A DNA stretch of 53,977 bases from Ignisphaera sp. (GTDB taxonomy: Archaea; Thermoproteota; Thermoprotei_A; Sulfolobales; Ignisphaeraceae). The DNA is taken from positions 1 through 53,977 of the forward strand of contig JAJHQM010000004.1 of the NCBI GenBank assembly GCA_020833345.1. Direction: 5' to 3'. The notes below the pieces were generated by a model. It saw nothing but the letters and a program-made list of their open reading frames with translations, searched no databases and was not told the DNA's origin. Below are positions 1-53,977 of the stretch, piece after piece. The position numbers and the translations under genes are program-made. The stretch's first letter is position 1, and each line of letters starts with the position of its first letter.

Positions 1-633
1 TATAAAGTTGGTTCTCTTAGTGACAGACTTGTTGTAGTATATGCTACATTCATGAATGCTATCCCTATTTGGTGGTTTGCACTAATAATGATATTTGTAT
101 TTGGCTATAGACTTGGCATAGCGCCTCAGCAATTTAGAGGCGTTATTAGTGCTCTCAACACGGTGTCTGAAGCTTTTTTAAAAAGTGATATAGCCAAGTT
201 CCTTGCAGGATTTGCAGCTGTATTGCATTATGCTTGGCTACCAATAATAACAATTGTAATTGTACTTTTGGGGCCATGGCTTTATAATGTAAGAGCAGTA
301 CTCTTGAGAGTGGTGAGAGAAGATTTTGTTACAGCTGCTGAGGCTAGGGGGCTACCAAGGGAGGTTGTATATCAAAGATATATATTAAGGCCGTCACTAT
401 CGCCAATCATGACATCAGCTCTTCTCGGCTTAGCAGGCACTCTTGGAGGATATATAATAACAGAGTCTGTCTTTGACTGGCCTGGCATGGGAACGCTGTA
501 CTATGTAGCTATTAGTAGCGGGGATCCTGCAACAATTCTTGGACTTACTTACGTATTGACTTTGGTATACGTAATTGCTAGGCTTATTTTAGAGATACTT
601 TATGTTGCTCTAGATCCTAGGGTGAGGCTATGA
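1..633 (+). CDS. Dipeptide/oligopeptide ABC transporter permease, DppB/OppB type (5' end outside window)
   Basis: The reading frame is open from the first base, so the N-terminus lies before the window; the ATG at 52 is internal. What is present is the C-terminal part of a binding-protein-dependent permease: the N-terminal residues resemble the GSLSDR-type motif of DppB, then come about four hydrophobic segments and the cytoplasmic EAA loop (TAAEARGLPREVVYQRYILRP) that docks on the ATPase, ending in a typical LDPRVRL tail. The family forms half of the membrane channel for peptide or, in archaea, often oligosaccharide import. The stop overlaps the next gene's start (ATGA), so the two are translationally coupled. 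Substrate cannot be told from sequence. Confidence 0.9.
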   Translation, partial: YKVGSLSDRLVVVYATFMNAIPIWWFALIMIFVFGYRLGIAPQQFRGVISALNTVSEAFLKSDIAKFLAGFAAVLHYAWLPIITIVIVLLGPWLYNVRAVLLRVVREDFVTAAEARGLPREVVYQRYILRPSLSPIMTSALLGLAGTLGGYIITESVFDWPGMGTLYYVAISSGDPATILGLTYVLTLVYVIARLILEILYVALDPRVRL

Positions 634-2120
634 CCCTAAGTAAAGGTTTTAAATCTATAATGGATACTGTTAAAGCTGAGATATGGAGTCAGACAACAGG
701 TAAAGTTGCATTAATGCTACTTATATTACTCGTGGCTTTAGGTATTGCAGCAGCTATAATGCTTCCTCCAAACTTTGTTCAAGTATGGAATGATTTAAAG
801 CCTTGGGGGTTAAAGCCTAAAAATGTTCCTCCACAATGGGCGTCAATTTTTGGATATGCCTGTGCACCGCACTATGAAGTAGACTTAAGGGGTGTTACAT
901 ATAGGACAAATATAACGGGTAATGAAGTTGTTATTAGGTATATCTTAACATATGATTTTATAGCTAATGGCTATCCGCAAGGAATAGCTGTTAGTATAGA
1001 CGGATTTTCGCTATCAGCAGCCCAAAGCTTTAAAGTAACGGTAAATATCATTAGACCTGACAATGTGAAGGTACCAGAAGTAATATCTTATCTAACAATA
1101 CCTATAGGTATGAATATACGTGTTGATGGGGCCCTCTTGAATCCGGATTCAATGAAGCTTGCTTCAACCTTAGTGACGCTGTATCCACAGCTATTAACTA
1201 TAGCGAACGTATATGACATTGCTATGAAGTATACAATATATCTGTTCAGTAAGTTTTCTAATGCAACAGGAATCCTTCCGTTAACAGGTACGTATAAAGT
1301 GGAGGTAATTGTGAGTGCAATGTACTCTAACATACCAACAGCAAAGGATGTGGATAAACTTATTACAGCCATTAGAAGCTCTAACAGCTTTGGATTTGCT
1401 ATTATAGGTACGTGTTATGGTGCGTTGGGAACGGACTATAGGGGCAGGGATTTATTTGAAGCACTATTCTTTGGACTTCCAATAGCCTTGCTGATAGGTT
1501 TTGGTACAGCTGTGGCAACAACAATAATTGGGTTATTTGCAGGGTTAGTGAGCGGGTATTATGGAGGGCTCATTGATGAGTTCATTCAGAGGTTTGTTGA
1601 TGTACTCGGAAGCATACCACAATTACCAATACTAATACTTTTAGCTGTAGCCATTCAACAGACATACGGTGCGCATCCCAATAAGCCATTCATAATGTTA
1701 ATGGCAATATTAGGTGCGTTAATAGTATTTGGCTGGGGCGGCCTAGCCATTGTAGTGCGTTCTATGACTCTTAGCATAAAGTCTGAAGCTTATGTTGAGG
1801 CAGCCAATGTTGTTGGTGCGTCAAACTGGTGGATTATGCGTAAGCACATTATACCCCAGCTATTGCCATATATAGCTGCACAAATGGTTTATGCCACGCC
1901 TTCAGCAATATTAATAGAGGCAGGACTCTCCATTCTAGGACTGCAGCACGGCCTTCCAACTTGGGGTGGAGTTTTAGCTGATGCAAGAATATATGGCAAC
2001 ATAGCTTACTGGTGGTGGATATTCCCACCAGGCATAGCAATATCTGTAACTTCACTTACATTTGTTTTGTTAGGCCTAGCACTTGAAAGAATTGCGGAGC
2101 CTAGGCTCAGGAGGGTGTAA
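630..2120 (+). CDS. Dipeptide/oligopeptide ABC transporter permease, DppC/OppC type
   Basis: Second permease subunit, 496 aa. One membrane segment lies near residues 24-46. A non-membrane stretch of roughly 220 residues follows (about 47-270), then the conserved permease core begins at a DYRGRDLFEALFFGLP motif. The EAA loop (YVEAANVVGASNWWIMRKH) and the GLSILGLQHGLPTWGG region are typical of DppC. Bacterial DppC is near 300 aa, so the extra length is the predicted extracellular insertion, also known from archaeal relatives. It starts in an ATGA overlap with the first permease, and its 3' end runs up to the ATPase gene. Probable role: membrane channel for peptide or sugar-oligomer uptake. Confidence 0.9.
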   Translation: MTLSKGFKSIMDTVKAEIWSQTTGKVALMLLILLVALGIAAAIMLPPNFVQVWNDLKPWGLKPKNVPPQWASIFGYACAPHYEVDLRGVTYRTNITGNEVVIRYILTYDFIANGYPQGIAVSIDGFSLSAAQSFKVTVNIIRPDNVKVPEVISYLTIPIGMNIRVDGALLNPDSMKLASTLVTLYPQLLTIANVYDIAMKYTIYLFSKFSNATGILPLTGTYKVEVIVSAMYSNIPTAKDVDKLITAIRSSNSFGFAIIGTCYGALGTDYRGRDLFEALFFGLPIALLIGFGTAVATTIIGLFAGLVSGYYGGLIDEFIQRFVDVLGSIPQLPILILLAVAIQQTYGAHPNKPFIMLMAILGALIVFGWGGLAIVVRSMTLSIKSEAYVEAANVVGASNWWIMRKHIIPQLLPYIAAQMVYATPSAILIEAGLSILGLQHGLPTWGGVLADARIYGNIAYWWWIFPPGIAISVTSLTFVLLGLALERIAEPRLRRV

Positions 2121-2124
2121 AACT

Positions 2125-3183
2125 GTGACCGGCGAACTCATACTAATTGTTGAAAATTTAAAAAAGTATTACATGCTTAGAGGCTCACTTCTGCAAACCC
2201 TAGGGCTCAGTCCTCCAACATATGTTAAAGCTGTTGATGGTATAAGCTTTACCGTTAATAAAGGTGAAATATTCTGCTTAGTTGGAGAGTCAGGTTGCGG
2301 CAAGACTACTACGGGTAAGGTTATTGCTAGGTTATTAGAGCCAACATCTGGTAAGATATTGTATAAGCCATCTCAAACTGCTAGAGGGGTTCTGGAAGCT
2401 TTTAACTACAGGGATGAGTATATAGATATCGCTAAGGAGTACTCCAAGGAAGTCGATAAGGCACTTAGAAGAGAAATTCAAATGGTGTTTCAAGACCCCT
2501 TCAGCTCGCTAAATCCAAGAATGAAGATTAGGGATATATTAGAAGAGCCTCTTATTATTCATAAAATTGGACGAGATCGAATGGAGAGATTAGAACTTAT
2601 TACAAAGGCTTTAGAGGAGGTGAAGTTAGTTCCAGCTCAAGAATTTCTTGACAGATATCCGCACATGTTATCAGGTGGCCAGAGACAGAGGGTAGCAATT
2701 GCTAGGGCGCTAATACTTGGCCCTAGCTTAATTGTAGCTGATGAGCCTGTATCAATGCTCGATGTATCTATACGTGCTGAAATATTACAGCTAATGCTTG
2801 AAATAAGAAAGTCAAAGAACATTTCATACGTATTTATAACCCATGACTTAGCTGTTGCTAGCAATATTTGTGATAAAATAGCTGTTATGTACTTGGGTAA
2901 GATTGTTGAAATGGGAGAAACCCTGAAGGTTGTTAACAATCCACTACATCCATATACCAAAGCACTTATGCAAGCTGTTCCAGAGCCAGATCCACGCAAT
3001 AGACTCAAGTTCAGAAAGCTTGATATCAAAGGTGAGGTACCATCAGCAATTAACATACCACCTGGTTGTAGGTTTCATCCTAGGTGTCCTTATGCTATGG
3101 ATGTTTGTAAGAGGGAAGAGCCATTGCTAATTGATGTTGAGAAGGGGCACAGCGTTTCATGCTGGCTGTATATGAGAAAGTGA
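2125..3183 (+). CDS. Oligopeptide ABC transporter ATP-binding protein, OppF/DppF type
   Basis: ATPase of the importer. Walker A is GESGCGKTT (about residues 54-62), the Q-loop segment is [13 protein letters not shown], the signature is LSGGQRQR (from about 182), and Walker B is LIVADEP. The C-terminal oligopeptide-transporter extension has a four-cysteine cluster ([14 protein letters not shown] and CW). The open frame extends back to 2083, but I place the start at GTG 2125, because an AGGAGGGTG ribosome-binding site lies about 8 bases before it and the longer N-terminus is unlike the family. Only this one ATPase is present; a DppD partner is not seen downstream and may lie upstream or elsewhere. 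Confidence 0.9.
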
Positions 3184-3198
3184 TTGAATTTGATTTTC

Positions 3199-3208
3199 TT
3201 TATAACTT
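3199..3208 (+). promoter_or_regulatory. Probable TATA box for the uS13 operon
   Basis: TTTATAACTT lies in the 99-base gap after the transporter operon. Archaeal transcription would start about 25 bases downstream, leaving a leader of roughly 50 bases with a GGGTGA ribosome-binding site before ATG 3283. The assignment rests on composition and position only. Confidence 0.35.
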
Positions 3209-3282
3209 AAAAGCTGTATCAAGTACAATACATGTTGTTAAGCTTATGGTGTAGGTGTGTTGTATTAGGGTGAAGTAGCTGA

Positions 3283-3759
3283 ATGTCGCCAACTACCAGC
3301 TTTAGGCATATTGTTAGAATAGCTGAGACTGACATACCTGGTAATATTGGTTTGGCTTGGGGGTTGGCAAGGGTGAAGGGAATAGGGTATAACATGGCTG
3401 TTGCTATATGCAGAAAGCTGGGTCTTGATCCTAACATGCCTGTGGGGTATCTTAGTGATGAGGATGTTGTGCAGATAGAGGAGGTTGTTAAGAATCCTTT
3501 AAAATTTGGCTTTCCTTTGTGGGTGTTGAATAGGAGAAGGGATTATGAAACGGGGCAAGATCTTCACTTAGTGTCGTCAGAGCTTATATACTATGCTAGG
3601 CAGGATATAGAGAGGGAGGTTAGGATAAAGAGCTGGAGAGGTATAAGGCACTCGCTAGGCTACAAGGTCAGGGGCCAGAGAACCCACACAACTGGGCGTG
3701 TTGGGCCTGTTATTGGTGTGCAGAGAAAGAAGACAGCACAGCAACAGCAGCAGAAGTAG
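3283..3759 (+). CDS. rps13: 30S ribosomal protein uS13
   Basis: 158 aa, the usual size for archaeal S13. It has the NIGLAWGLARVKGIGYNMA helix-two-turn-helix region and the basic tail with RGQRTHTTGR that contacts the 30S head and the P-site tRNA. The last residues are a short glutamine run (QQQQQ) before a final Lys. First gene of the uS13-uS4-uS11-Rpo3 transcription unit, preceded by a GGGTGA ribosome-binding site. Confidence 0.97.
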   Translation: MSPTTSFRHIVRIAETDIPGNIGLAWGLARVKGIGYNMAVAICRKLGLDPNMPVGYLSDEDVVQIEEVVKNPLKFGFPLWVLNRRRDYETGQDLHLVSSELIYYARQDIEREVRIKSWRGIRHSLGYKVRGQRTHTTGRVGPVIGVQRKKTAQQQQQK

Positions 3760-3774
3760 GTGTGGTGAGTTTTT

Positions 3775-4287
3775 ATGGGCGATCCGAAGAAGCCTAGGAG
3801 GAAGTGGGAGTCACCTGGACACCCATGGATTAAGCCAAGGCTTCAAAGGGAAATGGAGCTTTTAGGAAAGTATGGCCTGAGGAATAAGAGGGAGCTGTGG
3901 ATTGCTGAAACAATGCTTAGAAGAGTAAAGCACCTTGCAAGATCGCTACTGGCCCTGCCTGAGGAAGAGAGGGAGAAGAGATTGCAAAGCCTTGTAACAA
4001 GACTTTACAACCTTGGGATTCTTCAAACACTAAACGCTACAGTATCTGATATACTGAACCTAAGTGTAGAGGCTATTTTAGAGAGAAGGCTTCAGACAAT
4101 TGTATGGAAAAAAGGACTTGCAAAAACACTTCACCAAGCAAGGCAGATGATAGTGCACGGCCACATAGCTATAAGGGGTAGGAGAGTCACATCACCAAGC
4201 CACATAGTTTCAAGAGAAGAGGAGAACTACGTGAGTCTATACCCAACTTCACCATATGCAAAGGCCGTTGCAACCCCTACTAGTTAG
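3775..4287 (+). CDS. rps4: 30S ribosomal protein uS4
   Basis: 170 aa. The N-terminal segment begins [17 protein letters not shown] as in archaeal S4, and the S4 RNA-binding fold follows ([22 protein letters not shown]). It is a 16S rRNA 5'-domain assembly initiator. It lies 15 bases after uS13 and 13 before uS11 in the same operon. Confidence 0.97.
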
Positions 4288-4300
4288 CTTAAGGTGATAT

Positions 4301-4705
4301 ATGGTGTCGTTTAGCAGCAGAGAGTTGAAGTGGGGTGTTGCACACATATACTCCTCCTTCAACAACACAATTGTGCACATAACAGACATCAGCGGGGCTG
4401 AGACTGTAGCTAGGGGCTCTGGAGGCATGGTTGTAAGAGCGGATAGAGAAAAGCCAAGCCCATACGCAGCTATGATGGTTGCCTACAGGATTGCTCAGGA
4501 GGCCATGGAGAAGGGAGTTACAGCTATTCACATAAGGGTAAGGGCGCCAGGTGGCCACGGCCCTAAGATACCTGGTCCAGGAGCACAGGCAGCTATAAGG
4601 GCTTTGGCTAGAGCAGGGTTTATTATTGGAAGAATTGAGGATGCAACTCCAATTCCTCACGACACTACGAGAAGGCCTGGTGGTAGGCGTGGTAGAAGGG
4701 TGTAA
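4301..4705 (+). CDS. rps11: 30S ribosomal protein uS11
   Basis: 134 aa. It shows the hallmark [19 protein letters not shown] start and the C-terminal [20 protein letters not shown] tail that lies by the platform and Shine-Dalgarno helix. An AAGGTGAT ribosome-binding site precedes ATG 4301. Confidence 0.98.
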
Positions 4706-4708
4706 GTA

Positions 4709-5566
4709 TTGGTTGTAGAGGTTAGGGAGTGGAGCTCTGAAGCCCTCGAGCTTTACTTAGACGGGTTTCCCCTACCTATTCTGAACTCTATTAGGCGCTA
4801 CTCCCTAGCCAAGGTGCCTACTTACGCTATAGACGAGGTAACGGTAGTTGTTAACACTTCAGCAATGTTTGATGAAATGCTTGCACACAGACTTGCTATG
4901 ATTCCTCTCAGAAGTGAGGAAAGTGTTGATAAGCTTCTTTCTGTTGATGTAATGCTATGTGAAAAGTGCTCACTTGATTCTGAAGAGAAGCCTCCGAAAG
5001 ATGTATGTGATAAGTGCTTTGTGAGCATGTATCTCGAGGCCGAGGCCCACGACGAGGAAGTCACAGTATATTCAAGTGAGATAAAGTCTGAGGATCCTCA
5101 TGTAAAGCCTGTATACGATAACATTCCTATTGTTATACTAGCGCCAGGGCAGCGCATATCTCTAGAGCTAAGGGCTAGGATTGGAAGGGGTTTAGAGCAC
5201 GCTAAGTGGAGTCCTGCAACAGTTGCTATAGCTAGAAATGTTGCTGAGATAAAGATAGATAAAGAGCTTTGCAACTTATGTGGAAAGTGCGTTGAAGTTT
5301 GCCCTAAGAAAGTGCTTAAGGTAGATGGAGGCAGGATTAAAGTAGAGAGAGCACTCGATTGTATAATATGTAAGCAGTGCGTAAATGTGTGTCCTGTTAA
5401 GGCTATAGATGTTGTTAACATTGTGGATAAAAACATTTTAAGGGTGGAATCCAGTGGTGCTCTAGAACCAGAAACTATAATTAGGCTATCCCTAGAGCTC
5501 TTACGCAGAGACTTGGAGGCTCTGCACAACTTTGTTGAGAAGGTAAAGAAGGGTGTTAAGGCTTGA
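4709..5566 (+). CDS. rpoD: DNA-directed RNA polymerase subunit Rpo3 (RpoD) with ferredoxin-like domain
   Basis: 285 aa alpha-like assembly subunit that pairs with Rpo11 and, with Rpo10, nucleates polymerase assembly. The N-terminal dimerisation domain includes ILNSIRRYSLAKVPTYAID. A four-cysteine knuckle lies at C84/C87/C100/C103. The inserted ferredoxin domain carries two complete CxxCxxCxxxCP motifs (C188-C198 and C218-C228), so two [4Fe-4S] clusters are predicted. TTG 4709, three bases after the uS11 stop, is the likely start, with GAAGGGTG upstream. The gene overlaps the eL18 start (TTGA). Confidence 0.97.
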   Translation: MVVEVREWSSEALELYLDGFPLPILNSIRRYSLAKVPTYAIDEVTVVVNTSAMFDEMLAHRLAMIPLRSEESVDKLLSVDVMLCEKCSLDSEEKPPKDVCDKCFVSMYLEAEAHDEEVTVYSSEIKSEDPHVKPVYDNIPIVILAPGQRISLELRARIGRGLEHAKWSPATVAIARNVAEIKIDKELCNLCGKCVEVCPKKVLKVDGGRIKVERALDCIICKQCVNVCPVKAIDVVNIVDKNILRVESSGALEPETIIRLSLELLRRDLEALHNFVEKVKKGVKA

Positions 5567-5925
5567 GAAGAACAGGCCCCACAAATTACATATTGAGGAA
5601 GACCATTAGGCAGTTGAAAAAGGTTGCTAGAGTTAATAAGGCGAGAATATGGAGGTATGTAGCTGAGCTTCTTGAAAGATCTGCGCGAAAGCGAGTTGCT
5701 GTGAATATTTATAAAATAAATAGGTTAACTAAGGATGGCGATGTAGTGATCGTCCCTGGGAAGGTCTTGGGAGTAGGCAAGCTAAATCATCGAGTGGCAG
5801 TAGCAGCAATAGCCTTTTCTAAACAAGCTATAGAGAAGATTAAGGCTGCTAATGGAAGGGCTATGCACATTCTTGAGCTTGTTAATGAAAATCCTAGTGG
5901 AAGTGGGGTGAAGATAATCATATGA
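5563..5925 (+). CDS. rpl18e: 50S ribosomal protein eL18
   Basis: 120 aa, with the family's RTGPTNYILRKTIRQLKK start and the VVIVPGKVLGVGKLNH core. The start is TTG within the TTGA overlap with rpoD. eL18 is a large-subunit protein found only in archaea and eukaryotes. Confidence 0.96.
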   Translation: MRRTGPTNYILRKTIRQLKKVARVNKARIWRYVAELLERSARKRVAVNIYKINRLTKDGDVVIVPGKVLGVGKLNHRVAVAAIAFSKQAIEKIKAANGRAMHILELVNENPSGSGVKIII

Positions 5926-6422
5926 GCGTAGTCGAAGTAACGTCGAAAGAAGTCTTTACAAGGGTTTTAGCTGAAAAACCCGCTGAGATTGTTATAGACG
6001 CTGATTCAATGGTTTTAGGTAGGTTGGCAAGCACTGTTGCCAAGCTCTTATTGCTAGGCGTAAAGGTGCATGTTGTAAATGTTGAAAAAGCTGTTTTAAC
6101 TGGGAATAGAAAGAGGGTTATTGAGGGCTATAAGTTGCTATTTGAGGTAAAGACTCATAAAAACCCGTACAGGCATGCCATTCATAGACCTCGCAATCCG
6201 GTTACGTTATTTAAGAGAACTGTGAGAAATATGCTGCCCAAGAATCCTAATAGGCGCTTAAAACTGCTTAAGAATGTAAAGGCTTACATAGGTCTACCTC
6301 CTGATTTCAGTAATAAAGTTTTGGTGAGAGTTGTAGACCTCTCAATAAATGTTCGAAAAGCGTCAAAATACATGACGCTAGCAGAGCTTGCAAAGGCATT
6401 GGGTTGGAGCCCCGGGGTGTAG
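5922..6422 (+). CDS. rpl13: 50S ribosomal protein uL13
   Basis: 166 aa. It has the DADSMVLGRLASTVAKLLL motif and the RTVRNMLPKNP region of uL13. It is coupled to eL18 by an ATGA overlap and followed after five bases by uS9, the usual archaeal order. Confidence 0.97.
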   Translation: MSVVEVTSKEVFTRVLAEKPAEIVIDADSMVLGRLASTVAKLLLLGVKVHVVNVEKAVLTGNRKRVIEGYKLLFEVKTHKNPYRHAIHRPRNPVTLFKRTVRNMLPKNPNRRLKLLKNVKAYIGLPPDFSNKVLVRVVDLSINVRKASKYMTLAELAKALGWSPGV

Positions 6423-6427
6423 TGTAG

Positions 6428-6889
6428 ATGTCGCAGCAGGAGGCAGAGTTAAAGGTTTTGGGAGCATACCCTCAGATAATAAGTGGTAAAAAATATGTTT
6501 TAAGCTATGGTAAGAGGAAAACAGCTGTTGCAAGGGCTGTCATAACTCATGGTAGGGGGTTGTATAGAGTTAATGGTGTTCCTGTAGAGCTTTACCCAAT
6601 AGAACTAGCACGGCAGAAAATGCTAGAGCCTCTGCTATTGCTAAGCGAAGAGCTTAGAAATTCCATAGATATAAATGTTAGCGTTCAGGGAGGGGGCGTC
6701 ATGGCCCAGGCTTATGCAGTTAGAACTGCTGTTGCTAGGGGTATAGTGATGTTCTTTGAAAATCCCGTAATAAAGCGGCTATTCAATGAATATGACAGGA
6801 CAATGCTTGCAGGAGACCCGAGGAGAACAGAGCCCGAGAAGTGGATGAGGTATAGTGCAAGGAGGTTTAGGCAAAAGTCTTACAGGTGA
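6428..6889 (+). CDS. rps9: 30S ribosomal protein uS9
   Basis: 153 aa. [13 protein letters not shown] near the N-terminus and the C-terminal [10 protein letters not shown] tail, which reaches the P-site anticodon loop, identify the protein. It overlaps Rpo10 by GTGA. Confidence 0.97.
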
Positions 6890-7095
6890 AAACATTGATA
6901 ATTCCCGTAAGATGCTTTACTTGCGGATATCCCATCGGAGCTAAGTGGGAAGAGTTTAAGAGGCGTGTAGAGAATGGCGAGGATCCTGGAAGGGTTTTAG
7001 ATAGTCTAGGTATAAAGAGGTATTGTTGTAGAAGAATGTTGCTTTCTCACATAGACTTATTTAAAAACGTTACTAAGTATGGTAATGTAAAGTAG
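6886..7095 (+). CDS. rpoN: DNA-directed RNA polymerase subunit Rpo10 (RpoN)
   Basis: 69 aa zinc-binding subunit. It has the invariant CFTCGYPIG motif near the N-terminus and the paired cysteines in KRYCCRRM, the atypical CX2C...CC zinc site of Rpb10/Rpo10. The start is GTG in the GTGA overlap with uS9. It bridges Rpo3 and the catalytic core. In many archaea Rpo6 follows; here uS2 follows directly. Confidence 0.97.
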
Positions 7096-7108
7096 GTGGT
7101 GTTGTCTG
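7095..7108 (+). promoter_or_regulatory. Ribosome-binding site and probable CTG start of rps2
   Basis: GGTGGTG (7095-7101) lies four bases before CTG 7106. The uS2 reading frame has no ATG, GTG or TTG between its upstream stop (TAA 7088) and TTG 7172, which is inside the conserved protein. The ribosome-binding site therefore points to CTG 7106 as the initiation codon. Confidence 0.6.
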
Positions 7109-7735
7109 GAAGAAGAACGTAAAGTACTTGAACAACAGCAACTAGAGCTCCTAGTCCCACTAGAACTGTACTTGCAAGCAGGTGTGCATATAGGTACACA
7201 TACATGTACAAAACACATGGAAAAGTTTGTATTTAGAGTGAGACCTGACGGACTTTACATACTCGATGTTAGGAAAACTGATGAAAGGCTTAGAGTAGCG
7301 GGGAAGTTTTTAGGCAGGTTTGAGCCTTCAAAAATAATGGTGGTTTCAACAAGGCAATATGGTAGGCAACCCGTATTAAAAATGGCTGAATTAACTGGTG
7401 CTAAGGCTATACTGGGCAGGTTCGTACCGGGTACCTTAACAAACCCAAAGCTAGAATCTTACTACGAGCCCGATGTTGTAGTACTAACAGATCCGAGAAT
7501 AGATTCACAACCTCTTGACGAAGCAATTATGGTCGGAATACCTGTTGTCGCTTTTGTGAGTACAGATAATAAGCTCGAGGGAGTAGACCTAGCAATACCT
7601 GCTAATAACAAAGGTAGGAAATCCTTAGCATTACTGTACTGGATTTTAACAAGGCAGGTATTGAGAGAAAGAGGAAGCATAGGCCCCAGCGATAACTTAC
7701 CTGTAGGTCCAGAGGCCTTTGAATCAACGTCTTAG
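7106..7735 (+). CDS. rps2: 30S ribosomal protein uS2, probable CTG start
   Basis: 209 aa if started at CTG 7106. The core is clear: [53 protein letters not shown] and [19 protein letters not shown]. The only standard start, TTG 7172, would delete the LLVPLELYL segment that precedes AGVHIGT in archaeal S2 proteins. From CTG the protein has a usual archaeal length and a typical acidic N-terminus ([17 protein letters not shown]). It lies 10 bases after rpoN in the operon. An assembly error that removed an ATG cannot be excluded, but the ribosome-binding site spacing favours CTG. Confidence 0.9.
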
Positions 7736-7750
7736 CTATACTGTGATTTA

Positions 7751-8584
7751 ATGGAAAGGGTAGTAAGGAAGAACATTCCAATTCCTTTTCCAATAATAGG
7801 TATACCCATAAGAAACCTATTCTCACCTTATGTAACAATACCTTCAACAATAAATTGCGATTTGCATATTAAGATTTCTGAGAAAGCTAAGACACTAGCA
7901 AGTTTAATAAATAGCTTCCAAATTGAGAAAGCAGACCTCGCAAGTAATGAAGCTGTGTTTAGCTATGTAAATAAGTTTTTGAATGAGTTAAACTACAGGA
8001 TGGCAGTAGATGGCAATTTTTCTATAGAGTGCACAGATGACCCTCCATCTATGGCTGTTTTTGCTGTAGTTACAACAGAAATTCTTAAGGCTATGCTAAA
8101 GCCTAGCTATAGTGACTACACAATAATGCTGAATACCCTCGCACTATTTGATGAAAGAAGCCTGGGTCTTGACCCAGGTTATTGCAAGGCCTTGAGATGC
8201 TCGTATTTGTACAACAATGTGTGTATTGCTAGAGGTTATGATGAGCTTATTCGATTAGGCATTAGGAAGCTTGCAGTTAAAAAGCTATCAGAAATCACAT
8301 GCCCGTCTCTGTGCAAGGTTATTGATAATCCTTATGATGCCAATACACTCTCATTTTTTTACAAGTTTTCTACACATATAATAGGCTTATTAGCACAGGC
8401 TATTAAAGAGTGGAGCAATGAAAAGTTTAGCCTTTTACGCAAGTTTCTAGATTTATACATGATATTAGAGAGTAGTCTCGTTAAAGAATTCATGAATAGT
8501 GAAAACCTGCCCTTAGGTTTTGGTGTAAAGCCTATAGTAGATTACAAAAGCATTAAGCTCTATAAAATTAATGCAATAATATAG
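7751..8584 (+). CDS. Conserved archaeal protein of unknown function; possible degenerate GHMP-kinase fold
   Basis: 277 aa, not recognised with certainty. It sits between uS2 and isopentenyl phosphate kinase, where crenarchaea often carry mevalonate-pathway genes. The segment around residues 80-115 (a helix, then FSIECTDDPPSMAVFAVVTTE) has the layout of GHMP-kinase motif 2, where a P-x3-GLGSSAA loop precedes a long helix, but the glycine/serine loop is absent. The N-terminal strand pattern also resembles that of GHMP kinases. No other nucleotide-binding motif is visible. I infer either a catalytically changed GHMP homologue or an unrelated orphan. A role in isoprenoid metabolism is suggested by position only. 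Stop and next start are four to seven bases apart, so it is co-transcribed. Confidence 0.8.
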   Translation: MERVVRKNIPIPFPIIGIPIRNLFSPYVTIPSTINCDLHIKISEKAKTLASLINSFQIEKADLASNEAVFSYVNKFLNELNYRMAVDGNFSIECTDDPPSMAVFAVVTTEILKAMLKPSYSDYTIMLNTLALFDERSLGLDPGYCKALRCSYLYNNVCIARGYDELIRLGIRKLAVKKLSEITCPSLCKVIDNPYDANTLSFFYKFSTHIIGLLAQAIKEWSNEKFSLLRKFLDLYMILESSLVKEFMNSENLPLGFGVKPIVDYKSIKLYKINAII

Positions 8585-8590
8585 GAGGTG

Positions 8591-9379
8591 ATGGCAATAC
8601 AACTTACAAATATTTTAAAACTTGGGGGCTCTGTGATAACAAATAAGCAAGAACATTATTCAGTGAGATACAGTGATGTTTACAGAATAGCGCTGGAAAT
8701 TAGCCTGGCTTACAATAAGTGTAGCAAGAGAGTAGTACTAGTCCATGGTGGTGGGAGTTTCGGACACCACACTGTTGCTACATATGGTGATGTTAAGAGC
8801 TCTGAAGCCGTATCGCAAGTTGTGTACTTTATGAGAGAGTTAAACATGATTATAGTAGACGCGCTGCATGCTTATGGAGTACCTGCAATTCCTATAGACA
8901 CACACGCAATCTTCTATAGAACTAGTGAAAATGACTTACAATGTTTTTGTAAACCACTAGAAGAGGCTATTGAAAAAAGTGTTATACCCGTGCTTTACGG
9001 TGACATTATTTTCAGTTACAGAGGACCTGAGGTGCTGTCAGGTGATGAGATAGCATGGAAGCTTTCTACGCTATTTAAGCCCTGCAGACTGCTATTTGCA
9101 TCTGATGTTGATGGTGTTTACGAGAAGCCCCCAACTGAAGGAATTGAGAGAAAGGCAAAGCCTCTAGATATTGTAAGGCTCAGCAATTTAGAGGCAGTAG
9201 AATTTAGTTTTCAAGGCAGAGCAGATGTAACAGGGGGAATGAAGGCGAAGCTTCTTCACGGGCTTAGGTACTGGCATAGTGGCATTGCTGAGGTACTGAT
9301 ATTCAATGGGCTTAAAAAAGGACTCATATATAAAGCACTTTGTGGCAAACCCACTCCTGGGACAAGGGTTACGCTATGA
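8591..9379 (+). CDS. Isopentenyl phosphate kinase
   Basis: About 262 aa amino acid kinase-fold enzyme that phosphorylates isopentenyl phosphate to IPP, the last kinase step of the modified archaeal mevalonate pathway. It shows LKLGGSVIT at the N-terminus, HGGGSFGHH around residue 55 (including the catalytic histidine), VLYGDIIF, LFASDVDGVY and DVTGGM. GGAGG (8584-8588) lies directly before GTG 8588 and ATG 8591, so the exact start is uncertain by one codon. It overlaps the isomerase by ATGA. Confidence 0.93.
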   Translation: MAIQLTNILKLGGSVITNKQEHYSVRYSDVYRIALEISLAYNKCSKRVVLVHGGGSFGHHTVATYGDVKSSEAVSQVVYFMRELNMIIVDALHAYGVPAIPIDTHAIFYRTSENDLQCFCKPLEEAIEKSVIPVLYGDIIFSYRGPEVLSGDEIAWKLSTLFKPCRLLFASDVDGVYEKPPTEGIERKAKPLDIVRLSNLEAVEFSFQGRADVTGGMKAKLLHGLRYWHSGIAEVLIFNGLKKGLIYKALCGKPTPGTRVTL

Positions 9380-10473
9380 GTATAGAAAATAGGAAGCAGG
9401 ATCACATAGAGTTAGCACTCTTACCGCAATCCCAAGGACCTTTAACTACGCTATTTGAAGACGCTGTGATTGTTCACAACGCCTTACCCAACATATCTTA
9501 TGAGAAAATAGATACTTCAACAACTTTTTTAGGATTTAAATTAAGTGCACCTATAATAATCTCGGGAATGACTGGAGGAACTGAGAAGGCATACGAGTTA
9601 AACAAAAAGTTAGCTCAAGTGGCTGAAGAATTTCGCATAGCTCTAGGAGTTGGAAGCCAGAGAGCTATGATTGAAAACCCTTCTTTAATAAACACGTATA
9701 GAGTGGTTAGAGAAACTGCACCTAGCATACCCATAATATCTAACATAGGTTTTGCACAGCTAAAGAAGTTAAGCATGGAGCAAGTGGAGAGTCTTGTTAC
9801 TAGTATTGAGGCTAATGCACTAGCGATACATCTTAACGCAGCACAAGAGCTAGTGCAACTAGAAGGAGATAAAGATTTTGAAGACGTAGTTAGCGTGATA
9901 GAGAAGCTTACACATAGGTTAAGTGTTCCTATAATAATAAAGGAGGTTGGTAACGGGCTTTCAAAAGAAGTTGTAGAAACTCTGTATGCCATAGGAATTA
10001 GAGTATTTGATGTAGCTGGTGCTGGTGGTACAAATTGGGTTAGGATTGAGCTAATGAGAATTGCAAAAAGCGACAAAAAAGCATCACTTTACGGCGAACC
10101 CTTTGTTACGTGGGGTATACCTACAGCAGCATCAATTTGTGAAGCAAGAGCTGTTGCTAATGAGATTATAGTGATTGGTAGTGGAGGCATTAGAACAGGC
10201 GTAGATGTGGCAAAAGCTATAGCACTTGGTGCAGATATTGTGGGCATAGCCCAGCCTTTTCTTAGGAGCATTATAGTGGGGGGTGGTAGAGAGTATGTAT
10301 CTTCATTGCTAGCTCAGCTGAAGGTGGTTATGGCTCTAACTGGTGCTAGAAGCGTAATGGAGTTGCAGAATGTGCCAATAGTCATTATGGGCAGGCTCGC
10401 CCAATGGATTTGCGCTAGAAAGCTAAGGCTTAGAAACACACGAGCTTATATACACTGTTGCTCTAATGTATAG
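9376..10473 (+). CDS. fni: Type 2 isopentenyl-diphosphate delta-isomerase
   Basis: 365 aa FMN-dependent isomerase interconverting IPP and DMAPP. Family motifs are RKQDHIEL at the N-terminus, APIIISGMTGGT, GVGSQRAMIE, HLNAAQE, AGAGGTNW and GSGGIRTGVDVAKAIALGAD. The frame is open back to 9340, but ATG 9376 in the ATGA overlap with the kinase gives the standard N-terminus. It supplies DMAPP to the prenyl synthase encoded next. Confidence 0.95.
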   Translation: MSIENRKQDHIELALLPQSQGPLTTLFEDAVIVHNALPNISYEKIDTSTTFLGFKLSAPIIISGMTGGTEKAYELNKKLAQVAEEFRIALGVGSQRAMIENPSLINTYRVVRETAPSIPIISNIGFAQLKKLSMEQVESLVTSIEANALAIHLNAAQELVQLEGDKDFEDVVSVIEKLTHRLSVPIIIKEVGNGLSKEVVETLYAIGIRVFDVAGAGGTNWVRIELMRIAKSDKKASLYGEPFVTWGIPTAASICEARAVANEIIVIGSGGIRTGVDVAKAIALGADIVGIAQPFLRSIIVGGGREYVSSLLAQLKVVMALTGARSVMELQNVPIVIMGRLAQWICARKLRLRNTRAYIHCCSNV

Positions 10474-10484
10474 TGTGTTTAGCT

Positions 10485-11480
10485 ATGGAACTACTTAAGT
10501 ATGCAGAGGAGGTAGGTAAAGAAGTTGAAGAATTTATATACAACGTGATTAAAGGAGAGCCTTGGAAAGTTTATGAGGCTTCGCTTCACTATATAAAAGC
10601 AGGTGGTAAAAGGCTCAGGCCTCTTGTAGTGATTTTAGCAAGTAGAATTGCTGGTGGTAGTGAGGAAATAGCAATACCTGGTGCAGCAGCAGTAGAAGTC
10701 CTACACACCTTCACATTAATACATGACGACATTATCGATAAGGATGAGCTGAGAAGAGGAGTACCAACAGTTCACAAGCTGTGGGGAACTGACATGGCCA
10801 TAATTGCAGGGGATCTGCTTTTTGCCTATGCATATAAGTGCTTGCTAAAGGCTCTAGAACTAGGGGTTTCAAGTGATAGAGTTGCAAAGGCTATTGAAGC
10901 CTTAACAGATGCTGCAATAACTGTTGCTGAAGGCCAGGCTTTAGACATGATGCTTCCTGAGGTAAGGGAGGCAAGAGTAGAAGACTATATAACCATGGTT
11001 TCAAAGAAAACAGCTGCACTCTTTGCTTACTCAGCTAAAATTGGCGGTATTTTAGCAGGAGCCCCTGAAGAGTTTTTATTAAATATCTTCAACATAATGA
11101 TGAATGCTGGCGTAGCTTTTCAAATAAGAGACGATATACTTGGTCTAGTAGGGGATGAGAAGGTTTTGGGAAAGCCTGTTTATAGTGACTTAAGGGAGGG
11201 GAAGAGGACAGTACTCGTGATATACGCGCTAAACAATGTTAATCTTGAAAAGAAGGCCAAGCTTCTCAAGATCTTAGGAAACAGAAATGCAAGTCTTGAC
11301 GAGTTCAAGGAAGCTGCTAAGATAATACTTGAGAGTGGAGCTCTAGAGTATTCTGAATCTCTTGCTGAGATGTATGCTACCAGAGCTCTAGAGCTTCTCA
11401 ATGAGCTTAAACCTGTGAATGTAGAGGCTTTTGACATGTTTAAAGAACTGATAAGGTTTATGATCAAGAGAAGGTATTGA
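10485..11480 (+). CDS. Geranylgeranyl diphosphate synthase (trans-prenyltransferase)
   Basis: About 331 aa. The first aspartate-rich motif DDIID is at about residues 81-85, the second is RDDILG. GGKRLRP binds the diphosphate. The residue five before the first motif is phenylalanine, the chain-length determinant seen in archaeal GGPP synthases, so C20 product is likely. It makes the precursor of archaeal membrane lipids. GTG 10473, overlapping the isomerase stop, is an alternative start; ATG 10485 gives the usual N-terminus. Neither has a strong ribosome-binding site. Confidence 0.93.
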   Translation: MELLKYAEEVGKEVEEFIYNVIKGEPWKVYEASLHYIKAGGKRLRPLVVILASRIAGGSEEIAIPGAAAVEVLHTFTLIHDDIIDKDELRRGVPTVHKLWGTDMAIIAGDLLFAYAYKCLLKALELGVSSDRVAKAIEALTDAAITVAEGQALDMMLPEVREARVEDYITMVSKKTAALFAYSAKIGGILAGAPEEFLLNIFNIMMNAGVAFQIRDDILGLVGDEKVLGKPVYSDLREGKRTVLVIYALNNVNLEKKAKLLKILGNRNASLDEFKEAAKIILESGALEYSESLAEMYATRALELLNELKPVNVEAFDMFKELIRFMIKRRY

Positions 11481-11512
11481 TATAACAATTTAGTAGACCG
11501 GTAGAAAAGGAT

Positions 11513-12079
11513 ATGGAGCCAAATGCGAAAGGCATAGGGAGGTTTCCTATAGGATATGTGGAGGAAGGGTATGCTTTAAAAATAGCTGGAGAGGAGGGCA
11601 TAAAGGAACTCGTCAACTTTAAATCAAAACTGTGTATAGATAGAGATCACATGTGTTTTAGTGAGATGAATTTATGTAGAAGTGGCAAGAGCTTTGTAGA
11701 GGTGGTGTACGAAAGAATACCAGAACTCATTCTAGATGCTGAAAGAGGTACTCTGAAGTCTGACATAGCAATATATAGTCCTGTAGTTGATCAAGTTCTT
11801 TATGTACCTAGTAATACAAGGGTGTTTTTAGTGGAGGCTAGTGGGAGAAGCATCTATCCTCTCGTTAGTGAAGGTGAAAACGTGAGTAATGATAGAAAAC
11901 TATTTTATGTTGTAACAAACAAGTTTGAAGTGAGGGTTGTTAGGGCAGGGGTTTCTGGAGTAGTCATTTACGTTGGTGATGTTGTAGGAGGGTTTGTGAT
12001 AGCAAACAAAATGTTATGTATTATAGTGAGTGAGAAAGATGTCTGCAGGCTCCGTAGATGCAATCAAACAAGTAATTGA
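11513..12079 (+). CDS. Conserved archaeal protein, probable DUF2118 family with biotinyl/lipoyl-like C-terminus
   Basis: 188 aa, function unknown. The C-terminal third (VRVVRAGVSGVVIYVGDVVG, then FVIANKMLCIIV) has the repeating strand and Gly-Val-Val turn pattern of a biotinyl/lipoyl-like barrel, but no clear modified-lysine motif is visible. This resembles what I recall of archaeal DUF2118; the family assignment is from memory and moderate. Cysteines are frequent (C36, C42, C49 and a C-terminal group). The 3' end overlaps the GluRS gene by about 40 bases in another frame. A GAAAAGGA ribosome-binding site precedes ATG 11513. Confidence 0.75.
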   Translation: MEPNAKGIGRFPIGYVEEGYALKIAGEEGIKELVNFKSKLCIDRDHMCFSEMNLCRSGKSFVEVVYERIPELILDAERGTLKSDIAIYSPVVDQVLYVPSNTRVFLVEASGRSIYPLVSEGENVSNDRKLFYVVTNKFEVRVVRAGVSGVVIYVGDVVGGFVIANKMLCIIVSEKDVCRLRRCNQTSN

Positions 12080-13793
12080 AAGATCTGTCCTAAAGTATGC
12101 TGTAGAGAACAGGCTAAGATATGGTGAAGCTAAGCTAGGCCCAGTGATAAATAAGGTTCTGGGGGAGTTCAGGCAGTTCAAGGCTATGGCTAGGGATATT
12201 GCAAAGATAGTTGATGAGATTATCAAATATGTTAATAGCCTAAATGAAGCAGAGCTACGTGATTTAGCAGAGAAGCTGGGGCTTTTAGAGCAAAAGGAGG
12301 TTAAAAAGGAAGAAAGAGCTTTACCACCACTACCCAATGTAGAGCAGTGGGGTACTGTAGTAACGAGGTTTGCTCCCAATCCAGACTTTCCAATTCATTT
12401 AGGTAATGCGAGAGCCGCTATCCTTAGTCACGAGTATGCGAGAATGTATAAAGGAAGGTTTATACTTAGATTTGAGGATACTGATCCAAGAATCAAGAGG
12501 CCCCTTACATTTTCCTATAGTGTTGTGGAAGAGGATTTGCTATGGCTTAGTGTAAAGTGGGATGAAGAATATGTGCAGAGCTTGAGAATGGAGAAGTACT
12601 ATGAGGTTGCTAAGAAGCTCATAGAGCTTGGCTATGCATATGTTGACTTATGTAAAAGTGAGGTATTTAGGGAGTTGCGAAACGCAGGCAAGGAGTGTCC
12701 TCATAGAAATCTCAATCCATCTAAACACCTAGAGTTGTTTGAGAAAATACTTGTTGGAGAATTTGGTGAAGGAGAGGCTGTAGTAAGACTGAAAACCGAT
12801 TTAGGCCATCCCGATCCAGCAATACGTGATTGGGTTATGATGAGGATAATAGATGTTGAAAAGCACCCCCATCCAATTGTAGGTGATAAATATAGGTTAT
12901 GGCCGACATACAACTTTGCAGCGGCCGTTGACGATCACTTGATGGGGGTAACACATATCTTGAGGGGAAGGGAGCATGCTTTGAACACCATAAAGCAGCT
13001 CTACATATACAAGTATCTTGGCTGGCGCTATCCCGAAGTAATAAACTTTGGAAGGGTAGGGTTAGAGGGGTTTATTCTTAGTAAGAGCTGGATTAAAAGC
13101 AAGCTGAAGGAAAGCCCGGACAAGTTCATGGGATTTGACGACATTAGGTTTGCAACGATAGCAGGTCTTAGGAGAAGAGGCATTTTACCTGAGACCATTA
13201 GAGAAATTATACTTTCTCTCGGGCTTAGCCCTGCTGATGCAAGAGTAAGCTGGGTGAATATAGCAGCTGTGAATAGAAAAAATGCTGACCCCTTAGCAAA
13301 AAGGGTATTTGTTGTGTGTAACCCAGTTAAGGTTCATATTCACGGTGCGAATGTGCCTAAAGAAATTGAGATAAGCTATCACCCTACTAAAGACCTTGGA
13401 AAGAGAAAAATCACTTTAACAAAACCTGAGGTATTTGTATCTAGTCACGATATTGAAAACTCAAAGCCTGGCGCCATAATTAGGCTCATGGAGCTGTTCA
13501 ATATAGAGATAAAGCGTGTGAATAAAGATGTTGAGGCAGAATATCACAGTGCAGATCTTGCTGAAGCTAAAAAGTATGGGGCTCCAATAATTCAGTGGGT
13601 TCCTTGTGAAAGTAACGTAAAGGTTACAATTATTAAAGCTGATGGTCTAAAACTGAGAAAGCAATATTGTGTAGCAGAAAAAAGCCTGGCAGAAATGAAA
13701 AAAGATGAACTAGTGCAGATGGTTAGAGTAGGTTTTGGAAGGATTGACACTATTACAAGAAGCAATGTTATAATTATATATGCTCATGAATGA
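12039..13793 (+). CDS. gltX: Glutamyl-tRNA synthetase (archaeal, class I)
   Basis: About 584 aa. An N-terminal helical extension of some 100 residues typical of archaeal GluRS precedes the class I catalytic domain. The HIGH-type signature reads HLGNARAAI after RFAPNPDFPI, followed by RFEDTDPR. The KMSKS-type loop reads ILSKSW. The anticodon domain is the GlnRS-like beta-barrel type. It charges tRNA-Glu, and in archaea also supplies Glu for later steps. ATG 12039 is chosen over GTG 12030; both lie inside the preceding gene's 3' end. Confidence 0.95.
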   Translation: MSAGSVDAIKQVIERSVLKYAVENRLRYGEAKLGPVINKVLGEFRQFKAMARDIAKIVDEIIKYVNSLNEAELRDLAEKLGLLEQKEVKKEERALPPLPNVEQWGTVVTRFAPNPDFPIHLGNARAAILSHEYARMYKGRFILRFEDTDPRIKRPLTFSYSVVEEDLLWLSVKWDEEYVQSLRMEKYYEVAKKLIELGYAYVDLCKSEVFRELRNAGKECPHRNLNPSKHLELFEKILVGEFGEGEAVVRLKTDLGHPDPAIRDWVMMRIIDVEKHPHPIVGDKYRLWPTYNFAAAVDDHLMGVTHILRGREHALNTIKQLYIYKYLGWRYPEVINFGRVGLEGFILSKSWIKSKLKESPDKFMGFDDIRFATIAGLRRRGILPETIREIILSLGLSPADARVSWVNIAAVNRKNADPLAKRVFVVCNPVKVHIHGANVPKEIEISYHPTKDLGKRKITLTKPEVFVSSHDIENSKPGAIIRLMELFNIEIKRVNKDVEAEYHSADLAEAKKYGAPIIQWVPCESNVKVTIIKADGLKLRKQYCVAEKSLAEMKKDELVQMVRVGFGRIDTITRSNVIIIYAHE

Positions 13794-13814
13794 ACTTTGA
13801 AAACCTCATTATAT

Positions 13815-13824
13815 CTTAAATACC
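13815..13824 (+). promoter_or_regulatory. Probable TATA box for eL8
   Basis: CTTAAATACC is a strong crenarchaeal TATA-like element 46-55 bases before ATG 13870. Transcription would start near 13845, and an AAGGGGT ribosome-binding site lies in the short leader. Confidence 0.5.
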
Positions 13825-13869
13825 CGAGGCACAGACTTGTATAGTTAAAGATGTGGAAAGGGGTTAAAG

Positions 13870-14256
13870 ATGTCGAAACCTTTTTACGTAAAATTTGAAG
13901 TACCGCCAGAGGTCTCAGAAAAAGCCTATCAAGCACTTAAAAAAGCCAGGGAAACAGGAGGAAAGATTAGGAAAGGGACAAACGAGGTTACAAAGGGAGT
14001 TGAAAGGGGTCTCTGCAAATTAGTACTCATAGCAGAGGACGTAGATCCGCCAGAGGTTGTAGCTCACCTCCCACTACTTTGTGAAGAAAAGAAAGTGCCA
14101 TACCTATATGTGCCTAGCAAAAAGAGATTAGGAGAAATGGCAGGGATTGAGGTAGCAGCAGCCTCAGCGTGTATAGTAGAGCCTGGTGAGGCTAAGGCAG
14201 AGCTTGATGAATTAGTAGCCAAATACCAGGAACTAAGAACAAAAGCAGGTAAGTAA
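13870..14256 (+). CDS. rpl7ae: Ribosomal protein eL8 (L7Ae), k-turn binding protein
   Basis: 128 aa. It has the k-turn binding core [35 protein letters not shown] and the [13 protein letters not shown] loop. Besides the large subunit, archaeal L7Ae is the core protein of C/D and H/ACA sRNPs and of RNase P, which is relevant to the sRNA candidates in this window. It has its own promoter and is followed by a convergent eS28 gene. Confidence 0.97.
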
Positions 14257-14343
14257 CTAAGCAAGTTTTAAACTTTGATTTAGAACTACTTTTTCACTTC
14301 AAATAAGTACATAATGATGATTTTTGTAGTATAAAGACCTCAG

Positions 14344-14607
14344 TTACCTTCTTACAGTTAACTTCCTAGCTTCTCTCTCAGTTTCCCTCAGTATTACAAT
14401 ATCGCCTATTCTCACAGGCCCCTTAACATTCCGTGTTAAAATTCTTCCTTTATCTCTACCCTCTAAAATCCTGACCCTTACCTGAATCACCTCACCAGTT
14501 ACACCAGTTCTACCGATTATCTGTACAACTTCAGCTGGAAACCCTATCTTTTCAACAACATTAATTTCATAATCCTTACTCTTTTCCTCTACAACAACAT
14601 TTGTCAT
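14344..14607 (-). CDS. rps28e: 30S ribosomal protein eS28
   Basis: 87 aa, with [24 protein letters not shown] split across a typical S28e OB-fold and the [15 protein letters not shown] end. It is divergent from eL24. Its TATA-like element (complement of 14631-14645) is about 30 bases from the ATG, so the mRNA is probably nearly leaderless. Confidence 0.96.
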
Positions 14608-14630
14608 TATTTAGCGCCTCAGACGACATC

Positions 14631-14645
14631 AATTATTATAAAAAG
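14631..14645 (-). promoter_or_regulatory. Probable TATA box for eS28
   Basis: Read on the minus strand this is a CTTTTTATAATAATT element centred about 31 bases before the eS28 ATG, the expected distance for a leaderless transcript. Confidence 0.45.
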
Positions 14646-14699
14646 AGCTTTTAAGCTTTAACAAAGGTAACTCTATAACAAATTGTCGGTGATCATATA

Positions 14700-14888
14700 G
14701 TGGTTTCAAAGCATGTGTGCAGCTTTTGTGGCAACCTCATTGAGCCTGGTACAGGGCTTATGTTTGTAAAAAATGATGGTAGCATAATGTGGTTTTGTTC
14801 AAGTAAGTGCTATAAAAACTTCAGAATGGGTAGGGACCCCAAGAAGTTGCCATGGACTAAGCTATATCTAGGTAGAAGCAGAAAGTGA
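14700..14888 (+). CDS. rpl24e: 50S ribosomal protein eL24
   Basis: 62 aa zinc-ribbon protein with [18 protein letters not shown] and [20 protein letters not shown], i.e. a CX2C...CX3C zinc site. GTG start with GGTGAT upstream. In many archaea eS28-eL24-ndk-infB run in one direction; here eL24 is divergent from eS28, convergent with aIF5B, and no ndk gene is present. Confidence 0.96.
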
Positions 14889-14889
14889 G

Positions 14890-16740
14890 TTAACTACTTT
14901 CAAGCTGTTTAAGTAGTAGAGAATACTCAATTTCCTTTAGCGCCTTAATCTTTAATATCTCTTTTAGAACCTCTATGGAGTCTTGTGTAAGCACATTCTT
15001 AAATTTTGTAATAAGAGCCTTTGCATGGTCAAGTGGTATGTCTGTATAGAGTATGTCTCCTTCATCAATGTGTCTGCCCACCATAACATTGCCTCTTATT
15101 GATATTGCTACCTCCTGCCCTGCTCGGGCCTCCTTAATTTGTTGCCCCATGTGCTGAATCTGCATTACCTCGCCTATTCTCTTACCATCAGCTTTCATAA
15201 GTGGTACACCAGCTCTTATTAAACCGCCCAACACCTCTACACCAACAATTGCAGGATCGCTTCGCCTAAAAACAAAACCTGGCAGGAGCTTTATTTTAGC
15301 AGGAGGCACCAGCACTTCAAATTCTCTTTGCAACTCCGCTTTCTTTTCATTTTCAATCCACTGAAGATACTCTTCAACAAGCCTATATATTATGTTATTT
15401 GAAAAGATCTTAACCCCCTCTTTTCTTGCAAGCTCTTCAGCTTCAGGCAAGGGCTTAACATTGAAAAGCAGAATTGCACCATAGTACTTGCTACTCTTTG
15501 CTACAATTGAAGCCTCTATAACCTCTCTTTTTGAAAGAGGTCCAACATCAGCAAGTCTTATTGGTATACCTCTCCTGCTAAGAGCATTAATAACAGCCTC
15601 CAGAGTTCCGAGAGTATCAGCTTTTACTACTACTCCATTAACATCCTTCTTAAATCTTATAGCTTCAACTTCTTCTACAATAAGCCTCTTATACTTTTCA
15701 ACATCTTTCTCTGTAGGCGCGACATAAAGTGGTGAGCCTGCGATAACCTCATCTAGGTTAGGTGCAACAATTCTAATACCTGCAGCAGCAGATACCTCTT
15801 CAACTGCTTTTAGTTCTGATTTTGCAACTCTTATATCAGTTACAGTCTTTGGCATTAATATTGTCCTAACTCTTGTAACTACAGGACCATTAATCCCCGC
15901 TAGTACCATAATATCCTTCTCTCTAATAACACCATCATAAAGAATCACATCTATAGCAATTCCAAACCCCGGTTGTTCTTTAACTTCAAGAACCACACCT
16001 TTACCAGGACCCTCAGCATACACAAGCCTATCACCTATGTACCTCTGAGCCATCCCGGCTACTACAGCTAGTAGCTCAGCAATTCCCTCGCCAGTCTTTG
16101 CTGAAACAGGTATTATGGGTATAACCTTTAGGAAGTCCCTAACCTTCTCAAATACATCTGCTGTCACATTATAATTAGAAAGCTGTGCTACAAGCTTGTA
16201 AAGCATTCCTTCAAGCCTTTTTGCAATGGCTGGTGCTTGCTTCCTTAAGCTTATTGTAATGGGCTCATCAGGATTAGGCTTCCAGCCAGGTATCTTATCT
16301 ATTTTATTAGCCGCTATGACAAATGGCACTCCTCTAGACTTCAGAATGTCTATGCTTTCTATTGTTTGAGGCATAACACCCTCATTCACATCTATAACCA
16401 ATATAGCTATATCAGCAACACTGCCCCCTCTTTTTCTCAAATTAGAGAAAAGCTCGTGACCGGGCGTGTCAATAAAGAGAAGTCCTGGTATAGTTAGTCT
16501 AACTGGTATAATCTTTTTAAGAGGTTCAATTACCTTTTCAATAACTGATGCCGGAATGTTACTTGCTCCTATATGTTGTGTCATTTCTCCAGCTTCTTTC
16601 TTAACCACAGCAGTTCCTCTAATCTTATCTAACAATGTAGTTTTTCCGTGATCTACGTGGCCAAGTACTACAACAATAGGTTGCCTAAGCCTCCTCCCTC
16701 CACTCACTTTAACCACACCACATGCAGTATAGTTGAGCAT
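14890..16740 (-). CDS. infB: Translation initiation factor aIF5B
   Basis: 616 aa GTPase promoting subunit joining. G1 is GHVDHGKTT (27-35), G3 is DTPGHELFSNLRKRGG, G4 is ANKIDKIPGW, and the domain IV region contains RAGVPLMKADGKRIGEV and HIDEGDILY. The length matches archaeal factors and no intein is present. The 3' end abuts eL24 (one base apart). It is divergent from eS6 across a region with an inverted repeat. Confidence 0.95.
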   Translation of the reverse strand: MLNYTACGVVKVSGGRRLRQPIVVVLGHVDHGKTTLLDKIRGTAVVKKEAGEMTQHIGASNIPASVIEKVIEPLKKIIPVRLTIPGLLFIDTPGHELFSNLRKRGGSVADIAILVIDVNEGVMPQTIESIDILKSRGVPFVIAANKIDKIPGWKPNPDEPITISLRKQAPAIAKRLEGMLYKLVAQLSNYNVTADVFEKVRDFLKVIPIIPVSAKTGEGIAELLAVVAGMAQRYIGDRLVYAEGPGKGVVLEVKEQPGFGIAIDVILYDGVIREKDIMVLAGINGPVVTRVRTILMPKTVTDIRVAKSELKAVEEVSAAAGIRIVAPNLDEVIAGSPLYVAPTEKDVEKYKRLIVEEVEAIRFKKDVNGVVVKADTLGTLEAVINALSRRGIPIRLADVGPLSKREVIEASIVAKSSKYYGAILLFNVKPLPEAEELARKEGVKIFSNNIIYRLVEEYLQWIENEKKAELQREFEVLVPPAKIKLLPGFVFRRSDPAIVGVEVLGGLIRAGVPLMKADGKRIGEVMQIQHMGQQIKEARAGQEVAISIRGNVMVGRHIDEGDILYTDIPLDHAKALITKFKNVLTQDSIEVLKEILKIKALKEIEYSLLLKQLESS

Positions 16741-16777
16741 AGCAACTATAAAAACCTATGATGAGTATTTCTATGCC

Positions 16778-16823
16778 AGACTTTCAAAATAGCTTTTTAG
16801 TTCTTATTTTTATTTGAAAGTCT
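16778..16823. promoter_or_regulatory. Perfect 11-bp inverted repeat in the divergent infB/eS6 promoter region
   Basis: AGACTTTCAAA at 16778-16788 is repeated exactly inverted (TTTGAAAGTCT) at 16813-16823, separated by 24 AT-rich bases that include TATA-like sequence (TTTTAGTTCTTATTTTTA). It lies 38 bases from the aIF5B start and 37 from the eS6 start, nearly symmetric between the two. This is consistent with an operator or regulator site acting on both genes; a transcript hairpin is the alternative. Confidence 0.5.
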
Positions 16824-16859
16824 CTGTAGAAGAGCTATAGTAATGGGTGTCCAAGTCTA

Positions 16860-17516
16860 ATGCCTGATTTCAAAATAGTGGTGTCTGACCCAACAGCAAA
16901 GAATATCAGGGTGATACCAGTTAAGGTAATAGGAACGCCGGATCTATCATATGATGAGAGGCATAAGGAGCAAAGAGAATTTGTATTATGTAAAGCAAAT
17001 CCAAAGCTAATAGAGATGCTTAATCCAGCCCTAGGGGTAGTCGTAATCAGGATATGGAAAAACAAAGCCAATAGAGAGAAAGTAAACATAATAGCTAAGA
17101 TAGTAAAAGATGCCTCATTAGATCTTCAGACTGTTTTTGTTCCAGAAGCTCTATTGCGTGAGAAGCTTGGAGTAGGAGAGGCTATAGGAGAAATATTCAG
17201 AGCGCCAGCGTTCCAAATAAGAATTAGTGGAGCAGACGCAGCTAAGCTAATTGGCTTGAAAATAGGTGATAGGTTTGAGGGCTCATTAATAGGGCTTAGC
17301 AATGTTCAGCTAGAAATTAGGGGTGGGTCAGACCTAGCGGGCTTTCCTATGCGTATTGATATTGCAGGGCCTGTGAAAAAGTATGTATTGCTTTCTCAAG
17401 GACCAGGCTTCAAGCCTAGAGAGGACGGTGAGAAGAGAAGAAAGCTTGTTAGAGGTAATACCATTTCAGAAGACATAGTACAGATAAACACTGTTGCTAT
17501 TTTCATTAAGAGCTAA
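16860..17516 (+). CDS. rps6e: 30S ribosomal protein eS6
   Basis: 218 aa. The characteristic eS6 segments FKIVVSDP, GDRFEGSLIGL and LEIRGGSDLAGFPMR are present, as is LSQGPGFKPREDGEKRRKLVRG. Archaeal eS6 is usually near 130-215 aa, so this is at the long end; residues 60-130 form an extra central segment relative to the shortest forms. It is followed by aIF2-gamma in the common archaeal order. Confidence 0.93.
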   Translation: MPDFKIVVSDPTAKNIRVIPVKVIGTPDLSYDERHKEQREFVLCKANPKLIEMLNPALGVVVIRIWKNKANREKVNIIAKIVKDASLDLQTVFVPEALLREKLGVGEAIGEIFRAPAFQIRISGADAAKLIGLKIGDRFEGSLIGLSNVQLEIRGGSDLAGFPMRIDIAGPVKKYVLLSQGPGFKPREDGEKRRKLVRGNTISEDIVQINTVAIFIKS

Positions 17517-17564
17517 ATTACTTAGAGCTTTTTTCAGCCATGCCTTAGAGATTGGGGATTTTGT

Positions 17565-18803
17565 GTGAATATTGGAAAAAGAATGGATATACCAAGCCTA
17601 ATCATAGGTGTTGTGGGTCATGTAGATCATGGAAAGACAACACTAGTACAAGCTTTAACAGGTACATGGACTGCCAGATATTCTGAAGAACTAAAAAGAT
17701 CCATGACTATACGTCTTGGCTATGCCCAGGGCTCTGTACTTTATTGTGAAGGTGTGGAACCACCATCATCATATATAATGCATATAGATTCTTGTCCAAA
17801 TAATGTTGAGCCAAAACTCTTAAAGACAGTTTCCTTTGTTGATGCGCCAGGGCATGAGATACTCATGGCTACAATGCTTTCTGGAGCTGCATTAATGGAT
17901 GCTGCAATACTTGTTATAGCAGCTAATGAGCCTTGCCCACAGCCGCAAACAATTGAACATACAAAAGCTCTTGAAATCCTCGGTGTAGAGCAGCTAATTG
18001 TAGTTCAAAATAAAATAGATGTTGTCCCTCCAGAGAAGTTACATGCAAACTATAAGCAGATTAAGGATTTCTTAGCGACAACAAAGTACACTAAGGCGCC
18101 AGTAATTCCCGTAAGTGCTCTCCATAGAGTAAACGTTGATGTTATTGCTATGGCAATAGCAAAGCTGTTTAAAGAGCCAGAGAGAGTACTAGGAAGGCCT
18201 GCAATAATGCAAATTGCGAGAAGTTTTGATGTAAACCTTCCTGGCACCCCTCCAGAAGAGCTTGTGGGGGGAGTTGTTGGAGGTGCGCTTATGAAGGGAG
18301 AAATTAAGGTAGGAGACGAGGTTGAGATAAAGCCTGGTGTAAGAGTAGTTGCAAAAGGGAGGATTACTTACGAACCTCTGGTAACAGAGATTACGAGCAT
18401 TAGGTACGGGGAGATAGAGGTAGATGTTGCAAAACCAGGAGGGCTTGTTGCATTAGGAACAAAATTAGACCCCTCGTTGACAAAGGGAGACGCCCTTAGG
18501 GGGCAGGTTTTAGGTCATAGTGTTCCAGATGCCGTACAAGAGCTTCGAGCTGAGTACAGAATGTTGGAAAAAGTTGTTGGAGCTAGAGAAATGGTTCAGC
18601 CTCCTAAGCTTAAGGCTAGGGATTCAATAACACTAATAATTGGTACGAGATTTGTAAATGCTGTGGTAGATGCAGTGACAAGCGATGAGTTTGAGGCAAA
18701 GTTAGTTGAGCCAGCAGTAGTGTTTGAGAAGAGCAGGCTCGCAATATTAATGAAAATCGGGGGGAGGCTTAGGCTAGTTGGTTGGGGGCGGGTGACGAGC
18801 TAA
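17565..18803 (+). CDS. Translation initiation factor aIF2 subunit gamma
   Basis: 412 aa EF-Tu-like GTPase that carries initiator Met-tRNA. G1 is GHVDHGKTTL (18-27), switch 1 is MTIRLGYAQ, G3 is DAPGHE, G4 is QNKIDV, G5 is PVSALH. The zinc-knuckle insertion after switch 1 keeps only two cysteines (C61, C77) where crenarchaeal homologues usually have two CX2C pairs. GTG 17565 has GGGGAT upstream; ATG 17583 is the alternative. The stop overlaps the next start (TAATG). Confidence 0.95.
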   Translation: MNIGKRMDIPSLIIGVVGHVDHGKTTLVQALTGTWTARYSEELKRSMTIRLGYAQGSVLYCEGVEPPSSYIMHIDSCPNNVEPKLLKTVSFVDAPGHEILMATMLSGAALMDAAILVIAANEPCPQPQTIEHTKALEILGVEQLIVVQNKIDVVPPEKLHANYKQIKDFLATTKYTKAPVIPVSALHRVNVDVIAMAIAKLFKEPERVLGRPAIMQIARSFDVNLPGTPPEELVGGVVGGALMKGEIKVGDEVEIKPGVRVVAKGRITYEPLVTEITSIRYGEIEVDVAKPGGLVALGTKLDPSLTKGDALRGQVLGHSVPDAVQELRAEYRMLEKVVGAREMVQPPKLKARDSITLIIGTRFVNAVVDAVTSDEFEAKLVEPAVVFEKSRLAILMKIGGRLRLVGWGRVTS

Positions 18804-19201
18804 TGGAATGCTCTATAATTTTGGATTCAAGTGCTCTTTTTGTAATAGCTGAGAACCTCGCATCTCTTGATAGCATTTATGAAATTGCCAGTGAGTGTGA
18901 GGTTATTGTGGTGAAGCCTGTAATTGAGGAGCTGAAGAGTATAGCGGGAAGAGATCGTAGCAGAAAATCACTCTTAGCTAAGTGGATTCTGCAGAATTTA
19001 GTGCCAAGATTTAAAGTTGTAGATTTAAATGTTAAGGGAGAAGCAGATAACGCCATACTGGAATACGCCTATGAACTTAAAAGAAAGGGTATTAGAAGCA
19101 TAATAGCTACAACGGACGGGGAAGTAAAGGAGAAAGCACTTAAGAGAGGTATTGATGTTCTTATATATAGAGAATCAGAGAGAATATTTGAAAGCCCTTA
19201 A
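18803..19201 (+). CDS. PIN-domain protein, Fcf1/Utp24-like or VapC-like
   Basis: 132 aa. It has a PIN-domain layout: first acidic strand IILDSSALF, a helix with PVIEELKSIAG, and late acidic residues in ADNAILEYA and IIATTDGEVKEKALKRGI. These supply the Asp/Glu cluster of a metal-dependent ribonuclease. The position between aIF2-gamma and Rpo7 is conserved in crenarchaea and favours a housekeeping rRNA-processing nuclease over a toxin; no antitoxin gene is adjacent. ATG 18803 overlaps the aIF2-gamma stop; a TTG at 18782 is less likely. Confidence 0.85.
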   Translation: MECSIILDSSALFVIAENLASLDSIYEIASECEVIVVKPVIEELKSIAGRDRSRKSLLAKWILQNLVPRFKVVDLNVKGEADNAILEYAYELKRKGIRSIIATTDGEVKEKALKRGIDVLIYRESERIFESP

Positions 19202-19205
19202 AATC

Positions 19206-19213
19206 TTTTAAAT
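19206..19213 (+). promoter_or_regulatory. Probable TATA box for Rpo7
   Basis: TTTTAAAT lies directly after the PIN gene. Initiation near 19236 would leave a 20-base leader with GGTGG before the TTG start. Confidence 0.4.
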
Positions 19214-19256
19214 GCTTTCAAGCCTAAAACACTAGGTTATAGCTGGTGGCATTACT

Positions 19257-19796
19257 TTGTTTAGAGTTCTTAAGTTAAGGGACGTTGTTAGAGTTGACCC
19301 AGCGAAAATGGACATGCCATTGGAAGAAGTAGTGTTTGAAGCACTTAGAAAGAAATACGAAGGTTTGAAGGATAAAACACTAGGTATAGTAATAGCGGTA
19401 ATAGATGTCAATGTGAATCCCATGGGCTATATACCCGTAGGCGATGGCGCTCCATACCATGTTACAGAATTCACAGTTTTAACTTATGTTCCTATAGTTA
19501 ATGAAGTTGTGGAGGGCGTTGTTGAAACGGTGGGTAGGAGTGGCGTAACCGTGAGTATAGGGCCTATAGAAGGATTTGTACATATTCAGCAGATAGCAGA
19601 TGATGAAACTACATATGACATTGCGAGAAATGTCATTGTGTGCAGAAACACAAAGAGGTTTGTAGCGCAGGGGGATAGAGTACGAGCACGTATAACAAGC
19701 GTTTCACTAGGTGCATCAGGAAGGCCACCACGGGTTAGCATGACCATGAGGCAACCATATCTTGGTAAACTTGATTGGATTTTTAAAAAATCATAG
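19257..19796 (+). CDS. rpoE: DNA-directed RNA polymerase subunit Rpo7 (RpoE1)
   Basis: 179 aa stalk subunit that binds the nascent transcript together with Rpo4. It has an N-terminal tip domain (FRVLKLRDVVRVDP) and a C-terminal S1 domain (VVEGVVETVGRSGVTVSIGPIEGFVH, split here as two runs around GRSG). TTG start. Rpo8-like Spt4, often next in archaea, is not downstream here. Confidence 0.94.
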   Translation: MFRVLKLRDVVRVDPAKMDMPLEEVVFEALRKKYEGLKDKTLGIVIAVIDVNVNPMGYIPVGDGAPYHVTEFTVLTYVPIVNEVVEGVVETVGRSGVTVSIGPIEGFVHIQQIADDETTYDIARNVIVCRNTKRFVAQGDRVRARITSVSLGASGRPPRVSMTMRQPYLGKLDWIFKKS

Positions 19797-19810
19797 TCAC
19801 ACTGTTTACT

Positions 19811-19866
19811 GTATGTGATGAGCCTTGTAAGGGCTGATTACATGATGAAAAAGGGCCTCTGAATCT
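19811..19866 (+). ncRNA. C/D box sRNA in the gap between rpoE and the next gene
   Basis: All four boxes are present with canonical spacing. Box C GTGATGA is at 19815-19821, a 12-base guide at 19822-19833, box D' CTGA at 19834-19837, a 4-base spacer, box C' ATGATGA at 19842-19848, a 10-base guide at 19849-19858, and box D CTGA at 19859-19862. The D' guide would pair with CCCUUACAAGGC and methylate the fifth base (U). The D guide would pair with AGGCCCUUUU and methylate the C at position five. Targets were not searched. The RNA ends four bases before ATG 19867, so it may be cut from the downstream mRNA leader. Confidence 0.8.
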
Positions 19867-20280
19867 ATGGTATGGGTTAGTAAAAGAGAAATAGCATATT
19901 ACATAATCTTGAAGGAGGAGTTTGGAGATAGAGTTTTTAATTTAGGTGAAGCTATGGATGTTTTAGCCTTTATAGGATCGAGAAAAGTTGTTAGGAAAGT
20001 CATTAAGAACTTGGTGAAGAAGGGGCTTTTGATGAGAGTTGACTACCTAAACTATAGGGTAGAGGATGTAGGGGAAGCATTTAGGAAAATGCTTTATGAA
20101 TATATTAGACAAAGAATTTTCAGAACTATGAAGTCTAGGGGTTGTGATGCGACTATTGATAAAGAGACTGGAGACATAGTTATAATGTGTGAAGAGGGTG
20201 TTAGGCTGGGTTTAAATATACCTACAGCACTAAAGAAGTTTGGTATTAAGGTGTTAAGGTGTAAAAAAGAGCTGTGTTAG
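19867..20280 (+). CDS. Small winged-helix-like protein, function unknown
   Basis: 137 aa. The N-terminal half (SKREIAYYIILKEEFGD, a helix, then SRKVVRKVIKNLVKKGLLMRV) looks like a winged helix-turn-helix with the recognition helix around residues 40-55. The C-terminal half has three cysteines and the pattern DKETGDIVIMCEEGVRLGLNIP. I do not recognise a named family. It follows Rpo7 and the C/D sRNA on the same strand, which suggests a link to transcription or RNA processing, by position only. Confidence 0.8.
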   Translation: MVWVSKREIAYYIILKEEFGDRVFNLGEAMDVLAFIGSRKVVRKVIKNLVKKGLLMRVDYLNYRVEDVGEAFRKMLYEYIRQRIFRTMKSRGCDATIDKETGDIVIMCEEGVRLGLNIPTALKKFGIKVLRCKKELC

Positions 20281-20325
20281 TGACGAAATAATGGTGTAAA
20301 GTTTCTTGTGCTATGCTATTTAGTA

Positions 20326-20652
20326 TTACTCTTTCTTTACAACAACAATTTCTATTGTTGAAACTCTGCTTTGTCTTCCATCGCTGCTTGTAATGGTTTG
20401 ACTTCCTATTTTTATATCCTTTACATCTACCTTTCCTGGTAGGAATCTGTTTCTCACAATCTCTATTGCATCAACAGCTTTACTTATTGCTCTACCCCTA
20501 GCCTTTACAATTATTTCATTTACTCCCTGGTTCAGTAGAGTTAGCATTGCTAGTACATAGTTCATTACAGGTTTCTTGCCTACAAGTACTGTGTTTGCAG
20601 ATGGTGGTGTTTGTGCCAAGGCCCATCCCTTTTCTCTTTCTACTTTTTGCAT
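20326..20652 (-). CDS. albA: DNA/RNA-binding chromatin protein Alba
   Basis: 108 aa. The Alba signature [16 protein letters not shown] contains the paired lysines (K26, K27) that contact DNA and are acetylated in Sulfolobus. [20 protein letters not shown] follows. It has an N-terminal extension of about 15 residues. It is convergent with the winged-helix gene and divergent from reverse gyrase. Confidence 0.96.
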
Positions 20653-20678
20653 TCTTAATTAAACTGCATAAGTGGGAA

Positions 20679-20688
20679 TTAAAAGTTT
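20679..20688 (-). promoter_or_regulatory. Probable TATA box for alba
   Basis: AAACTTTTAA on the minus strand is centred about 32 bases upstream of the Alba ATG, so the transcript should have almost no leader, as is common in crenarchaea. Confidence 0.5.
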
Positions 20689-20811
20689 ATGTGTATATTT
20701 TTTACATGCTCAGCAATTTGCTGTAAGCAACATCAGTTGTGCTCTTGAGGTGGGGTGTGAAAAGGACTAGTAAATACTAAGACTCTCACTATTTTTGAGT
20801 ATTTTCTATTA

Positions 20812-23800
20812 ATGATTATAGAGTTAATGTTGGGAGTAAAGTTGCTGAATATTGCGTACAGAATGCTTCAAAGTGAGTGTAGGGAGTTGCGTAGCGAAGC
20901 TGGGGTTATTAATGTTTGTGGTTTTGGCGATTCTAATAGCCCTAGTAAATTAAAGGAATTGCTTAGAGTGTTGGAAAAGGAGGTAGAGTTTTTTAAGCAA
21001 TTCTTTAAGCAGTGCACAGGCTATGAAATGTGGTCTCTTCAAGAATACTGGAGTAAAAGACTTCTCATGGGAGAGTCCTTCGCACTTGTAGCTCCTACAG
21101 GGGTTGGCAAATCAACACTTCTAGCTGTTTATGCTCTTTATAAAGCTCTTGTATATGACAATAAGGTTTACATAATTACCCCTACCAGGGAAATAGCTAA
21201 GCAAATGTATACGAAGATTGTGGAGTACCTAGAGAAGGCAAAGGGTTTAGCATATACAGGTAGTAATAAGGTAAAGGTGCTATTTTACGATTCTTCTTCA
21301 AAAAACGTTGTTCAAATAAAAACCGATATAGTTAATGATAATTTTAGTATATTAATAACATCAGCAGCATTTTTATCGAGAAATAGGCAATTGATAGCAG
21401 ATAAGAAAGTAGATGTAGTTATAGCTGATGACCTAGATTCCATACTTAAGAGCTCAAAGAGTGTTGAAAAGGTCTTGCAGTTACTGGGATTTGATGAGGA
21501 GGTAGTGGAGACGGGGTTTAAGCTCATAAAGGCTAAGCAGAACTTACTACTAGCAAAATTTTCAAGTAGTCAAAATACTATAAATGAGTTGCAGAAGCAG
21601 GTTATAGAGCTGGAGGCTTTTGTACGAAACAAGGTTTCTCAAACTAATACACAGTTAGTTGTAGCATCTGCTACGGGAAGGTTAAAGGGATTGAAAACCC
21701 TCTTGCTTAAAGAACTACTGGGATTTGATGCCGGTGCAGTCTTTGAATACCTAAGGAATGTTGATGACTTTTATAGTGGCGTTGAAGATCTCAGAAGAAT
21801 TATTGATGTAGTTAAGGAGATGGGTAGTGGCATAATATTTGTAGCACCACTATACAAGGATTACTTAAAAGCTTTAGAGGAGCTACTTAGTGAAAATGGT
21901 GTAAAGTATGCCATTGTTAAAAGTGGTAATAAAGTTGTTGACAAATTTAGAAAGGGAGAAGTAGATGTACTGATAGGACCCGCATCATATTATGGGATAC
22001 TAGTCAGGGGGCTTGATGAACCGCAGAGAGTAAGATTTGCTATATTCCTTGGAGTGCCCCACATAGCAAGAAGACTCGAGGATTCTTTAAATAATGTGAG
22101 AACGATGTTTATTGTATTAAAAGCATTGAAGAGTGTTGGTTGTAGTGTAGAAGAGGAGATAAAAAGTGTTGTTGAGGTTATACAGCAGAGCACACCTGCA
22201 ATGCTTACGCTGTGCTCAAAGGTTTTGAGGGGCCTAATAGAGCCTCCAAATAACCTTTCTAAATACATAGAGGTTTTAAGGAGGGCAAAGAATAGGGTAA
22301 TAGAGGAGGTCCAGAGTTTACTTAGAAAAAGGGAGTACGTCGCCATAGAGGGCTATGGTATTATAGCTAAGACGCCTAATGGTGTTTACCTAATAAAGCC
22401 AGATCCATATACATATATTCAGGCAAGTGGCAGAACCTCTAGATTACTTGGAAATAGTAAGACACATGGTATAGCGATTGTATTTGAGAGATATAGAAAG
22501 CTTGTAGAGCTACTGGAGATGAGGCTAAGAAAGCTGGTTGTATTTTCAGGCTTTAAGGAGCTAAGAGAGGACATACTCAAGGAGGCTATTAGGAAGGCTT
22601 TGAGAAGTAGAGCTACTGCTAAAGTTCAGGAGGAGCCCATAACTAAGAACATAAAGCCTGTGCTTTTCATCGTAGAATCACCTACTAAGGCCAAAACCAT
22701 AGCATCAATGTTTGGAAAACCTGCTAAGAGAGTTTTTGGAGATATTGCAGTATATGAAACAGTAATACCACTTGAAGACCAGGTGTATGTGGGTATAGTA
22801 ACTGCTACTAGAGGGCATGTAACCGATCTTATTACTGACAGAGGCTTTCACGGAGTGGAAATTGGTGATGGTAGGTATACAGCAGTTTACGACTTTATTA
22901 CAAAGTGTAGGAATTGTGGAACGCAACATGTAGGGGTCTACGAGTCCTGCCCGTATTGTGGCTCTATAAACATATTCACTTCATTAACTGTATGCCACGT
23001 GCTGCAAAAGCTAGCCTCAGAAGTGAGTATGGTGTTTATAGCTACGGATCCTGATGATGAGGGTGAGAAGATAGCATTTGACTTATACAACTTGTTATAC
23101 GAGTACAATAAGAACATCTATAGAATAGAATTTAGAGAGGTTACGAAATTGGCTATTCTTAAATCGCTTAAAAGTCCCCGAGGGCTAGAGTTAAATAGGG
23201 TTTTGGAGCAGATTGTGAGAAGAATTGCTGATAGATGGATTGGCTTTGAACTGAGCATGTACCTGCAGAACCTCTTTAATAAACCGTGGCTTGGTGCAGG
23301 GAGGGTTCAATCACCCGTGCTTTTATGGACTGTTAAGAGGTACGAGGAGTATAACGTAAAGCGTGGTTACGCTGCTATTGCTACGTGGAGCGGATACAAG
23401 TTCAAAATATTTTTGGGTAGTGGCAGCAAGGCTGAGGCTGAAGAGATTGCTAGGAGGATGATGGAGAAAGGGGCTAGGATAGTTGATGTTGTATATGAGG
23501 AGAGAGTTGAAAATCCGCCACCCCCATTTACAACAGATACTCTCATATCTGAAGCCAATACGCTTTACGGATACACAGCATCAAAAGTTATGAACATCGC
23601 TCAAAACCTCTTTGAGTTAGGATTAATAACATATCATAGAACAGATTCCACAAGAGTCTCAGCAGCGGGAGTAGCTGTAGCTAAAGAAGCTTTAGATAGG
23701 CTGGGCTTGCTCAACATGTTTTCCCCGAAGACTTGGGGTAATGATGAGAATGCTGAGGGAGCACACGAAGCTATAAGGCCTACAACACCTTTACATGCTG

Positions 23801-24501
23801 AAGAGGTTGTAGAGGCTATAATTAGAGGTGATATAGGCGCTTTAACAAGAATTTCGAGTGATCATGTAAAGCTTTATGACCTCATATACAGAAGGTTTTT
23901 AGCAAGTCAAATGAGTCCTGCGAAAGTAATTTATGCCAATATGGTGCTAGAGTCTTGTGGCTATAAATTTGTACTATCCCTACCTGTAGAAGTAGTTGAA
24001 CAAGGCTTTACTACTATATATCAACTTAAAGTGTATCCACAATTTAGAAATCTTACTCGAGGATGTGTTATAAACTTTGATGATGTTAAGGTAGCACAAA
24101 TGTCGGAAACAAGGCTTTATAGAGTTGCTGACTTGGTTAAGCTCATGAAGATGCACGGCATTGGTAGACCTAGTACATACGCTAAGGCTATCGATAATAA
24201 CTTGAGGCATGGTTACATAATCTTAAGCAAGAGAAGGGGCGCAGTCATACCTACTAAGCTTGGGCTTGAGGTTGCAGAGGTAATAGAAAGAGATTTTATA
24301 GATATTGTGGGAGTTGATATGACGAAAAATTTAGAGCGATTACTAGATGATATTGAAAGAGGTCAGGTAAATGTAGTGCAAGTACTAGATAGCCTAAGAG
24401 CTATTGTTGAAAATATATGGAACAAAGGCTCTGCACTGCATCTCCATGGTTTAGCTGTTGTTAATACAGCAAATGATGTTAATGTAGCTTCCTGTAATTG
24501 A
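20812..24501 (+). CDS. rgy: Reverse gyrase
   Basis: 1229 aa helicase-topoisomerase fusion introducing positive supercoils, a hallmark of hyperthermophiles. The helicase-like half carries Walker A APTGVGKST (94-102), DDLDS near 205-210 and QASGRTSR. The topoisomerase IA half begins near 615 with VLFIVESPTKAKTIASMFG. A CX2C...CX2C zinc finger lies near 700 (CRNCG, CPYCG), the acidic DPDDEGE near 745, and the active-site tyrosine Y941 in GLITYHRTDS. The usual N-terminal zinc finger is missing; only C23 and C36 occur there. No in-frame extension upstream supplies it. Confidence 0.96.
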   Translation: MIIELMLGVKLLNIAYRMLQSECRELRSEAGVINVCGFGDSNSPSKLKELLRVLEKEVEFFKQFFKQCTGYEMWSLQEYWSKRLLMGESFALVAPTGVGKSTLLAVYALYKALVYDNKVYIITPTREIAKQMYTKIVEYLEKAKGLAYTGSNKVKVLFYDSSSKNVVQIKTDIVNDNFSILITSAAFLSRNRQLIADKKVDVVIADDLDSILKSSKSVEKVLQLLGFDEEVVETGFKLIKAKQNLLLAKFSSSQNTINELQKQVIELEAFVRNKVSQTNTQLVVASATGRLKGLKTLLLKELLGFDAGAVFEYLRNVDDFYSGVEDLRRIIDVVKEMGSGIIFVAPLYKDYLKALEELLSENGVKYAIVKSGNKVVDKFRKGEVDVLIGPASYYGILVRGLDEPQRVRFAIFLGVPHIARRLEDSLNNVRTMFIVLKALKSVGCSVEEEIKSVVEVIQQSTPAMLTLCSKVLRGLIEPPNNLSKYIEVLRRAKNRVIEEVQSLLRKREYVAIEGYGIIAKTPNGVYLIKPDPYTYIQASGRTSRLLGNSKTHGIAIVFERYRKLVELLEMRLRKLVVFSGFKELREDILKEAIRKALRSRATAKVQEEPITKNIKPVLFIVESPTKAKTIASMFGKPAKRVFGDIAVYETVIPLEDQVYVGIVTATRGHVTDLITDRGFHGVEIGDGRYTAVYDFITKCRNCGTQHVGVYESCPYCGSINIFTSLTVCHVLQKLASEVSMVFIATDPDDEGEKIAFDLYNLLYEYNKNIYRIEFREVTKLAILKSLKSPRGLELNRVLEQIVRRIADRWIGFELSMYLQNLFNKPWLGAGRVQSPVLLWTVKRYEEYNVKRGYAAIATWSGYKFKIFLGSGSKAEAEEIARRMMEKGARIVDVVYEERVENPPPPFTTDTLISEANTLYGYTASKVMNIAQNLFELGLITYHRTDSTRVSAAGVAVAKEALDRLGLLNMFSPKTWGNDENAEGAHEAIRPTTPLHAEEVVEAIIRGDIGALTRISSDHVKLYDLIYRRFLASQMSPAKVIYANMVLESCGYKFVLSLPVEVVEQGFTTIYQLKVYPQFRNLTRGCVINFDDVKVAQMSETRLYRVADLVKLMKMHGIGRPSTYAKAIDNNLRHGYIILSKRRGAVIPTKLGLEVAEVIERDFIDIVGVDMTKNLERLLDDIERGQVNVVQVLDSLRAIVENIWNKGSALHLHGLAVVNTANDVNVASCN

Positions 24502-24513
24502 GAACACCCTTAG

Positions 24514-25674
24514 CTAAGGTCTTTTACTTTTACTAGTTCCTGGTGTACTAAACTTATTTCTAATAAGATACTTATCAATAATGCTTTCAGCAGCTCTTCT
24601 TCTAGTCTGGTGATCTTTTAAAAATCTTGCAACTCTATCTGCTAACTCAGCCTTGCATTCACCGCAGAGAAGAGCTCCAGATTTGCATGAATTATACCTC
24701 ATAGTCAGCTTCTCATCATCTTCTTCAAATAGCATTTCAAACATTTTAAAAACAGGACACATATCAGGATTGCCGCCAAGTCTTCTTTGAAGCTCTGCTG
24801 TAGGTTGACCGCCTGTGAATGCCTTCATAACCTTTTGCCTAGCAATCTCAGGTGAGTCTGTTGTGTATATAGCTGTTTCGGGTTTTGATGAAGACATTTT
24901 ACCTCCTATGCCAAGTCCTGGCAATAGCTTATTGTGTATTTGTGCAGGTTTTGGATAGCCTAGAGAGGGCGCCATATCTCTAGCAATTCTCCAGTACGGA
25001 TCCTGGTCTATACCAGCGGGTATCAAAACCTCAACCCTTTCACCATATAGATGCGTTGGTAGAAATGCTACTGATATTTGTAGAGTTGGGTAAAATATCA
25101 TACCAACATTAGTTGAATCAGTAAAACCAAAAGCTGCTCGTTGTGTTGAAAATGTTATTTTCTTAGCCACCTTAACAGCTATTGGATAAATAAATGATAT
25201 ATCCTCAGAATCTATGATTACATGAGTCTTTGCAGGGTCAAGTCCAAGTGCTGCTAAGTCAAGAATGTTTTCATATGCAAGTCTATTGTATTCCTCAAAT
25301 GAGCCCCCTTCACTATGCCAGAACTTTTCATCGTCTGTCATCTGAAAGAATAGCTCCAGCCCCATCTTATCTTGCAACCATTTTGTAAAGATCCATGGTA
25401 AGATGTGTCCAAGGTGTGTGTGTCCTGAAGGTCCTCTCCCAGTGTATAGCGCACATTTAATGCTTGATCTATATGCCTCTAAAAACTTATCAAAATCTCT
25501 ATGTGAGTAAAAGACATAGCGCCTTATCATCAGATGAAGCTCTCCTGTGATGCTTTTCAGTAACTCTATTTCACTTTCTGTTATAGGTCTGGATCCGAAG
25601 ATTTTTATGAGTTTATTATAATCTACAAAAGCCTCTGCTTCCCAGGGGGTTACACGAATTTCTTCAACTTCCAC
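24514..25674 (-). CDS. trpS: Tryptophanyl-tRNA synthetase
   Basis: 386 aa class I enzyme of the archaeal/eukaryotic type. TGRGPSGHTHLGH holds the HIGH signature (87-90), and KMSSS is at 259-263 after GLGIGG. GTG start with GGTGA upstream and a TATA-like element (complement of about 25716-25725). It is convergent with reverse gyrase, 12 bases apart. Confidence 0.95.
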   Translation of the reverse strand: MEVEEIRVTPWEAEAFVDYNKLIKIFGSRPITESEIELLKSITGELHLMIRRYVFYSHRDFDKFLEAYRSSIKCALYTGRGPSGHTHLGHILPWIFTKWLQDKMGLELFFQMTDDEKFWHSEGGSFEEYNRLAYENILDLAALGLDPAKTHVIIDSEDISFIYPIAVKVAKKITFSTQRAAFGFTDSTNVGMIFYPTLQISVAFLPTHLYGERVEVLIPAGIDQDPYWRIARDMAPSLGYPKPAQIHNKLLPGLGIGGKMSSSKPETAIYTTDSPEIARQKVMKAFTGGQPTAELQRRLGGNPDMCPVFKMFEMLFEEDDEKLTMRYNSCKSGALLCGECKAELADRVARFLKDHQTRRRAAESIIDKYLIRNKFSTPGTSKSKRP

Positions 25675-25760
25675 AACAGCTAGTCACCAACAATTATCAG
25701 AGTTTACACGTTCTTATTTATGGTAGTATTGATTAGACCTAAAAAGCTTTTTAATAAGGT

Positions 25761-26030
25761 ATTTATAGCGAAGAGATAAACACTCAGAGGAAAGCCATGA
25801 GAATTCTGCGGCCTTTCTCACTAAGAAACTTTATCCTGTTCAGATGGCCTGGCAATTAAGATAAGCCATGCGAAATCCGTCCATACAGGGCAGGTTATGC
25901 AATGGCTATGGATATTATACCAATTTCAAAATTCACACTATGAGAACAATGCCTATACTCACCCACTGCATAAGGAAAAACATTAAAGGCTATTACAGAA
26001 CTGATGGTAAGTTTAAATATTTGTGAATAC
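25761..26030 (+). ncRNA. Candidate structured RNA (first of two) with its own promoter
   Basis: No ORF of note lies here. A TATA-like ATTTATAG (25761-25768) predicts initiation near 25790. Directly there GAGGAAAGCC (25787-25796) pairs with GGCCTTTCTC (25810-25819) with one mismatch. Further on AGCCATGC (25864-25871) pairs with GC-A-ATGGCT (25899-25907), one bulged A. GAGGAAAG recalls RNase P conserved region I and ACAGAA occurs near 25997, but the helices that should precede region I are missing and the P4 partner pairs imperfectly, so I do not call it RNase P RNA. The 3' end is not defined. Confidence 0.35.
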
Positions 26031-26058
26031 CTGTAAATACTTGGCTCTTAGAGTAATG

Positions 26059-26069
26059 CTTAAATACCT
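26059..26069 (+). promoter_or_regulatory. Strong TATA-like element upstream of the 26.1 kb RNA
   Basis: GCTTAAATACC sits about 25-30 bases before the first hairpin of the structured RNA, the distance expected from TATA box to start site in archaea. Confidence 0.5.
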
Positions 26070-26087
26070 CTACACTTTATGGATGAT

Positions 26088-26285
26088 CCGCACTGCGGTG
26101 ATATAGGGAATCAGGTGGGAGCCTTGTGGCGCTGGGCTCGACAGGGGTCCATGGGGTGTGGGTGATGCTGGTGAATCCACACAGAGGCCCAACCCCGCTA
26201 ACGGAAATACAGCTATTTACAGGTACCATCAAGTACCGTTAGCGGAGAAACACTATAAAGGTGAGCCTATAACAATGGGATTTTT
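26088..26285 (+). ncRNA. Structured noncoding RNA of about 200 bases, family unknown
   Basis: A GC-rich island in AT-rich surroundings with many perfect pairings. CCGC/GCGG pairs 26088-26091 with 26095-26098. TATAG/CTATA (26102-26106, 26253-26257) could close the molecule. TGGGCTC (26133-26139) pairs with GAGGCCCA (26184-26191) and encloses GTGTGG/CCACAC (26156-26161, 26177-26182). CCGCTAACGG (26195-26204) pairs with CCGTTAGCGG (26236-26245) and encloses AAATA/TATTT and GGTAC/GTACC hairpins, a three-way junction. A TATA box lies 25-30 bases upstream and a run of six T (about 26280-26285) could terminate it. The 86-codon frame at 26158-26418 runs through these helices and is not likely coding. 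Confidence 0.6.
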
Positions 26286-26619
26286 TGAGTATCTCCTCTG
26301 TATTCACATTACTCTTCTCTGTCTTAACTCCTCTAAGGTGTCACGTAGTAGAATGCAGGCGAGGTGGAAGATTATAGTTGCATCTATGGAAAGTATCAGG
26401 TTTTTAAAGCTCATTTAAAATATCCTTATGGTATTAAGCATTGTAGCAAGTAGCATTACATACTGTAGCTCAGGTATTGTGCGCCTCAATGTTATTAGCA
26501 TACCACTTCTCTAGCCACTCCCAGCATCATTGTGGCAGTAGTTAAAGTATCAGGACTTAAAGCTCTTGAGAAACTGATAATAAGTGTTCGCAGAGGTAGT
26601 GAGGTTGTAGAATCATGCC
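26286..26619. other. Intergenic stretch without a recognisable gene
   Basis: Beyond the structured RNA I see no convincing ORF, tRNA or sRNA boxes up to the end of the next minus-strand gene. Confidence 0.5.
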
Positions 26620-27003
26620 TTAGTCCCTAGGAACCTCAATCCACTGAAAAGATGCTATGTCATGAACGAATTGGGTTAGTATGTCCAAGACATGATGTAA
26701 GCACTCTTCATTACCCTCAAGCCCTTTCTCATTACAAAGTCCCTTGATGATATTCCAACCACTAGCATCTTCTGTAAGTATTGTTACGCACCCTTCTTCA
26801 AACCTTCTACTGGGGGTTTTATAAAGTGCAATGTAAGCTCTAAGGCTGTTGAGTAAATCGAGAAGCCTTATCATTCTATACCTAGCTGAACATACATCAA
26901 GTCCGTAAAGACTGTAAAATGCTGTTCTTTCAACTGCATCCAGCTCAGCAGCTATTCTAATACCGTCCTCTGTTATAAAAACTCCCCTATTCTTCAACAG
27001 CAT
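26620..27003 (-). CDS. Hypothetical protein
   Basis: 127 aa, not recognised. The sequence is largely helical (YRMIRLLDLLNSLRAYIAL), begins KNRGVFITEDGIRIAAELD, and has four cysteines (C39, C72, C89, C100 approximately) without a CX2C pair. A GGGTG element is placed before ATG 27003, which supports translation. It is divergent from the nitroreductase. Confidence 0.6.
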   Translation of the reverse strand: MLLKNRGVFITEDGIRIAAELDAVERTAFYSLYGLDVCSARYRMIRLLDLLNSLRAYIALYKTPSRRFEEGCVTILTEDASGWNIIKGLCNEKGLEGNEECLHHVLDILTQFVHDIASFQWIEVPRD

Positions 27004-27062
27004 CGCACCCAGTTAAGGAGGCGCTATTCACATTCTGTAAATTAATAAGTAAGGTATAGGTA

Positions 27063-27075
27063 TTTAACATATAAA
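27063..27075 (+). promoter_or_regulatory. Probable TATA box for the nitroreductase gene
   Basis: TTTAACATATAAA lies about 55 bases before ATG 27128. The leader would carry the GAGGTGAAG ribosome-binding site. Confidence 0.4.
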
Positions 27076-27127
27076 CTTTTTTGACTATAGCTCTCAAACA
27101 GTTGTGCGAAATTTGAGGTGAAGTTAC

Positions 27128-27667
27128 ATGGTAGAGAAAAGCGCTTGTTTACAAGAAGAGCTTTTGAAGTTCTTACTAACTAGAAGAAGTATTAGAAGGT
27201 TTAAGGCAGAGCCTGTTCCTATAGAATTAGTAAAAAAGGTTTTAGACATAGCTAGGTACGCTCCTAGCGCAGGAAATAGACAGCCATGGATATACATAGT
27301 TGTTACAGATCCTGAAATAAAGAAGAAGCTTGCGAGCATACATAGATGGGCATACCCGTTAGAGGATGCCCCCCTAGGCATAGTAATTGCTTGTGATAAG
27401 AACATCTCGCCAGATTCTTATCATGTTGATTGTGCTAACGCTACAATGTACATTATGCTAGCACTACATGCATTAGGTCTTGGCAGTGTGTGGCTACAAA
27501 CACTTAGAAATGTTGAAGAAATTCAGAGAGTTCTCAATTTACCATCAAACTTCGTACCAATAGCTATGCTGGCAGTAGGATATCCTGCAGAGTCTCCAGC
27601 GCCTAGACCAAGAAAAGAGCTTAAGGAAATAACATATTTAAATACCTATGGCAATCCGTTACTGTAG
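27128..27667 (+). CDS. Nitroreductase-family flavoprotein
   Basis: 179 aa. RRSIRRF near the N-terminus binds FMN phosphate, followed by ARYAPSAGNRQPW and a late GLGSVWLQTL segment; FVPIAMLAVGYPAE closes the fold. The family uses FMN and NAD(P)H to reduce varied substrates, so the true substrate is unknown. BluB-type flavin destructase is a relative, but the sequence gives no proof of that activity. GAGGTGAAG precedes ATG 27128. The 3' end overlaps ParA by nine bases. Confidence 0.9.
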   Translation: MVEKSACLQEELLKFLLTRRSIRRFKAEPVPIELVKKVLDIARYAPSAGNRQPWIYIVVTDPEIKKKLASIHRWAYPLEDAPLGIVIACDKNISPDSYHVDCANATMYIMLALHALGLGSVWLQTLRNVEEIQRVLNLPSNFVPIAMLAVGYPAESPAPRPRKELKEITYLNTYGNPLL

Positions 27668-28549
27668 AACCTTCTCCGCTATTTCAATTCTTTTTTCAAC
27701 TTCTGTTACCAGAGGCTCTACGAAGCTTAGTATTTGTGAAGAATACTTGGTCTTCCCTCTCAAAACTCTTATCAGCCTTACGTTTTCGCTAGGATCAAAA
27801 GGCAAAGCCCTAATATCAGCCAGCTTAGGATGAGCATAGAATACTCTTTCAAATATCGGTGATTTTAGAGCTTCTTCCAACTCCCACTTCATGCCATAAG
27901 ATGCGTATGCTTCTTCAACAATTCTCCTAACCCTCTTTCTATAGATCTCTATATTTGCTTTCTCAACTGTTCTAAACCTTGTCAGTACAGCTCCAATAAA
28001 TGGTGGTTTATCATTTGGCGGCGTTCCTCTCATATCTCTTATCAAAAAATATAAAGCTGTTAAAGCAAAGCTAGTCTTAGTTACGGGAGTTATCAGAGCA
28101 CTAGCCATTTTTATTAAAGGTCCTATTAATCCATACATTTGTGGAGGTAAATCTAGAATAACATAGTTAAACTCTGTCAGCTTGTCATCTATTTCTTTTC
28201 GTAATGTATATACTCTTTCAGCAGGTACAATCAAGTATTTTGCCAAGCCTATGTACTCAGGCTTTGAGGGAACTATAGCCAAGTTCTCAGTAGCTCTATA
28301 GACAATAGGCTCACCTGAACCAACAATCCATTCAAGAGAAAAAACTTTTTGCTGCGTCTTTGCATAGCCAAGAACCTTCTCGAAACTAGTTGGAGGAATA
28401 AAAACCTCTGTAATGTTTGACTGCGGATCAGCATCAATAATTAGAACCTTCTTACCAAATTTCTCAGAAAGAGTTGCTGCAATAACACTAGCCAGCGTTG
28501 TCTTACCAACACCCCCCTTATAATTAGCTATAGCAACAATCCTGGGCAC
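27659..28549 (-). CDS. ParA/Soj family ATPase
   Basis: 296 aa. The deviant Walker A KGGVGKTT (11-18, with the signature lysine K11) is followed by LIIDADPQSN and Walker B-type YVILDLPPQ. The C-terminal part has an unusual extension (KYSSQILSFVEPLVTEVEKR). ParA proteins form ATP-dependent dimers on DNA and drive chromosome or cargo segregation. No ParB or SegB partner gene is adjacent. GTG start. A 12-bp palindrome lies 24 bases upstream. It is convergent with the nitroreductase. Confidence 0.92.
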   Translation of the reverse strand: MPRIVAIANYKGGVGKTTLASVIAATLSEKFGKKVLIIDADPQSNITEVFIPPTSFEKVLGYAKTQQKVFSLEWIVGSGEPIVYRATENLAIVPSKPEYIGLAKYLIVPAERVYTLRKEIDDKLTEFNYVILDLPPQMYGLIGPLIKMASALITPVTKTSFALTALYFLIRDMRGTPPNDKPPFIGAVLTRFRTVEKANIEIYRKRVRRIVEEAYASYGMKWELEEALKSPIFERVFYAHPKLADIRALPFDPSENVRLIRVLRGKTKYSSQILSFVEPLVTEVEKRIEIAEKVLQ

Positions 28550-28572
28550 AAAGCTTCACTTGCTAAAAGCTT

Positions 28573-28584
28573 TCTCTTAAGAGA
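28573..28584. promoter_or_regulatory. 12-bp palindrome upstream of parA
   Basis: TCTCTTAAGAGA is a perfect palindrome placed between a TATA-like stretch (minus strand, about 28585-28593) and the ParA start, where a repressor would block transcription. ParA autoregulation is a known theme, but binding here is inference. Confidence 0.4.
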
Positions 28585-28587
28585 TTA

Positions 28588-28779
28588 TTAAACTTTCATG
28601 AAATCTATTATAGAGAACAAAGCACTGCTCTCCATCAGAATACTCCTCAGCATCTTACATAAAAAGTGTAGACTAAGATCATACTCCCTATATACAAAAG
28701 CCCTTACAATGTGATTTAATTTAGCAATTTTAAACAACTCAACTATTGTTTCTACAATAGAAGACCTTAGCTTGAGCAC
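28588..28779 (-). CDS. Possible small protein upstream of parA
   Basis: A 63-codon frame with a GTG start ending 38 bases before parA on the same strand. It is rich in hydrophobic residues and has no motif I recognise and no ribosome-binding site. It may be spurious. Confidence 0.2.
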   Translation of the reverse strand: MLKLRSSIVETIVELFKIAKLNHIVRAFVYREYDLSLHFLCKMLRSILMESSALFSIIDFMKV

Positions 28780-28892
28780 TATTTTTCACATTAGTTACTG
28801 CTCTGCATAGGGGGAAGGTGTTGTATCAAAAGTGCAATTGAAAGCTATAAGGGCTAATACGCATTATATATTATGAGTTTAGCAGCGCAATT

Positions 28893-28951
28893 AAGGAGAT
28901 GATGACTGCACGTCAGGATGATTTGTGATTGAATAGCCGTAAGCTGATTTA
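28893..28951 (+). ncRNA. Candidate C/D box sRNA
   Basis: Box C ATGATGA is at 28899-28905 and box D CTGA at 28944-28947. An imperfect C' (GTGATTG, 28925-28931) leaves a 12-base guide before D. The internal D' box is not canonical. A TATA-like ATTATATATTA (about 28863-28873) lies 25-30 bases upstream, so the RNA should begin near 28893. Less certain than the sRNA at 19.8 kb because of the weak D'/C' pair. Confidence 0.45.
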
Positions 28952-28970
28952 TTAACTTAGAAGTAGAGGT

Positions 28971-30116
28971 TTAGTAGTAATCTCCTAGTAGCCACTCGTT
29001 TCCTATGAAAACTCTTCTTAAACCCGCCTTGTGAACAGCCTCTATGGCTTTTTTTGCGTGGCTTTTACTAGTTGGGGGCAAGTCTCTTAGTAAGTGATTT
29101 GGGTAAAAGGCGAGAAGTACTACAGGAGTGGAGCTATCTACTGATGCTATATACTCAGCAATGCCATAAACCTCTTCATCATCTACATAGCCTGGCACTA
29201 GTAGTATACTTATAACAAGCAGTGGAATTTCCCTTCTCTCTGAAGCCATATCAGCTACAATCTTAGCATTTCTTTTCAGCTGTTCAAGAGCCCTCCAGCC
29301 ATCTACACCTGTAAGCGCTTGGTACACTGAAGGTGTCCAAGCCTTCCAGTCAATCTTAACTATACCTCCGCTAACAAGGCTTAGCTTAGCCATTTCCTTC
29401 ATAACGTTCTCATTAACAAGACCATTTGTTTCCCAGCAAATTCTCTTCACAACATCCTTTTTCTCTGCTTCTTCAACAACTTTTTTAGAAAGCCTGAGGG
29501 CAAAAACAATATGCGGCCCAGGGTCTCCGCCAAAATAGCATATACATGACACTCTATGCACCATAGCAGCTTCAAGAAGCTCCTCCTCGGGCACCCTATA
29601 CCTAGCTCTAAGCCCTGCATCTGCAATAATGTTTTTATGTTCCCAATTCTGACAAAAGAGGCAATCGAGATTGCAACCTGCGAAAAATACTGCTAAGTTG
29701 TAGTATCCATACTCAGGCCCTTCTGATAAAGCATATTTAGGGTAACCAGCACCTGTATACGCAGGGCATACTGGTGTAGCTACGCAGTTAGTTGGCAGAG
29801 GATCTAGGTAGTAGTGTGCAACACCATAACCAAATGCTTCTACAGGTTTTAGCATACCTCCAGCATTTTTCCACACTCCACAAAAACCTATGCCATTCAA
29901 AGGAATGGAGCATTCATTTACACATAATGAGCACTTAACACCATTGCCATTCTTAGGAGGTTCTGGTGGAAGTCCTAATTTCACTCTATACTCTCTATGC
30001 GCTCTTACTGCTATGGGTAAAGCCTCATCAGGTTTCTTTCTCAAACAATCAACACATACTCCAAGAACATCACTAATGGTCTTACTACTCTTACTACAAA
30101 GCTTGCAGTACCCCAT
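28971..30116 (-). CDS. Radical SAM protein, AmrS-like (AmmeMemoRadiSam / PFL-activase-like)
   Basis: 381 aa from ATG 30116. The SAM cluster motif is GCNLDCLFCQNWE (CX3CX2C). N-terminal cysteine pairs (CKLC, CVDC, CSLCVNEC) may bind a zinc or additional metal centre, and the CSIPLNGIGFCG segment is typical of the AmmeMemoRadiSam radical SAM subfamily, which has unknown physiological substrate. The other members (Memo, AMMECR1) are not in the window. A TTG at 30146 would add ten residues and is less likely. It is divergent from the ChrA-like gene. Confidence 0.88.
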   Translation of the reverse strand: MGYCKLCSKSSKTISDVLGVCVDCLRKKPDEALPIAVRAHREYRVKLGLPPEPPKNGNGVKCSLCVNECSIPLNGIGFCGVWKNAGGMLKPVEAFGYGVAHYYLDPLPTNCVATPVCPAYTGAGYPKYALSEGPEYGYYNLAVFFAGCNLDCLFCQNWEHKNIIADAGLRARYRVPEEELLEAAMVHRVSCICYFGGDPGPHIVFALRLSKKVVEEAEKKDVVKRICWETNGLVNENVMKEMAKLSLVSGGIVKIDWKAWTPSVYQALTGVDGWRALEQLKRNAKIVADMASERREIPLLVISILLVPGYVDDEEVYGIAEYIASVDSSTPVVLLAFYPNHLLRDLPPTSKSHAKKAIEAVHKAGLRRVFIGNEWLLGDYY

Positions 30117-30195
30117 GGCTAGCCCGCGTAATGTAGAGTACAGCAAGAAAGTTAAAAAATGTGATTTAGAATACTAGCCCCCTTGTGAGCATAGT

Positions 30196-30765
30196 ATGAG
30201 TAATGTATGGGCTCTTTTCAATCTCTTTATAACGTTTTTGAAAATAGGTGCTGTAATGTTTGGAGGAGGCTATGCAATGATACCTATACTCAGGTACGAA
30301 GTTGTTGTACGCCACCAGTGGCTTTCTGAAAGCGAATTCCTAGATTTAATAGCAATTGCAGAGTCTACGCCAGGCCCAATAGCAATTAATAGTGCTACTT
30401 ATATAGGATACAAAGTAGGGGGTGTTTTAGGTTCGCTACTAGCTTCGTCAGCCGTGATTATACCACCCTTCACAATAATCCTGGTCATTGCAATTGCCCT
30501 GCAGAGGTTTTATGAAAATTACTATGTGAGAAGTTTGTTAAATGGTATAAGGGGGGCTATAATTGGTCTTGTTACAGCAGCTTTAATTACAGTTGTGAAG
30601 GGAGTTTTCAAGGATCTTAAACCACTATCAGCAATGGCTACAGCAGTTATAGCAATACTAACATTTTTAGCTATAGCTGTATTTGATGCAGATCCAGTCA
30701 TAGTTATAGCAGTATCAGCTGCAGTAGGCCTACTACTCGGCATCTTAGGTATTTGGTTAATGTAG
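30196..30765 (+). CDS. ChrA-family transporter, single CHR domain
   Basis: 189 aa membrane protein with about five to six hydrophobic segments. It carries the CHR signature FGGGYAMIPIL, the WLSESEFLDLIAIAESTPGPI region and NSATYIGYKVGG. Bacterial short-chain ChrA proteins work as pairs of half transporters. Only one half is encoded here, so it may form a homodimer or have a partner elsewhere. Chromate is the named family substrate, but archaeal members may move other anions. It lies 17 bases before the XPD-like gene. Confidence 0.88.
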   Translation: MSNVWALFNLFITFLKIGAVMFGGGYAMIPILRYEVVVRHQWLSESEFLDLIAIAESTPGPIAINSATYIGYKVGGVLGSLLASSAVIIPPFTIILVIAIALQRFYENYYVRSLLNGIRGAIIGLVTAALITVVKGVFKDLKPLSAMATAVIAILTFLAIAVFDADPVIVIAVSAAVGLLLGILGIWLM

Positions 30766-30769
30766 TTGT

Positions 30770-30785
30770 AAGGGTGTTGTAAATA
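30770..30785 (+). promoter_or_regulatory. Ribosome-binding site and probable ATA start of the XPD-like gene
   Basis: AAGGGTG (30770-30776) is followed six bases later by ATA 30783. The frame downstream encodes the conserved XPD N-terminus yet has no ATG, GTG or TTG until 30873. The codon just before ATA is a stop (TAA 30780-30782), so ATA is the first sense codon. Confidence 0.45.
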
Positions 30786-32621
30786 GGGCTTCCTGGGTTT
30801 CCCTACAAAACGCCTAGAATTGGCCAAACAGAGCTTGTAAAGCTTATCATTGAAAAGCTGAGAGAAGGAAATATGATGGTTTTAGCAGCGCCCCCAGGCT
30901 TTGGCAAAACAGTTTCAGTACTCTATGCTGTCAAGAACCTTATTGAAAAAGGGCTTTACGACCGTGTTTTTTACGCTGTTAGAACTAGAAATGAACTTGA
31001 TCCATTCATAAGAGAGTCCAGACTTTTGAAAATGCGTTTTGCTATTCTATATAGTGGTAAGAGAATGTGTCCACTGCTATACGCCTTACCAAGCAATGAA
31101 TTGTCTTCAGAAGGATTTCAGCTTTTTTGCAGCGCCATGAGGATGCACGGCAAGTGTAGGTTTTACTCTAGACTTCAGCTCTTTCACCCACAGATACTAA
31201 TGTCTACAGTATCTGACTATACAGATCACTACAGTATTGCGAAAGGGCTTGCAGAAAAGCTTTATGTATGTCCATACTTTGCAATGATTGAAGCTATAGA
31301 GCATGCAGAAGCCCTCGCTCTCACATATCCTTACATCTTTAAGGAGAGGATTTGGAAAGCAGTATTTAAAGACGTAGATACATCGCGTACCATACTAGTA
31401 ATTGACGAGGCTCACAACCTTCTTAACATAGGAAATGTGATGGGAGATTCAATAACATTACAAGAGCTTTTTAAAGCTCTTTCAGAAGTAAAAGAGCTTT
31501 CTGTTTCAAGCAATGTTGTTCATAGCATTGAGATGCTCATAAAGGAGCTGTCTAAGGTGAAGGAAGGTGTTGAGGTCAAGGGGTATAAACACATAAATAA
31601 AAATATTTTAAATGTGAGTAGAGGGTGTATAGATGAGTTAAAGAATGCCCTGTTCAACTTAATGATTAAAACGTCTTTTGATGTAAATAGAATAGTGATA
31701 TCTGCAATACCCCGTCTTGTAGCAGTACTTGAGCTTGCTCTGGATGAAGCGTATGAGGCTTTCGTGTATAGAGATCCTCAAGGACTTGTGGTGCTTTCAG
31801 TAATGCCACAATCTTTCAAACCCCTTAAGATAGTTTTAGAGAGGTTTTCAAGTGTAATAGCTTTGAGTGCAACACCCCCTTCTTCAGTGTTTTTCAAAGA
31901 TGTTATAGGAGTGGATAAAAAGGTGCACTTTGTAGATGTTGAGGATTTTGGTGCAAAAAATCTTCTAAAAGAAAATGCTGCTATAGTAGTGTATACAGGT
32001 GCAACAACAAGTTATCGGGCTAGGAGCTCTACAATGTTTAAAAAGTATGCTCAGCTTCTCGAAGCCTCATATAAAGCCCTGAGCCGGGGGGTGATGCTAG
32101 TAGTGTATCCCAGCTATGAAGTTATGAGAGCTATAGTAAGTGAACTGCCTGACATAGTAAATACTATTACCGAAACCTCGCAACCACTTCTAGAAGTTGT
32201 TAGACAGGTAAAGGTACTTGACAAGGCTATTCTAAATGCTGTTGCTGGAGGTAGATTAGCTGAGGGAATTGAAATAGTAGAGAAGGGGGAGAGCATAATC
32301 AGGCTTGTTATAATCATTGGCGTACCATATCCACAACCTGACGACTATACACAGGCTATTGTGACAGAGATTAACAGAGCTGGAGGATCCTCAGCAGATT
32401 TCTTTAAAGAAGTTGCTACAGTAAGAGTTCTTCAGGCAATAGGCAGGGCCATTAGATCTGAACAGGATAGAGCTATGATAGTACTATCTGACAGCAGATA
32501 CATATCACAACAACTGCTATCAAGACTGGGCTTGCGCGCAACTCTAGTTACAAATAGAATTGATGTTATAGCAAAAGCTGTTGTGCAATTCTATGACAGT
32601 TTAACCTCACCACCATTTTAA
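30783..32621 (+). CDS. XPD/Rad3-type iron-sulfur DNA helicase, probable non-standard start
   Basis: 612 codons from ATA 30783, or 582 from ATG 30873. The added N-terminus (FPYKTPRIGQTELVKLII) matches the Q-motif region of XPD helicases, so translation very likely starts upstream of the ATG. Walker A is APPGFGKT (about 36-43), and the DEAH box is VIDEAHNLL. Four cysteines (in RMCPLL, LFCSAM, GKCRFY, YVCPYF) mark the 4Fe-4S domain between motifs I and II. Motif VI reads QAIGRAIRSEQD. Superfamily 2, 5'-3' helicase of nucleotide-excision-type repair. Co-transcribed with ChrA. Confidence 0.9.
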   Translation: MGLPGFPYKTPRIGQTELVKLIIEKLREGNMMVLAAPPGFGKTVSVLYAVKNLIEKGLYDRVFYAVRTRNELDPFIRESRLLKMRFAILYSGKRMCPLLYALPSNELSSEGFQLFCSAMRMHGKCRFYSRLQLFHPQILMSTVSDYTDHYSIAKGLAEKLYVCPYFAMIEAIEHAEALALTYPYIFKERIWKAVFKDVDTSRTILVIDEAHNLLNIGNVMGDSITLQELFKALSEVKELSVSSNVVHSIEMLIKELSKVKEGVEVKGYKHINKNILNVSRGCIDELKNALFNLMIKTSFDVNRIVISAIPRLVAVLELALDEAYEAFVYRDPQGLVVLSVMPQSFKPLKIVLERFSSVIALSATPPSSVFFKDVIGVDKKVHFVDVEDFGAKNLLKENAAIVVYTGATTSYRARSSTMFKKYAQLLEASYKALSRGVMLVVYPSYEVMRAIVSELPDIVNTITETSQPLLEVVRQVKVLDKAILNAVAGGRLAEGIEIVEKGESIIRLVIIIGVPYPQPDDYTQAIVTEINRAGGSSADFFKEVATVRVLQAIGRAIRSEQDRAMIVLSDSRYISQQLLSRLGLRATLVTNRIDVIAKAVVQFYDSLTSPPF

Positions 32622-33003
32622 GTGTCGAGAGCTTCTCAAGAACTCATAAGCTTACACCTATCTTTTGCAAGAACAAGCTCTCACAAGGTTTTAAGTTGTG
32701 CTTCACCTCTTCCTCATTGTTTCTTAGACTTGTGTCTATTCCGGGAGGTGTTTAGGGCTGCTCTTAGGTTTTACATCTTGAATTGAGGATATTTGTATTC
32801 TTAAAGCTTGTGAGCATTTAATAGTGCCAGTATATCAATCTATATGGAGCTATGTACTATATGAAATGCTGAATCAATGCTCTTAAGCAGTTGTAGTGAT
32901 TTAAGGGCTGCTTATCATTGGAATTGGTAAAGAGCTTAGAGTGCCTTATCTCCACTTCTGTCCTAAAAAGTTGCTTTTAGTTGCAATTCTTTAAGTAATG
33001 CTT
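32622..33003. other. Intergenic stretch between convergent genes, no feature recognised
   Basis: About 380 bases between the XPD-like gene and the DUF123 gene. No ORF, sRNA box set or long inverted repeat was seen. It is AT-rich with the usual scattered stops. Confidence 0.5.
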
Positions 33004-33495
33004 CTAAGAATTAATCAGGTGCTCTAGCCATATTATGCCTACTTCAAGTTCTCTATGCAGATTTTTCACGATGTCTAAAGCTCCATTAATACAGGTAGTT
33101 GTGTTGCATATGCATTTAAATAAATGTGAAAAGCTTTTCTTATCACTTGACCCAAAGCCTTTTACAGCTGGGCTCCAGCAATTAGCTTTACAAAGCTCAT
33201 CAGCCAAAGCCTTCTCTAAATCCATATACGTTAACACGTAAATAATACATGCAACACTTACATCAGGTCTTGAAGTGAGGTAGTCTATATGCCACCACAG
33301 CCTCTTCTTATCTTTTGAAAGGTGGTGCTCTATTCTACTTCTCAATCCTCCAACTCCTCTAGCAGAGCCTACGTAAGCATAGAGCCCAGGTTCAAGCACT
33401 ACAAAGCCTATGGACAGCGAAAGCGATATTAAGGATTCTACTCTTAGAATAAGAATATAAACCCCCTTCTCATGTGGAATAGATTCTAACTGCAT
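33004..33495 (-). CDS. DUF123 GIY-YIG domain protein
   Basis: 163 aa from ATG 33495. GVYILIL then GLYAYVGSARGVGGLRSRIEHHL is the GIY-YIG core with the conserved arginine, followed by WWHIDYL and VKGFGSSDKKSFSHLF. In most DUF123 proteins the SDC segment carries cysteines and the sequence ends soon after. Here lysines replace them and a helical tail of about 40 residues is added. Probable nuclease or DNA-binding accessory; in some archaea the domain is fused to endonuclease III. Confidence 0.85.
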   Translation of the reverse strand: MQLESIPHEKGVYILILRVESLISLSLSIGFVVLEPGLYAYVGSARGVGGLRSRIEHHLSKDKKRLWWHIDYLTSRPDVSVACIIYVLTYMDLEKALADELCKANCWSPAVKGFGSSDKKSFSHLFKCICNTTTCINGALDIVKNLHRELEVGIIWLEHLINS

Positions 33496-33655
33496 CACAA
33501 AACATAGCACAAGACACGCTTTTTAACCTGTATTGCTCTAAAGCTATTTTACTTTCGTTAAGATACAGTGACATTATGGCTATAAGCTCACTGTTTTTCC
33601 TGCAAAACTTTAGTAATAGCACTGCCGTGAAATAGTCATAAAGAATGCTTTTCAA
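33470..33655 (-). CDS. Possible small ORF upstream of the DUF123 gene
   Basis: A 61-codon frame overlapping the DUF123 start region by about 25-40 bases. No ribosome-binding site or recognisable motif is visible. It may be chance. Confidence 0.15.
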   Translation of the reverse strand: MKSILYDYFTAVLLLKFCRKNSELIAIMSLYLNESKIALEQYRLKSVSCAMFCDAVRIYST

Positions 33656-33676
33656 AGTAGGGAGTAGATTTTATCA

Positions 33677-33695
33677 CATAAGTGTAGCACTTATG
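33677..33695. repeat. Perfect 8-bp inverted repeat (hairpin)
   Basis: CATAAGTG and CACTTATG are separated by TAG. It lies in the gap between the ferritin-like gene and the DUF123 gene, both minus strand, and could be a terminator-proximal hairpin or an operator. Confidence 0.35.
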
Positions 33696-33877
33696 AACTT
33701 GTCATAACTTAGTGCGTACTGTTTAGAAGCTTCAACAGCTCTTTGCAAATCTCTTTATGCAAATGCCTCACTTTTGCAAACACAAAAACTAATACACTTC
33801 ATGTCTTTAGCCTGTATAGATTACTACAACGATTACAAAAAAGGAGTATGTTAAGGTAACGCTAAGTCGAGGTGTTT

Positions 33878-34387
33878 TTAACTAGTTCCAGTCTTAGAAA
33901 AGTGGATAATGCTTTCAATGGCTTTTTCATGAAACTTTTCATCAGAGACAATCTTATCTATAAGCATGGTTATAAAATAATCCCTACTTATAAAGTCCTT
34001 TATTAATGGTAGAAGAAGCTTGTGGTACGTTTCTTCACCTGCAAAATTCTCGATTATGATTAGAGATTCAAGAAGCTTTGCCAGTTCTTCTAAACCTAAA
34101 CTCTCTTTCTTATGCAATTCATACTCTACTCTCTCGAGATCTATATAGAGTGCACCGAGGAACTCTCTACAATCAATGCTTTGAAGCGCTAAGTTAAGCA
34201 AATTTGCAATTTCTCTCAATATTAAGGCGTGTTTTTCACTTTCAAACGCTATAATTTCTAAGAGCACCTTAGCACTTAACTCACTTACCTTCTTAGCTAA
34301 GCTAAGGTATACCTTAGAAAGCTTTTCTTCTAGAGCAATTGAGCAATTAAGAATTTTCTTTAGAATCTCTACATTTATATTATACAT
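33878..34387 (-). CDS. Ferritin-like (rubrerythrin-type) four-helix protein
   Basis: 169 aa, all helical. Two ExxH-type pairs fit a di-iron site: E in ALEEKLSKVY with FESEKH (first half), and IENFAGEETYH with SDEKFHEKAIE (second half). It lacks a rubredoxin domain. Likely a cytoplasmic di-iron peroxide or oxygen scavenger, or an unrelated helical bundle of similar pattern. A clear TATA box lies 24-34 bases before the ATG, so the mRNA is leaderless. Confidence 0.7.
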   Translation of the reverse strand: MYNINVEILKKILNCSIALEEKLSKVYLSLAKKVSELSAKVLLEIIAFESEKHALILREIANLLNLALQSIDCREFLGALYIDLERVEYELHKKESLGLEELAKLLESLIIIENFAGEETYHKLLLPLIKDFISRDYFITMLIDKIVSDEKFHEKAIESIIHFSKTGTS

Positions 34388-34410
34388 ATACTTAACTTTA
34401 CAAGCTTAAG

Positions 34411-34421
34411 CATATAAATAC
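34411..34421 (-). promoter_or_regulatory. TATA box of the ferritin-like gene
   Basis: GTATTTATATG on the minus strand is centred 29 bases before ATG 34387, matching a leaderless archaeal promoter. Confidence 0.55.
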
Positions 34422-34429
34422 TTTTCGCA

Positions 34430-34625
34430 CTATAGTGTGTGAAACGCTATTGAATAACTTTTCCTTCTATCTCCAACAAATAAAAGAAAGGCTATTGCCA
34501 TGCTCACACCCACCATTATTACAAAACAACTCTATCTTTCAGTATTGAAGTCTCCTGTAAGTTCTGTGGAGGAGAAGGAGCAGCAGTAATGTAAATAGCT
34601 ACTGTAACTCTTTTTATCCTATAGC
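34430..34625 (-). pseudogene. Possible frameshifted remnant of a membrane-anchored surface protein
   Basis: On the minus strand a frame reading VTVAIYITAAPSPPQNLQ ends at 34519. Almost at once another frame (ATG 34514-34516) encodes MVGVSMAIAFLLFVGDRRK and stops at 34430. Proline-rich linker, membrane segment and basic tail is the usual end of an archaeal surface protein, but here it is split across two frames and lacks a body. It could also be a genuine 28-residue membrane peptide. Nothing else in the 34.4-34.7 kb gap is recognisable. Confidence 0.25.
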
Positions 34626-34746
34626 ATCAAATTTGTTAAAAACTACATCATGTTAAATAAAATTGAAATCAGGGTTTTATCTATGTTCGCTAATGTTATT
34701 GGAGATTGGCATTTTCTGATAATTAGATGGAAGGGAGGTTACCTGG

Positions 34747-36723
34747 TCAGACTCTAAGTAGTTTAAGCAAAACTATGAGTATAAGTATTACGAAAACGAT
34801 TATTATTATAATGTGTAGTCCCTCACCTACTCCACTAGTACTTGTAGTAGGTATGTATGTGTGTTGTAGTGTTATAGTTACAGTAGTGGTTGTTGTGATA
34901 GTGATTGGAGTGTTAATACATTGAGATGGTTGTAGTGCTAATGTTGCAGGGCTACCTTGTAGAGTTTTTGCCTCTACTTCTAATATGATATATGTTGAAA
35001 GAAGCATTGATAGCCTTGCCGTATTATATAACCTTGCCTCCGTAATGCCAGTGTTGCATAGTTCGAGTAGGAGAGGGATGTCGGGAGGTATTGAGCTTTT
35101 CAGCATAGTTAGCGAAGCTTCTATAGTTTTATTTAAAGCTACTAAAGATGTTGACTCGCTTAGCATAAATGTGTAGAGAAGCGTCAAGTACATGTAGCTT
35201 AAGGAGCTAATGCCCAGCGCTATTCTATCTATAGCTGTATTAACAGAGAGCATTAAGTTGTACCTAGCCTGGGCTTCTGAGAATAAGTCTTGTGGTATTG
35301 CTGTTTGAGAAGAGAAGGCTATGATATAGCTGTAAATGTTTCGAGCTAGTGAAGAAATTGTTATTGAAAGTTCTTCAAGGTCGCTAGGCGTAATAACAAT
35401 GCTTGTAGATGTTACACTTGAATTTAGTAGCCTTAGCCAGAACTTAGCGGTAAATACTCTTGCTGATGCTATTGCTAAGTTCTGGGTAGCGCTATCCAAC
35501 CTATTTGAAGCCATGCTTTTATTTGCATATATTAGAGCTTCGTAAAGTCTATCAACAGTATTTATAAAGATAGAAAGTCTTGAGACATCTAAAGGCTGTG
35601 CAATTAAACTCCAAACATTCTTTAAAATATCATGTATATTGCCTTTTACTTCATCAGCTGCATTACTAATGTAATTACTATCTATAGCGGCATTGAGTAG
35701 GTGTAATCTCCAGTATGCATATATTAGGGCTTGAAAGTATGTAGATGCTGCAGCATATAGCTTGTTCTGAGCCTCAAGGTTGCTTCCTAAAGATATGTAG
35801 CTACTTAAACTACTGTCTATGCTTTTCAGTAGCTGTGTTAAGTAATATGCAGAGCTTGTGCTTAAAGCGAGGCGTTCTACAGATTTGCTTAAGTTCATTA
35901 CTCTACTAATCTCCTTTTTCATATCATTTATGCCATTCTTTAACATTAGTGCTATAGAGCTGTACATAGCCTTTACAGCTTCTTCATAACCTCCAACACT
36001 ATATGAAAAGCGCCTATTTGTAAATACACTAAGAGCTTCATATATGTTAGCAACAGGTTTAACAATAACACCATGCTCAGCTCCATAAGACGTTAAATTT
36101 ACTTGCTGTGGCACTGTTCTATAAACAACTACAGGGCCCACTCTTTGTGCAATAACAGTGTACATAACATCTACTGTTTGACCATAGGGCACCAAAAACA
36201 TTTTTGCACCACGAGAAATTGCCGCTTGCAGCTTATAGTATACACCTCCAACAGGACCTATACTCCCATCAGGCATTATCATGCCCGTCATTACTATGCT
36301 TTCATTTAACGGAAGGCGTAAAAGAGCTGCTGCAAAAGCTACTGCTGTTACTCCGCTAGCGCTTGGTCCTCCAACAATAGGCGAGTCAGACCTTATTGAA
36401 GCATAGAAATCGCAGCTACGAGTACTTACATTTGCTACTATGCTAGCCACAATAGCTGCAACTCTTGTTGATGCCTGTAAATCTATTTCAGCTAGGGGGA
36501 AGGTCTCAACATATACATGACCACCTCCAGGACATACAACTCTCACATAGAGATCAGCTGTAACACCGGTATACGAACCATTAGGAAGTTGAGATACTGC
36601 AACAATTGTTACATGCCTACTTTCATCAAGAACATAGTATTGTAAAGCATCTGTGGATAATCCAAATAGTGAAAGTGTTAATAGTAAGAGTACGATTAGG
36701 ATAATACCTATCAAAAGCTTCAC
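34747..36723 (-). CDS. Membrane-anchored S16 (Lon-like) protease-domain protein
   Basis: 658 aa, resembling archaeal COG1750. It begins with a signal/anchor segment (residues 1-22). The Lon-type proteolytic fold follows, with the catalytic serine in GGPSASG (S121) and the lysine in GGVYYKLQAA (K164), plus PDGSIGPVGG between them. Residues 240-590 are a long helical region. A threonine-rich linker (TITITTTTTVTITL) precedes a C-terminal membrane helix near 635-655. The catalytic part is expected outside the cell, without an AAA+ domain, so it cannot unfold substrates by ATP. GTG start after AGGTGAAA. Confidence 0.85.
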   Translation of the reverse strand: MKLLIGIILIVLLLLTLSLFGLSTDALQYYVLDESRHVTIVAVSQLPNGSYTGVTADLYVRVVCPGGGHVYVETFPLAEIDLQASTRVAAIVASIVANVSTRSCDFYASIRSDSPIVGGPSASGVTAVAFAAALLRLPLNESIVMTGMIMPDGSIGPVGGVYYKLQAAISRGAKMFLVPYGQTVDVMYTVIAQRVGPVVVYRTVPQQVNLTSYGAEHGVIVKPVANIYEALSVFTNRRFSYSVGGYEEAVKAMYSSIALMLKNGINDMKKEISRVMNLSKSVERLALSTSSAYYLTQLLKSIDSSLSSYISLGSNLEAQNKLYAAASTYFQALIYAYWRLHLLNAAIDSNYISNAADEVKGNIHDILKNVWSLIAQPLDVSRLSIFINTVDRLYEALIYANKSMASNRLDSATQNLAIASARVFTAKFWLRLLNSSVTSTSIVITPSDLEELSITISSLARNIYSYIIAFSSQTAIPQDLFSEAQARYNLMLSVNTAIDRIALGISSLSYMYLTLLYTFMLSESTSLVALNKTIEASLTMLKSSIPPDIPLLLELCNTGITEARLYNTARLSMLLSTYIILEVEAKTLQGSPATLALQPSQCINTPITITTTTTVTITLQHTYIPTTSTSGVGEGLHIIIIIVFVILILIVLLKLLRV

Positions 36724-36908
36724 GTAATTTCACCTGCTTATTTATTATGACTTCAAATAGCGCTTTTTAAACAGAAGTTTATAAGGTTAAGTTTGAAAAT
36801 ACTGTTTTATGCTTTTGAATAGAGATTAGAAACACAGTACTACAAAATGAATGTTGTTCAGCTTCATGTACACATCAACAATGTGTAGAGGAGAAACCAT
36901 TGAGCGTA

Positions 36909-37358
36909 CTAAGTGACTTCACCCAAGGCCTTTATTGCTCTGTCAACGTTGTCGTCAATGCTCTTCACAACAGCTCTTAAGTAGTAATGAGGCATGGATT
37001 GTGCAAATTCTTTTAATAGCTCAGTGCTGTATATTAGAGTTCTAAGAACTTGTGAAAGCTCTGGTGAAAGCTTTTTTAATTCCTCCTCAAGCTCAGCTTT
37101 CTTTAACCTTGTATATGTAGTATTAACAGGCTCACCTAGAGCACGCCTTAACACTTGTATGGTTTTGTCAAGCTTTAGCATGGTCATGGAAAAACCATCG
37201 TAAAGCTCTCTAAGCTTACGCTCAGCAATAATATAGAAAGCGTCTACAAGTTCTCTTCTAATTTCAAGTAAAACCCTATATATTGCTTTCATTTCTTCTC
37301 TATCTATGGTGTTGCTCTTTTTCAAAATCTTTGTCAAGACCTCCTTTAGGAATCCCAT
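36909..37358 (-). CDS. Helical hypothetical protein
   Basis: About 149 aa from ATG 37358 (upstream ATG 37364 and GTG 37367 also possible). Mostly charged helix with heptad-like runs (LKKAELEEELKKLSPELSQVL), no cysteines, no membrane segment. Family not recognised. It is divergent from the zinc-finger gene. Confidence 0.65.
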   Translation of the reverse strand: MGFLKEVLTKILKKSNTIDREEMKAIYRVLLEIRRELVDAFYIIAERKLRELYDGFSMTMLKLDKTIQVLRRALGEPVNTTYTRLKKAELEEELKKLSPELSQVLRTLIYSTELLKEFAQSMPHYYLRAVVKSIDDNVDRAIKALGEVT

Positions 37359-37448
37359 AAACATCACAAAAGTATATGTGTATTTCAGAAAAAGTTTTAA
37401 GTAGTTTATATAGATAATTTCTGCATAATTAGTTTGGAGTGTGTGATA

Positions 37449-37721
37449 ATGGCTTTAAAGAGTAGGGATAGGGATAAAGTCTTGAGGTCTCTTGCTAGAT
37501 GGCTTGCAGGTCTTGAGCCTCTCTTTGGCGCTAATCACTATTTTGAAAGGTATTCTACCGCTAAGAAAGCTATAGAAAAGCTTTCTCCATATAGAGGGCT
37601 TCTAGTGTGTCCATTCTGTAAGAACAAGAAGAGGTTTCTTAGAGCCTCAGCGTTTATAACACATCTCATAAAAATCCATGCTTTAGAACTTGAAGAGCTT
37701 ATAGACAGCGAAAATGTGTGA
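37449..37721 (+). CDS. C2H2 zinc-finger-like small protein
   Basis: 90 aa. A single C2H2-type finger ends the protein: C54, C57, H72, H77 (CPFCKNKK, then THLIKIH). The N-terminal 45 residues are helical and basic (MALKSRDRDKVLRSLARWL). ATG 37449 is chosen because GGAG and GTGTGTGAT precede it. Probably a small nucleic-acid or protein-interaction factor. It lies 17 bases before the PLD-like gene on the same strand. Confidence 0.75.
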   Translation: MALKSRDRDKVLRSLARWLAGLEPLFGANHYFERYSTAKKAIEKLSPYRGLLVCPFCKNKKRFLRASAFITHLIKIHALELEELIDSENV

Positions 37722-37738
37722 GTATGTGGCACTAAAAG

Positions 37739-38689
37739 ATGTTAATAAAGAGCCTTTTTCCCCACTTAGAGATAATAATTGAGTATAGTAGCCATAGTAG
37801 TGAATGCAATGCAAAGAATTTTATAGAAGCGAAAAGTTTGATACCGCTTGAAACGCTTTCAGTTTTAGAGAAGTTGTATGCGGGAGATTTGAAGAGCTTT
37901 GTAGATATGTATATAGATGCAATATTATGTACGGAAATTTCAGCTCTCTGCAAAGAGAATGGACCTAGGTTAAAGTATATTGTTGCTAAGACATCAGATG
38001 GCGTTGAAGTGTATTCCGAGTGTTTTGACCCAGAATTACTACTAAGCATACTCTTAGGCGATCTTGTGAAGGCAGTAGCAGTATACTCTGGTTACAGAGG
38101 GCATGTAAAGTTCAAGGCGGTTAAAATCCCCAAAGAACTCTTAGCAAAAGATTTCATAGGGCTTGTTGAAGATAAAATTCTAAATAACGTTAATCACCTC
38201 CAAGAATATCCAAAGGGAGGACCCATAACTCAAACTCTCAAAAACCTCATTCAGGAAAAGAGCTTTTCAGAAGTAATATTTCAAGTTCCCTGCTTAGATG
38301 GTAAATTCATTCACATACTACTAGAAGTAGCGAGAAGAATTGCTGAAAGCGGCAAACGGGTATACATAGCAACATCGGTACCCTCAAAAGAAAATGCACG
38401 TTTTTGTAAAACCTTGTACAAAGATTTTGTTGCATACTACTTAAGACTTATTGAAGAAGCAAAGAAGTATGGAATTGTGGTATGTGATAGTGAAGTCCCA
38501 CATATAAGCATCATAGTGGATAGGAGAGTCTATATGGTGTCTAACGAAATTATTTATAAAGACGACTTGTATTTAATACCCATAACAGATGTTAGGTACG
38601 TAAATGATTATGCTACACTAATATTAAAACACTGCCTTTGCTCAAATAACTTAGTGAAAGAGGACAGTAGAAAGCTTACAGCATTATAA
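37739..38689 (+). CDS. Hypothetical protein with PLD-like C-terminal half, altered active site
   Basis: 316 aa. Residues about 175-285 have the phospholipase-D-superfamily layout: SEVIFQVPCLD strand, HILLEVARRIAESGKRVYIAT helix-strand, a helix, GIVVCDSE strand and then VPHISIIVDRRVYMVSNE. This last segment lines up with the HxKxxxxD...GSxN motif, but serine replaces the lysine (H-I-S). The N-terminal half is not recognised. Catalysis is therefore doubtful; a binding or regulatory role is more likely. It is probably co-transcribed with the zinc-finger gene. Confidence 0.65.
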   Translation: MLIKSLFPHLEIIIEYSSHSSECNAKNFIEAKSLIPLETLSVLEKLYAGDLKSFVDMYIDAILCTEISALCKENGPRLKYIVAKTSDGVEVYSECFDPELLLSILLGDLVKAVAVYSGYRGHVKFKAVKIPKELLAKDFIGLVEDKILNNVNHLQEYPKGGPITQTLKNLIQEKSFSEVIFQVPCLDGKFIHILLEVARRIAESGKRVYIATSVPSKENARFCKTLYKDFVAYYLRLIEEAKKYGIVVCDSEVPHISIIVDRRVYMVSNEIIYKDDLYLIPITDVRYVNDYATLILKHCLCSNNLVKEDSRKLTAL

Positions 38690-38803
38690 CATAAATGCTT
38701 TAGTTAAAATAGTGCCACAAACGTGTACTTTGGTATTGGCATCTTAGACTTGTATGTTGCGCATATTCAATACTTTCTTGAACAATTTACTTGAATTCTA
38801 AAT

Positions 38804-39934
38804 TCAAAAATAATTGCTTATAGCGATTCTGAGTCTTGTTGCAGTAGCTATATGTGTGACTACATCTTTTGGAAGCTTTATACCCTTAGCCAGGGTGATG
38901 ATAACGCTCTCTTCATCTACATGAATGTCACGAACCTTTATTCCTCTAAACTCTAGATATTCTTTCACATCACTCTCTGTTATAGCCTCTCGTGTTTTAA
39001 TATTGCCGCACGGACCCCATTTGCACATATTACAAAACTCGTTATGTGAAGCTATGTTAGCTGAGCAAGCAGATGGGAAAATTTTAAATCCCATATCGCT
39101 AGCCTTTTTCACTATTTTCCTCTTTATATCACTTTCATGAATTGTCACTTGATCTTTGCTATCTCTAAGGCTTTTAGTTAGCCTAGCCTCAATAGTCTTG
39201 ACATTAATACCTTTTGCAGAAAGCCTCAATAAAATTCCTTTTGTAACTCTTAGAGAACCTAAAACTAAGGATTTTACTCCATGCTCTACAGCAGTTTTCA
39301 AAATACTTTCAGTTTCCTTATCCGTAATGCCTGGTATTATGGGTCTAAGGAAAAGCGTTACCTCAAGACCATGCTTTATAGCTATTGAAGCACCTTCAAA
39401 TCTCTTTAGTGGGTTAGGTGCACGAGGCTCTAATACTGAGCTATGCAGAAGTGTAATGACTGTTAGCAAAACATTTATGTTTGGCTCTGCTTGCTTTAAC
39501 TTCTTAGCTGTATTTTCATCGATATAACTCTTCGTAGAAACTTGGCTTGGTAAGTGCAACCATCTATAAACTTCCGCTATGTAATTAATAGCAAGCTCTT
39601 TTGTAACTGGATGAAAGGGCTCTGTGACAGAGCCATATGCTGCTAGGGTTTTGTGTGGTAGGACATAGGGGTTTAAAGTTATAGCAAAAGTCATTTCTGC
39701 AGGTGTTAGAGGATATGGTGTAACTCTTCCTGGAAATCCCATGTCATATATGTAGCAGTATGCACATGCATAATCACAACCTACACCTGTGTGTATTGTT
39801 AATCCGCACGGCCTCGGAGCCCTCTTACTATGGCTATCACGTACAGCCCTCTCTACACTACTACTGTTGAGAACCTCCTTAAGCTTCACTAATACCTTAT
39901 GCTTCTCTTCATACAATTTGAGTAGTTTACCCAT
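38804..39934 (-). CDS. Radical SAM protein, SplB-like with C-terminal cysteine cluster
   Basis: 376 aa from ATG 39934. The SAM cluster motif is GCDYACAYCYIYDMG (CX3CX2C). YGSVTEPFHPVTKE and FLRPIIPGITD are typical of the SplB/Rv2578c-like subgroup. A late CSANIASHNEFC, CKWGPCG cluster could bind a second metal centre. Substrate unknown. It is divergent from the 40.0 kb small gene, whose start region overlaps none of it. Confidence 0.85.
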   Translation of the reverse strand: MGKLLKLYEEKHKVLVKLKEVLNSSSVERAVRDSHSKRAPRPCGLTIHTGVGCDYACAYCYIYDMGFPGRVTPYPLTPAEMTFAITLNPYVLPHKTLAAYGSVTEPFHPVTKELAINYIAEVYRWLHLPSQVSTKSYIDENTAKKLKQAEPNINVLLTVITLLHSSVLEPRAPNPLKRFEGASIAIKHGLEVTLFLRPIIPGITDKETESILKTAVEHGVKSLVLGSLRVTKGILLRLSAKGINVKTIEARLTKSLRDSKDQVTIHESDIKRKIVKKASDMGFKIFPSACSANIASHNEFCNMCKWGPCGNIKTREAITESDVKEYLEFRGIKVRDIHVDEESVIITLAKGIKLPKDVVTHIATATRLRIAISNYF

Positions 39935-40001
39935 GCAATTACCGCTAACTGTGTGATATGTGAAACACTTTAAAACGCTATATAGTATACGGGGTAGCAA
40001 A

Positions 40002-40307
40002 ATGTTTGAATCACATAGGATACTGGTTTATAGGCAAGGTGATTTGATACTAGAGAAGGTTAGAGAAGGAGGGGAATTATTACAATTATGCGAGCCTGTT
40101 AGTGATAAATTAGAAGTTGGTAGCGAGTCAGGGCACACCCATGTACTTAATGCCAAGGTCTATAGACATGCTAACCAGCTATATGTAGTTGTAGAGAAGC
40201 CTGCAGTACTAAAACATCCCCAGCACCCGCCCCTGAATATAGAGCCCGGAATATACACTATAAAATTCATTAGAGATTGGTTCTTACAGGAAAGAGCCAT
40301 AGACTAA
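40002..40307 (+). CDS. Small conserved protein with GHTH and HPQH motifs, function unknown
   Basis: 101 aa from ATG 40002 (open frame from 39960). The order YRQGDLILEKV, ESGHTHVLNAKVY, LYVVVEKPAVLKHPQHPPL, EPGIYTIKFIRDW matches what I recall of a widespread uncharacterised bacterial family with the pattern RQGD...GHxH...L-H-EH-xP...GxYxVxxQREY. The four histidines could bind a metal. The bacterial genes are often next to a larger partner, and the same arrangement occurs here. Confidence 0.75.
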   Translation: MFESHRILVYRQGDLILEKVREGGELLQLCEPVSDKLEVGSESGHTHVLNAKVYRHANQLYVVVEKPAVLKHPQHPPLNIEPGIYTIKFIRDWFLQERAID

Positions 40308-40340
40308 GAATTAATAGCCTTCACATGTTCGGTATCAAAT

Positions 40341-41315
40341 TTGCAATACCTTCATGTTGGCATCGGCTTCCCCGGAATTAGGAGCTACAACATTATTGTA
40401 TGCAATACCTTCACCTCTAGCTGTGCTAAGAAGCATCACATACATGGCCTTAACGCTACGGCTAGCGTTGTTGATAAGGTATTTAGAAGACTTTTTGCTT
40501 TGATACCTGAGCTTCAAGAACCTTTTCATGTATACAAGCACTCGCATAGAGAGTATAGGGTGTATCGCTATAGCGAAGATCTTGCAAGGCTTATTAATAT
40601 GGCAATAGCATTTGCATACACTTTACATAGATACTGCAAATATGACAGGAGATGCTATAGCAGAGTTATGCAGAGTGCATTTAACGCATGTAGCTCTGTA
40701 GAACTATGTTTACAAGGTGTAAATCTGTGGATGCAGTACATGAACAGAGTACTAGAGGGCAGGAGAAAGGCAGGTAAGAAAGCACTGCTTACAAGGCTTG
40801 AGAGAAGCACGTGGGAGTGTCTTCACATTATTAAAAAGTATTTTTCCGATGTGGAAAGCGCACCAACATTTAAAGTTAGTGAAATTGGCTTTTCAGAGTG
40901 TTTTGAAGATGCTATAAAAATCCTCAGGAAGCTGTTTCCAGAGGATGTTGCTAGGAGGTATGCTAATAGTATTTGTGCTGGTGGTAATAGCATATACCTA
41001 TTTGCTAGGGGTGCCATTATTGCAATAGATGCCAGGTACGCGCCTACAAATGTTAAGATATTTTACGAGAGCTGCACGGATACACCAGGCTACGCAATGG
41101 TTAAGCTTGTTGGAGCTTCATTAGTAGATGGTTATATTAACAGAATTGACTGGGTGGCTTTACTGGGCTATGATAAGCAGACCAACCAAGTATTCTTACA
41201 CTACATACCGCCAACACTAATTTTTAAAGACATAGAGAGAGCACGACTATGGCTTCTAGGTTTAGTAGACAGATGGGGCAATATGTTAGCAAGCTTTGAG
41301 CTAATAGAAGCCTAA
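40341..41315 (+). CDS. Hypothetical protein, putative partner of the small GHTH protein
   Basis: 324 aa if started at TTG 40341; the true start is uncertain. Many cysteines occur in the N-terminal half. The C-terminal segment DWVALLGYDKQTNQVFLHYI and the following PPTLIFKDIERARLWLLGL resemble the FLRVPP...AxAW-FGL ending of bacterial partner proteins (DUF6745-like, from memory). Family not certain. It follows the small gene by about 30 bases, so they probably form one unit. Confidence 0.65.
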   Translation: MQYLHVGIGFPGIRSYNIIVCNTFTSSCAKKHHIHGLNATASVVDKVFRRLFALIPELQEPFHVYKHSHREYRVYRYSEDLARLINMAIAFAYTLHRYCKYDRRCYSRVMQSAFNACSSVELCLQGVNLWMQYMNRVLEGRRKAGKKALLTRLERSTWECLHIIKKYFSDVESAPTFKVSEIGFSECFEDAIKILRKLFPEDVARRYANSICAGGNSIYLFARGAIIAIDARYAPTNVKIFYESCTDTPGYAMVKLVGASLVDGYINRIDWVALLGYDKQTNQVFLHYIPPTLIFKDIERARLWLLGLVDRWGNMLASFELIEA

Positions 41316-41463
41316 CCTCCTTACATCTAAGGGCCATCTATTTACTTTGACTTCACTGTTCTGTTGCATGTCTTGTCCTTTAGAGCAGGGAGCTGAGTAA
41401 AAAGCTTATCAATATTGTGTAATTTATGAAGCTCCTGGAGTTAAAAGTTAATGAGTCTAGCAG

Positions 41464-41655
41464 GTGAATGAGCTCATACCTCTCCGGACTGGTGGCAAGA
41501 CCCAAATCCATGATGCTGCACATGTGAGGTGTGTCCGAATGGTGGGGGAGAGCTTTGATGTGTAAAATTCCATCCTAAAGGGTTAGAGCAGTCAGGCTAA
41601 ACTATACTCAAAAGTGTGAAAGCAACTTTTGTGGGGATGAGCGGAATCTCATTAG
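41464..41655 (+). ncRNA. Candidate GC-rich structured RNA
   Basis: A GC-rich patch in an otherwise AT-rich, ORF-free gap of about 470 bases. CTCTC (41480-41484) pairs with GAGAG (41548-41552) and CGGAC (41485-41489) pairs with GTCCG (41533-41537) inside it. Further hairpins are CAAAAGT/ACTTTTG (41609-41615, 41625-41631) and ATGAG/CTCAT (41637-41641, 41647-41651). No known RNA family is recognised and boundaries are approximate. A chance set of short stems is possible. Confidence 0.35.
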
Positions 41656-41730
41656 CTGGTGTTTTCAAAGAGTACAAGGTTTTGGCACAATTTTTCAAAG
41701 AATTCATAAAGGAGAAGCTTCTTACAAGCT

Positions 41731-41739
41731 TTTAAATAC
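41731..41739 (+). promoter_or_regulatory. TATA box for the small membrane protein gene
   Basis: TTTAAATAC lies about 50 bases before TTG 41784. The start site near 41760 leaves room for the GAGGTG ribosome-binding site. Confidence 0.5.
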
Positions 41740-41783
41740 AAGCTATGTATACTTCATAGAATAGTGCAGAGGTGCTTACAAAT

Positions 41784-42056
41784 TTGAACAGAGATAAGAT
41801 TATTGGCATAGGGCTTGTTGGAGGAGCAGCTTTAGTAATTTTAATAGTGCTATACTTACTATTTTTAGCACCGGAATGGATACAGCTATTCACACTCAAA
41901 GTTATCGTAACCTTAGCAGTATTGGCACTAGCTGGTATTGTTGGTTGGATAGGCTACACACTAGCAACAACACCACCGCCTAAGCCTATTGAGGAAATCG
42001 AGAAGGAGATAGAGGAAGAGCTTAAGAAGCTAGAGCAAGAACAGAAAGGTAAATAG
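41784..42056 (+). CDS. Small two-helix membrane protein
   Basis: 90 aa. Two hydrophobic helices (about residues 7-28 and 37-58) are followed by a proline-rich turn (TTPPPKPIEE) and a charged C-terminal coiled coil (EEIEKEIEEELKKLEQEQK). TTG 41784 is chosen because GAGGTG (41769-41774) is nine bases before it; GTG 41772 overlaps that site. Function unknown. It precedes DNA polymerase B in a position where crenarchaea often carry a small membrane protein. Confidence 0.8.
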   Translation: MNRDKIIGIGLVGGAALVILIVLYLLFLAPEWIQLFTLKVIVTLAVLALAGIVGWIGYTLATTPPPKPIEEIEKEIEEELKKLEQEQKGK

Positions 42057-42082
42057 TCAATGCATTTACTTGATTAAATACA

Positions 42083-42090
42083 TTTATATC
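42083..42090 (+). promoter_or_regulatory. TATA box for DNA polymerase B
   Basis: TTTATATC is centred about 35 bases before ATG 42121, implying a leader of at most about ten bases. Confidence 0.5.
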
Positions 42091-42120
42091 TTTTTAGGCA
42101 AAATAACTTTCTAGACCTTT

Positions 42121-44523
42121 ATGAGTGAAGAAATTGTCAGTGTATATGTTCTAGATGCCAGTTATGAAGTTGTAGGTACAGAACCTCACATAATTGTATG
42201 GGGTGTGGATGAGAATGGTAGGAGGGTTTTACTTAGAGACAGGAGATTTAAACCATATTTCTTTGCAATAGTAGATCTAAAGCATTTAGATAAACTGGAT
42301 GTTATAAAGTCCTCCATAAAGAGGCTAAGTAGACCCAAATCACCCATTCTATCAATTCAAGAAGTTGACAAGCTGTTTATGGGAAAGCCTGTTAAGGCTT
42401 TAAGAATAGAAACATCAATACCTGAATTCGTTCGAGAGTATAGAAGTGACATAGCGAAGATTCCTGGAGTCAAAGCTGTTGTAGAAGCTGATATAAGATT
42501 TTCAATGAGGTACCTCATAGATAATGATATAAGCCCTTGTACATGGCATAAATTCAAGGTTGTTAAGAAGCAGAAGACTGGTGAGTATAGAGTTGATGAA
42601 GAGCTGGAAATTGTAGGTGTTCTGGAGAGAGATGATTCAAAGATATTACCACCAAAACTCAGAATTATGGCTTTTGATATAGAGGTTTACAATCCTCATG
42701 GCGCTCCAAAACCCGAGAGGGACCCTATCATAATAATTTCTATGCAGAATTCTGAGGGTGAGCTTATACAATTGCAAGCGCAAGGCAAGGACGATAGGAA
42801 GCTTCTAAAGGACTTCATAGATTATGTAAATAGATATGACCCCGATATAGTTGTAGGCTACAACTCAAATAACTTTGACTGGCCATACTTAATAGAAAGG
42901 TCTAGGAAGCTAGGTATAAAACTTGACTTATCGCGAAGAAGAGGTGTGGAGCCGTCGAAGAGTGTCTATGGGCATGTCTCAATTCCTGGTAGGCTACACC
43001 TAGATCTTTACGATTTTGCTGAAGAAATTACTGAAATAAAGGTTAAGAGTCTTGATGAAGTTGCAGAATACTTTGGTGTAATGAAGAAGAGTGAGAGAGT
43101 AAATGTGCCTTGGTATGATATTTACAGGTATTGGGATGACGAAAAGCTTAGACCCATTTTGTTAAGGTATGCGCGAGACGACGTAATTGCAACTTATGGT
43201 ATAGCTGAAAAAATTTTGCCTTTTGCTATGCAACTTTCAAGCATTACTGGGCTTCCTTTAGACCAGGTTGGGTCTGCTAGTGTTGGCTTTCGCCTTGAGT
43301 GGTTCTTGCTTAGAGTAGCTAGGGTTAGAGGTGAGCTTGTTCCTAATAGAGTTGAGAAGGAGTATGAGAGCTATAGAGGAGCTATAGTACTAGAGCCAAA
43401 GAGGGGAGTACATGAAAATATTGCTGTACTAGATTTCTCGTCTATGTATCCAAGCATAATGTTGAAGTATAATATTGGACCTGACACCCTTATAATTGGA
43501 GAGGAGTGCTTAGACTGCTTTGCAGCTCCTGAAACAGGTTATATATTTAGAAAAGATAAGGACTCATTCTTTAAAGTAGCCCTCACAATCCTAGTAAATA
43601 CCAGAAGGCAAGTTAGAGAGCTCTTGAAGAAGTATAGTCCAGAAACTGCTGAGTACAGAATACTAGATGCTAGACAGCGCGCACTAAAGGTATTAGCAAA
43701 TGCTTGCTACGGTTACATGGCGTGGACTGGCGCAAGATGGTACTGTAAAGAGTGTGCAGAAGCTGTAGCAGATTTTGGTAGAGAGACTATTAAGAAAGCC
43801 ATTTCGCTGGCAAGGAATATAGGGCTTGACGTAATATACGGTGATACCGATTCACTATTTGTTAAATATAATAAAGAGGCTGTAGAGAAGCTTATTGACG
43901 CTGTTGAGAAGGAACTTGGCTTGGAAATTAAGGTTGACAAGGTGTATCAAAGGGTGTTCTTTACAGAGGCTAAGAAAAGATACATAGGGCTAACAGCCGA
44001 TGGAAGGATAGATGTAGTTGGATTTGAAGCTGTTAGGGGAGACTGGGCTGAAATAGCAAAAGAGATGCAAGAGCAAGTAGCAGAAATAGTGCTTAAAACT
44101 ATGGATCATCGAAAGGCTGTTGAATTTGTTAAAAATGAGATTGAGAAAATAAGGAAGCTTGCTGCAAACAATGCCATAGACATTAGCAAGTTCGTTATAT
44201 GGAAAACTATTACAAAGCCTCTAAATGAATATGAAGTTGAAGCACCTCATGTTACAGCTGCTAAGCATTTAATTAAGTTAGGATATGGCATTGAAGTGGG
44301 AGATAAGGTAGGGTATGTGATAGTTAAGGGCAGCGGAAAGATATCAGAACGCGCTAAGCCATACATAACTGCAGATCCTAAGGATCTAGACCTTGACTAT
44401 TATGTAGAACACCAAATTATACCAGCAGTACTTAGAATTCTTGAGTACTTTGGTGTTAGTGAAAAGCAGTTGAAAGGCATTGGGAGAAGTGGAAAAACAT
44501 TATTCGAATATGCTAAGAAGTAG
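42121..44523 (+). CDS. polB: DNA polymerase family B (PolB1-like) with proofreading exonuclease
   Basis: 800 aa. Exo I is AFDIEVY (D186, E188), Exo II is IVVGYNSNNFDWPYL, Exo III is YARDDVIATY. Polymerase motif A is DFSSMYPS (D438), motif B is KVLANACYGYMAW, motif C is YGDTDS (D575, D577). All catalytic residues are intact and no intein interrupts the motifs. It is a replicative candidate. It ends exactly where the convergent dnaG ends. Confidence 0.97.
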   Translation: MSEEIVSVYVLDASYEVVGTEPHIIVWGVDENGRRVLLRDRRFKPYFFAIVDLKHLDKLDVIKSSIKRLSRPKSPILSIQEVDKLFMGKPVKALRIETSIPEFVREYRSDIAKIPGVKAVVEADIRFSMRYLIDNDISPCTWHKFKVVKKQKTGEYRVDEELEIVGVLERDDSKILPPKLRIMAFDIEVYNPHGAPKPERDPIIIISMQNSEGELIQLQAQGKDDRKLLKDFIDYVNRYDPDIVVGYNSNNFDWPYLIERSRKLGIKLDLSRRRGVEPSKSVYGHVSIPGRLHLDLYDFAEEITEIKVKSLDEVAEYFGVMKKSERVNVPWYDIYRYWDDEKLRPILLRYARDDVIATYGIAEKILPFAMQLSSITGLPLDQVGSASVGFRLEWFLLRVARVRGELVPNRVEKEYESYRGAIVLEPKRGVHENIAVLDFSSMYPSIMLKYNIGPDTLIIGEECLDCFAAPETGYIFRKDKDSFFKVALTILVNTRRQVRELLKKYSPETAEYRILDARQRALKVLANACYGYMAWTGARWYCKECAEAVADFGRETIKKAISLARNIGLDVIYGDTDSLFVKYNKEAVEKLIDAVEKELGLEIKVDKVYQRVFFTEAKKRYIGLTADGRIDVVGFEAVRGDWAEIAKEMQEQVAEIVLKTMDHRKAVEFVKNEIEKIRKLAANNAIDISKFVIWKTITKPLNEYEVEAPHVTAAKHLIKLGYGIEVGDKVGYVIVKGSGKISERAKPYITADPKDLDLDYYVEHQIIPAVLRILEYFGVSEKQLKGIGRSGKTLFEYAKK

Positions 44524-45828
44524 TTATGAAAGTGCGCCAAATATGTCCTGAAATGTCATTACATAGATATCCTCTGGCTTTCTAGTGACATTACCTATTC
44601 TCACACCTAAAATCAGCTTTACACCTTTTTCTGAAGCGGTATCTAAAAGCCTCTGCGTTATAACTCCATCAAAAACTATTGCTTGAACCTTGCCAGGCTC
44701 CATACTCTGTAATTTTTCTACAAGATCTCTTACGGGTAACTTTTCTATTACGTTCCAACTAGCGTCATAAAGTAAGGCCTCAAGAGTTCCAATAACTTTT
44801 TTACCTTCTTCAATAACCCTCGCGGGCATTTCAAAGCCCATTGGGGGGTGTAGTTCAGCTACTTGAGGCTGAGGAACTGGTGTAGGTGTAGGCTGAATTT
44901 CTACAGGTGGAGTCGCACCTACCTGAACACCTACTTGTTGTGGTTGTAAAGGCTTAGCTTCAATTTCAGCAACTTTTGGTGCTACCTTTGCTTCAGCTTC
45001 AAGCTTTTTCTCAATACTTTCAAGGAATTGCTTAGCAGGGATAGCATTTTTAAGGGCTTTTGCTATCTCTTTACCTGTAAGCTCTTCAACTTCTTTACCG
45101 GGAGGAGCTTTTGCTACATAATCTATATCAGCTATTCTACACACATCTCTAGCTATCAGCTCACCCATTCTATCTCCATCAACAAATAGTATTGCTGTTT
45201 TTCTAGAGGCAAGCTTTATAATTGTTTCAGGAACTTTTGATCCATGGGCTCCCTCTAAGGCTATTACATTTCTGTAGCCATATCTTAACATATTAATAAC
45301 ATCAGCCCTCCCCTCAACAATAATTACAGTATCGGAAGACTCTACATCAGGTCCTGCAGGAAGCTTCTCGGGACCATAGTGTACTAATTCAGCTACTCTA
45401 ATAACCTCACTGACCTTGTTTATGATTTCCTTGAGATCAGGAGCCTTCTCTATAAAGAACTTCTTAGCTATCTCAGCAGCTCTATCCATTATCTTTTTAA
45501 GTCTTTCAGCCCTTATATCAACTATGTCAATTACCTGTATCTTTGCTTGGTATGGTCCCACCTTCTCCACATTCTCAATTAGTGCTGCTAGAAGAGCTGT
45601 TTCTATTCTATCCAGGTTTGATGGTATTAATATTTCACCGACGGTCTTTCCTTTTTCTGTTTTTATATCTACACTTATCCTACCTATTCTACCCTTATCC
45701 TGTAAATCCCTCAAGTCAAACTCCTCGCCAAACATCCCTTCAGTAAAACCAAATATTGCTCCTATTATATCAGATTTCTCAACCTCGCCATCAACCTCTA
45801 CTTTTGCTCTAATTACGTATTTTGCCAT
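44524..45828 (-). CDS. dnaG: Archaeal DnaG-like Toprim protein
   Basis: 434 aa. The Toprim domain has E172 in VIIVEGRADVINML and D217/D219 in LFVDGDRMGE. An N-terminal alpha/beta domain precedes it, and a proline/glutamine-rich linker (PPVEIQPTPTPVPQPQ) separates it from a C-terminal domain with VRDLVEKLQ and ILGVRIGNVTRKPEDI. Archaeal DnaG has primase activity and is also associated with the exosome. It shares a transcription unit with tyrS, pheT and pheS. Confidence 0.95.
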   Translation of the reverse strand: MAKYVIRAKVEVDGEVEKSDIIGAIFGFTEGMFGEEFDLRDLQDKGRIGRISVDIKTEKGKTVGEILIPSNLDRIETALLAALIENVEKVGPYQAKIQVIDIVDIRAERLKKIMDRAAEIAKKFFIEKAPDLKEIINKVSEVIRVAELVHYGPEKLPAGPDVESSDTVIIVEGRADVINMLRYGYRNVIALEGAHGSKVPETIIKLASRKTAILFVDGDRMGELIARDVCRIADIDYVAKAPPGKEVEELTGKEIAKALKNAIPAKQFLESIEKKLEAEAKVAPKVAEIEAKPLQPQQVGVQVGATPPVEIQPTPTPVPQPQVAELHPPMGFEMPARVIEEGKKVIGTLEALLYDASWNVIEKLPVRDLVEKLQSMEPGKVQAIVFDGVITQRLLDTASEKGVKLILGVRIGNVTRKPEDIYVMTFQDIFGALS

Positions 45829-45844
45829 AGCTTACACCAAGCTG

Positions 45845-46927
45845 TTACCTTGTAACGCTTTGCATAACTTCTTTAAGTTCAAGCCATAAACCTTTTTCTG
45901 TCTGTAACGTAGACCTAATTGGACTAACTATCTTTATAAGCTCATTTGTCACAGCGTTTTTTAGGTCAAGGGGGTGTATCACACCCTCTCTATATAGCTT
46001 CTCAAGCTCATTATAGCTAAATACCTCTATGGTACCACCATGTTCAGGCCTCCTTTCTATAACTAGTCTCTTATCGCCTTGAGCAAATATTATGTATTTA
46101 GCTAAAGCCATGATGGGGTTTGCCTCAGTTTCCCTTGGTGGGCAGTATGCGCTTCGAATCTTTTTCACAATCTCTTCATCACTATCTGTTACGAATATAG
46201 CATCCTCAGGCTTAGACTTGCTCATCTTTATTTCTGAGAGATACTCATCTATCTCTATTGACACATTCATTTTAGTTGCGCCCCTTAATGATGGAAGCAG
46301 TGGTGTATGAATTGCTATAGGTTTTTTATAACCCAGCTTCTCGGCTACATCTCTTGCAAGCATATGCGCTTTTCTCTGATCTATCCCTCCTAATGCTATA
46401 TCCAAGTCCATTTGAAAAATATCAGCAACTTGCATTAAGGGATAAATGAGCTTAGAGAAATCGAGTTCTGCTTCACTTGCCTTTCTACCCATTATTGTCA
46501 AAGCCCTCTTAACTCTACTTAGGCTAGCGTTCTTAGCTATCCTTAACACCTTCTCCCAGTACTCACTGCTATTAACAATATCCTCAGCGTAAACAACTCT
46601 TACTCTACTCATATTAACTCCTATAGCCTCTAAAATCTTTACAACATGCTTTGCAGCGGCCTTTATCAGATCTATTCTTCCACCAAGTTTATCATTTATC
46701 CACGCATGCCATGTAGCAGCAAAGAGTATCATTTCTACACCAACGTCAACCAAGTCCTTAAATTTGTAAGCCCATATAAGCCACCCTACATGAAATACAC
46801 CACTGGGCTCAAACCCTATATAACCTCTTAATCTTCTCCCCTCTTCAAATGCCTTCTTAAGCTCTTCCTCAGTCACAATCTCCATAGTATTTCTCTTAAC
46901 TAAGGCAAGCTTATTCTCTACATCCAT
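45845..46927 (-). CDS. tyrS: Tyrosyl-tRNA synthetase
   Basis: 360 aa class I enzyme, archaeal type. The HIGH signature is HVGW (46-49), preceded by GYIGFEPSG with the tyrosine-contacting Y36, and KMSKS is at 234-238. GAGGGT lies before the ATG. It is 22 bases from pheT and 16 from dnaG on the same strand. Confidence 0.95.
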   Translation of the reverse strand: MDVENKLALVKRNTMEIVTEEELKKAFEEGRRLRGYIGFEPSGVFHVGWLIWAYKFKDLVDVGVEMILFAATWHAWINDKLGGRIDLIKAAAKHVVKILEAIGVNMSRVRVVYAEDIVNSSEYWEKVLRIAKNASLSRVKRALTIMGRKASEAELDFSKLIYPLMQVADIFQMDLDIALGGIDQRKAHMLARDVAEKLGYKKPIAIHTPLLPSLRGATKMNVSIEIDEYLSEIKMSKSKPEDAIFVTDSDEEIVKKIRSAYCPPRETEANPIMALAKYIIFAQGDKRLVIERRPEHGGTIEVFSYNELEKLYREGVIHPLDLKNAVTNELIKIVSPIRSTLQTEKGLWLELKEVMQSVTR

Positions 46928-46949
46928 TGTTACATACCCTCAAGACTCT

Positions 46950-48620
46950 CTACTTCACATTTTTACCAGTTAAAAAGGAATATAATATGTTTATTGAGAC
47001 CTCAGCTAAAGTTATAGGATAAAATATGCCTAATTTTACAAGTTTTTCTGGATTTATCTCACCTAATACACCAATAGCAGTGTCATTTATGTAAACGTCA
47101 GCGCACCTTCCTCTGGAAAACATATCTATATCGCATGGGCGCAGCCTAAGCATTGTTGCCAATTCTAACTCCTTTAGAATTGCATATAGTGTTGCATGTA
47201 CTTCTTCAAATCTTGTTTCGCTATTCATAATTGCCCAGCATACCCTTAACTCATTCTTCCATTTATTATAGCATGTAGAGCAGCGTGTCACAACTTCCCC
47301 TATTTCAAAGACTTTTACTGGTTGAGGTATGTACTGAGAGTTTTTAAGGGTAATTATAATGGATTGGAGAAGAGCCGATCTAAGCGCATTTATTTCATTT
47401 GAAGGCGCATTTATTACCATTACATAGTTTTTGAAGCCAAGCTCTTCAAGAATTTGATTGGGTACCAGAGTAAGTGTATTTAACTCTGCATATCCAAGCC
47501 CAATAAGAGCCTCCCTGATTACGCTAGCTAAAGCTCTTAAGCTCAGCCCTTTTACAATTCTTAGTCTTGGTTCAACTTCTTCAAAACCTAAGTTTTCATA
47601 TCCTATACCCATAGCTATGTCTTCAGCTATGTCCACCTGATGTAAAATATCGTTTCTATAATACGGTACCTCCACTTCAATACTGTCCTCAGTTATGGAT
47701 ATAATTCTATGACCCATTCTATTTAGAGCGCCTTCTATATGAGAAACCTGCTCTCTTTCTATCCCAAGCCATTCAAAAATGTATTTCAGATCAACCTTAA
47801 TTACCTTTGGCTTAAGATCTGGCGTTATTATTGAGGTTTCAGGGTATATGATTTCAGCCCCGAGCACCTCACCCCCATAGAAGGCCAGCGCATTTATTAT
47901 CGAATTCAAGACTGCATTCACAGCATTTACATCTGTTCCTGTGACGTCTATAAGGATATTTCTTGTACTTTCAGTAAGCCTTGTTATGTCACTATTTATC
48001 ACTGGAGGCAGTGAAATGACCTTACCTTCGGATAGTATTGCAGGGTGCATGTTTTCGTTGAGTGCTATAGAACCGTACAAAACACCTTGCTCTGTTGCCT
48101 CAAGCACTTTCCTAATACTCATTTCCCTGAAGTCATGTAAGGGAATCATGCACGTTTGATCTACGTCTACGTCTCTGTACTCTAACAATGGAGAGGGGAG
48201 CCTATCTAGGTCATGAAGTCCTATAGCAACCTTTCTTCTGTTTCTTCCGAATGTTGTATGAAGCCTCTCCTGAAAATCTATTAATAGCTTGAGCTTCTCT
48301 TCATCTAAATTAACATTTGTTACTGCAGCAAGTGCTATGTAAGGTCTTTTAATAGGCGGCTTTACAATTACCTTAAAGGGAATGCCTCTAAGTTCTATAG
48401 AGCTTGGTTTATCTAGGCCTAAATAAAGTCTCACAGCCTTTGCTATGCCCTCCGCAGAGAACATGTCTATTCTGTCGCTTTGAACCTCTATTGCTATGTT
48501 ACCCTCTTCATCTATTTCGGATTCGCACTTAAGGTTAAACAACGTGTTCTGCAGAACTTCAATATTCCCTACTCCTGTGAGTCTTGCGAGCGTATCTAGC
48601 CTTACCTTTACAACGGGCAC
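46950..48620 (-). CDS. pheT: Phenylalanyl-tRNA synthetase beta subunit
   Basis: 556 aa, archaeal type lacking the bacterial tRNA-binding extension. It has the B3/4 editing region and B5 domain (VEVPYYRNDILHQVDIAEDI), then the inactive synthetase fold with FEIGEVV. GTG start after AGGTGA. It lies six bases after pheS. Confidence 0.95.
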   Translation of the reverse strand: MPVVKVRLDTLARLTGVGNIEVLQNTLFNLKCESEIDEEGNIAIEVQSDRIDMFSAEGIAKAVRLYLGLDKPSSIELRGIPFKVIVKPPIKRPYIALAAVTNVNLDEEKLKLLIDFQERLHTTFGRNRRKVAIGLHDLDRLPSPLLEYRDVDVDQTCMIPLHDFREMSIRKVLEATEQGVLYGSIALNENMHPAILSEGKVISLPPVINSDITRLTESTRNILIDVTGTDVNAVNAVLNSIINALAFYGGEVLGAEIIYPETSIITPDLKPKVIKVDLKYIFEWLGIEREQVSHIEGALNRMGHRIISITEDSIEVEVPYYRNDILHQVDIAEDIAMGIGYENLGFEEVEPRLRIVKGLSLRALASVIREALIGLGYAELNTLTLVPNQILEELGFKNYVMVINAPSNEINALRSALLQSIIITLKNSQYIPQPVKVFEIGEVVTRCSTCYNKWKNELRVCWAIMNSETRFEEVHATLYAILKELELATMLRLRPCDIDMFSRGRCADVYINDTAIGVLGEINPEKLVKLGIFYPITLAEVSINILYSFLTGKNVK

Positions 48621-48626
48621 ATAAAT

Positions 48627-50105
48627 TCACCTAATAAGGTGTCTCTTTATGTATGGAAAGGTCCTTATGAACTCTACATCTTTTGAGAAAAGCAGTCTAA
48701 TGTCATTTATTCCATAAACAATCATTGCAAGCCTCTCCACACCCATACCCCATGCCCCAACGGAGGCCTTGGTGTTTAGCATTTCAAGAACCTCTGGCCT
48801 AAACATTCCAGCACCAAAAACCTCTACCCATCCATATCCAGGCACATAACCATAGCCTTCTACACTAGGCTCTGTAAATGGGAAGTATGCGGGCTTGAAC
48901 TTGAATTTCTCTATGCCGAGAGCTTTGAGTATTTGGCTTAGTAGTCCAAGGAGCTTCTTAAAGGTAAAGCCCCTTTCCATTATAACTCCATCAAAATTTG
49001 TGAACTCAGGCGAGTGTCTGGGGTCAGGATTATCCCTTCTAAACACCCTTGCAATTGCATAGAGTCTTGCGGGAGGTTCTCTTCCTATTAAACGTCTTGC
49101 TGTAACTGCTGTTGTATGCGACCTTAACATAAGCTTTGACGCTTTTTCATAAGACCATCTATACCTCCAACCAGTACTACCACAAGAACCCCCAGACTCA
49201 TGGACTCTTCTCACCCTCTCAACAATATCGCTGTATTGCGAAAGATCTGCATAACCCTCTACAACAAGAATATCATGTATGTCTCGAGATGGGTGATCTT
49301 GTGCCTGAAAAAGTATGTCAAAGTTCCATAACTCTGGAATCACATAATCATCGCTTACCTCCTCAAACCCTAGATCCTCCATAACATCCTTGATGAGCTC
49401 TACGAACTCTTTAAAAAAGTGCCTCTTGCCTGGATACGCTATTGGTGGAGAGGCATCTAAGTTGAATGGCTTTAATACACAAGATTTCCACTCACCTGTT
49501 GTAAGAAGCTCGTGAGTGAGCTTTGAAACAACCTTTTTTTGTGGAATAATCTTTCTCGCTTCATCTAATGAAATAGAGAGCCTTACATATCTACGCTTTA
49601 CCGTGCGAACCTCTATTAACTTCCTCTTTACAAGCTCCTGGAAAACACTGCTACTTTCAATATCATGGCTGATCTCCCTCCACAAGCTAAACATTCTGAG
49701 CATATTTCTGTGATCAGAAAGAGGCTTATAGTTAATAAACTTAGCTATACCCTTATCAACCTTTACCCAGCCCCTCTTAATGGCCCAGTTAATGCCAATA
49801 GATGCTATGGGCTCTCCTAATCGGTTTTTAATAACGCTTATCGTAGCCTCGCCTCCCATCTCTTGTACAAGTATTGCAACTCTTTCTTCAGGTAAGCCGT
49901 CGAGATAGTTCATACCCTCTTCTGTAGCCTTACCAATAGCAATTATGTGCTCTTGGACTTCTACAATGCCCTTGGATTTGAGCAACTCTAGTATAGATGA
50001 AATGCCTTGTTCTGTAAATCCTGTTATCTTAGCAAGTTCACTGACTTCGATAACCCTATTCAATTCTATTAACTTCTCTAAAACAGCTATTTCACTACTA
50101 GACAA
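48627..50105 (-). CDS. pheS: Phenylalanyl-tRNA synthetase alpha subunit
   Basis: 492 aa class II catalytic subunit. N-terminal winged-helix repeats (ISSILELLKSKGIVEV and others) bind tRNA; the catalytic core has motif 2 ARVFRRDNPDPRHSPEF and the late GWGMGVERLAM-like motif 3 (here GAWGMGVERLAMIVYG). TTG start. It is followed by pheT, together forming the (alpha-beta)2 enzyme. Confidence 0.95.
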   Translation of the reverse strand: MSSSEIAVLEKLIELNRVIEVSELAKITGFTEQGISSILELLKSKGIVEVQEHIIAIGKATEEGMNYLDGLPEERVAILVQEMGGEATISVIKNRLGEPIASIGINWAIKRGWVKVDKGIAKFINYKPLSDHRNMLRMFSLWREISHDIESSSVFQELVKRKLIEVRTVKRRYVRLSISLDEARKIIPQKKVVSKLTHELLTTGEWKSCVLKPFNLDASPPIAYPGKRHFFKEFVELIKDVMEDLGFEEVSDDYVIPELWNFDILFQAQDHPSRDIHDILVVEGYADLSQYSDIVERVRRVHESGGSCGSTGWRYRWSYEKASKLMLRSHTTAVTARRLIGREPPARLYAIARVFRRDNPDPRHSPEFTNFDGVIMERGFTFKKLLGLLSQILKALGIEKFKFKPAYFPFTEPSVEGYGYVPGYGWVEVFGAGMFRPEVLEMLNTKASVGAWGMGVERLAMIVYGINDIRLLFSKDVEFIRTFPYIKRHLIR

Positions 50106-50240
50106 CTCTATTTGTGAAACAATTAGAGATACACCACTAAAACACTACATATTTACTAATAAGACTTATCAAAACGCGTGATAAAAAGCTTTATCGCTTT
50201 ATTAAAAGCCTCAAATGGTAAATGAAGAGCAAGGATGTAT

Positions 50241-50843
50241 TCATCTCTTTACAAACTCTATAAAGTATCTATGAAGCCTTGCATCACCAGAAAGTTCTGG
50301 ATGAAATGTTGAAGCAAGTATTTCACTCTGTTTTACAAGTACATAAGATTCCCCATACCTAGCCAACACATCTACACCTTGACCAACTTCAACAATGGCA
50401 GGTGCTCTAATAAATACCGCTCTAAATGGCTTATCTCCAATAACAGGGATGTTTAAATCCACTTCAAAACTTTCCCTCTGTCTTCCATAATAGTTCCTTA
50501 TAGCAAGAGCGTCTAACACTTCTAATGTGCCGCTCATTACTCTTCCAGTTTTCAAGTCCTTTACTTTTTTTGCAAGTAAAATAGCCCCAGCACACGTTCC
50601 CATAACAGGTAAACCATTTTCAATTCTCTCTTTCAATACTTCAACAATGTTGAACTTCTTCATGAGTTTTAATATAGTTGTACTTTCACCTCCTGGAATG
50701 ATTAAAGCATCTATACCATTAACATCGCTTCTTTTTACAACATTTACAACATCACACTGTATAGAGAGCTCATTGCAAGCCTCTGTAATCATGTATCTAT
50801 GCTCATCAATTCCTCCCTGATAAGCAAGAATACCTATTCTCAT
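50241..50843 (-). CDS. pdxT: Pyridoxal 5'-phosphate synthase glutaminase subunit PdxT
   Basis: 200 aa class I glutaminase supplying ammonia to PdxS. The triad is C84 (GTCAGAILL), H181 and E183 (HPELSGD), and the oxyanion segment is PGGESTT (50-56). It lies five bases after pdxS. Confidence 0.96.
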   Translation of the reverse strand: MRIGILAYQGGIDEHRYMITEACNELSIQCDVVNVVKRSDVNGIDALIIPGGESTTILKLMKKFNIVEVLKERIENGLPVMGTCAGAILLAKKVKDLKTGRVMSGTLEVLDALAIRNYYGRQRESFEVDLNIPVIGDKPFRAVFIRAPAIVEVGQGVDVLARYGESYVLVKQSEILASTFHPELSGDARLHRYFIEFVKR

Positions 50844-50848
50844 TTGTC

Positions 50849-51892
50849 CTACGCACCCCTAACTTGTAAAAGCTCTTCGGGTTTCAGCCTTCTGATGTCA
50901 ATTCCCATCATGCTTTTGGCCTCATCGATCATGGATTGAGCCTCTAAAACAGCATCAGGGTTCCACCACACAGATGTTGCAAGCACTATTGCCTCAGCTC
51001 TGGTCTGTGGATCTTGGGACTTAAATATGCCTGAGCCTACAAAGACTCCGTCTGCACCAAGCCACATCATTAAAGCAGCATCTGCAGGTGTTGCTATGCC
51101 TCCAGCAGCAAAGTTCACTACAGGTAGTCTCTTAAGTCGTGCAACTAGGTCTATTAGCTCATATGGAACTCCATATTCTCTAGCTTTTTTCATTCTGTCT
51201 TCTGGAGACAGGTACACGAGCATCATAACTTCGTTCATTATGGTTCTCATATGCTTAACAGCTTCAGCAACATTGCCAGTTCCAGCCTCGCCCTTTGTTC
51301 TAATCATGGAAGCTCCTTCGTAGATTCTTCTAAGGGCCTCACCTAGGTTCCTAGCACCATTGACAAAGGGTATCTTGAAGAGCCACTTATTTATATGCCT
51401 CTCTTCATCAGCAGGTGTAAGCACTTCTGACTCGTCAATCATATCTACGCCAAGCGCCTCTAAAATCCTTGCCTCCATGTAGTGTCCTATTCTAACCTTA
51501 GCCATTACTGGTATAGTCACATTCTCCATAACCTCGTGAATCCTATTAACACTAGCCATCCTAGCAACACCACCACTTGCTCTAACATCGTAAGGCAGCT
51601 TATCCAAGACCATAACAGATACTGCTCCAGCTTCCTCAGCTATAAGTGCTTGCTCAACATTTGTAACATCCATGCACACACCATACTTTTGGAATATTGG
51701 AAATCCATACTTAACCCTTAATGTCCCTTTCTGGGGAACCCTAATAACCTCAGGCAGGCGTTCAGGACCATATCTAAAGTAAAGCCCTTCCTGCTTCAGC
51801 CTATCTGCAACATCAGCTAATCTATAAAAGAATTCAACAATTTTATCAAATCCAATTTCAATAAGATGAGTATTCCACAACCTATCCACCAT
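50849..51892 (-). CDS. pdxS: Pyridoxal 5'-phosphate synthase subunit PdxS
   Basis: 347 aa TIM barrel that makes PLP from ribose 5-phosphate, glyceraldehyde 3-phosphate and ammonia. It shows [24 protein letters not shown] and [16 protein letters not shown], with the lysines that carry the imine intermediates, and [23 protein letters not shown] 51892 follows GGTGAT; GTG 51901 is an alternative start. It forms an operon with pdxT. Confidence 0.96.
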
Positions 51893-52116
51893 AATCACCA
51901 CTTACTGCTTTATGCAACTATATCTACTGTTCAGTAGAAAAAGTACTTTGTTTTACATAAACGCAATAACAGAGTGCAAGAGTGTAGAGCAAAAACACTA
52001 TTATGTTTGAAAATCGTGCTTTTAACTCAACAGCATACTATAACTAGCTTTAATTGCCTTTCTTACTGTCTCCCCTAGCTTACCGCATCGTGAAACGTAG
52101 CTATACAGTGATATTG

Positions 52117-52938
52117 TTAAAAGCCTATGTCTGGCAGCTCCATATGGAGAATGGTATTGATAATTTGCATTACAATATTCCTTCTCGCAGTTTCATCAAT
52201 ACTCCTTTTGTATTCTCGAGCTAGTGAAATTAACTTATGTACATCTTCTTTCTTTTGTTCTGCTGTGCTTGTACGCATCTTAGCATAGCCTTTCACTATT
52301 GCTGAAATAATTCGTGAGACATTTGATGGACTTGGCGAAAGTCTGGCTGTTTCTAAGTCTATGAAGTAAGGTTTTTCAGCATCTCCACACATGAAAACGA
52401 CTTGTCTATTAGGCTTACTCATTTCAATAATATCAATTCCTATTCGATCCAACTCAAAGGCAGCGTTAATCAATTTAACAAAGGCTTTTCTTAATGAGGG
52501 TGGTGTAGCTAATGAAGCAAGTTCCTCAAGAGTAAAACCATCTATAAAATCCCGCACTATAAGGTTTCTGCTATATGCATAAACTCTCGGTACAAAGCCC
52601 GTCTTCTCAGCAATCTTCATTAGCACTGCCTCACCCTCAAGAGAATCTCTCTTTGAGTCAGCCCTCCTTACTTTAAGCCCTGTCACACCAGCTGTTTCAT
52701 GTCTTACCAGTACAACTACAGCTGCATGCCCCTTCCCAACTACCCTAAGCCCTTTTTCAATAATTACGCTTCCAAAGCTATATACTTGTTTTACACCAAG
52801 TCTTCTCAGCTCCTTTAACCGCTGTTCACAGCACATTTCTTCAGGTTTAGGAAAGCACAGAACTTTGCAGAGCACTTGCTCATTGTCAATGCTTTCAAAC
52901 GTATAACTCCTACAAAGCACTATACCACAACCCCACAA
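52117..52938 (-). CDS. Predicted Ser/Thr protein kinase, COG2112 type
   Basis: 273 aa with TTG at 52938; GTG 52920 is possible. An atypical kinase fold has GKGHAAVVVL (glycine loop), GLKVRRADSKRDSLEGEA (lysine and glutamate) and IVRDFIDGFTLEEL (hinge). The catalytic region is DRIGIDIIEMSKPNRQVVF, and the metal-binding aspartate is in YFIDLETARLS. The canonical HRD motif is altered, as in the COG2112 group. Substrate unknown. An N-terminal part of about 50 residues with six cysteines is added to the usual core. Confidence 0.82.
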   Translation of the reverse strand: MWGCGIVLCRSYTFESIDNEQVLCKVLCFPKPEEMCCEQRLKELRRLGVKQVYSFGSVIIEKGLRVVGKGHAAVVVLVRHETAGVTGLKVRRADSKRDSLEGEAVLMKIAEKTGFVPRVYAYSRNLIVRDFIDGFTLEELASLATPPSLRKAFVKLINAAFELDRIGIDIIEMSKPNRQVVFMCGDAEKPYFIDLETARLSPSPSNVSRIISAIVKGYAKMRTSTAEQKKEDVHKLISLAREYKRSIDETARRNIVMQIINTILHMELPDIGF

Positions 52939-53065
52939 AAACTTAAGTATAAGCCCTTAAGACCAGAGATTTCGAATACGATGATGGTATTGCGTAAGTA
53001 TAAGCCTACACGCCACACAGCCTCCAAACCTCCAATCTTTCTTCAACACTCTTACATGTAAGCTC

Positions 53066-53626
53066 TTAACATAGCTTTTTGACAAGCCATATAGAGCCGT
53101 CAACATCTTCTATGACAAGGTAGCACCCCATATCGTAGCATAGTGAAGCTATAGCTGCAAGCAATGCATCTATAATGTGCTTATTGTTCTTGGGAATAAG
53201 CTCAAGTTCTTTTACACTTAACTTTTCAGCCAGATCATCTACAGTTTTGCAATTACTACTTTTCAAAACACTTTTTGGATGAGTTTCTATAACAACTCTT
53301 CCTAAGCTCTTAAACTCTTTAACAAGGTTTTGAGCTCGCATAGTTAAGTTCTTCATATGTGAAAAACCTGGAGGAAAAACTCTATATCCAAGAGAAATCA
53401 TTTTCCTATCTACATTCCTCATAAAGCCATCTCCAAAGCCAAAAGGGGCATCTATAGCAACAATAGAATTCTGATAAAACTTCACTCTCTCAATTATCTC
53501 CACATCATCACCTAAACATCGAGCCTCAACAATGGCAAGCTTACTAGAGTCTATAGCTACGAAACCAGTACACCTATGTGGATTAGCAGCCAAGTCTATA
53601 CCTATATAAACGTCACGCCTTCTCAT
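53066..53626 (-). CDS. DUF429 family protein (predicted RNase H-like nuclease)
   Basis: 186 aa from ATG 53626. GIDLAANPHRCTGF, IVAIDAPFGFG, ETHPKS and KHIIDALLAA provide the acidic residues of a ribonuclease H-like fold. Activity has not been established for the family as far as I know. ATG 53626 overlaps the stop of the upstream coiled-coil gene (ATGA), so both are co-translated. Confidence 0.85.
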   Translation of the reverse strand: MRRRDVYIGIDLAANPHRCTGFVAIDSSKLAIVEARCLGDDVEIIERVKFYQNSIVAIDAPFGFGDGFMRNVDRKMISLGYRVFPPGFSHMKNLTMRAQNLVKEFKSLGRVVIETHPKSVLKSSNCKTVDDLAEKLSVKELELIPKNNKHIIDALLAAIASLCYDMGCYLVIEDVDGSIWLVKKLC

Positions 53627-53826
53627 TGTGAACAAAGCCTATTCAACTCCTCTAACTTCTTCTTCGCCTTTCTTAGCTCACTCTTAATATAGTTTCGCCT
53701 CATCTTAAGCTCTTCTAATTGCTGTTCTAATTCACTCAACTCCTTCTCTAAAAGCTCAACTTTACGCTCTATTACATCCCTATCCAAGCATATTTCATTC
53801 ATAAAAATGCGGGGTTTACTCTCCAT
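53623..53826 (-). CDS. Small coiled-coil protein
   Basis: About 67 aa from ATG 53826 (GTG 53853 and ATG 53802 also possible). Nearly all of it is one heptad-pattern coiled coil (VELLEKELSELEQQLEEL, then RRNYIKSELRKAKKKLEEL). Function unknown. It is translationally coupled to the DUF429 gene. Confidence 0.7.
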   Translation of the reverse strand: MESKPRIFMNEICLDRDVIERKVELLEKELSELEQQLEELKMRRNYIKSELRKAKKKLEELNRLCSQ

Positions 53827-53977
53827 AGGGAAAACCTGGCATGACAGTGGCACAGCCTTTCTTTGTGCTTATTCACAATAAAGCCTTTCAGTAAAAATGC
53901 TGTTATCATGCTCCTGAAGAGGCTTTATGATGTATTATTAAAATTAAGACCTCATTATACTTAAACCTTGCACAATC

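Follow-up and report, generated by a model that had tools for sequence, protein, structure and literature searches.

The RNA feature examined here is, to judge from its sequence and its relatives, very probably the wRNA scaffold (TnpB guide-RNA scaffold) of a solo element derived from an IS607 transposon. It lies in the window, that is, the whole 53,977-nt stretch of the Ignisphaera sp. contig that was analysed. The true unit is positions 25987-26253 plus a guide, and not 26059-26290 as delimited in a first-pass annotation of the same DNA (Table 1). Compared with its full-length relatives, the window copy is a deletion derivative: what remains is the left end with a promoter, the right end and, between them, a scrap of internal tnpB sequence (TGATCCGCACTGCGGTGA) and the tnpB tail. 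The degenerate tail carries one internal TGA, and the ancestral stop codon TAG is found at 26240-26242.

Table 1 Features of the solo element and its right flank, in window coordinates.
Feature	Position	Strand	Basis
Whole solo (MITE-like) element, 267 bp	25987..26253	+	Abrupt conserved ends; orthologous site G004:C53 lacks exactly this stretch
Left-end TATA-like box TTTAAATA	26012..26019	+	Common to the full-length parent in G028
TATA box CTTAAATA, putative driver of the RNA	26059..26066	+	Lies 72-74 nt from the left end in almost every solo copy
Scrap of internal tnpB coding sequence TGATCCGCACTGCGGTGA	26084..26101	+	Identical letters in the G028 (L038) tnpB
Degenerate tnpB tail overlapping the RNA scaffold	26108..26242	+	Matches TnpB residues 389-435
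Match to covariance model R1, 150.9 bits	26108..26254	+	
Helix P1	26119-26124 with 26134-26139	+	Covariation, e.g. GAGCCC/GGGCTC to GAGGGG/CCCCTC
Helix P2	26145-26149 with 26186-26190	+	Covariation
Helix P3	26156-26162 with 26176-26182	+	Covariation, e.g. GTGTGGG/CCCACAC to GCTTGGG/CCCAAGC
Helix P4, ten pairs	26195-26204 with 26236-26245	+	Covariation
Pseudoknot, P1 loop with the segment just before the guide	26129-26133 with 26249-26253	+	Covariation across the family
Putative guide TATAAAGGTGAGCCTATAAC, flanking DNA, length assumed	26254..26273	+	In every copy the right end is followed at once by variable sequence
T run in flanking DNA, outside the element	26281..26286	+	

The boundaries were obtained by aligning copies together with their flanks, which places sharp ends at 29 left and 59 right junctions. 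On the left, the conserved block begins abruptly at AGGCTRTT (AGGCTGTT), with the letters A, G and G in 29 of 29 copies and random sequence leftward, and on the right it stops at AAACRC (GGGGAAACGC), followed by variable DNA. The strong TATA box reported earlier occupies a fixed position in 20 or more copies of the element. The T run is not supported as the terminator for which it had been taken: it is not conserved and is absent from the orthologous element-free site in G004, a genome of the same genus as the window MAG (G000). The derivation of the guide from right-flank DNA is assigned by position only, and its transcription as a guide is presumed. No second genomic site for the window guide was found in G000 at up to three mismatches. 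A candidate hairpin in the 5' segment (CCGCACTGCGG) was dropped as it is not conserved among solos.

Copies of the element are dispersed among related genomes of heat-loving archaea. A BLAST search with 26040-26320 returned 18 matches in G004, 14 in G007 and 3 in G000, with matches in 12 of 41 relatives. Searching whole genomes with covariance model R1 gave at least one match in 82 of the 147 genomes of the order. The 1.8-Mb G004 genome contains up to 73 R1 matches versus 21 TnpB-domain matches, so that most of its R1 matches lack an adjacent TnpB domain. The weak matches in both R1 counts may include degenerate copies. A second solo element in G000 (L018:1501-1686, corresponding to G000:C43:4820-5005) is situated directly upstream of, and in the same orientation as, a gene for a DtxR/MntR-like iron-dependent repressor.

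An empty site was identified at G004:C53, where both window flanks (25561-25990 and 26527-27017) adjoin without the element. The joined site, ATTAAAGGC-TATAAAGG, aligns gap-free to ATTGAAAGC-AGTAAAGG if the 2-bp GC core is counted once. IS607 serine transposases carry out a 2-bp exchange (PMC6188088), and this one empty site, as read from the alignment, fits such a two-base exchange without target duplication, at a target with GC, and not GG, at its end. A second empty site was sought starting from one G004 copy; no relative with both flanks across the junction was found.

Covariation defines a fold in which P1 is followed by P2, P2 carries P3 as its cap, and P4 comes last, with a pseudoknot in addition. 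In 50 copies, 89.4% of the cells in the four helices are paired, a value that falls below 48% when the helices are slid, and 133 cells are double-changed versus 49.9 ± 5.2 in shuffles. The check for compensatory change by comparative alignment that had been suggested in the first-pass annotation came out in favor of a structured RNA. Restricting the count to the 27 solo copies preserves the signal (42 double-changed cells versus 19.1 ± 3.9 shuffled). For 71 distinct sequences the count is 531 versus 152 ± 10; this alignment, having been fitted to the model, favors the modelled helices, and relatedness remains in the shuffles. In the same 71 sequences the pseudoknot, which is absent from the model, has 98.4% of its cells paired, with one pair double-changed 21 times. 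Its pairings across the family are GCGTT:AACGC, CCGTT:AACGG (21 sequences) and GTGTT:AACAC. In the window copy three of the five pairs are kept and two are broken. In the GG-ended solos of the Staphylothermus-like genome G035, the terminal pair of the pseudoknot is altered in step with the dinucleotide at the transposon end (GC or GG).

The GC-rich, strongly folding character noted earlier is present, with a minimum free energy of -75.4 versus -64.8 ± 4.3 kcal/mol for shuffled sequences (z of -2.5; 3 of 200 shuffles were as good). This excess is modest taken alone, and the comparative evidence is decisive. The perfect ten-pair helix described before corresponds to P4, whereas the three-way junction appears in the minimum-energy fold only and is not recovered by the covarying structure. 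The earlier statement that the RNA is not a tRNA, 5S, SRP RNA or C/D sRNA agrees with tRNA/tmRNA and Rfam searches, which were without match. In the covariance search nothing exceeded the Rfam gathering threshold, and no Rfam family, RAGATH-18 included, matched the window or the tnpB-linked relatives.

In related genomes IS607-type tnpB genes have the scaffold immediately on their 3' side or overlapping them, which identifies it as a wRNA scaffold. The tnpB reading frames overlapped at their 3' end by intact relatives encode 434-462 aa. At 11 of 30 TnpB loci (in G004 and G001) an R1 RNA follows the PF07282 domain by 16, 24 or 55 nt on the same strand, none of the RNAs at these loci having gone into the model, and other tnpB genes likewise have an R1 match at their 3' ends. 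TnpA serine recombinases (PF00239) adjoin tnpB in L093, L096 and L112, with an HTH in L093 and L112. The presence of HTH and resolvase TnpA beside tnpB in intact relatives indicates IS607 parentage; IS200/IS605 parentage was ruled out because these relatives have a serine recombinase and not a Y1 transposase. The parent in G028 has a left end identical in kind, followed by tnpA in truncated form and by tnpB with the RNA at its end, and the non-autonomous multi-copy solos have their ends in common with an autonomous parent. The solos of G007 exhibit a different left-end layout, and G035 contains a parallel family of solos (L197, L204, L208, L212, L218, L221) with ends of the GG type, a left-end TATA box and the CCGTT:AACGG pseudoknot. 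The G007 layout and the GG-type ends suggest that solos probably arose more than once.

The 434-462 aa TnpBs score above the NCBIfam cut-off for TIGR01766 and give weaker hits to guided_TnpB (NF040570), and a Pfam search of the full-length proteins (L007, L051, L053 and relatives) returned nothing at E <= 0.01. As the clade is recognised by NCBIfam only, Pfam-based TnpB surveys would miss such proteins. The parental TnpBs (L038:234-1538, L169:119-1438 and L165:1628-2908) have an invariant Gly280 in place of the canonical RuvC-II glutamate and an invariant Glu326 located 46 residues later, with seven residues from there to the position of the first zinc-finger cysteine. In the TnpB clade closest to the R1 RNA the zinc-finger cysteines are also lost. 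This alternative-glutamate layout is shared with Fanzors and pro-Fanzors, for which it was described (PMC10711439), and, as judged from the alignment, the parental TnpBs may be active nucleases.

These relationships bear on the original proposal of a dedicated, undescribed RNA gene at an independent locus, weighed here as a housekeeping or regulatory RNA. The parts of it that survive are a structured, intergenic RNA with its own promoter and no Rfam family. Its independence does not: the RNA is a TnpB guide-RNA scaffold carried about by a transposon, dispersed and present in multiple copies with variable flanks, missing from an empty site in a relative, and homologous to tnpB 3' ends, so that an independent gene is now extremely improbable.

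What the solo RNAs do is a separate question. Presuming that the TATA box at 26059 drives transcription, the RNA would start at about 26085-26092, fold into P1-P4 plus the pseudoknot, and end in a guide copied from right-flank DNA, 26254 onward. TnpB supplied by another element would bind this RNA and cut guide-matching DNA that lacks the insertion, and repair of the cut empty site would copy the element back. The miniature element would thereby draw on TnpB in trans to be maintained and on TnpA in trans to move. We give maintenance by TnpB in trans just under an even chance. The more general proposal, that archaeal MITEs are guide-RNA-only selfish elements whose promoter-driven solo wRNAs recruit a distant TnpB in trans and so maintain dozens of copies per genome, is tentative and falls distinctly short of even.

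The same identity can be accepted and this mechanism rejected. The solos would then be inert, owing their scaffold to descent from tnpB and their ends to use as DNA by TnpA, with no RNA function. The host MAG (93.6% complete) yielded neither a cognate TnpB nor a TnpB of any kind with an R1-type wRNA next to it, and in G004, with its dozens of solos, the closest TnpB is present only as fragments. The partner missing from its MAG and the damaged pseudoknot of the window copy are in line with inertness, and the covariation is perhaps partly parental or spread by gene conversion. On the other hand, compensatory changes are kept within the solos alone, the TATA box is held at fixed spacing, and the tnpB frame is broken in many solos, which argues for constraint on the RNA rather than the protein. 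Inertness of the solos in general is a serious possibility, albeit one that we place somewhat below even. With regard to the window copy itself, the same missing scaffold-matched TnpB and damaged pseudoknot suggest that it is perhaps non-functional, and it may be a decaying member of the family or a relic.

Alternatively, the solo RNA may have been exapted as a regulator that pairs with mRNA or directs TnpB binding near genes. RNA-257 of Sulfolobus solfataricus acts as an antisense RNA (PMC3674436), and the G000:C43 copy precedes the repressor gene noted above. However, the flank-derived guide differs from copy to copy and that of the window has no second genomic site, and we consider exaptation improbable. 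The family also makes it testable whether TnpB acting in trans keeps up guide-RNA-only elements.

Several comparable RNAs have been published, and hence the kind of RNA is already known. Like the wRNA/reRNA of TnpB systems (ISDra2, and IS607 with its RAGATH-18 reRNA), the family has a right-end scaffold beside or overlapping tnpB, a guide-adjacent pseudoknot and a flank-derived guide; its pseudoknot position matches that of the ISDra2 wRNA, in which -5 to -3 pair with -103 to -105 (PMC10097598). It differs from both in its scaffold, which is not in Rfam, and in that the window copy is without tnpB. The solo element resembles the Fanzor 'ghost loci' of Spizellomyces, where the wRNA and ends are kept and the protein is missing (PMC10432273), but it is archaeal rather than eukaryotic, linked to IS607 and equipped with a left-end TATA box. 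By their descriptions, two sets of archaeal RNAs are similar in being intergenic and promoter-driven and in their homology to IS607/IS605 tnpB genes at the 3' end: the expressed RNA-257(1-4) of S. solfataricus, from the distal coding region of the ISC1904 transposase gene (PMC3674436), and sRk48/52/B/C of Pyrococcus abyssi, of which sRkB/C are expressed (PMC3124441). Both predate the discovery of wRNA and were read as antisense or K-turn RNAs. The approximately 260-nt IS607-associated MITEs of Staphylothermus marinus, described as DNA only (PMC2678158), are alike in size, copy number, IS607 association and occurrence in Desulfurococcales, although the presumed S. marinus genome (G075) has just 4 R1 matches versus 17 in its genus-mate G035. 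Archaeal MITEs and small RNAs derived from transposons have been described independently of each other, and the present family offers one possible way to explain both. It also provides a structure backed by covariation for IS607-type wRNAs of a family that Rfam lacks and that is common across one order of archaea. Relative to the open-access literature, the covarying scaffold, the link to an alternative-glutamate clade of archaeal IS607 TnpBs and the scale of solo amplification appear to be new.
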